Positions 1 through 64,000 of a DNA stretch of 64,000 nt are shown here, piece after piece. The position numbers were made by a program, and so were the translations under genes. Source of the stretch: Branchiostoma floridae (taxonomy: Eukaryota; Chordata; Leptocardii; Amphioxiformes; Branchiostomatidae). The stretch's first letter is position 1. Each line of letters starts with the position of its first letter. Below the pieces are notes generated by a model. It ran no database searches. It was not told the origin of the DNA and saw only the letters and a list, made by a program, of their open reading frames with translations. The stretch covers positions 20,306,646 to 20,370,645 of the forward strand of contig NC_049981.1 of assembly GCF_000003815.2 (NCBI RefSeq). The letters are read 5' to 3'.

Positions 1-3000
1 CAGCAGAACACCACCCTGTGTACCTGGCAGCTGGGACAGCCGCACAGCAGCTGGATGCAACCTTCAGGTACAACCTTAGAACCTGCAGAAATCCACTCTG
101 TCATTACTAATTTACTTATCACATAGACATAAATTGATTTTGGTTATTAGTATAGGACCAGCAGTCTCAGCACTGTTTTTAGGTGGGACACAGTTCCTAA
201 ATAGTTTGCCTACATATTGTATGGTATCAGTGCTGTATCTAGGCCAGACACAGTTGTTGAATAGTTTGGTTCTGTCTTATACAGCACCAGTGCTGCTCTA
301 GAGATCTACCAGCTGAATCTTGGAGAGCCAGGACTACAGATGGAGCCTGTTGGGAGCATCACCACAGAGCACCGCTTCCACAAGCTGGTGTGGGGAGGGT
401 ACGGCATGGGCACAGATAACCTGCCATCGGGGGTCCTCGTGGGCGGTACTGATACAGGCAGCATTCATATCTACAACCCAGCCAAGCTGCTGAAGGGGGA
501 GGATCCAGTGTTTGCTACAACAGAGAAGGTACAGTTTGTATAGATAGTTATGTGCTTACATGATGATATTAGGGTGCTTCTCCAGTAGTGTCAATTGTAC
601 CAATTTGCATGTGGCTGCTTGTGGTTTGTCTACAAAGATCAAGAATAAAGACAACAAAGTGATTCCAAGTTAGGTGATAACCTATCAATAATCATGATAT
701 GTCTGTATCAAACTGACCACAATGGTGAAATTTGCCTGTCAGAGTCTTTAGGACATAGAGGGTCTTTAGAGATTGTGATTTGTGTGTCATTAGGACTGAC
801 ATTTCTGTTCTTCCCCAGCACTCTGGACCAGTGCGAGCCTTGGATGTTAACCCCTTCCAGAAGAACCTGTTAGCCTCGGGGGCCAACGACTCGGAGATCT
901 TCATCTGGGATCTGTCCAACCTGGAGACGCCCATGACTCCTGGATCCAGTAATCTGGTGAGTTATCCCGATTTTCTCTTCTTTTGTCATCCTCTATTCAC
1001 TGGCTTTATTGTCTTAATATGCTTCAGATTTACTGGTTACAAGGTGATTCACATGTGGCAATGATGTGTAAACAGATGGGTGAACAAAGTGAATAAATCA
1101 ACAACTCAATAAGTAAATATTGTTCTTAAGTTACAAGTCACTGGTGCATCTGGTAAGTGCTAAGCAGAGAAATATATATCATTTTTTAAGTCTGTGACCC
1201 AGTCACAGCGGGTATTGCACCTGTGACCTCCTGGGTACAAAGCAAGCACTCTGCCATTGTGCTATTGTATCAGTGCAAAAAATATGTCACAACGGTGTCC
1301 TAACCTGAAGCTGTTTTGTGCCATGCCCAGCCCCTGGAGGATATCAGCTGTGTGGCATGGAACCAGCAGGTCCAGCACATCCTGGGCTCCTCCAACCCCA
1401 CGGGCCGCTGTGTGGTTTGGGACCTCCGCAAGAACGAACCAATCATCAAAGTCAGCGACCACAGCAGCCGGGTAAGGACAGTCTCACTCATAGTCTTTGG
1501 AATTGGTCTATTTTCCAGCTCATTTGGCAGCATTTGTTTACGAGACAAAGGGTGTGACAATGTCCCATTCTTGTTTATGGCAAAAGAAACGAAAGGTGTA
1601 ATTTATAAAACAACACAAAAGCATGCGTGCAAGTCTAATTATAGTCCACAGAAGACTGGACCCATCAAGGCACTGGGGACGCAAACAAAGAATTGTTTAA
1701 ATACTTCATGCCCAGTAGGTTTGCCCAGTAACAAGTATCTTTGCAGCCTTCCAGCTTTTGTTAAGGAAATGAAGTACTCCAAAGTTTTTGGAGGTAGGAC
1801 TAAAAATCCTTGTCTACAGGACCAACACCGTAAAACCTTTTGTTTCTTCAATGTATGATGACTTTTGTGTCTCCTCAGATCCGTTGCCAGGCTATAGCGT
1901 GGCACCCTGAGGTGGCGACCCAGCTAGTTCTGGCCTCAGAAGACGACCGTTCCCCTGTCATCCAGCTGTGGGACCTCCGCTTTGCAACATCTCCCCTCAA
2001 GGTGCTGGAGAACCACACCAGGTCAGAGAGCCATTGATTAATAACATTGATACTTTTAAATGTGCCAGAGAAAAGTACCTGTCAATGGTTTTATTTGCTG
2101 AAATCTTGACCAGGGCTGTCTCTAAAAATTTGTCGGTCCCACCTTTTGTTTTGGGGCCCATGCTGTTAATTTTCCCCATTAAATCTGTCATCTTTAGCTG
2201 ACGAATATCCATTGTCACTAATTTCTTGTCTGGAAGTTTGACCTGCTGAAATTTTTTCAGTCCCAAGAAACAAATTTTCGTTCTGGGACAGAGAGATGTG
2301 TCCTGAAGACAGCCCTGGTTTTGATCAATTTTTGGTTGAACTTGTCCTTTCTGTCTATTTTCATCACCATAGTACACATATATCATGAGACTGTTGTTTA
2401 AGAGTGAATGTGTGACCTGAGTTGTTCCATGTTACAGAGGGATCCTGTCTGTAGCCTGGTGTCCCCAGGACCCTGACCTGCTCCTCAGCTGTGCTAAAGA
2501 CAACAGGATCTTATGCTGGAACCCCAACAGTTCTGTTCCTGGTGGGGAGGTGAGTTATGGCTCCATTTGCACATAAGTGATCTGCATCTGTTTCAACACT
2601 GATAAAACTGCTGCATTGTTGAACTCTGGTCTTAAAAGACCACTTTGTTTTTCTTTCATGATATCTGCGTTTGAGTGCCAAAGCTGATGTACCCATCTTC
2701 TTAAGATAGATTGACATGTAGTGTCACCAAATAGCTGTTACTCAAGCAACTGGACATGATTTTGGAAACAATCAGATGTTTCAGGTAGCACCCACTACCT
2801 TTTGCCAGTGACGCTGAGCAGATCTGTTGAAGAGCAGATGGACTGATATGTAAAGCCACAGGAGTTGAAAACAAATTTCAGAAAGTCCAATAGGACTGGA
2901 TGTTCAATTTCCTGGATGTCTACCCTTCATCAATGACACATACTGTCCTTCCTGTGCCCAGGTTGTGTATGAGCTGCCGACCAGTGACCAGTGGAGTTTT

Positions 3001-6000
3001 GATGTGAGGTGGTGCCCCAGGAACCCTGCTGTCATCTCCAGTGCCTCCTTTGATGGACACATCAGCATCTACTCCCTGATGGGAGGGGGTGTGGACACTC
3101 AGTCTGAGCAGCAGAGACAAGCCGATAAGGTAAAGGCTGCTAAAAGTCACCAGTCAAGGATGAGGGCTACATAGTACTCTACTTTGCTGGGGTTTTGCTC
3201 TGTTCTGTTTGTCTGGGTTTTATTTAAGTATGCTTCTATTGCTTACTAAGTGACATTAATAAGTTACTTTAGTCATCCTATGAGGCCAGCTTGGTACAAA
3301 CTTTGCAAGATCTTGTGTTACTTCAGAGGATTGCAATAAGATTTCACAGACGTATCATTCATCAATGCTCCAGGATTCAATTGCATTATTAACCTACTTG
3401 TCTGACCTTCTCAACAAGGGATGGTTTACTTGTAAAAAGATGAAAAATTTTTATTGCTAGAGCTTTTTTGAAACTTAATATATTTACCATTTCAGATCTC
3501 CTCATCATTCCCTGGGAGTACATTTGGTGGCCCCGCCCCCCAGCCCCAGGCCCAACAACAACCCATGCCCCTGAAGAACCCCCCCAAATGGCTTAGGAGA
3601 CCCGTGGGGGCCTCGTTCGCTGTGAGTACTTTCCTCTTGTCGATTTCTAATACATGCTCATAAAAGCATTTACCTTTGATAGCTTCCATGGTAGCCTGAA
3701 TATCATGTAGTTTGCTTAATGATCGCCAGGTGGACACAAGTACCCTCAAATATTGTGGCTAGTCTGAGTAGTCACAAGTTTCAAAACTCACATGTCCTGC
3801 TTTTTTCTCTCCCGTAGTTTGGAGGCAAGCTTGTTACATTTGAAGATGTGAAGGCTCCCCAGCAGCAGCAGCAGCAGCAGCAGCCCCAGCCCAGGAGAGT
3901 GTTTGTTAGCCAGGTTATCACTGAACAGGAACTCATCAACAGGTAACAACTAATCAGGAGAAGGCAGTGTTGTTCAGCTGTGTTGTAAGTTTTCATAATG
4001 CACATGTACCAACTGTGTATCTGTTGTAATTCTGATTCAATCAACTACAATCAATTATTTTTATTGTTAAAACAGAAACATGACAATGGTCTGCTTGCTT
4101 GTAAGTGTTGCCCAGTCTTAGAGTTGTATATTGTAGTAATATTTCTAAAGATTTTAAAGATTTGCATATGCTGCCTTTTTTTCCAGATCCAATAACCTAC
4201 AAACTGCTCTGAAGTCGGGACAATTTGGGGAGTTTTGTGACCAGAAAATCAAAGCAGCAGAGACAGAGTTTGACCAGAGTGTGTGGAGCTTCTTGAAGGT
4301 GTGTTTTTCTCATTGTCACATTTGTACTTTTCAACCTTTGTCATAGGCTGTCCCTGTAGCTCAATAGCAGACCTAGTTCCAATTAGTTGGTAACAGGAAG
4401 ACACTGGTTCAAGTCTTGGGAAGGGCATTTTAGTTGGTGCTGTTTCAGAAAAATGGTAATGGGTTCCCATTTTTGAGAACTTGCGTTAAATGGGAAGGCA
4501 AAGCAATGCCTCCCTGTAAAGATATACCCTGCTCCTGAAGCAGCAAATAACCATGGTGGCCTATGTGCCACAAGGCAATATACAATGTCAACAACAACAC
4601 AACAACCTTTGTCACAAGCATACATGTAGGATATGCAATAACAGCAAGGATTAAAACCCTGGAGTGGACTCTCTGGTCCACAGGCTGGACTGATCATGAT
4701 GAATCACAAATACAGTTATGTTGTACTTAAGATCTCATCCTACACTATTCCATGCTTTAATGTTTATTTAGTCACATTTATCCTCTTGTTGTTGAAGAGA
4801 GTTCTCCAATTCAGTCTGCTCCACCACTGACTGCTACAATTTACAGGTGAATTTTGAGAGCGAGCCTCGCAGCCAGTACCTGAGACTGCTGGGATTCGAT
4901 GCAAACGAGTTGGCCAATAAGGTTGCCGAGGCAACAGGACAAACATCACTACAAAACGGACATGCAGAGGAAGGGGTAGATCCCAAGGAACTAGCATCCA
5001 AGATGCAACTGTTAACTGTTGATGTAAGGAACGATAGATGTCTTTCTTCTGCCTCTCACATTTTAAATGCAACATTATTACAGTAAAAAATTGTGATACT
5101 GTTATGTACAAAATGTTGGTGTTTTTTATGTTGTTTGTGTTGTCATGGTGATTTATATAAATTTCTTAACTTGTACAGACTGCTGGTGATCAGAAGCTGA
5201 CATCTAGTGCCCAGGGATCTCCTTCTGTCAACGAGGCAAGGGTAAGTAAGGCTCATGTACCCTTGTATTGTATCAAGTAAAATGACTCCACCACTCTAGA
5301 CATTAGTTCCTATCCTTCTGTATAGGGCTTATTCACGTGACGTCATCACCCCTTGCTCCCGTGCGCCGCCATCTTGGGGTCCATGCGCTACAGTACAGCA
5401 ATGTACAGCGTGGGTCTCCAAGTGTCCGAAGAAAGTGAAGTGGGTTGCACGATGTTTGACTATACAAAGAGTCTACAACCTTAAATCTTATTTTCACTAC
5501 ATAAATCGGGTGGAAATTACCCATTTTCCCATTATCAGTGAGGGAAAGTTTGACCCACTCCGGGTCCCCGCCTGTGCACGGCAACAGTGACAGTGGAGTA
5601 TCAGTTGATAGTGAATTTTGTGGGTGAGCTGTGACGTTGTTGTTCACAGACACTGTGATAGCCATTATTAACGTTAAATGTTGTACTTTTGTTTCATAGA
5701 AATTCTTCACAGAAGCTGGGAATATGTTCTTCCTATCATTTCTTGGCTTCGCTGTTTGTGCGGCTCTATTTTGTCCTTCCTGCTTTAGTGGAAGGTAGCG
5801 ACGGTCCATGTACATGTACTTGTGCCGGAGTAGGTACCCAGTCTACCGTCGTTGAAAGTTATCTGACCCCTCGTTTACTGTCTTGTTCAGATACAAAATT
5901 TGTACTAAACACATTCGTTCTGAAAATTCTACCAGTAAGATGAGCTCTACTTATGGCAGAAACCCACATTTGTTTCCGAGTCGTAGCACTAGTACATGAC

Positions 6001-9000
6001 TTCGTTCCCGTCCCGGCTTTGCTTGTTTGTAACACCGTAACACGAGAAACGCGAAACTAACTGTTACCCGATGTGTGTAGGCTTTACCAGTGCTAGACCA
6101 ACATCCCACCACAAGATAGCACATCCTGATTATGAACCTAAACGTTTTGAAGGGAAATCGTGCGTTGCATAAGAAATATTTTCAATTTTTACGGAGAGTT
6201 GCATAGCGAGCCGCTGTGAGCCGCGCTCTGAGTGGACCCCAAAATGGCCGACTTCGCTCTTTGCCATGGCGTCCGGAGGGTGGATCACGTGACTGAATAA
6301 GCCCTATACTATCTCTCTTTTTGACTTGTCTCTGTGTCTGCTTTTTGACGATAGGTCTGTACTGTTCCTGATAGTGTGTGCTTCTATATTCTCTTTAAAA
6401 ATTATTGTAGTTGAAGTGATTTTAGGTGATCTTCCCAATACTCTTGTCTTTCATATCAAGTTCAGTGATATATCTGTCTCAGTTTATACCCATCCAAAAG
6501 TCTATCTCTGCTTGAAATGCAGTTTTAGTCCACTTGTCTAGTGCTTGTTTCCTTCCCTGTAGTGTGATGCATGATAGACTAGTGCTGTACTGTGAGATGT
6601 GATCTATCACTTTAATCTTGTGTCAGTACTGACAGCATGCCTCTTCTCTGTTCCCTGGTTGTCTATGTTTGTCTGTGTCTGTCCATGCCTCCCTACCTCC
6701 TGCCCAAAACAACAGGCCTTTACCTACAAAAGAAAGGTATGCATGAATAGATGAAGCTCAAAGACATTTGATTCCACATCAGGTTGCAGAGTTAGGTCAC
6801 ACTGATATGATTTGTTAGTTCTTGGAGTTTAAAAAATTATGCTGAACCTACCCTGTTGTAATGACCATCCTCAAACAGTTATTCAACCACTGGATATGAT
6901 TTTGGAAATGGTCGTAAGTTTCAGACAGCAGCTGCTGTCTTTCATCATTGACACGGATGCTGTCTGAAACATCTGACCGTTTCCAAAAAGTCTAATTTTC
7001 ATAAATGGTAATTTTCTGTCTAGAATGAAAACAAGATATACCTGAGAACCAAGAAAGATTAATTATTGTCATTGCTAACTTGTTCTTTGTTGCGGATAAA
7101 GCACACTAACTGAAAGTCCCACAAACAACCCTTTGATCATTTTTGTGATAATACTGTACTGTAAACTATGGAAATAATCTTAGTAAAGCAATCTTGATTT
7201 GTGACACATGCACGTATGATTTTAGCATCTTGAGCGAACATATAAGATGTTAGCAGTCTTAAGCTGTGACACATGTTTAGTTGTGACACACAATACATGC
7301 ATTAGCAATTTTGACTTTTGTGCAACATTTGCTCTGTACTTGTTTTTGTGATTTTTGTGTACTATGTTATTATGTTTCTCTGACACATGGCAAAAAGTTC
7401 TACCTGTCTTTACTACTTTGAGGTGACCAATGTTATCCTGTAATTCTGTTGAAGATACTGATCTTGCCCTGTTGTGTGCCAGACCCCAGCAGAAGACAGC
7501 CCTGCAGCAGGTGCTGATGTGTTTGATACGATTGCTGCTCATGGTAAAGCCATCACCACAGAGTCTCAGGATGCCAGCAGGCCCGACTCCCCCTTCCAGA
7601 TATCTGTAGATGAAGGTGGGTTTTCTGTCTGTTCATGGCTGATGCAAACATTGAAAAATTCACTGAGAGAAAAATGTAGAAATTCACAGTATTTTGCCTT
7701 GATGTTTCCTCAAGTGGCAGGGACAATTTGTTGCTCAATGTTTACATATCAGTCAGAATTTGACAATGTCTCTGGATATATATAAAGATAGGCTTTTTAC
7801 ATTTAGTTATTTTTAAAGATCTGTAATGGTGAATGTACAGTTGGTTTGTTACTGATAATTAAAGCTGTTCTTTATTTCAGATTGTGATGGTTTAATTTGT
7901 CGGGCACTGCTCACTGGTAATTTCGAGGCAGCCGTGGAGATGTGTCTCCATGACAACCGCCTGGCCGAGGCCCTCATTCTGTCTGTGTCAGGTGGTCCTG
8001 AACTCCTGGCTCAAACCCAGAAAAAATACTTCCAGAGATCACAAAGTAAAATTTCCAGGGTAAGTCCACTGCATGTTTCCCCTACTGTAACTATTGCTTC
8101 ATCTGAATTTTTTATACCCATGTATTTGTTTTGCATAATTGTATATTATGTTTGTTACTCTCTATGTAAACAAATAAATTGACAACAGGTCAGAGTCACT
8201 GGGTGGTCCTTCATCAAGATAACAATGTGTAAGCACCTCCACTCCAACCTTTGGAAGATTGGGAATAACAGATGATTTACCAAATATTGTGTGTGAGTGC
8301 GTGCAAGTATCTTGGTCAGTGTTGAAGTTGTGAACTTTGATATAGAAAGCTGAAGTGTTTTGTTCCAGTTGTTGTCGTGTGTAGTGAACCGTAGCTGGGC
8401 AGACATTGTAGAGCACTGTAATCTGGAGAACTGGAAGGAGGCCCTGGCAGCTCTGCTCACGTACGCCAAACCTGAGGACTTCTCCTCTCTTTGTGGTATG
8501 TCAACAACAAACTTCTTACTCATGCTTTTTATCAAGTTCATTGATGATGGAGAGAGCATTTGGTCTTAATATTTGACTTAGTCTTCCAAATTTGAATGCT
8601 GTGAAAGTTTGCAATGATTATACATGTTTGTTTGCAGTTTTTGCCCTGACAAATGCACTGTAAACTAAAAAAAAACATTTTTGCCCTACCTTGAAATGAA
8701 AATGTTGCAAATATTTCTTCTTTAACAGTAGTCTAATGAAGTTGATTTCTTTAATGCTGCTGTTTTAGGCACCTTGGGGAGCCGTCTGGAAACGGAGCAA
8801 GATGGGCAGCTACAGGCTAACGCCTGCCTGACATATATCTGTGCTGGGAACGTGGACAAGATGGTCACCTGTTGGAACAAGATTACCAAGAATCCCAATT
8901 CACCGCTGGCTTTGGAGGTAATGTGTTATCTATATAAAGTGACACAAAATATGTATGTTTACCGGCTATGTTGTTCTTCATGTATCAACCTGTGGGAGAA

Positions 9001-12000
9001 AAGCTTTCTGGATTTGAATTGAAGTCCTTTTCTTTTTTTGTCATTTACCAGTAGTAGTTCAGAGAAAATTTGTTTTTTTTGTGCGTCTTTACTTGACTTG
9101 AGCTAAACAAAAGGCACCAATCATTAGTGCAACATTTCTTTTTAAAAACTCAAACCCTTACTGTTAATGATAAATGTGGTAATGTCCCTGTCTCCTTCCT
9201 TTGTTTTACACCAGGACCTTGTTGAGAAGGTGATGGTGCTGAGGAAGTCTATAGAGCTGACCCAGAAGCAGGCCCCACCGGTGTCAGGGGGAGTGTTGGC
9301 AGAGAAACTTTCCCAGTATGCCGAGCTGCTGGCTGCACAGGGCAGCCTGGCCACAGCTATGGAGTACCTGGGAGACTCTACTGAGGTGGGCACTGCAGTC
9401 CTCTAAGGCCACACCACATTGATTTGTTGTATGTAGAATGTGTACACAATACTTTATCCGAAAGTTGTTGAATGCCTAGCCCTCAAAAATGGGTTATATC
9501 ATTAGGGTAATGTTACTTTAGGCCCCGTAATGTCCTTCATAATCTTGCTCATGTGCCCTACCTTACACTTCAGATAGGAAATATTGCTCAAGATAAGGTC
9601 AAGTAAATGAAGTATGACATGTGGTTTTCAGCCCACCATTGCCCAGCTGAGAGACAGACTTTACAGAGCACAGGGGGAGGCAATGGCGCCCAGACAGGCC
9701 CAGACTGTACAGAGACAGGCAGCCAGACCTGCAGGAGTGCAGCAGCAACAACAACAACAACATCAGTACAGACAGGTAAACTGGTTTCTTCATCACTGTA
9801 TGCCTATTTATACCATAACATGATTTCATAGTTAACAAGGAAAGCAATATTTAAAGGGGAATAAAGTGAGGCAAATTGATGAAAGCCTATTTTTTGTTAT
9901 AATTTCAGGCAAAAAGTCAGCATTTTATTTGAACAAAAGAGTCAGGAGAAGCTAAATTGAATGAATGTTATGTCTAAGTATTCATAATTACATGAAGTTC
10001 TGAACCCCAGGTTGTCCCATACATTGTCCCCTGCTTAGCTGAACAAGTCTTATTACTACTCCTTAAAAGTAATGAGAACAGTGATAGTTCTCCTGACATT
10101 GGCTCACAGTATTCACTAGATACATGTTCATCTCTTGCAGGTTGGTGTGACCACCACCACATCCAGTGCCAACTACTACCAGCCCAGCACGTATCCCTAC
10201 GCCAGCCAGCAGCCCGCCCCAGCGCAGCAGCCCGCCTTCATGCCGGCCTCCCAGCAGGCACCAGCCCCGGCTCCTGCAGCGCCCTCTGGCGGCAACGCAA
10301 ACATGTACACCCTGGGGGGCGCACAGAGGCCCAAGTACGCCCACTGGGGGGCAGAGATGGGAGGGTTTGGCACGACGCAGACGTACACGTCCATGCCGGC
10401 ACAGCCGGGTGTACCACAGGGTACACCAGCTCCTTCCAGCCAGGCTCAGCCTCAGCCTACCCTGTTCACACCATCCACCATGGCTGCACCTTACAGTCAG
10501 ACTCCAGGGGGACCGGCCTACTACCAACAGCCTCAACCTGCCCAGCAGCCTCCCGTACCACAGCCTATGCCTGCACAGCAAGGTACGTAAGGTTTACTTC
10601 ATAATTTCTTTGATTTTACAACTTAAAAAGTAGTGCAAAGTGGGGAAAATATGTCCATTTTACTGTCATTGGTAGATCCTTTGTATTGCTTAAAGGTATG
10701 ATAATTATGGTTTTGTTAGTGACTGTAGGGATACAGCTAGCTATAGGAAGACTTGTTCCTCCTTTCCTTCTGACTGTCTTACTTTGCCAAAGGTTGCACT
10801 ATCAATTTGTGCACTTTTCCTTGCATTTTTAGTTTCACTTCTGGTCATAATGTTTTCTTTTTCCTTGGAGAAAACGTTGTTCCTTACTTTCTTACAAAAC
10901 GTAGTTCCAAGCCAGTCGCAGAAATCTGGTGGGAACAGTGGGGACAGCAAACCTGGTACTTTTTCTTTTGTTAAAACAGCCCCCAACACCTAACACATGT
11001 GTGGCTAGTGTCTAACAAATCAATCCCTTCAACATGATCCTGTATAATCTTATTCACCATTGGTATCAGTATACAGTTCCATCCATATAGATACATTTCA
11101 GAATGCACTGCCTAATCAGTTGTGTCTTTGACTGACAAAAGGTTATCATTATCAGCATGATACTGGGGCACAATTAATGTATTATGCTGCCCAAATTCAT
11201 AGATTATACAGTCAAAAATGTGGAAAGCGCTACAAAAAATCAATTTTTTACACAATCAGGCTCTAAACACAATGGTAAGCCAATGGTCTCCTGATTAGTC
11301 AGAGCCAAGGACTTCACTCACACAATGTTGGTTTCCTTCTTTTTCAGACAGACCGCAGGGCGCCTGGAACGACCCCCCAGCTGTCATCAGGGCCAGAAAG
11401 GTACAGACTCATTTTCACTGCTAGAACAAGTCATACCATAGCATTTACAAGTAGCCACAAACTTGTTCTACTACTAAAATACATGTTACATCGGCTGAGA
11501 TTTATTATGCATGTGGTAGTAGTGGGTCCATTATTGTGTAATGTGAAGTAGTATGCATTATATACTTTTTTACTAAAATTAATATCTATCTAAATAAAAC
11601 ATCACACAATAAATTACCCCTATCTGAAAATAACACATTTTCTTTTTGGAGTTTAGGACTCCTTTAACATCAGTGTGATCATTATCACTGTCTGTTAGAT
11701 AAAAGTTTGTCTTTTTATTTTATAGTTAGAAGGGCTACAGTGTTTGCAACAGTTAGAGAGTTTTACTACAAATGTTGTAGCTTTAGCATTATATTTCTCA
11801 GATAAGCTACAAGCATTGACACATGTATCATGTAATGCCCAATTGATACTAGGATGAAAATCAGTTTGTTGAATAATATTATGTATTTGCTTTTTTGTTA
11901 GGTAGGGGAGAAATTTTTCAATCTTAATTTCTTCGAATGTAAAGTACTCTATTTTTCATCATTGATTTCAAGTTCTCATTTTCTGTACTATGACCAAATT

Positions 12001-15000
12001 GATTTCAATTTAAGAACTAAATTTTCCAGTAAAGTATTGTCTAGGCCAGATTAGGTTAGAAGTAGTGATACCATGCTAGTACAGTCTACAGGCATCTTTG
12101 TTTGGGGATGACATTGACTGGTTGTCATCTTCCCCGTTTGTAGATATCTGGGTCCGACCATGGACACACGCCCATGTACATTGAAAGGCACTTACACTCC
12201 GGAAGACATAGGGTAGGAAGGGACTGGGGTCTTTGCTGGCACGTCTCAGGAAATGTCTTATGCATGCATCCTGACCACTTCTGTTCTTACATTCAGTAAC
12301 TTACTACCTCTATTCTGTTAGCCTTAGTACTGGAACTATTGAAGGTCAGAGGATAGCATGTATGAGACAGAGCAGTGCTGTTTGGTGAGGTTGAGGTTCT
12401 TGTAGTGGCTGAGCTGATATATTGTTCTCCTCCTATAAGTACTTGCACTTGCATACATAATGCTTTTTCTTTCTCTGTAGTGGAGGATCTGATAACAGCT
12501 TCTGCCATGAATTCTGTTCATGACGCAGTTTTATTTTATGTTTTGAACTGTTCGCAAAGGAAAAATCTTCCTCTGATTCGTTCACCAATTCTCTTGTACA
12601 TCCATCAGCATGTAAACAGTGAAGAATTTGACTGTTTTAAGTAGCGAAAGATCCTAAGCTTATCACTACACAGTCATGTACACTTGATGACTGGAATGGT
12701 GTATCTTTCCCTGAACACAATCAAGTTATCAAATTTTTCTCTTGCCTATTTGTTTGGATACAAAAATCCTTTGGGAAGCTTGTCAACACAAGTGCCAAAG
12801 TACTGTATCAAAGATCGACACCTTTGAATTCCTTATGTCAGAATTTGTGGTTGCACAGAGTGGTGGGTTCCTGCTTATTACATTTGTTTTCTGCCTGCCT
12901 TAACCTGGATGGGCAGTTTTTTCTCTCTGCATGACCAGTAATATGTAGAGTGCTTTATAGCTGTCTTTTAGGCAGCTAGTCTGGCAATGTTTTCGCTGCT
13001 GGGTTAACGCCTGTACTGACATACTCTGGAATGGTGTGTTTGTTTCTGCCATGTCACATTTACAACATATATTTAGCACCTTTTCAGCTTGTTTGTGGCA
13101 AAACACTGCAAGTGTCTAAGACCAGTGTACAGCAGTGAACATGGAATAGTCACTGCAACAACAACTGCACTGCCACTGGCTGCCAAATGTACTCCATATA
13201 ACCTTCTGCTTTGCAGCTTCTTCATATGCTTGTAGATGGCAAGTATCTTGTAAGACTAAGATATACACCTTACTTTGATCTGTTTGTTGGCAGGATAAGC
13301 AGGAAGCCTACACACCCCCAGCCCCCATCACCTCCCCCATCCCCCTCCCCCCTGAGGAGCAGGCAGCGATGATGAACCAGGAGCCTCCAGGTGCACCCAT
13401 CCCAGCAGCTGTCAACCAGCCACAAGCAGGTGCTCCACAGGTGAGAGAGATTGCCAGCTAGAATGGAAGTTAATTTGAGTGCGTAAATCATATTATGGAA
13501 AGCATTAAACTGCTTTACAGCTGAAAAATTGGATTGGACAGAATTTATGCCTGAATCAATGAGTTTTCTTCAGCTCTCTGACCTAATTGCTCTATCTGGA
13601 CATGTATGAGGTCTAGCAATGGGCAAGGAGGTTCATTACAAAATTTCATTTTTGTCTAAAGAATCTTATATAACATCTTTATAAAACAGCAGATGTTTCT
13701 TCTGAATATGATGTTAAAATAGGATTTTTAGTTTTCACTTCTTGCTTTGTTTTTGAAAGATCGGTCCTTGTGAAGTTGTTAGGAAAAAAATTTTTTCATT
13801 CAATGACATGTATAATTGTATCTAGAACAAAATCAGATACAAAAGTAAAGGACATTGTGACTGATCTTTTCTACGTTGTCTAATCATCAGTTATGGTTTT
13901 TATATGAATCAACAGCTTTGACTTCACTTTATGTCTTATTTTGTATCATTGATTTGTACCCTCTATAGAAATCTTGTACACGTTTCTTACGTGTATATCT
14001 TTCACAAGACCAATACATGTACCAGAACACTTAGTTTGCACATGATTAACACGAATCATAAACTAATGCACAACTACATTTTCATCTCTTTTCTGTTTTG
14101 CTGTTTATGGTTTTCCTAGTATTAATTGTTTGTTAGTTTGTTTGTTTTTGTTTGCTTAGCATGAATCAGGATTTTTGCCCATATGGATTTTCTGTTCCTT
14201 GTAGAAGTTGGCAGAACTTGCCATCTTTTCTTTTGGCTTAGTGTCAAGCAATTGATTCTGCTATAGCCCGTAAGCCTCACAATATACTGTAGTCCAAATG
14301 TCACTAGCATGTGACATTAATACCTTACTAAAGCAAAGATATGCTTATTGTCAGAATTGCATCTGGAAAAACAAAACATCTTGAATACTAGAAATGGGCA
14401 AATGACCTGCTTTCCCCGACTTAACTGGATGTCTGCTTTGCAGTTTAACTATGGCCAATCTTACGCTGCTCCACCCATCTCCAATGTGCAACAGGTTTGT
14501 GCCTTCGTAGTTTGTCTCCCACTTTAGTAGTCGCTATTCTACACTTCTACTGTTTTATTCACAAATCTTCTTTTGAGGCAAATCTTCCTCATTTCATGGG
14601 TGAACTCTTATTTACATATCACATGTCCAAATGTGTACTAGTATGTGTATGTGTATGTGTACATGTACGTGTATGTGTATGTGTCCAAATGTGTACTAGT
14701 ATGTGTACGTGTATGTGTACATGTACGTGTATGTGTATGTGTCCAAATGTGTACTAGTATGTGTACGTGTATGTGTACATGTACGTGTATGTGTATGTGT
14801 CCAAATGTGTACTAGTATGTGTGCGTGTACGTGTACATGTACGTGTACGTGTATGCTAAGGTTTTGGAACCCCCACCCATGTTCAACCCCTTTGCAGTTA
14901 ATAACCCTCCACAAAAAACTTTTCAAATACCCTTAGCATATACATGTACATGTCACTAACTTTGAATAGATTTGAACAAGACCATAATCATCACATGCAT

Positions 15001-16088
15001 GCAGTTCTGATACATTTATATTTGATCTTGATTGGTTGTGGGAGTTCTATCTGCTTAGTTAAAACAGTGAGATCTTGAAAATGAATGTTCCTCCTTACAA
15101 TATTCTGAACATTAACCACTAAGTATAGACATCTGTTGAGCACATTGTCCCTCTGAAATTAACACTGTTGGTCTTGGCTCTGGTGCTGATAAGAATGACC
15201 ATGTATCATTCCAGCAGTCCTCTGCACCCACCACCCCTAAAGAGAAAGGCCCCATCCCAGCTGAACACCAGGAGTTAGCACAGAGTCTGGACTCTCTACT
15301 ACAGAGGTGTATGTCAACTGCCTCTCATCCGGTATGTGCAGGGATAGGACAACATGGCATTTATGTTCATTTCTCTTTTTATCCAAGGTAGATTGGTTTA
15401 ATGTTTGGATGTACATGTAAGTATGTTGTTGTTTTTCAGCAAACCAAGAGAAAACTGGAGGATGTTAGCAGGAGACTAGAAGCCTTGTATGACAAGCTGA
15501 GAGACAATAGTGTAAGTACACTGCTCATGTGGTGTTTGTATGATATATGAATTATGGTGTTGTTGTCTATGGTTAAACCAAAGTTGCAAGAATGAACTAT
15601 ACTACCAAGACTTACAGCTAATAGGTACAGATGATATACCTTCCCTGTAGTTTTCATAACCACCACAAGTCTGTACTTTGGTAATTTACAGCATCTTTTG
15701 AAAAGTTAAGTTGCAGTTTGACACTTTAAATGCCAAGGCTTAATTTGCCCCAAACACATTTTTCTTGTCTGGCATTGACCCTAATAATATCTTGTTGACT
15801 TTCCTGTACATGTGCTAGTTTCCATGATCATTATCACCATTTAGCTGATATTATGTCTACCTGAAACAATCAGAGATAACAGAATACCATTGGGATGTTT
15901 GTCTACAGTTACCAGCTAATATCCTGACCAGTCTACACCAGCTATCCCAGGCCTGTTCCCAGCACAACTACCAGGCAGGACTCAACATCCACACACAGAT
16001 GATCCAGGCCAGCAACTTCTCTCAAATCAGCTCCTTCATGACCGGCCTGAAAGTACTCATGCAAGTGGCCACTCAACAGGGCGTTTAA
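1..16088 (+). CDS. SEC31A: SEC31A, COPII outer-coat subunit (5' end truncated by window)
   Basis: Sec31 pairs with Sec13 to build the outer cage of COPII vesicles at ER exit sites. The spliced exons encode about 1,209 visible residues, close to the roughly 1,220 of human SEC31A; only about 17 N-terminal residues lie outside the window. Order: WD40 propeller, alpha-solenoid (ACE1) element, Pro/Gln-rich linker, C-terminal helical domain ending [10 protein letters not shown]. Recognisable family stretches include [15 protein letters not shown]-like (exon 819-956), [17 protein letters not shown] (1331-1471), ASEDDR (1879-2021) and [16 protein letters not shown] (2962-3129). All listed exons join in phase; the stop is TAA at 16086-16088. 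Two extra in-phase exons (6716-6736, 12144-12212) may be optional. Vertebrates have SEC31A and SEC31B; the sequence alone does not decide between a pre-duplication Sec31 and SEC31A, so the symbol marks the closest match I recognise. Confidence 0.95.
169..348 (+). repeat. Degenerate 60-bp tandem repeat overlapping a SEC31A acceptor
   Basis: Copies start at 169, 229 and 289 in exact 60-base register (AGCACTGTTTTTAG, AGTGCTGTATCTAG, AGTGCTGCTCTAG). The third copy is the 5' end of SEC31A exon 2, whose acceptor is at 283-284. The first two copies are much more alike than either is to the third. Confidence 0.6.
1185..1290 (-). repeat. tRNA-derived SINE head fragment
   Basis: On the minus strand the segment reads like a Pol III promoter: A-box-like TAGCACAATGGCAGAG and B-box-like GGTGCAATACC at tRNA-like spacing. 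It lies inside a SEC31A intron. It does not fold into a clean tRNA. Confidence 0.4.
2725..2880 (+). repeat. Dispersed repeat, copy 1
   Basis: Begins CTGTTACTCAAGCAACTGGA and continues with GATTTTGGAAA and GTTTCAGGTAGCA. The same order of motifs recurs at 6872-7000 in another SEC31A intron, with about 75% similarity by eye over the first 80 bases. Confidence 0.5.
4335..4615 (+). repeat. tRNA-derived SINE in a SEC31A intron
   Basis: An A-box-like TAGCTCAATAGCAGA is followed about 45 bases later by a B-box-like TGGTTCAAGTCTT, then a non-tRNA body to about 4615. This is the plan of a tRNA-derived SINE, here in sense orientation between exons 4187-4298 and 4847-5023. Body boundaries are approximate. 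Confidence 0.55.
5325..6304. mobile_element. 980-bp non-autonomous DNA transposon (MITE-like)
   Basis: The ends are inverted: GGGCTTATTCACGTGACG at 5325 and, on the other strand, GGGCTTATTCAGTCACGTGA ending at 6304. A second inverted block lies further in, around CCATCTTGGGGTCCA (5368) and TGGACCCCAAAATGG (6233). TATA flanks both ends (5321-5324, 6305-6308), which may be a TA or TATA target-site duplication. It sits within a SEC31A intron. The internal open frames show no transposase motif, so it appears non-autonomous; superfamily not assigned. Confidence 0.75.
6716..6736 (+). other. SEC31A: Candidate SEC31A microexon (7 codons)
   Basis: A 21-nt segment flanked by AACAG and GTATGC reads AFTYKRK in phase 0. 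It sits between exons 5179-5241 and 7483-7615, which are themselves joined in phase 0, so it can be included or skipped without changing frame. A pyrimidine-rich tract precedes it. No homology supports it beyond splice sites and phase. Confidence 0.45.
6872..7000 (+). repeat. Dispersed repeat, copy 2, with inner inverted arms
   Basis: Starts CAGTTATTCAACCACTGGAT, matching copy 1 at 2725. Here the arms are complete: GGTCGTAAGTTTCAGACAGCA and, about 45 bases on, TGCTGTCTGAAACATCTGACC form an inverted repeat capable of a hairpin. Confidence 0.5.
9632..14494 (+). other. SEC31A: SEC31A exons for the Pro/Gln-rich linker
   Basis: Exons 9632-9775, 10141-10582, 10905-10955, 11348-11400, 13294-13440 and 14444-14494. 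Composition is dominated by P, Q, A, T and Y, as in the disordered Sec31 region that binds Sec23/Sar1 and ALG-2. The WNDPP motif (11348-11400), conserved in SEC31A, is present. The 51-nt exons 10905-10955 and 14444-14494 are multiples of three and could be skipped without a frameshift. Confidence 0.85.
12144..12212 (+). other. SEC31A: Candidate optional SEC31A exon (23 codons)
   Basis: A 69-nt open segment between CCGTTTGTAG and GTAGGA encodes a His/Arg-rich peptide (starts [10 protein letters not shown]). It is phase 0 to phase 0, like the junction it would interrupt (11400 to 13294). I know of no vertebrate counterpart; it may be alternative or spurious. Confidence 0.3.
14627..14856 (+). 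repeat. 58-bp minisatellite, alternating purine-pyrimidine
   Basis: CCAAATGTGTACTAGTATGTG recurs at 14627, 14685, 14743 and 14801, a period of exactly 58. Most of each unit is GTGTATGTGTACATGTACGT-like alternating purine-pyrimidine sequence. It lies in a SEC31A intron; long open frames over it are composition artefacts. Confidence 0.9.
15215..16088 (+). other. SEC31A: SEC31A exons for the C-terminal helical domain
   Basis: Exons 15215-15331, 15440-15511 and 15909-16088. They encode the conserved C-terminal helices ([32 protein letters not shown]) and the terminal [13 protein letters not shown]. The first acceptor is a NAGNAG site (CCAGCAG at 15211-15217), so a one-codon Gln variant is possible. 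Confidence 0.9.
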
Positions 16089-17306
16089 CCTTCACGAGTA
16101 ATGACGTGAAAGTTGATAGATGTTGGTTAAGGAGATTGTAGAAGGCTGGCTCCAACACCAAACTAAAAGGTTGGATTATTGCTCCAGTTCTTCTCAGTGT
16201 AGAACAGGCTTTCTTGCACGTATGGTTCACTACTGGCAAGTCCTAGAAGAAAGGAGTCATTTTGCCAAGAAAGACTATAAAACTTGTCTAACTCCTTGCT
16301 TCATTTATCTGTTGTTATAAGAAAGCCTCTTTCATCCTAATTCTGGTCTAGTATATTGTCTGCACAGCTAAATTTTTCTTTCCTGTACTGGCAAAAAATT
16401 GTGTTTTGTTCATATTCTGTAACAGCAACAGATGAAAGGGGCATTAGTATTGGTAGAGTTTCTTGCAAATGTTGTACAGAGTCAAGGGGAAAATATGAAT
16501 ATATGTACCATAGTGAATGCCTACATAAATGTTCACGACAATGTTAGAAATTTGAAGGTTTCATGACACATATAATGACTCCCTGCCCCCTGCAATTTTA
16601 TCACTTCTCTGTGTTGTTGCCCATGTAAACTTAAAGAATGCAGTATCTGATTCGGAATGACTTGTTGAGCAGTCATAAATGGCAAACATTTACTAGAATT
16701 TGTAGAAATTATGTAAGGTAAGAAGAGTTGTCCTTCACTACTGATTTCAACAGGAATATATGATTCCAAAAATTCACATTGACTATTCAGTGGATTTGTT
16801 AAAATTAAATGCATAAGCATAAGTAGGAAATGGCTTTAAAGGAACATAACCCTATTCAAACTAGTGTTGACTTACAGATTGTACTGCCTTTGAGAGGTCA
16901 TATTTCAATGCAAATCATCCAAGTCTGTCCAAAAGCAACACATTTAGGCATACATTTATGGAGAATACCATCTCTGAAGTGCAGTTTAAAATGTTGAAAT
17001 ATTGTGACATTTTCAAGATAGAAGTATCCTGTGGCTGATTTGTTAAGGAAATGTTTTTGTTAGTGTAAGTGAAACTGTTTAAACATTGCAGATTTTATCA
17101 AAACTCCTGTACTAATAATGTTTTTCTTGGGATGTATTTGAAGTCTGGAAAGAGGACACTGAAAAGGAAAACAAGTTTCTGCACAAAAGTGGATGCTATT
17201 TATTGATATATTTGCTGTTGATACATAATATGTGCGATATTGTCTGGGTCTGAAGAGATTCATACCCATCTGTTTTTATTTTTGAGACTTATGATTCATA
17301 TGTTGT

Positions 17307-17312
17307 AATAAA
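17307..17312 (+). promoter_or_regulatory. Candidate SEC31A poly(A) signal
   Basis: AATAAA lies 1.2 kb after the SEC31A stop codon; a second AATAAA at 17456-17461 is an alternative. Between 16089 and about 17480 the sequence is AT-rich and lacks coding signal, consistent with a long 3' UTR. Confidence 0.5.
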
Positions 17313-17759
17313 GCTGATGTAGTATGCAAAAATATGTTGTGACTAATACTAATAGTGTAGATTTCTGCAATGTACAATATATCATGACAAGTTTAAGTAC
17401 TAAATATTATCATTTGATGCTAGTATGCTCGATCTACTAACATTGACAATGAAGAAATAAATGTGCTGTTCTTAAGAAATGAAAAAGTGACATGCTTTGA
17501 TTTCTTAGTATTCCTTTTCCTCCCTAGATATGTAAGTTAAGTTTGTCCATGAACACATTGCAGCTACCACAAACTACTTAAATAGCACCATGCTTCATCT
17601 AAGTAGAGGATGCATACCTATAATTTCTTCATATAATTTTTTTACATAAACACAAATGTAAGCTCTTGTTGTAATAGATTGTATTATCTGTTAGAAAAGC
17701 ATTATATCTTATCCATTTCATCTGTGGGGATGGGGGTTGATAGGACGATGTTGACTGGC

Positions 17760-17845
17760 TGGTATGTTGCCTTCAAGTAGAAGAGCCTAGTGTGGCGGAA
17801 TTCGAACACATGGTCTTAAACTCCATAATCACACACACGGCATGC
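17760..17845 (-). repeat. tRNA-derived SINE head fragment
   Basis: The minus strand holds a B-box-like TGTTCGAATTCCG preceded by GTAGCATGCCGTGTG. It lies just downstream of the zinc-finger gene's stop codon, between that gene and SEC31A. Confidence 0.4.
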
Positions 17846-17858
17846 TACATCAATGGTC

Positions 17859-20230
17859 CTATTTAGGATTGCTTGTTGTGGGCATGCCATTCTCCATGTT
17901 GAAGAACCTGGTGTGGCGCTGCATGTGTTTCTTCAGGGTGAACATGCGGGTGAACCTGTGGCCGCACACCTCACACCCAAACGGCCGCTCACCCGTGTGG
18001 ATACGCAAGTGAGCCTTCAGGTTTCCCTTCAGGGCAAAGCGTGCACCACACTCCGGACACTGGAATGGCTTCTCACCTACAAATAAAGAAGACAGAATAA
18101 AGGAAATGAAGACTGTGAATGTGATACACCAATCAAACATTACTAGTATACATATGAAGCCTTACCAGAATGAAGAAGGAAATTCCCCTCCTTAACGTTT
18201 CGTCGTTTCCAGAGGTTATTATTCAAACTACATAGTACATACGTGTTCATCACAAGCAATAAAAAAATTCAGAAGTAAAACATAATTGGCCTGCATGGCC
18301 ATTTGTAAAGCTGGCTGTATTGAAAACTTTGATCATGAGCCTTCTTGATGTTACCTTTTTCTCTTTTAGAACACCACTCTGAATGCAATGTATTGTACAT
18401 CAAATCATCTACATGTTTGAATGGCATTCCTGGCAAACTGCCTCAATGTGTAACACCAGGTTTGTACTAAAGAGTGCATTGCTTAGCTGCATATCTCTAA
18501 TATTTCTGCTCACACCTGCATGGACCCCTTCTTTTCAATAAGTGACTGTGTGATCATGGCTCTAACATTATTAAGGTCCTATCCGGGGGATGTCCCTAAC
18601 CGAAGCTGCTCATCTATGCCTAAGTCAAGTAAGGAAATAGATATGCAGTACTATAAATCTCAAGGACACAACATGATGACCTACAAGGGATTTGAACTAA
18701 GTATCTCAAGGTTCTGAGTCTGCAACCCTAACCATCATGCCACATGTACACACTGCACCAGGACTATGACTACAAATATCAGTGGATGTACGTACCGGTG
18801 TGTGTCCTCATGTGGTTGACCAGATGGTTCTCGTAGAAGAAGCGTGCATTACAGACACTACAGGCAAACTCCTTCTGCTGCATGTGCATGCGCAGGTGCT
18901 GCATGATGTTCCTCTTGTGGCAGAACTTGGTGGAACAGAAGCAGCACTGGTACATCTTCTGCCCCGGGTGGTTGTACTGGATGTGGATGTCCAGGTCCTT
19001 CTGGCTGGGGGACGTCATGCCGCAGATCTTACAGAGGTGTGGCGGGTTGTCGCCGCGGTGACTCTTCACATGGCGCCATAGTTCAAAAACTCCAGAGAAC
19101 TTATCGTAGCAGAACGGACACTGCACATCTGAGCTTGGCATTGCGCTAGTGTCCAAGTTCCCTGGTTGTGGCAATCTGCAAGCACCTGGCCCTGCTGACC
19201 AGGCCTGACTAGTGTTGGAGCTCCCCTGCCTGCAGGTTGGCATGGTAACGGCCACGGGATGGACTTCTGAGCTGGAGTCTGAATGGAGTGGGCTTTCCCA
19301 CGATGCACTGCTGGGTGAAGTCTCCAGGTGATGTCCCATGTCCATCGTCTGTTCGGACATGACCAGAGGGTTTGCACCCTGATTCAGTGGTGCCGGAAAC
19401 TCTTTCTCGCTTCCGCCTGAGGCTTGGCTTAGCAACACAGCGTTCTCTTGTGATGATGACAGAGTACCAGCTTCAGGGACATGGTCCCCTGATGTGTCCT
19501 CGGACTTGATGACCACATCCATGCCGTCTGTCTGTACGTCATCTTGAGAATGGCCTCCATCACTGCTGGTGTTCATCCCACTCTCTCTATCCATGCTGTA
19601 ATCAGGGCCCATGCTCGGGGAGATTGCCCTTCTAGGAACCACAGTACACTTTCTACGTAAGGCTCCCACCAGGCTAGCTGGACCAGCCTCCACGTTCACA
19701 GTCATCCTCAGATCAGCTGTTCCTCTAGGTTGGTTTATCTGTGAGAGTTGCAGAGGTTCAATGCTAACAGAGCTTTGACCATCTGTTCTTTGTACTTGGG
19801 TGCTAGCTGATGCAGTCTGCTCCAGTCTATTGGCTTGTAGCTTTTCTTTGACAAAATTACAACAAACTGTCACGATGTTGTGCATCTGTAGCAAGCTGGC
19901 TGTTTGTAGCACATCGGTTACATTGCTCTCCTGTAACAAGAGTCTACCTGAATACATGAACTCAATTATGCTCACAAAACTCTCCACACTGATGTCATGA
20001 AGCTCAACCCTACTGGAGTCCTTGTTGATGGTAAAGTATTGGTTGAAGAAGTTGCTGTTAGCGGCCAGGATTGCCTTGTGTGCTTGAAACTGCTGTCCAT
20101 TGACAATGACTTGGGCATCGCAGAACTGTTCCTCCAATCGTTGCTGCATCAGAATGGAGAACACATCCCTAAAGTACCCTGGGGGTTGATGGACCAAGGA
20201 ACCTCTGCTACTACTACTTCCAGCCATCAT
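17859..20230 (-). CDS. BTB domain and six C2H2 zinc fingers, putative transcription factor
   Basis: Two coding exons: 20230-18796 and 18076-17859 (phase 1 junction), 550 residues. The start ATG at 20228-20230 opens [10 protein letters not shown]. Residues about 15-130 form a BTB/POZ dimerisation domain ([35 protein letters not shown]). A low-complexity acidic middle follows. Four C2H2 fingers close exon 1 (CPFC..H..H, CKIC..H, CCFC..H, CSVC..H) and two lie in exon 2 ([16 protein letters not shown]); the intron cuts the HTGEKP linker between fingers 4 and 5. BTB-ZF proteins are usually sequence-specific nuclear repressors. I cannot assign a vertebrate orthologue. Confidence 0.9.
18545..18760 (-). 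repeat. tRNA-derived SINE, family A copy 1
   Basis: On the minus strand: A-box-like TGGCATGATGGTTAGGG, B-box-like AGTTCAAATCCCT, then a body ending with TTAGGGACATCCCCCGGATA. The body end matches the copies at 39325-39590 and 53870-54095. It sits in the intron of the zinc-finger gene, in sense with it. Confidence 0.55.
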
Positions 20231-20891
20231 AAGAAATGCTGTACAAACAGTGGGAGAAAAAGGAAATGTTGGTTTAATGACAAATTATGCTTGTTTAGAT
20301 CTTTTCTCAACATCAGACAGCTGCCTTATAATACATGTAACGTTATATCTATCTATAACGTTATATGGATGGAAGATATTCCTACACGATTTGCATAACG
20401 CAAGGACGTTATATGAGGCCTCCCATCCCCAAATTATAATTCCAGTACCCAGCCAACTGCCCCATTGTGGCAAAATAAATGAATTCCTATGTATAAGTTT
20501 TCTTTTAGTAATACGCCATCTGTGTGAGTATAACTCACCTGTATGTCAAAAAATGACATGAAAATGCTATGTACAGAACTTGCAACAATGTGTTGTAAGC
20601 GCTACCGGAAATAGAAAATGACTGGAGTCTACCACAATGAGAACTTATAGGGGATGCCGTTCCGAGTGCTACTTGTATTTTGCACAATACAAAAATAATA
20701 ATGGAAGTATAACTACCAAAGTAATGTTTTAGTTAATAATGTAATGAACATAATAATAATGGTCATAAAATCAACATTTTTTTCTACTGTGATTGAAAAC
20801 AATAAACATCAACAAAAATCCAACCCATATGATAATAGTATAGTCCAGCACTTTAAACTATCCCATCAACCCTTGCGCAAAACCAACGAAG
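20231..20891. promoter_or_regulatory. Divergent promoter region, zinc-finger gene and POLQ
   Basis: About 660 bases separate the start of the minus-strand zinc-finger gene from the first candidate POLQ ATG. No TATA box stands out. The POLQ side ends in GAAGATGGCGGAC (20888-20900), a match to the YY1-type initiator AAGATGGCGGC. The 5' UTR exons of both genes must lie here; I cannot place transcription starts. Confidence 0.4.
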
Positions 20892-41723
<20,832 letters not shown>

Positions 41724-43647
41724 AAGATGAGATGAACCTGATGAACATTTAACTTACAGTAATTTACAAAATGTCATTGTAACAGTGTTGTAAATTCTTT
41801 AGGCAAGTTAAAGCAAGCGACTTACTGTTGTAGGACTTCAAACATAGTTTAGAATGTGTACAATGTTTGCTGCTATAATGTATTAAATGTGTCTTTTAAA
41901 ACTAGGATAACAATTGAAGGAAATACATTCTACTTGTATATCAAGTATTCCAGATTAAACCAAATGTCATTTGATAACTTAAGGCTTGTTGTCTATTGAA
42001 AAAGAATTACCCGTGTTCTTTAAATACTGTTGCAACATGTTTGAACACAACAAGCAAAAAGTTACTTGACTGTTATTGAAAAGATGTAGGTGCTGTTTAT
42101 AGATGACTTTTCAAATGTGCAAAATGTGTAGATCTTCCAAAAACTAGTCATTCAGTATTTTAAAAATGTTATTTAAACAGAGCTGGACTTTCAGTGTTTT
42201 ATACACATTTATTCAATTTTAGATGCTGCCTAAAATTCATCTTATATCAAGAATGACATGTTCTGGCCAGTTGCAGGATATTTTTCAATATACAGAGTGA
42301 TATACAATGTAAATATGTTCTATAACATCCATAATATGCCAATTATATGTAGACACCTGAATGAATTTTTACAGTTTGATCTAAATTGGTCGGAGCGAGC
42401 AGAATTTGGTAACAAAGCAAATATGTTTTCTATCTTTTCTAGTGCTACCAGGCAGTATTCAATGCATGACTTTAAAAACAGGTCAATTTTTCAGAAAGAA
42501 AGAAAGAATGAATGAATTGCATGGATTCTGATTGATAATTGTGTCCATATTGTGAATAAACAGATTTTCTAAGTTAAGGCAGATTTTTTGTCATCATCTT
42601 TTTTGTGCTGAAATTTGTTTGTCTGTAGACTAGTGTAGTTGTGAGTAATCTGTGTAGCAATGTTGGTTTGACAAAGCCTTCAGCAGTGCTGATGTGATTT
42701 AGGCTGGGTACCATCTTCTGTAGTAGCCACTGGCTCGATCTTTTTGCTTGCTAACCACCAAGCAGAAATATTGAGCAAGCAGTTACAATTGAGGGTGGTA
42801 TCCAGGCTTATTGTAGTGAACTAAGTTTGAACTATCCATTTTGGGATACCAGTGTCCAAAACTAGAATCCTGTGACTTGGATGTTTACATGCAAAGTACA
42901 TTGAAGTGCAGAAACTGTCCTATATCCTCTGATGCCTATAATGTTGGCAGATGCCATGGCTATGGTATAACAAAGGTTAAATGAAGCTAGTTACATGTAC
43001 AAACTGTAGGTTAGGTATGACGTAATGCAACATTCATATTGCCCTAAGGGAGAAGCTACGTATACTTCACACCCAGTCATTGTTATAATGAAACCTTGTG
43101 GTGACCCTATGTAGTAGAGCCAGTTTTAATAGTCAGTCCAAGGCCAGATGATCTGCAGCTAAAGCCACAGGACTCTTACTATTTCACCCAGGTGAGTGTT
43201 TTAACTATCATAATTGGTATCAAAGATTTACCTGTAGCTTAAAGTTCTCCATTAAATACTGGAATTTCTACCTTTTCATGCGTGAAAAATAGAACAAAGC
43301 CTCTTGACTTAGGCTAAATAGTACATAGCTTTGTGATTGTGCACTCAACCTTTTAGGTATGTCAGAATATGCAGGTGTGGTAGAATCAACCGCCATGAAA
43401 GTAATCCATGTGGCAGTCCCTTGACTGGAAGTGGATAGATGTTATGGTACATATGTTTAAACCTTGGAGAAACTGAGCACTGCGTGACTGTACAACATTG
43501 GCATGTGGTTAGGTTTCTTGCAAATATTTTTGCTAATGCTAAATTAGTTGGAAGTGCTAAAATCCCTTAGCGTTTTTGCCAGATTTTGACATCAGATTCT
43601 CTTTTTTTTACAGATCTGTAGATTGAGAATTCAGGTTGTAATTACAG
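41724..43647. other. Spacer: POLQ 3' UTR and upstream region of the ankyrin gene
   Basis: AT-rich and without coding signal. AATAAA at 42555-42560 is the likely POLQ poly(A) signal, giving a 3' UTR of about 0.85 kb. A short inverted-repeat element (42700-42810) follows. No clear promoter motif is visible before 43648. Confidence 0.5.
42700..42810. mobile_element. Short MITE-like hairpin
   Basis: TAGGCTGGGTACCATC at 42700 and GGTGGTATCCAGGCTTA ending at 42810 are imperfect inverted ends, and TTTGCTTGCT/AGCAAGCAG forms an inner stem. Both ends resemble those of the outer element at 21370-22165. Confidence 0.4.
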
Positions 43648-46462
43648 ATGGGTGAGAAAACGGATGATGAGCCTTTCCTGGTAGGTTTTACTTAAACCAT
43701 CTTGTAGGCATTTTATGAAAATGTAGTCAGACTAACCCAATTAAGATACATGTCACATTCTGCATTCTGGCAATCACCACAGTCACACAACAGCGTTTGT
43801 TTGCATTTATATGCTGTGCATGATTATCTGTATGAGAACTACAAGACTGTATGTCGCTTAACTTTTACAGCCTTGATAACATTCTAGAAGAAAGTGCACT
43901 TTTGTTGTCATAACAAGACCAGGTGTCCTAATTCATAATTGGAATACCCCCAGGACATGAGATAAGTAATAGTTATTAAGAGCTTTGTTTCTGTACAGTA
44001 GTATGCTGGATGCCAGAGTTGTGAAACTTTATTCCAATATATAATGTTTATGTCTTATATTGACCTTCTAAAACAGCAGTGTATTTGTGTTTGAGATACA
44101 CTTAATTTGGCAGTGAGGTCACACGAGAGGTCAGGGAACATGCAAATCACCATAAAGGTTTATATAATTATAGGTCTCTGTATCTGTATCTATATCTATA
44201 CAGCAGGAATAACCGGCCTTCGCCGTAACACACCAGCTAATCAGATGTCAATCTTCTGACATATAGTCTGGTTTGTCGTGAGTTACAATTAATGTACTAT
44301 CTTTGCTGACAGCGACTGTGGGACGCAGCCTTCGACGATGATGAAATGAAGGCATCCATGTTGTTAGCCATGGGAGAGGATGTTAACCAACAGGATCCAG
44401 TATGTACAACTTTGCAACATGGTATATTCACAAGGTAGCATCATGTGGTTTTCCATGAATGGTACATCATAACTTTTGAGTGTTCAACTGTTACAAGTTC
44501 AAAGTGAAATAAATATTTAAAAAAAGCAAAATGATTCAACACTTTTGATTCTTATATCTGCTTGGCTTGAACCCCTAGGACACAGGGTCCACCCCTCTGT
44601 ACATTGCTGCCCAGTGTGGCAATGTCAAGGTCATCAATGTGCTGATCAATGATGGCGGTGCAGATGTCAACCTAGCAAAAAAGGTAACATAACCAACTGA
44701 GTTGATGATATATTTTTACTGCAGAGTCAGTTGGTTTGTGGACTAGATAACTTAGGAGGGACTGGAGATAAGTGTTGAAGTATATTTCATTAGATATGAA
44801 TGATAAAGTAACAGAGATTGCTTGGATAATATATGGATAAGTATGACAGTCTGAGATGAATGAGAAAAGCATGTTTGTAATTCTTACTTTGTGTGAGTCT
44901 TTAAAAAATGTAGGCCTGCACTGTAACTCTCTGCATAGTAACCTCTGCAGAAGGTGACAGTATTTTGCATCCCTGTTCCAGGACGGAGCCACACCCCTCT
45001 GTGCTGCCTCCCAGTATGGAAAGATCGATGCAGCCCTGGCCCTTATAGAAGCAGGAGCAGAGACAGAGATTCCAAGAGATGGAGTGAGAATTCTATTGGT
45101 TGATTGTAGCTTTCTTGCCACCGGCAACAATCTTATGAACGTATACCTCTGTTGGTTACATCATTGGAAATCTCAGGCAAGATGTATGGTTTAAGATTTT
45201 TTTTCAGATTCTTGTCCTGAACAATTCAGGAGTCGACAGCCCCTCACTGGACACATTCATGAGCAAGCTGTCTTCCCAGACAGTAGATCCAGAAACTTTT
45301 GGATGTGTGCTCAATTAAGTTAGATTTGTCTTTCAAGTGCTGCAATTTACTTCAGACTTTTACAAAGGTTTGAAACTCCTTCATGTAAAGATGTAAGCTA
45401 TTTGCCATCCACTGCACCTCTTGGAAACAAATAAACAGGCTGAAGCCATATTATACACTAAATGCTAGTTGATTAGGATCACCACCAGTGATTACAGTGT
45501 GGTCTGTTGCCTGCTTCCAGGATGTTGCCCCTCCCCTCCACATAGCCGTGGTCAAGAACAACCTGGAGATGGCCGTGACCTTGGTGGAGGCTGGCGTTAA
45601 CATCAATCAAAGGTGGAAGGTAAGTGCAGCCTGGCCACCTATATTTCAACAGTTAACCTGCCACCGTATGAAACTCTGGAAAGTAGACTGAAAGAACAGA
45701 TAAAGACATAGGCATCTAAGATTTGAATTGAAGTGGACATGTACTATAATGTCTAGGCCATGAACATAGATTAGAGACTACCATAGATTTCTTTTTAATT
45801 ACTCATTGGCACCATTTGTCAAGGTAATGTCAACTGTGCATTTAAACATCAAGCAATTTTTCTTACTCTCAAATTTGTCTTCCATATAGATGTTACGGTT
45901 ACTGTTTGCCTGCCTTTCTCTCTCCAGGAAGGTGTCACACCCTTGTTTGTAGCAGCCAAATTTGGCTATGCTGAAATGGTCCGGCTGCTCATCAAGCTGG
46001 GAGCAAACATCAATGCAGCATCCAAGAAAGAGGTCAGAACACTGGTTTGTGCAAACTGCATGGTTTAAGCCTTTAACTACTGATTTCTTTTTATGTACAT
46101 ACAAAAGCTTATTTAGGCTTAAAACACCAAAGGACGTTCTATCTTAGATCAATGCTGGGAACTTCCTAAAAATTCTATCAACATGTATAAGCTTTTTGGT
46201 ATGCACTTTAAAGTTCAAGAGGTATTAGATTTTTCAAATTATTGCAATAAATGTATCTTAGTTCCACTTCAAAACAGTTGATGTTTATTTCATGCACAGA
46301 ATCTGTCACATGCCATAACCCTAAATGATAAATCCCTGTCTCTCTCAGGGTGGTGCCACACCCATCTGTGCAGCTGCCCAGTTTGGCCAGGACATGGTGG
46401 TTAACATCCTGGAGAAGGCTGGAGCGGACAGGCGGCCGGCCGAGAAACTGGGCTTCCTGTAG
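43648..46462 (+). CDS. Ankyrin-repeat protein, 214 residues
   Basis: Seven exons: 43648-43680, 44313-44399, 44579-44683, 44982-45083, 45521-45619, 45928-46032 and 46349-46462. All junctions are phase 0, and from exon 3 on each exon carries about one ankyrin repeat (STPLYIAAQCGNVKVINVLI, ATPLCAASQYGK, APPLHIAVVKNNLEMAVTLV, VTPLFVAAKFGYAEMVRLLI, ATPICAAAQFGQ). The start MGEKTDDEPF at 43648 is the first ATG of an 11-codon exon, and the stop TAG is at 46460-46462. The protein is almost nothing but repeats, so it is probably a cytosolic or nuclear binding adaptor; I cannot name an orthologue. A possible alternative last exon lies at 45208-45318. Confidence 0.85.
45208..45318 (+). other. Candidate alternative last exon of the ankyrin gene, CaaX-like end
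   Basis: After a strong acceptor (TTTTTTTTCAG, to 45207) the sequence is open in the phase left by exon 44982-45083 for 36 codons and ends ETFGCVLN-stop at 45318. AATAAA at 45429-45434 could serve as its own poly(A) signal. The product would have about 145 residues with two full ankyrin repeats and a C-terminal Cys-aliphatic-aliphatic-X box. Inferred from sequence only. Confidence 0.4.
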
Positions 46463-48202
46463 CGGCAGTTAGACTCAGAACTATAGTTATATCTGGCTAT
46501 ACCAGTACATGGAGACCATTTTCTTCATGCTGGCTGATATGAGGGCTATTTTTGTCATGTTCCACTTATCTCTTAGATGCAAGAGTAGTCTGGTAAACAA
46601 AATTTTATCCCCAAGAAGCTAAAAGGTTTAGTTATCCAGACAAAAAGTTGGTGGTGACAAGCAGAACTGTTGTTTTTTATGTGCCGCTGTCAGATGATCT
46701 CTAATTAAGGTTATGAGATGTAATTATTTTGAAAAGTGAGACCTTTGTTGAAAAGCATCAACTCTGGTTATTAGTATGTTAAGCAGTCAACTTAAATTTG
46801 CTGGGCATTGTTGTCGAACCAAGCAGGAAATAGTTTCATCCTTTCTATTGTGGAAACTGAGAGGTAGTAAAGGTCAAACTCCTGCAATGCACTTGCCTTG
46901 GATGACTTTTACTTACACTTTAATTATATAAAGACACTGAAATTGAATACTAGAACTTGGGAAAAGTAATGCTTGAAGGGCTCTATCTGAAGCAAAGTAT
47001 GTTCTAGCTAAGTCCTGACTACAGGTCGAGAGACTGATAAAGCTGTTAAATGGTTATAGACGTATTGTAATTCATTAATGATTTATTAAAAAATATGCCC
47101 ATACAGTAGCTTGCCTCTTTCCCTGCACTGCTACTTGTTGCCAGTCTAAGAACAAGATGTTGCGGTGTAGATGAGAAGTGAAAACAGAATAAAGATATCT
47201 GGCTATGTAACGAACAGGGGTTCTCTCATTGGATATCATCTCTGTAGAACTGGAAAAATATAATAATCCACAATTTAATCAAACAAATTCAATTTCATTA
47301 GCAACAGATATACATATACATCACTACAGTGCTGATCATGACAGAAAATTTTCAGATACATTTTTGTACTTATACAACAAGTTATACACTCAACATCCTT
47401 CCTAACAGATAACAACTGTTTGAGAAAACAAGGCTTATAATTACAATGCAATCTCTAACAATCCTTTCATTTTGTTTGCCAAACTGACTTCCTTGAAAAA
47501 ATGTCTCCCTTCCTCTGTCTGGGAGCCAATAAAATCTTTAGGTACACATTTTCTGGTTTGCAAGACCTGCTTTCTTGCTCTTGTGACTGCACAATGATTG
47601 GCATCAGACGTTATATTTGGTATTTACAATAAATTGACTTCACACCTATTATGAAATTACATTACTAGTAGCTACATAATCTATAATGTTATCTATTACA
47701 TAAAAGACCACTCTTCTCATATATGAGTGGATAGTTATTGAACAAAAAAATCATGACTATCTTTATTGAACACTTAAAAGTTTGTAGAGTTCCACCATAA
47801 GCTGACAAGGGGTAAATGTACATGAAACCAGCATGCTTATTTAAATGGTGGACCATTCACTATTTTGTCGCAGTCAAAGATTTAGTTTCATAGTCAAAAG
47901 CATACAAGACTGTCAACAAACAACATTTCATTGTTGGTTATAGGTGTCAACAAGAATCTGTTATTCATCAGCAGTACAAACAATACGTGCTATGGGTAAG
48001 ACAGTTTGCTAAGATGCAGGCTTTTCCAAACTCAGTCACACAAGAACAGACAAGTACTTTCTGCATCTAAAAGCACAGTTGTCTTGCAATGTGTTCAATA
48101 TATAGTCATGTACAGCCAGCCAAGCTACTTCAGATCTGCATGTAATGCACCCCAAAAGGTACTGTGTAGCCAGGCTACTTTAGATCTCTATTCACTGCAC
48201 TC
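46463..48202. other. Convergent 3' ends of the ankyrin gene and CCDC61
   Basis: AT-rich, no coding signal. AATAAA at 47188-47193 is the likely ankyrin-gene poly(A) signal (3' UTR about 0.75 kb). The CCDC61 3' UTR enters from the other side; TTTATT at about 47762 is a possible minus-strand signal. Confidence 0.45.
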
Positions 48203-48260
48203 CTAGTAGTCCTGTGTAGCCAGACTACTCTGCATGTACTGCTGAAGAGCACTCAATCGG
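48118..48260 (-). repeat. 50-bp tandem repeat covering the CCDC61 stop codon
   Basis: AGCCAAGCTACT, AGCCAGGCTACT and AGCCAGACTACT start at 48118, 48168 and 48218, an exact 50-base period. On the minus strand the first copy is coding (the final SSLATQDY) and the others fall in the 3' UTR. Confidence 0.75.
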
Positions 48261-49828
48261 GCGTCGATTTCTGCCATTTCTGCAGACCGGTCATGGTAGC
48301 CACCACTGCTGACCTTCTGAACCCCTGCTGACCTCTTCCTGCGGGTAGATGTAGTGGCTGGGGTACTGGACAATCTCTTCCGGCTGTCAGGCCCCTCTGG
48401 TGTAGTCCATAGGTAAGAACTACTCGGTGGTTTGCGCTTCTTCAGAACTCCCTTCAACCTGCTTCTTGAAGGTTCATCGTTGTCTGACAGCACCCCTACA
48501 TCAGAAATGGACCCTGCTGATGACCTCCGGGTTCTGTTCCTGCCCACACTACCTGTACTGCCCACTGAGGATGATCGATTCCGCTCCCTCATAGGAGGGC
48601 GTTGTCTGGACCTGGTTCTCCCTCTCTCAGCAGGTGTGCCTCCTGTTCTCACCATGGACCTTGTTTCCCTTTTCCTTTTTTCTGCAGATTGTTGTTTCTT
48701 TAAGTTCTGTCTTTTCACGTATGCAGTGGGGTCAAACCTGGGTTTGCTGCCGATTGGTGATGGCGTTTTGATGTCAGAGTAGGACCGATAAGTCCTCTCT
48801 CTGGAACTGGAGCGGGACCTGAGACCTGGTCCACTACGGTCTCGGGATAATGACCGCTCTCGGGATAACGGCCTGTCTCGAAGTCTATCTCGTGAGCGGG
48901 AATTGGGTGCTTGCCCACTGCGGTCGCGAGATAATGATCGGTCTCGGAATCTGTCCCGTGAGGTGGACCGTTCCCGCGGCCCTCTCTTGTAAACCGCCAG
49001 CTCATTGGTGAGGCTCTTGACGCGTACTCTGAGGTTCCTCTCTGTTGCTCGGAGCTCCTCAAGCTCTTCCTGCAGCTCCTTGTAGGCCTGTGATTTCTTG
49101 TTGGCTGAACGCTGGTGTCGGGATCTCTCCTTCAGCAGCTCCTGCTCCAGGTTCTTTACAACCTGTTTAAGGACCCGGATCTCCTTTGCAGGGTTGCCCT
49201 TGGCAGTAGAGTCCACATCCCGTCTGAACTGCAAAAAGTCCTGCTCAATCTGCTCTTTTTCCTTGAGCAAGGTGCTGTAAGCCTTACGCAGTTTCCTGAA
49301 CTCACTGCCCTTATGATCTTGGTTTCCCTGTGTAGTCAGCCTACTGATTTGGTCGTTTAGTCTCCGGATGGTTTCTTGAAGTACAGCAGGATCAGGTTTT
49401 CCCACATAAGGAAGTGGTAGAGGGTAGTGGATTCTGTCAAACTCCACTGTATATGTAAGGATGAGATATCTCTTGGTGGTGAGTACCCCGACATGACTAG
49501 CAGGCAACGGTTTGGTGCCCACAAAACCTTTCTTTCCTCGCAGGGTTTCCAGGTCTGTGTAGGTCAGCAGGTCAAGTGTCACACTATCACAGGTCTGTGT
49601 GAGGGCTGATTCCAACATGTTGACAAAAATGGGGAATGACTTGTAGTTGCCTGTCTTATGTGTCAAGTCCTCTAAGTAAGAACTGCTGAAGGTCCCAGCC
49701 CACTGGTCAGCGGTCAGTTTGTCCTGTACCTCCACGGCCAGCTGGTCACCTCCCGTCACGTTCATGGTCACGGTGAACTCCGCCCCACGAAACGAGTAAG
49801 TCGCCACCATACTGGTCTCCTCACCCAT
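48203..49828 (-). CDS. CCDC61: CCDC61, centriole/basal-body coiled-coil protein
   Basis: CCDC61 (VFL3) is a centriole/basal-body protein of the SAS-6/XRCC4 fold group that helps orient basal bodies and centriolar satellites. The 541-residue product matches its head domain closely: TADQWAGTF, EDLTHKTGN, MLESALTQTCDSVTLDLLTY and FDRIHYPLPLPYVGKPDP. A coiled coil covers about residues 155-280 (heptads rich in L, E, K). An Arg/Ser/Asp-rich stretch follows (repeated SRDR/LSRER, about 285-345), then a basic tail ending SSLATQDY. The frame is a single uninterrupted ORF from ATG 49828 to TAG 48203, unusual beside its many-exon neighbours. A spliced 5' UTR (donor near 50069, acceptor 49863) is possible. 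CCDC61 and PBLD copy 1 start 530 bases apart, back to back. Confidence 0.93.
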   Translation of the reverse strand: MGEETSMVATYSFRGAEFTVTMNVTGGDQLAVEVQDKLTADQWAGTFSSSYLEDLTHKTGNYKSFPIFVNMLESALTQTCDSVTLDLLTYTDLETLRGKKGFVGTKPLPASHVGVLTTKRYLILTYTVEFDRIHYPLPLPYVGKPDPAVLQETIRRLNDQISRLTTQGNQDHKGSEFRKLRKAYSTLLKEKEQIEQDFLQFRRDVDSTAKGNPAKEIRVLKQVVKNLEQELLKERSRHQRSANKKSQAYKELQEELEELRATERNLRVRVKSLTNELAVYKRGPRERSTSRDRFRDRSLSRDRSGQAPNSRSRDRLRDRPLSRERSLSRDRSGPGLRSRSSSRERTYRSYSDIKTPSPIGSKPRFDPTAYVKRQNLKKQQSAEKRKRETRSMVRTGGTPAERGRTRSRQRPPMRERNRSSSVGSTGSVGRNRTRRSSAGSISDVGVLSDNDEPSRSRLKGVLKKRKPPSSSYLWTTPEGPDSRKRLSSTPATTSTRRKRSAGVQKVSSGGYHDRSAEMAEIDARLSALQQYMQSSLATQDY

Positions 49829-50358
49829 GGTAAATTTGTCCGGAATGCAACGTTACTCAATCCTGTGAATTTGGTGAAAGTGTTGAGTTGGTAAACAACA
49901 CAATCTTATTGTCTTCACGCAAATACCTTCTCAGTGAGAGATACCCAGTGCCCTTAATCATTGCTCGTTACCTCAAAAACATTTTGTTACGTTGATCCGT
50001 TACTAATTATTAACACACAGTGTTTATATCGGTTGAAGTTACCTTTAGTAAAGAAAGATAGTTCAAACCTGCCGCTCGTCAACCGTCGCCATGTTTGAAT
50101 GCCTTTACACACGGACTGTTCCACATAAACAACGATGGGGGGAAGTGACAATGTTGAGGTCGCAAATAAAGGTATAAAAAATTATATAAAAAGTTAAAAT
50201 GCTTAAGATTAAGATAGAATAGAAATTTAGATGGACTAGATCTTTAATTTCACATTGGTTCTATATAGATTTTCTAGGACAAACCATACGTAGAAACCCC
50301 CCGATAGTTTATTGGAATAAGTTTATGGAATATCGGTAGGTCAGAGTTCAAATTGAAG
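49829..50358. promoter_or_regulatory. Bidirectional promoter, CCDC61 and PBLD copy 1
   Basis: 530 bases between divergent start codons. On the CCDC61 side a CAAACATGGCGACGG motif (minus strand, about 50093) resembles a YY1 initiator and begins a short upstream ORF; on the PBLD side GAAGATGGCTGAC (50355-50367) overlaps the start codon. No TATA box seen. Confidence 0.4.
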
Positions 50359-53300
50359 ATGGCTGACCCCGACGTGAAAAAGTTACCCATCTTTCAAGTC
50401 GACGCTTTTACAGACAAACCATTCGCTGGAAACCCGGCAGCAGTTTGTCTGTTAGAAGATATGGTAGGTGTTTCTTCTGGAGAATCTTTATTCGCCGCAT
50501 CAACAGCAACATTTTGTTTTAAAACACAATTTAACCTCCCCTCCCTATAACATGCCATAATTCAAGTTTCATACTTCGTGAATTTTTGAAATTTAGGAGT
50601 TTGAAATGTAAATCTAGAGAGATTATTTTTAGTAAATACCTGATACCTAATAATACTTAATGATTTCTATGTGAGTTACACTTCGCTACCTGTGCTGTCA
50701 CAGTACTTTTTCTTCCCCCATTGGCCCCACTCCAGCCCCAAAAAAGTAGCTGTAGCTCATGATCAATAACGGAACATCGCCTGATTCTGTTTGGGGCAAA
50801 AATAACCACCCATTTCATTTTTTGTTTTCCTCATCTATTGCATATTGTTACTAAGATGTGCCTTTTTCAACAGGATTTGACAGAAGAACACCAACAAAAG
50901 ATTGCAGCAGAAATGAACCTGTCTGAGACAGCATATCTCCGCAAACTGAACCCTGGTGACGACTTTTCATCAAGTGAGAATACTTGGCAATACACATGGC
51001 TACTACTGTAAATAAGTTTGCGGGGATTTAATTTCACAGTAGCAGGAAAAAGTACTTTTCACGATGGTTCTAAGTTCGCGGCAACACCATACACTGTAGT
51101 CCCTTACTGCCATGGAAAAATGTTTGCGGCAGTTATAGATTCACGGTGAAGGGGGCCACCGCGAAAACCATGAACATTAAACCACCGCAAAAGTTTCTGC
51201 ATTTACAGTAGCTTGTTAAGATGATAATATTACTAAGATGCTTGGATGTGGTCACCATCCATTTCAACAAGATTCCAATCAATTTCCATCCACCCTTGGC
51301 CCCTGTTATTAAATCCCCCAAAAGGGTTACAAGCTTACTGTAAATTATACAAAGCAGCTACAAAAGCAGATATAAGCTGTGAATAAAAAATAAAAATGTC
51401 GGAAACAGATTCTAATATCAGAGAGTGCCAAAGTCTACTTCAAAGTCAAAGAAGAAGATGTGAGAGAACAAAAATGAAAGATGCACTGTTTAATGTATAC
51501 CAAAATCAATGTGTTCGGTTATTTGTTCAAACTTCTTTGACTTTGACTTTGACTTAGATTTCATAATGAAGGCTCCCAGTTCTCCCAGACTCTGGGTTCC
51601 CAGAGAATGTCATAGATATAATAGAATCAACATGACTTGATTATTAAAGATATGTCACACTTTTACAATTTGTTAAATCCATGAAGAAAGCTGCCCATTT
51701 GGTTATGGTATAAATAGAGTTGAGCATGGTTGGAAGTTGTTTTCAGACAGTTATGCAGGGCAGTTACATGTTCATGTTATCTACATTGCTGTATTGTAGG
51801 TTCCAAGTTTGGTCTCAGATGGTTCACTCCCACCAATGAAGTTGCTCTGTGTGGACATGCGACCCTGGCCTCTGCAGCTACTCTGTTCTACATGATGAGT
51901 AAGTAAAATTCTGTATGTCACAGTGTTTCCCTCTCTCAACACAATGATGACAGAAACATGTCAAGTATCTGGAGGCTGAGGAATGCATGTGTAATAGACA
52001 AAACCTTGCTCTCAATCACAATAAGTATACTATTGCATTTCAATGTTTATTCACCAAACCTGATGCTATATTATAGTTTTGTTATTACAGTAGTATCATA
52101 GTGAATAAAAGTTTCACTAAGGTAGAGTAAGAAGATAAACTTTTCTCCTCTGAGTCTGAAGTTCTGGTGGTAGCATGCTAGTGACTTTGTTGTCATGAGG
52201 ATTCAGAGCAGGGATAAAGTTAACTACATTTTGCTTTGGTCACGTTCAGCTTCAAACTCTCCCTTCAGAAAACCCCAGTTCCCAGCTGACGTTCCAGACC
52301 CTGAGTGGAGACCTGTTTGCCAGGAGGGAGGGAGATTTCATCTCACTGGACCTGCCTGAAAATAAGTCACAGCCTCAGGTGCAAACATACACACTGAATG
52401 TTTTATTTTGGCATTGATAATGTTCATTTGATTCATTGTTTAATATCACTAACTTCATCGCTGCTGACAAAATAACAAGTAACTGTGGACTAAAATGTGT
52501 CTGTTTTTATTTTTGCATCCAGGACAAAGAAACATATTCCCAGTTGCTTCAGGTAGGTCCTGTACTTGAAGTAGACTGTACACTTTGTCATGTTGTATAG
52601 ATAGTATGTGTCTGGCCAAAAGCACTTTCCAGTGTTTGCATCCTTGCTTCTATAGTATCATTTATGTGAGTTTTACTATATGTACAACATGTATATAAAG
52701 AAATAAGTGCACATTCTTCTTCTGTCCTAAAGATAGTGGTGGGGGACCTTCCTGTACAAGACCTTTTTGTGTCTCACACAGCCAAAAAGCTGGTAGTCAG
52801 GCTTCAAGATGGTACAACAAGGTCAGTAATGCCATGCGCCTATGTTGCACATGTTCTTGTAGGCACTTGTTGGCATGACCCCTATCAGAGACTTCCAGTA
52901 CTGCAGGTCTGTAGGAGGGGATCTCCTGGTGAGGCTTACAGATGATGCCACCAGGTCCGTGTAATGAACATCACTGAAATCTTGCCTATCAACAAGTATT
53001 CAAATGTATATTGTAAGAAAACTGTTGCTTCACTAACTTAGTTGCAAGGGAAGTGTATACATTGAAAGTACTGATAAGACAAACCAATTAAAGAAAACAT
53101 GCAATAGATGGTTGACAAGTTTGACTATTTTCCTGTAGATTGAGTACAGTATTCTGAATTCCTGCAGACAGACCTTGGAAAGTCTGAGGCCTGATACGGC
53201 GTCCATGTTAGCAGCCCACACTCAAGACATCATCAGAGGTGTCATTGTGACTGTCAAAGGTAACTATCTTAGATATCCGATCTTTGAATATATGTTTGGA

Positions 53301-54231
53301 GATCTGGATTACCCAATACTACAGTTCATGAAATACTTTTAACATGTAGTTTTGCATGCTTTATAGTCAAAAGTGTTTTTGTCCTGCTAGTACCAGTATG
53401 TTTTCACACATTAGATCAGACTCTGATATCAGTTTGCGTCTCTAACTAGACTTAATTTTTGTATCTCCTCAGGAAGTCTAGAGAATGGTTGTGTGGATAA
53501 TCACGGAGAAATGTGCGATTTCATCTCTCGTTATTTTGCGCCTTGGAATGGCATTCCAGAAGACCCAGTAACAGGGTCAGCTCATACTGTCCTGGCCAGC
53601 TACTGGGCTAAGGAGCTGGGGAAAACAGAATTCTATGGTAAGATGTTTATATAGCCCTGTCCCTGTCACATTGTGTACAATTTGCTGTATACCAGTAAAT
53701 AGATAAAGCCAATAGAAAAGTCAAAGTCAAACAGCAAGTGAAGATAATAACCTTTGTCTGTTACTAATATCTTTGATTGCCATACAACAAAGTTTGTTCT
53801 GCATAACTGCCTTAAGGTGTAACACACCAGTTCTTTAAAATTTTATAAGTATGTATAAGTTGTGTAAGGTTTGATTCATTCCCACTGGGATTGACCCCTA
53901 CTCTTTTTGATAAGCGAGATAGATTCTAATCAAATGTGACCTCCAGATTTACTTCCCATTCTAGAGGACATCCCTTATATACCAAAGCTGGGCACTCATA
54001 CGTGTTAAGTGCCTTTCCCAAGAGCACAACATGAGGGCCTGTTAGGAAATTGGAAGCCAGAACCTTAAGATTCTAAATCAGCAACACTAACAGCTTGTTT
54101 TGTCTGTCTGTCTGTTAGCTCGTCAGTGTTCTGCCAGGGGAGGGGACTTGAAGGTGAGACTGAGAGAAGACGGGAGAGTGGATGTTGCAGGGAAGGCTAC
54201 TGTTGTCTTACAGGGCATGATCAGGATATAA
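50359..54231 (+). CDS. PBLD: PBLD copy 1, PhzF-like isomerase family
   Basis: PBLD is the animal member of the PhzF/diaminopimelate-epimerase fold family; its substrate is not settled. Exons 50359-50463, 50874-50973, 51800-51898, 52269-52378, 52523-52552, 52733-52821 or 52863-52954, 53168-53259, 53473-53637 and 54119-54231 give 300 or 301 residues, against about 288 in human. The N-terminal VDAFTDKPFAGNPAAVCLL, MNLSETAY with the Glu that is catalytic in PhzF, CGHATLAS, and DPVTGSAHTVLASYW are all present. ATG 50359 is chosen because it lies in an AAGATGGC context and gives 35 codons in exon 1, as in copy 2. The two versions of exon 6 are of matching phase and appear mutually exclusive. Likely poly(A) signal AATAAA at 54365. 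Confidence 0.92.
51003..51210. mobile_element. MITE with CTACTGTAAAT ends
   Basis: CTACTACTGTAAATAAGTTT at the left and, inverted, GCTACTGTAAATGCAGAAAC at the right, with TTTGCGG and TTTAAT sub-terminal motifs also inverted. A worn relative lies at 60005-60100. Located in a PBLD copy 1 intron. Confidence 0.65.
52733..52821 (+). other. PBLD: PBLD copy 1 exon 6a
   Basis: 89 nt, enters in phase 0 and leaves in phase 2, encoding IVVGDLPVQDLF, then KKLVVRLQDGTTR. Its VQD and KLVVRL pattern is closer to human PBLD (VQDI, KLLVRL) than exon 6b is. Acceptor CCTAAAG/A, donor AG/GTCAGT. Confidence 0.8.
52863..52954 (+). other. PBLD: PBLD copy 1 exon 6b (duplicate, probably alternative)
   Basis: 92 nt, acceptor TTCTTGTAG/G, donor AG/GTCCGT, phase 0 to phase 2 as in 6a. 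It encodes ALVGMTPIRDF, then CRSVGGDLLVRLTDDATR. It resembles exon 6 of PBLD copy 2 (SVGGDLLIRIPDSITR), which is also 92 nt. The gap to 6a is only 41 nt. Confidence 0.75.
53870..54095 (-). repeat. tRNA-derived SINE, family A copy 3
   Basis: Minus-strand element with GTTGTGCTCTTGGGAAAGGC and a body ending with AAGGGATGTCCTCTAGAATG, related to the copies at 18545 and 39325. The head is decayed. It lies in the last intron of PBLD copy 1, antisense to it. Confidence 0.5.
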
Positions 54232-54636
54232 CAGTGCTGGATTGCTTTACTACTGGGTATGTCTTAGATATTTTGCAATGTATTTTTTGTGTTAGACATA
54301 GATATTCATTGAAATAGATATTCATATTCATATATTCATAAAACACCAATTCATTGAAGTGACAAATAAAGATTATGTTTACAAACCGATATAGGTTTAT
54401 TGCTAGTGAAAACTTTGGTGTAGTTAAAACTAATAAACACTGCCCATAGATGAAACTAGTTTTGATATTGTAAATATCAATACATGTAATGTATGAAATT
54501 ATGTGATCTCATCAGCTAGAGATGAATGTACACTTATTAAAGAAATAAAATTTTATGTGGCCTCTATCTGTATTGGTTCTTGCATTAGGCCATGTTGATT
54601 TAATTATATGGGTGACATCCGTGTACGCATCAACTC

Positions 54637-54980
54637 TGTGGGACCGCGTGGCACGATCGGGAGCGCGTTGGTCTCAGGCCCGAGAGGTCCCGGGTTCAAA
54701 TCCGCTTGCCGTGTCACCGATCTTGTGCCCTTGGGAAAGGCACTTTACACGACTTTCCTCACCTAACTCAGGTGTAAATGAGTACATAGCTGCGGCTAGT
54801 GGCAGTGACAGGCCTTTGTGGTGGTGCCAGGCCATAGGGGCATGTTCGGGCATGACGCACCCGCCATGACACACGAGTCAGGGGTAGGAGGAACCCCTTG
54901 CATCCTTGGTCGGAAGTCCTCCTAGGAGATGGAAACTCCGAACAACAAAGCCAACGGTATGGTGGCTTTGAAAAGGCGTC
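54637..54980 (+). repeat. tRNA-derived SINE, family B copy 2, well preserved
   Basis: A clear Pol III head: A box TGGCACGATCGGGAGCG and B box GGGTTCAAATCC at tRNA spacing, then GTGCCCTTGGGAAAGGCACT, CAGGTGTAAATGAGTACAT and a long body. It runs into the assembly gap at 54981. This is the best preserved SINE in the window. Confidence 0.75.
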
Positions 54981-55080
54981 NNNNNNNNNNNNNNNNNNNN
55001 NNNNNNNNNNNNNNNNNNNNNNNNNNNNNNNNNNNNNNNNNNNNNNNNNNNNNNNNNNNNNNNNNNNNNNNNNNNNNNNN
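54981..55080. other. Assembly gap (100 N) between the PBLD genes
   Basis: Exactly 100 N. It is flanked by a SINE on the left and by poly(A) and simple repeats on the right, which likely caused the assembly break. Confidence 0.99.
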
Positions 55081-55105
55081 TCCATATGTATATGGAGAAT
55101 CTCAA

Positions 55106-55225
55106 TAAAAAAAATATAAAAAAAAAAAAAAAAAAAACTCTCACTCACTCACTCACTCACTCACTCACTCAGACACTCACTCACTCACTCACTCACTCAC
55201 TCACTCTCTCTCTCTCTCTCTCTCT
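55106..55225 (+). repeat. Poly(A), (ACTC)n and (TC)n simple repeats
   Basis: A-rich run of about 30 bases, then about 16 tetranucleotide ACTC units with one interruption (AGACACTC), then about ten TC units. The A run after the gap may be the tail of the SINE or another retroelement. Confidence 0.95.
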
Positions 55226-55419
55226 TGAAGCTAACATTCAGAACCGTGCACAAACTCATGTATCTGGCAACGTCAGGCTTATCCATGAAGAATGACTGAG
55301 TCACACGTCATTGAGTGAAAACACCCAGTCCAGGTTGTGTGCTGTATGACACTGAATGCACCCCCTTTTCAGCAATGGAATGTCCCGTAGTTGTACATGA
55401 AGGTCAAAAGTTGAACAAA

Positions 55420-58400
55420 ATGGCTGCCATTGGTCAGAAGTGGGTTCCTCTGTACCAAGTTGATGCCTTCACTGACCAGCCATTCGGAGGCAACGCCGCA
55501 GCTGTGTGTCTCCTGGGAGATGAGGTTGGTAGGATGTGAAATGGGACGTTGAACTTAATATGGATCTTGTTAATTGCACGAAGTACTGTACTGCTATATT
55601 CCTTGCTTGCATTGTAGTCAAGCCTAGTAGTAGTGACCAGTAGATCTGGAACTAAAGCCTGCTCCATGCAAGGCCTATCTCTAGACCTCAAGCTTCCTTT
55701 CTTTTAGAACAAAGTATTGGTATTGGACCAGATTAAGCTTTTTTTTCGCGAAGTGGCTATCATTTGCTTATTGTTCGGCTCCATTTTTGTAGTGTCAAAA
55801 TTTATTCCAAATCGGAACCTTAAGAAGAAGAGAGACAAGTTCCTCGAAATTGATCTTTTAATCTAACCTGTTCAGTAAAAAAAATTGACTGCACAGCAAA
55901 CGTCCCATTCTGATCCATTCCTGAGCCACAGGAGCTAACTGATGACCATCTACAGAAGATTGCGGCTGAGATGAACCAGTCTGAGACTGCCTTCATCTGT
56001 AAACTGTCACCTCAGGATGACTTCATCTCCAGTAAGGCTGGTTATTCAATGTACACGTAGACACGTTCAAAATACAAAAAAATGCCCCTACCTCTGAGGT
56101 GTCGCCAAAATAATTTTGTAATACCATCTGTATAACAGTAATATTAATCTACTACATAGGTCAGCTCAGTGCCAAAGAATGGTTTTAAACCATAATTTAT
56201 CATATAACTATACATTGTACTAGTAAGTAATGATACTATTGGACGAACTGTACTCAGGTTTACGTGTTTTTTTTTTTTTTTTGGTGTCATATGGGCTGGT
56301 CACACACACTGTCTGTGATGGTTTAAAGGTAATATATGAAAGTCTGTTTTGCCCCACCATTCTCCATTTTGCAGGTTCTGTATTCAGATTGCGATGGTTC
56401 ACCCCTGTGAGTGAAATGCTCCTGTGTGGCCATGCCACTCTGGCATCAGCTGGTGCTCTCTTCTATGTCATCAGTGAGTCAACACAGCTTCTTTTTGGCA
56501 ATGTAGTTTTGGCAATGCCATGTAGTTGACACAGTATGATGAATCGAAAGGAAACAAACTATAGTCCTTAAAACTGGTGCAACCTTCAAGTTTGGAGTGC
56601 CATAAAATGTTAATACAAAATATTCTCACTTCATTTCATAAGCTGACTTAAAAGTAGGCTACACTACAAGGCTTCTGGTATTTCTGCTCCCTCATGAATA
56701 TAGAAAACCCCAGTTCCCAGCTGACCTTCCAGACCCTGAGTGGAGACCTGTTTGCCAGGAGGGAGGGAGATTTCATCTCACTGGACCTGCCTGAAAATAA
56801 GTCACAGCCTCAGGTGGGAACACCAGTGCTGTCACACTTAAGCACTGGAACACAATTTTGTTTACAAAATGTTTACAAAAGTGTTTTGTATACTTGGTTG
56901 GAATCAAGGGATCTCTGTCAGATTGATTGGCCATTAATAACTCTCATACATCAATAGTCTTCCTCATTGACACAAAAAATGCAACATGTAGTCCCTAAGG
57001 CAGGAAAATCTTAAGTACAAAAAATTATCATTTTATATTAAACAGGATAAGCAACAACATTGAATGATTTTCCTCTTAAATGATGTTTTGTTTTCTTTTG
57101 TAGGATGGTGGAAAATACAAGGACTTAATAAAGGTTCGTCAACTTACCATTTTGTTCAGTGACCGACATTTTACTGCTTTGAGCCTGCCTATCTTGGTAA
57201 TTGTCTCTGTAGCTATTGTTCACTCAACGAGTTATATATTTCAAGTGACATCTATACTCTTCTTCAGCATCACTACAAGTAGATACTATTTAAGATTACT
57301 ATTTAAGATTCTTTCAGTCTAAGTAAGCATAGGGCCAAATGGGTATTTTTCACCAAGGAATTATGTTTACCTAATATGTATTGATCAAAACGTATACCCA
57401 CATTTATACTGCAATATCTACATAATAGACTGGAAAAATATGGAGATTGAGTCATATTGATCTGACTTCCCCGAATTGTGATGTTCCCCGTCAGGCTACC
57501 ATTGGCTCCTTCCCTGTTCAAGAAGTCCGCTTCTGTAGTTCCGTTGGAGGGGACCTGCTGATCAGGATACCTGACAGCATCACAAGGTCAGTCAGATCTG
57601 TTATTCCTTCCTACCCTATATGTGACCTATTTTATACCAGTTCTGCAGTTTGGTATACAAGTGTGTATTTTGTATGTTCTTGGTTCACAAATAGCATACA
57701 GACTTTAGTTCCTTTGTACCTTTACAGAGAACAGTTTGAGAAGATGACACCAGACATCCAAGGCATGATGGCTGCCCACCAAGAAGAGATAAGAGGAGTT
57801 ATAGTCACATTGAAAGGTATGTCTAAAAGATGTTCATGAAGGATTTCTCTTACATGGGATGAAAATTTGTTAAGAATTCTCATAAATAAACCACCTTTAT
57901 TGACAGGGATGAAATTCAATGCATATCTTTTCTAACTTTCATTGCACTACAATTCCAGTTGATGGTCATAATTTCATAATTTCAGGAAGCCTGGAGAATG
58001 GTTGTGTTGATGATGAGGGAGTCCAGTATGACTTTGTCTCTCGTTTCTTTGACCCCTGGAGCGGTCTGCCAGAAGACCCAGTAACAGGGTCAGCACATAC
58101 AGTCCTGGCCAGCTACTGGGCTAAGGAGCTGGGCAAGACTGAGTTCTATGGTAAGTTTGTATATTTTGATGTGGTCTTGTATTTTCATGATTGACACTTC
58201 AAGTTTCCATGTTTTCCAGGGCTGTCTTTGATTTTTTCCATCCCACTCATTGTTGGGTAGCCTATAAGCCTAGATTAATCAATCATTGTTTTTTGTTGTT
58301 AAATCTGTATTTCCATGCTGTAGTTAAAGAGTTACACATTGAACTGTTGTTCCACAGCCCGCCAATGTTCCCAGAGAGGGGGTGTGCTGAGGGTGAGACT

Positions 58401-58470
58401 GAGGGGGGATGGCAGGGTGGATGTCAAGGGGCAGGCTGTTGTTGTAACAACTGGCAAGATTAGAATATAA
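55420..58470 (+). CDS. PBLD: PBLD copy 2, PhzF-like isomerase family
   Basis: Tandem paralogue of the preceding gene with the same nine-exon plan: 55420-55524, 55932-56031, 56375-56473, 56704-56813, 57104-57133, 57495-57586, 57728-57816, 57986-58150 and 58358-58470. It encodes 300 residues. Seven of nine exon lengths equal those of copy 1 exactly; the exceptions are exon 6 (92 nt, equal to exon 6b) and exon 7 (89 against 92). Family signatures are VDAFTDQPFGGNAAAVCLL, MNQSETAF, CGHATLAS and DPVTGSAHTVLASYW. ATG 55420 (AAAATGGCTGCC) gives the same 35-codon first exon as copy 1; an upstream in-frame ATG at 55375 is possible. The copies are well diverged except in exon 4 and part of exon 8. AATAAA at 59028 is a likely poly(A) signal. 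Confidence 0.92.
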
Positions 58471-59302
58471 TAACTGTGAAAACTTTTCTTCATTTATCAC
58501 AAAACATCTTTACTCAAACCAACTTACCATGGAGTACATGTCTTAAGTTTGATCTTACATGTTTGTACCACAGTCAACATACTTTATACTACCAATATTG
58601 CACAGGTCTTGTACAGTAAACACACTTCTAATGGTACATTACATACAATATAAATATGGTGTAAACGCTTTAAAGATATTGAAACTTCAATACTATAGAT
58701 TGGTAAAAGTTGGCATTGGACAAGTTGGAGATGAACATTTCAATGCTCCATTTTTCCCATAAAAAGTGCCCATTCCATACAATTCAGTCTTGATATCACT
58801 TTATTATACTGCACAATTGTTATTTTATGAAAGAATCTTTATGGCTAAAATATACTACATGTACATGTAGTAGTAACAGATTCAATGTCTGACTAGTACA
58901 GTAAATCAATTTCAGACTTTATATATATACAATTACATGTGTTAGTATAGTATATGTAGAATTTTGTATGTTCAAGCCATGATACTTACACACACTTATG
59001 ATTACTTAATGCTGGAATAACAGTGTCAATAAAACCATAAAATAGCAGCATCTGACATGACAACAAAGCTACAAACCAAAAGTAGCTAATGTAAAGGTTG
59101 GTCTTACTGAGGTAGAAATAGTATTTTCTTAAATATTAAATGTACAACTGACATTGGAGTACAAATGTATGTGCCAAAATGATGAAGCATGCATAATGCC
59201 CCTTGTTCTTTACCTAACCTGCAACACAGGTTTCCTCTGTGAACACATACAATCTGACAAAGGAATGGTGGTATATGCCTCCTCTTAAGCCTACTTGTAC
59301 CA
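58471..59302. other. Convergent 3' ends of PBLD copy 2 and PAQR3
   Basis: AT-rich, no coding signal. It holds a plus-strand AATAAA (59028-59033) and a minus-strand signal (TTTATT at 58800-58805); if both are used the two 3' UTRs overlap by about 200 bases. Confidence 0.4.
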
Positions 59303-62300
59303 TTATAGATCAGGCTGTAGCCTAGTCTCCAGGCCATGGCAGGGGTGCTGCAGTCTGTACTGCATGAGGCTGAGGCCTGACTGGTGCCACCAGTAAAATG
59401 CCGCCACCACGATCAGGTGCCACCATTGGTGGCTGTGTCCCACATAGTCCACCTTACCTGGACAGAGGAGATACAGAAGATGACACTGTGACCTTGTTTC
59501 CAGAAAGGAGAAAATGAAGTGTTTGAGGTGATTTTGAGTTTGAGGTGCTATAGAGTGACATGAAGTAAAGGAAACACTGGAGCATTTACAGACAGACAAT
59601 CTGAAACCACCTACTACTACTAGTAACTTGGCAACCACAAATGGACAGAACAGTCACTTTTGGCAGTGTACCATGATCATTGTTGAAAAGTGGCTATTCT
59701 GCCAAAAAAGCTATCAAGGAAAAGTACAGTTATGCTTAAGTCGTACAAATACTCATCTGCCAATGTATCTCTACTATGATGATTTTCTGTCAATAAAGAC
59801 ATTCAAGGAAAGAAGGATGATAACAAGGCACAAAGTGAACACAGGCCTAGTCTTTGAATCTTCAATACAGATTTATTAAGAACATGAAGCCAAGTTAAAG
59901 CCATAATGCCTCAAACACACCTGTACAATGTATTGTACATACATGTAGCTCTTAGCAAGGAGTTTTTAACCTCTTAGGTAAGTGCGTAGGTGGGCAGACG
60001 AAAGAACAAAAATTTTCATGGTGGTTTTGTGTTCACGTTGAAGCAGTGACTGCGAAAATAAACCACTTTAAAAATTTCTATACTTATAGTATGCTGTAAG
60101 AAAGACCAAGATATGTTTGCAGTGGCAGTACCTACCTGGCAAGCAGCGCTCAGGCACCTTAGTACCATAAAACACCAGAGCAAGAACCCCTAGGAAGTAC
60201 ATTATCACTACCTTTGGGAAGAACACCTGGAAAATGAAGGGGATATCTCTGTTATCAAACTGTTAAACAGTTTTTACTTACCTGGCACACATCTCTCAGG
60301 TATTTGAGTAAAGTAGATTAAAAATCCTACAATTCCAATGGAGTAGAACACAGTGACTTGAAGAATAACCGTCTAAAATATAAAACAAATCACATAGACA
60401 GTTTAGGTATTTACTGTAGCATATTACGTGTGCAGCATAGTGATACAAGAAGTTCAGGCCACTGTTCTAGTACCAAGCTTCTTGTTCCTTGGAGAGGAAT
60501 ATAAGATGTTACAATGGAGATTGAGGAGAGCCACACCTTGAGTATGTTAAAGTACCCACCACACTTACTGAAAAGAGTGCGGATCCTTTGGTGTGAGTGG
60601 ATAAAAAATATTATAATTTATACATCTTATCTGGATAAGCGGCTTGTACTCTTCAGTACAAACCTGGTGAGGTATACTATGACGGCATGAGGACATTTAG
60701 CAGGTACAAAAACACACGACATCCTACCACATGTTATGCCCGTGTAAGGACATTTCACGCACCTGTACCATAGGCTGATTCCACCCCCCACTGATGAATA
60801 TCCAGTGAACAGCTGGGCAGACCCCGTAGGCGACGAGTGCAGAGAACAGGGCCAGCCTGCGACTGGACCAGGCGGCTGACAGGAAGTGTGGGTGGAGCTG
60901 CATCACCAATGTTACTGCGACTAACACTGTCACCAGCAACAGGTACAGGTCTCGCCAAAACTGGGGAACAATCAACCAACCAATCACTCGCTTTCAATGT
61001 CAGTTACAAGTCACTTGCAAGATAAAGTCAAACTTGTCTTAGACAATCACCCAGAGGACCAACAATGGTCTTCTCAGACACATGGTCTTCTTACAAAAAA
61101 AGAGAAAGTGACAAGACAAAGATACAGATTCAAAGCTTATGTCCTTTAATTATTGACAAGTACAAATGTACCATTACAAACATCAGGAAAAGTTACTATT
61201 TTATACAAAGCTTGCAAAATGTACATATACATCTAGAATTTTGTTCAACTTCAAGGTGTGTCTTACCAAGTTACAGTAGTAAGCATAGTAAACTCCAGGA
61301 AAGTAACAGCCCATAACTCCGACTGAGATTCCAGCCAGATCCAGGGACAGCCAGCGGCGAGCGACTCTCTCTGATACATGGCAGCAGAGAAGATGATAGC
61401 CAGCAGAACACAGCATACAAAACTGGACATAACAAGGGAAACAAATGATGGGTCAAGGCTGATAATATTAGTACTGGTGTTAGATCTACGGTAGAATAAC
61501 CGGTATAGATGATATTAAAATATAAATTTGTTCTGTTTTTCAAGTAGAAATCAAATTCACAGATGAAGGCCCGTAACTTTCAAACTGATGTAGCAGTTCT
61601 TGTCTGGACCATGATTAATACATGTCCAGATGTGTTTTGTTTAATTCTAAGTGGCCTTTTTCTTTGACATATTACACACAATGCACATTGCTGCACATGT
61701 GTAGCTTAAACCATGAACAGGCTTATCAGACATATCAATATTGTTGGAATAGAAATGTACAGATAAAATGGATTAGAAGACATGGACCACCTGGAAGCAT
61801 GCAAGGAACACAGTATAGATGAGATGGTCGTTGTAAGTCCCATGGACCCCCGGAATGGTCACCAGGTTGTCATAGACACCCAGGATGAAGAACAGAACAA
61901 AGCCCAGCAGGTGACTCCAGATGTTCACTGTCTCATTGGACAGCACACACAGACTGGAACAAAGAAATTACTAGTACATTTGTATCTCATTTCCCTGGAT
62001 ACATTTAGGCAATAGCAATTCTGAAAGAAATTGTAGCACTGATTTTGTCTACAAATACACATTGACATGCGATATGAGCGATTGCGTGGATGACACGGAC
62101 ATAGTTTTAGGTAAAAAAATATAATGGTTTTATAAAAGGCAGTGGTAGATTAATTAACATGTTAATTGGTAGTATGATCTGCTAACTTTGATGTTGATTA
62201 ATAAATCCTATCTGCCATTATCCATTAGCTTACCAGTTGCCAAATACCCTGGATATAGATAAAAAACAGTTATTGCTCGTATTAGTATAAACAAGGTCTT

Positions 62301-62603
62301 GATAAAACCTTCTTGGTATAAAACGTCATATGTCAAAACCAACATGATAACTATAAAGTTTACAACACTACTGATGACTTAAACTTGATTGTAATAATGG
62401 AAACCCAATGCCATGCCTTACATTAGTTACAAGCCTTACCTTTTCAGACATAGTGCAGTGGGCAGGTATGCCCTGTACCCACCCACCACATACGGGTTCC
62501 CCTTCAGGAAATTGGGGATATCGTCATAACCATACAGCTGGATCCCATAGCTGTCAGACTTGGTGCTGAACACCTCAGGAAAGCTCAGCCCAGCCTCCTC
62601 CAT
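59303..62603 (-). CDS. PAQR3: PAQR3, Golgi seven-transmembrane PAQR-family protein
   Basis: In mammals PAQR3 (RKTG) is a Golgi membrane protein that sequesters Raf kinases. Exons on the minus strand: 62603-62440, 61953-61791, 61422-61267, 60960-60763, then 60372-60282 or 60226-60136, then 59457-59303. They give 308 residues, against 311 in human. Matching stretches: NPYVVGGYRAYLP, LSNETVNIWSHLLGFVLFF, LCSAGYHLLCCH, RRWLSLDLAGISVGVMGCY, PAVHWIFISGG and GHSHQWWHLIVVAAFYWWHQS. The His residues of SHLLG and HSHQWWH, metal ligands in related adiponectin receptors, are kept. ATG 62603 follows a plausible acceptor (CCTGCCAG), suggesting an upstream 5' UTR exon. The fifth coding exon exists in two versions. 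Confidence 0.93.
60005..60100 (-). repeat. Decayed relative of the CTACTGTAAAT MITE
   Basis: On the minus strand TACTATAAGTATAGAAATTT, then AAAGTGGTTTATTTTCGCAG, follows the order of motifs at the right end of the element at 51003-51210. Only one end is recognisable. Confidence 0.4.
60136..60226 (-). other. PAQR3: PAQR3 exon 5b (duplicate, probably alternative)
   Basis: 91 nt, acceptor TTTTCCAG, donor G/GTAGGT, same phases as 5a. It encodes VFFPKVVIMYFLGVLALVFY, then GTKVPERCLPG, and is closer to human PAQR3 (APRVIVMY, KVPERYFPG) than 5a. The intervening gap is 55 nt. Confidence 0.8.
60282..60372 (-). other. PAQR3: PAQR3 exon 5a
   Basis: 91 nt, acceptor TATTTTAG, donor G/GTAAGT, phase 0 to phase 1. 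It encodes TVILQVTVFYSIGIVGFLIY, then FTQIPERCVPG. The first part is a hydrophobic transmembrane segment. Confidence 0.75.
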
Positions 62604-63183
62604 AGAAACCCTGGCAGGGACATAAGTATACAACTGTAATTTGTATACAAAGGTTTCGACTGAGAACTTTACTCTCTACTCTACTCTACTCTAAACAAGA
62701 TCTAAGTTAAAGACTATATTATTTGTAAACATTTTGATCCTTTCCTATCAAATACATTTGTACAGTCTGTTAAATTATCTTTACATCAATACATGGTCTA
62801 GACATTCTCCTACACGGAGGGACCACAGTCATGTCGAAACTCCTTGTGGTCCCCTCTGCTGTCTGGAGCACTCAGATCAGTTACTGACCGCCCTGCTCAT
62901 AAATATTAATGAGCTTACCCTCATATGGGAATCATTCAATCAGGCATTTGCGAGATCCCTTTCGAAAACAAAAAGGCCAAGAAACGCCTATTCTCTGATT
63001 GGCTGACAGCTAGTTTGTAGCAACGCTCACAGTTACAGCTGGTACGCCTCCAGACAGCAGGGCCCCAACAGACAGTTACCGCTGGTGGGCCTCCAGACAG
63101 CAGGGCCCAAAAAGGCAGTTAGTACTAGTGCCCATGGGGACAGTGCGTAGGAGGATGGGTCTCATAGATTTCTGAAGTATAAA

Positions 63184-63275
63184 ACAGCGCTGTGGCTATT
63201 GACAGCTCAACAGCGCTGTGGCTATTGACACACTCAGTGTGCTAATAGCCAAACAGGCTATTGACACACCGAGAT
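63184..63275. repeat. Tandem and inverted GGCTATTGACA repeats
   Basis: ACAGCGCTGTGGCTATTGAC occurs twice in a row (63184, 63210), a third GGCTATTGACAC follows at about 63257, and TGGCTATTGACACACT (63219) pairs with AGTGTGCTAATAGCCA (63236-63251) as a strong hairpin. Confidence 0.7.
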
Positions 63276-63439
63276 GCCAGTCAGCCAATCAGAGCTTGTA
63301 ACATGCCTTTCCGGCAATATTTTACACAAGCAATAGTTGATTAGACATTGTTCGGAAGATTAGACATTGGAATCTTTGAATCTTGGAATGAACGGACGTA
63401 TTCAAGTTATGCCTTACATTTGGATAACTGTTAATACGG

Positions 63440-63560
63440 CCTTCATCGTGTATGGTTGGCGTAGCGCCGTGGATAGAGCGTTGACCCGGGAATTCATGAC
63501 AACAGCTTCGACCCGGTTCGAGTCCGCGCCAGAGTTTATTTAATTTTTTTTTTTTTAATT
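63440..63560 (+). repeat. tRNA-like SINE head with poly(T) terminator
   Basis: A-box-like TAGCGCCGTGGATAGAGCG and a perfect B box GGTTCGAGTCC, then GCGCCA and a run of 12 or more T after 63545, which would terminate Pol III. Stems do not pair well enough for a functional tRNA, so I read it as a tRNA pseudogene or SINE head. Confidence 0.5.
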
Positions 63561-63874
63561 TTTCTTGTCCCTTTTTAAACATCCACTTGATATAAGAATA
63601 TTTTACATATAAACAACTTTTAAAGTTTCTGTTAACATCATAAACCAAAAATAACACTGACCACAAAACATATCGTAAATTTTTCGGCCGTGTGGTTCCG
63701 GCGCTATCGGCAGAGACTCGGAAGAATATTTCTTTCACATTAAAAATAATGGAGGTAAAACAACAACTATAACTTCGCTTCCTTAGTGATATAAGTTTTG
63801 AGGCCGCAAATTCTCCAATACGGCAGGAATTCGTCGGTAAACACAGCTGAAAACGTGTTCCTAACCGATCCAAC

Positions 63875-64000
63875 ATGGCTGCCATGATCACATGCGGTGA
63901 CAGTAAAACTAGCACCCTATATGATAGCAGATTCCGATGTTTAAAATTGTGCCGTAAACACGTGAAAAAGATCGTATTTTGGGTTGATAATGGACACAGG
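63875..64000 (+). CDS. Possible first exon of an unidentified gene, cut by the window end
   Basis: ATG in the context CCAACATGGCTGCC opens 42 codons without a stop up to the last base (MAAMITCGDSKTSTLYDSRF and on). The peptide is rich in Cys, Arg and Lys near its end. I do not recognise it. It would be divergent from PAQR3. With only 126 bases, chance is possible. Confidence 0.3.
   Translation, partial: MAAMITCGDSKTSTLYDSRFRCLKLCRKHVKKIVFWVDNGHR

Follow-up and report, generated by a model that had tools for sequence, protein, structure and literature searches.

The stretch of lancelet (Branchiostoma floridae) DNA analyzed here, 64 kb long and called the window in what follows (C3:20306646-20370645 of an assembly of 513 Mb and 431 contigs that was also searched), carries a PAQR3-like gene on the minus strand, which runs from 62603 to 59303, and two tandem PBLD-like genes on the plus strand that lie tail to tail with it (Table 1). 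The name PAQR3 is a presumed one, based on the motif and on the sequence-only reading that preceded this work, and PBLD is likewise a presumed name, taken over from that reading. The window also holds a 549-aa open frame, in part rich in R and S, with a presumed resemblance to CCDC61.

Table 1. Features of the window (positions count from its first letter; entries beginning with C are assembly coordinates)
Feature	Position	Strand	Remarks
Exon 1, PAQR3-like gene	62440..62603	-	presumed ATG, MEEAGLSFPEV...LCLK; start codon putative
Exon 2	61791..61953	-	HlyIII match C3:20368388-20368588
Exon 3	61267..61422	-	YHLLCCH and LSLDLAG; HlyIII match C3:20367903-20368106
Exon 4	60763..60960	-	ends in phase 0
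Exon 5A (A)	60282..60372	-	first helix-VI exon version, 91 nt; phase 0 in, phase 1 out
Intron between A and B	60227..60281	-	55 nt
Exon 5B (B)	60136..60226	-	second helix-VI exon version, 91 nt; phase 0 in, phase 1 out; nearer to the paralogue on C18
Exon 6	59303..59457	-	GKVDYVGHSHQWWH, helix VII and stop
First PBLD-like gene	about 50386-54216	+
First duplicate PBLD-like exon	52733..52821	+	89 nt
Second duplicate PBLD-like exon	52863..52954	+	92 nt
Second PBLD-like gene	about 55447-58455	+
Match of second duplicate exon peptide	57522-57590		in downstream PBLD-like copy
Identical PBLD-like exon peptides	52268-52378, 56703-56813		one in each copy
Open frame of 549 aa	48203-49852	-	presumed CCDC61 likeness
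PAQR3-like paralogues	C3:30.52, C3:31.52-31.54 (two), C7:13.29, C9:7.71, C2:10.14, C18:9.38 Mb

All internal exon borders of the PAQR3-like gene read AG/GT. Between exons 4 and 6 lie two versions of the exon for helix VI, which the sequence-only reading had described as a pair of 91-nt exons in the same phases; when re-read, their coordinates, lengths, and AG/GT borders were just as described. Exon 5A is bordered by tattttag/ACG...CCAG/gtaagt and exon 5B by cattttccag/GTG...CCAG/gtaggt (slash, splice junction), and the 5' splice sites are CAG/gtaagt after A, CAG/gtaggt after B, and CAG/gtgcgt after exon 4. The encoded peptides are TVILQVTVFYSIGIVGFLIYFTQIPERCVP(G) for A and VFFPKVVIMYFLGVLALVFYGTKVPERCLP(G) for B.

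A second exon pair had been reported close by, in the first PBLD-like gene, and it too is present. Its two exons are tandem and homologous, stand 41 nt apart, and would shift the frame if both were included (181 nt); the peptide of the second of them matches once in the downstream copy. Both the PBLD-like and the PAQR3-like pairs consist of tandem homologous exons across a short gap, but the former does not encode a membrane helix. All eight exon peptides of the first PBLD-like copy were found in the second. One of these is identical at 37/37 residues, whereas identity in the remaining seven is about 55-82%, and judging from these peptides the exon concerned looks like a case of recent gene conversion.

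With either A or B in place, the predicted product is a membrane protein with seven helices that belongs to the PAQR/HlyIII family, which the lancelet protein has in common with ADIPOR1/ADIPOR2 and PAQR3. Both isoforms match Pfam HlyIII PF03006 over residues 59-279, with 173.9 bits for B and 170.1 bits for A against a cut-off of 26.2 bits, and both match the ADIPOR1/ADIPOR2 chains 5lxg and 5lx9 (residues 23-297 and 24-292). The ADIPOR1 match is 136.5 bits for B versus 135.1 for A, and the ADIPOR2 match 126.5 for A versus 123.9 for B. In the alignment to the ADIPOR1 chain, YH and LSLDLAG of exon 3 and GHSHQWWH of exon 6 are all aligned. We take YHLLCCH and LSLDLAG to be metal-ligand regions, and which His and Asp residues of the motifs bind zinc is presumed from other members of the family. 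The swapped helix had been placed just before GHSHQWWH, and this placement held: the A/B exon encodes helix VI together with the loop that connects it to helix VII, and the motif itself lies in exon 6.

The peptides of A and B are identical at 11/31 positions and positive at 20/31, for a BLOSUM62 score of 75. Not one of 100,000 shuffles of A reached this score (maximum 40), and with the comparison restricted to residues 1-23, without the PERCxPG end, the observed score of 32 was reached by 40/100,000. When 30,284 stop-free 31-mers from the six frames of the window, A and B included, were scored against B, the top two were B and A and the third scored 28; this six-frame scan of the 64 kb against B yielded no third exon copy. 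By these comparisons of their sequences, A and B are homologous beyond what composition gives. The residues common to both are V6, Y10, G13, Y20, T22, PERC, and PG, whereas K5 and K23 of B are Q5 and Q23 in A, and positions 4-5 read PK in B and LQ in A. Conservation along one face of the helix was also considered, as V6, Y10, G13, and Y20 are stripe-like, and was rejected, given that the clustering of kept and differing residues was not significant (p 0.17-0.45).

At the DNA level, the two exons agree at 47/91 nt, and the agreement is uneven across codon positions. Among 30 codons, identities number 12/30 at position 1 (p = 0.049 against composition), 24/30 at position 2 (p = 4.5e-7; 34.6% expected from composition), and 10/30 at position 3 (p = 0.15; 23.7% expected), and the difference between positions 2 and 3 is significant (Fisher p = 2.9e-4), although the second-position conservation is in part what any two membrane helices share, even with composition allowed for. 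Because silent sites are near saturation while second positions are kept, the exon duplication appears to be old, with both copies under constraint at the protein level. A duplicate that had drifted for so long would lose its protein likeness, and among the arguments for the use of both exons this constraint weighs most. On this ground, we infer that both isoforms are expressed.

The origin of the pair was traced among relatives in the same genome. A protein search of the assembly returned 43 matches, and from these and an HlyIII search seven multi-exon PAQR3-like paralogues were read, so that the genome has at least seven further genes of this kind; an ADIPOR-like gene on C5, with a different border at this point, and a locus on C140, where all that matched was a stretch resembling exon 2 and containing a stop, were left out of the count. 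HlyIII-family matches also occur in tandem elsewhere, four on C12 and two on C4. All seven paralogues have a separate helix-VI exon in the same phase that ends CCAG/gt. A second helix-VI exon, however, was found in 0/7 of them with A, B, some paralogue exons, and each paralogue's own exon as queries, across loci in which masked N makes up 6,545/29,501 bases at C3:31.5 (two paralogues) and 1,966/9,901 on C2; the PAQR3-like gene of the window has the pair. As a control, the own-exon search recovered A from B at E 5.7e-8. Its other matches were either the exon of a neighboring paralogue or weak (E 0.015-1), the weak ones being short, lacking the PER..PG end, containing stops, or located elsewhere. 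Vertebrate ADIPOR1, ADIPOR2, and PAQR3 are not known to have a second helix-VI exon either.

When 10 helix-VI segments were compared with one another, that of C9 being short (21 residues) and that of C2 lacking two residues, A and B proved to be reciprocal best partners with a score of 75, followed by B with C18 at 67 and A with C3_31a, from one of the two paralogues at C3:31.5, at 57. We also considered that A might have been copied from a paralogue and not from B, and rejected it on the ranking just given. The C3_31a segment is identical to A at 13/31 positions, compared with 9/31 and a score of 35 for B. A maximum-likelihood tree of 9/10 segments gave branch supports of 43-70, which do not fix the order of duplications. 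Since A and B are reciprocal best and 0/7 paralogues have a second copy, the exon duplication most likely happened within the PAQR3-like gene itself, and long ago.

The closer likeness of B to C18, whose segment scores only 50 with A, could also mean that 5B alone is used and that 5A is a relic of duplication, either unspliced or giving non-functional RNA. B is presumably nearer than A to vertebrate PAQR3 as well, which would count in the same direction. Even so, we consider this unlikely, as a relic whose silent sites are near-saturated (10/30) should not keep 24/30 second positions, nor should it keep an open frame, V6, Y10, G13, Y20, PERCxPG, and the AG and GT borders.

For a full protein, the reading frame requires that the two not be used together. 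With A alone or B alone, the product is 308 aa long and ends at the same stop. Joining A to B had been said to break the frame, and translation of the joined exons bore this out, with a frame shift and a stop inside B. Retention of the 55-nt intron leaves a length of 237 nt that is in frame but brings a TAA two codons after A, and skipping both exons loses the frame in exon 6. In each of these three cases, the protein would end before helix VII and the metal motif, and exactly one of the two exons is therefore needed for helix VII and GHSHQWWH. Each productive mRNA would accordingly join exon 4 to one of 5A and 5B, and that one to exon 6, and any A+B product that slipped through would be out of frame and without helix VII.

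Whether the intron between A and B is also too short to be removed is a separate matter. The sequence-only reading had called this gap very short for an intron, which stands as a comparison, with 55 nt against 306-678 nt in the rest of the gene, but is no proof by itself against joint splicing. The background is a small one, consisting of the five other introns of the PAQR3-like gene (486, 368, and 306 nt, then 390 nt measured to A and 678 nt measured from B) and 14 gaps between PBLD exon peptide matches, which span 138-856 nt, overstate the introns, and include one (511) that holds the first duplicate exon; a literature search found no figure for the shortest lancelet introns. Measured from the 5' splice site of A, YTNAY motifs place adenines at 19, 27, and 47 nt; the third has just 9 nt between it and the 3' end of the intron, too few for a likely branch point. 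In the study of OGDH, as excerpted, exons are kept exclusive through a proposed steric limit when branch points sit less than about 50 nt from the 5' splice site, and the limit, between U1 and U2 snRNPs, is traced to work on SV40 and alpha-tropomyosin (PMC7969005). The 55-nt length and the predicted branch points at 19, 27, and 47 nt fit such a limit, although the true one could lie upstream of the intron, in or before 5A. Joining A to B would probably be disfavored in that any branch point inside the 55-nt intron would fall within about 45 nt of the 5A 5' splice site. On this analysis, the lack of room for both snRNPs on so short an intron probably contributes to exclusivity. The steric bar need not be absolute, because human introns of 43-65 nt are reported as spliced (PMC8363638, in excerpt) and the branch point of the A-B intron is only predicted, and exclusivity is more safely argued from the frame break. 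Control of the A/B choice by RNA structure was considered as well and rejected: the 55-nt intron folds with a z of -0.63, 51/200 shuffles being at least as good, and an 86-nt stretch around it gives 0.13, both values referring to short-range folding.

The same human introns lend some weight to a reading in which A and B are alternatives without strict exclusivity, removal of the 55-nt intron taking place at times so that the A+B mRNA serves as a regulated dead end that lowers the protein level (PMC8363638). The early stops in the A+B and retained-intron mRNAs would suit such a role. We find it less credible still than a relic 5A, however, given the low efficiency to be expected with a branch point so near the 5' splice site (PMC7969005). 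Moreover, protein sequence is kept in both copies, which would be needless in a dead-end exon. Lancelet genomes are very polymorphic, but an assembly artefact, such as the collapse of two alleles or two paralogues into adjacent positions, is very improbable given that 47/91 nt identity is far too divergent for alleles, that a 301-base stretch around the pair matches one place in the assembly, itself, and that A and B differ from the helix-VI exons of all seven paralogues read.

Mutually exclusive splicing of A and B was the central proposal of the sequence-only reading, and the DNA-level tests, namely homology, phases and lengths, frame, constraint, the short intron, and the family membership of both products, agree with it; it is from these that we infer exclusivity. 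We regard it as highly probable that an old tandem duplication of the helix-VI exon in the PAQR3-like gene produced 5A and 5B as alternatives that give two 308-aa proteins, the short intron probably helping to keep them exclusive.

These two proteins would share the constitutive exons 3 and 6 with the metal motifs, their differences being confined to helix VI and the loop that leads to GHSHQWWH, and the swap would be expected to tune the partner or lipid dependence of a shared catalytic core. In C. elegans, as described in excerpts of PMC7428288, whether PAQR-2 depends on its partner IGLR-2 is determined by its transmembrane part, the transmembrane part of PAQR-1 joined to the PAQR-2 N-terminus results in gain of function, and PAQR barrels have an opening on the cytosolic side to the cavity with zinc. 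Because the transmembrane part of PAQR-2 sets its need for a partner, a different partner or lipid dependence is to be expected from the lancelet swap and not loss of the core. Most likely, then, exchanging A for B would alter partner or lipid dependence with the core retained. A bolder reading is that an old, lancelet-wide switch exchanges one helix of a PAQR lipid hydrolase with the metal site untouched, such that a single gene yields a pair of enzymes or sensors of different lipid or partner dependence and exclusivity comes from a short intron that cannot be spliced; this we offer tentatively, as possible but on balance doubtful. In PAQR proteins, a metal-dependent core goes together with a partner and lipid specificity that is poorly understood, and the exchange of one helix in an otherwise identical protein is an apparent natural experiment on the role of helix VI. 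The 55-nt intron between duplicate exons, beside others of 306-678 nt, also offers a small system in which steric enforcement could be tested. If the bolder reading is true, the PBLD pair with its 41-nt gap would make such "locked" exon pairs a recurrent lancelet device.

A literature search, covering open-licence papers only and thus giving weak evidence of novelty, found no mutually exclusive exon pair reported in a PAQR gene among the papers listed. Mutually exclusive homologous exons are themselves a well-known kind, described as enriched in membrane proteins (PMC7954323, in excerpt), and from its sequence the A/B pair looks like a good new case of it, mutually exclusive exons arisen by tandem duplication. 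Steric enforcement of mutually exclusive exons is described for OGDH exons 4a/4b and for alpha-tropomyosin (PMC7969005). The OGDH intron, however, is given there as 118-131 nt long in birds and mammals with distant branch points that have been mapped, whereas the PAQR3-like intron is 55 nt long and its branch point is predicted. Closer in host is amphioxus Fgfr IIIb/IIIc, a mutually exclusive pair in the gene for a lancelet receptor that also arose when an exon was duplicated in tandem; RT-PCR is reported for Fgfr (PMC5703972, in excerpt). In that system the exchanged exons encode part of an immunoglobulin domain, govern ligand choice, and involve Esrp (PMC5703972), whereas in the PAQR3-like pair it is a membrane helix that would be exchanged.
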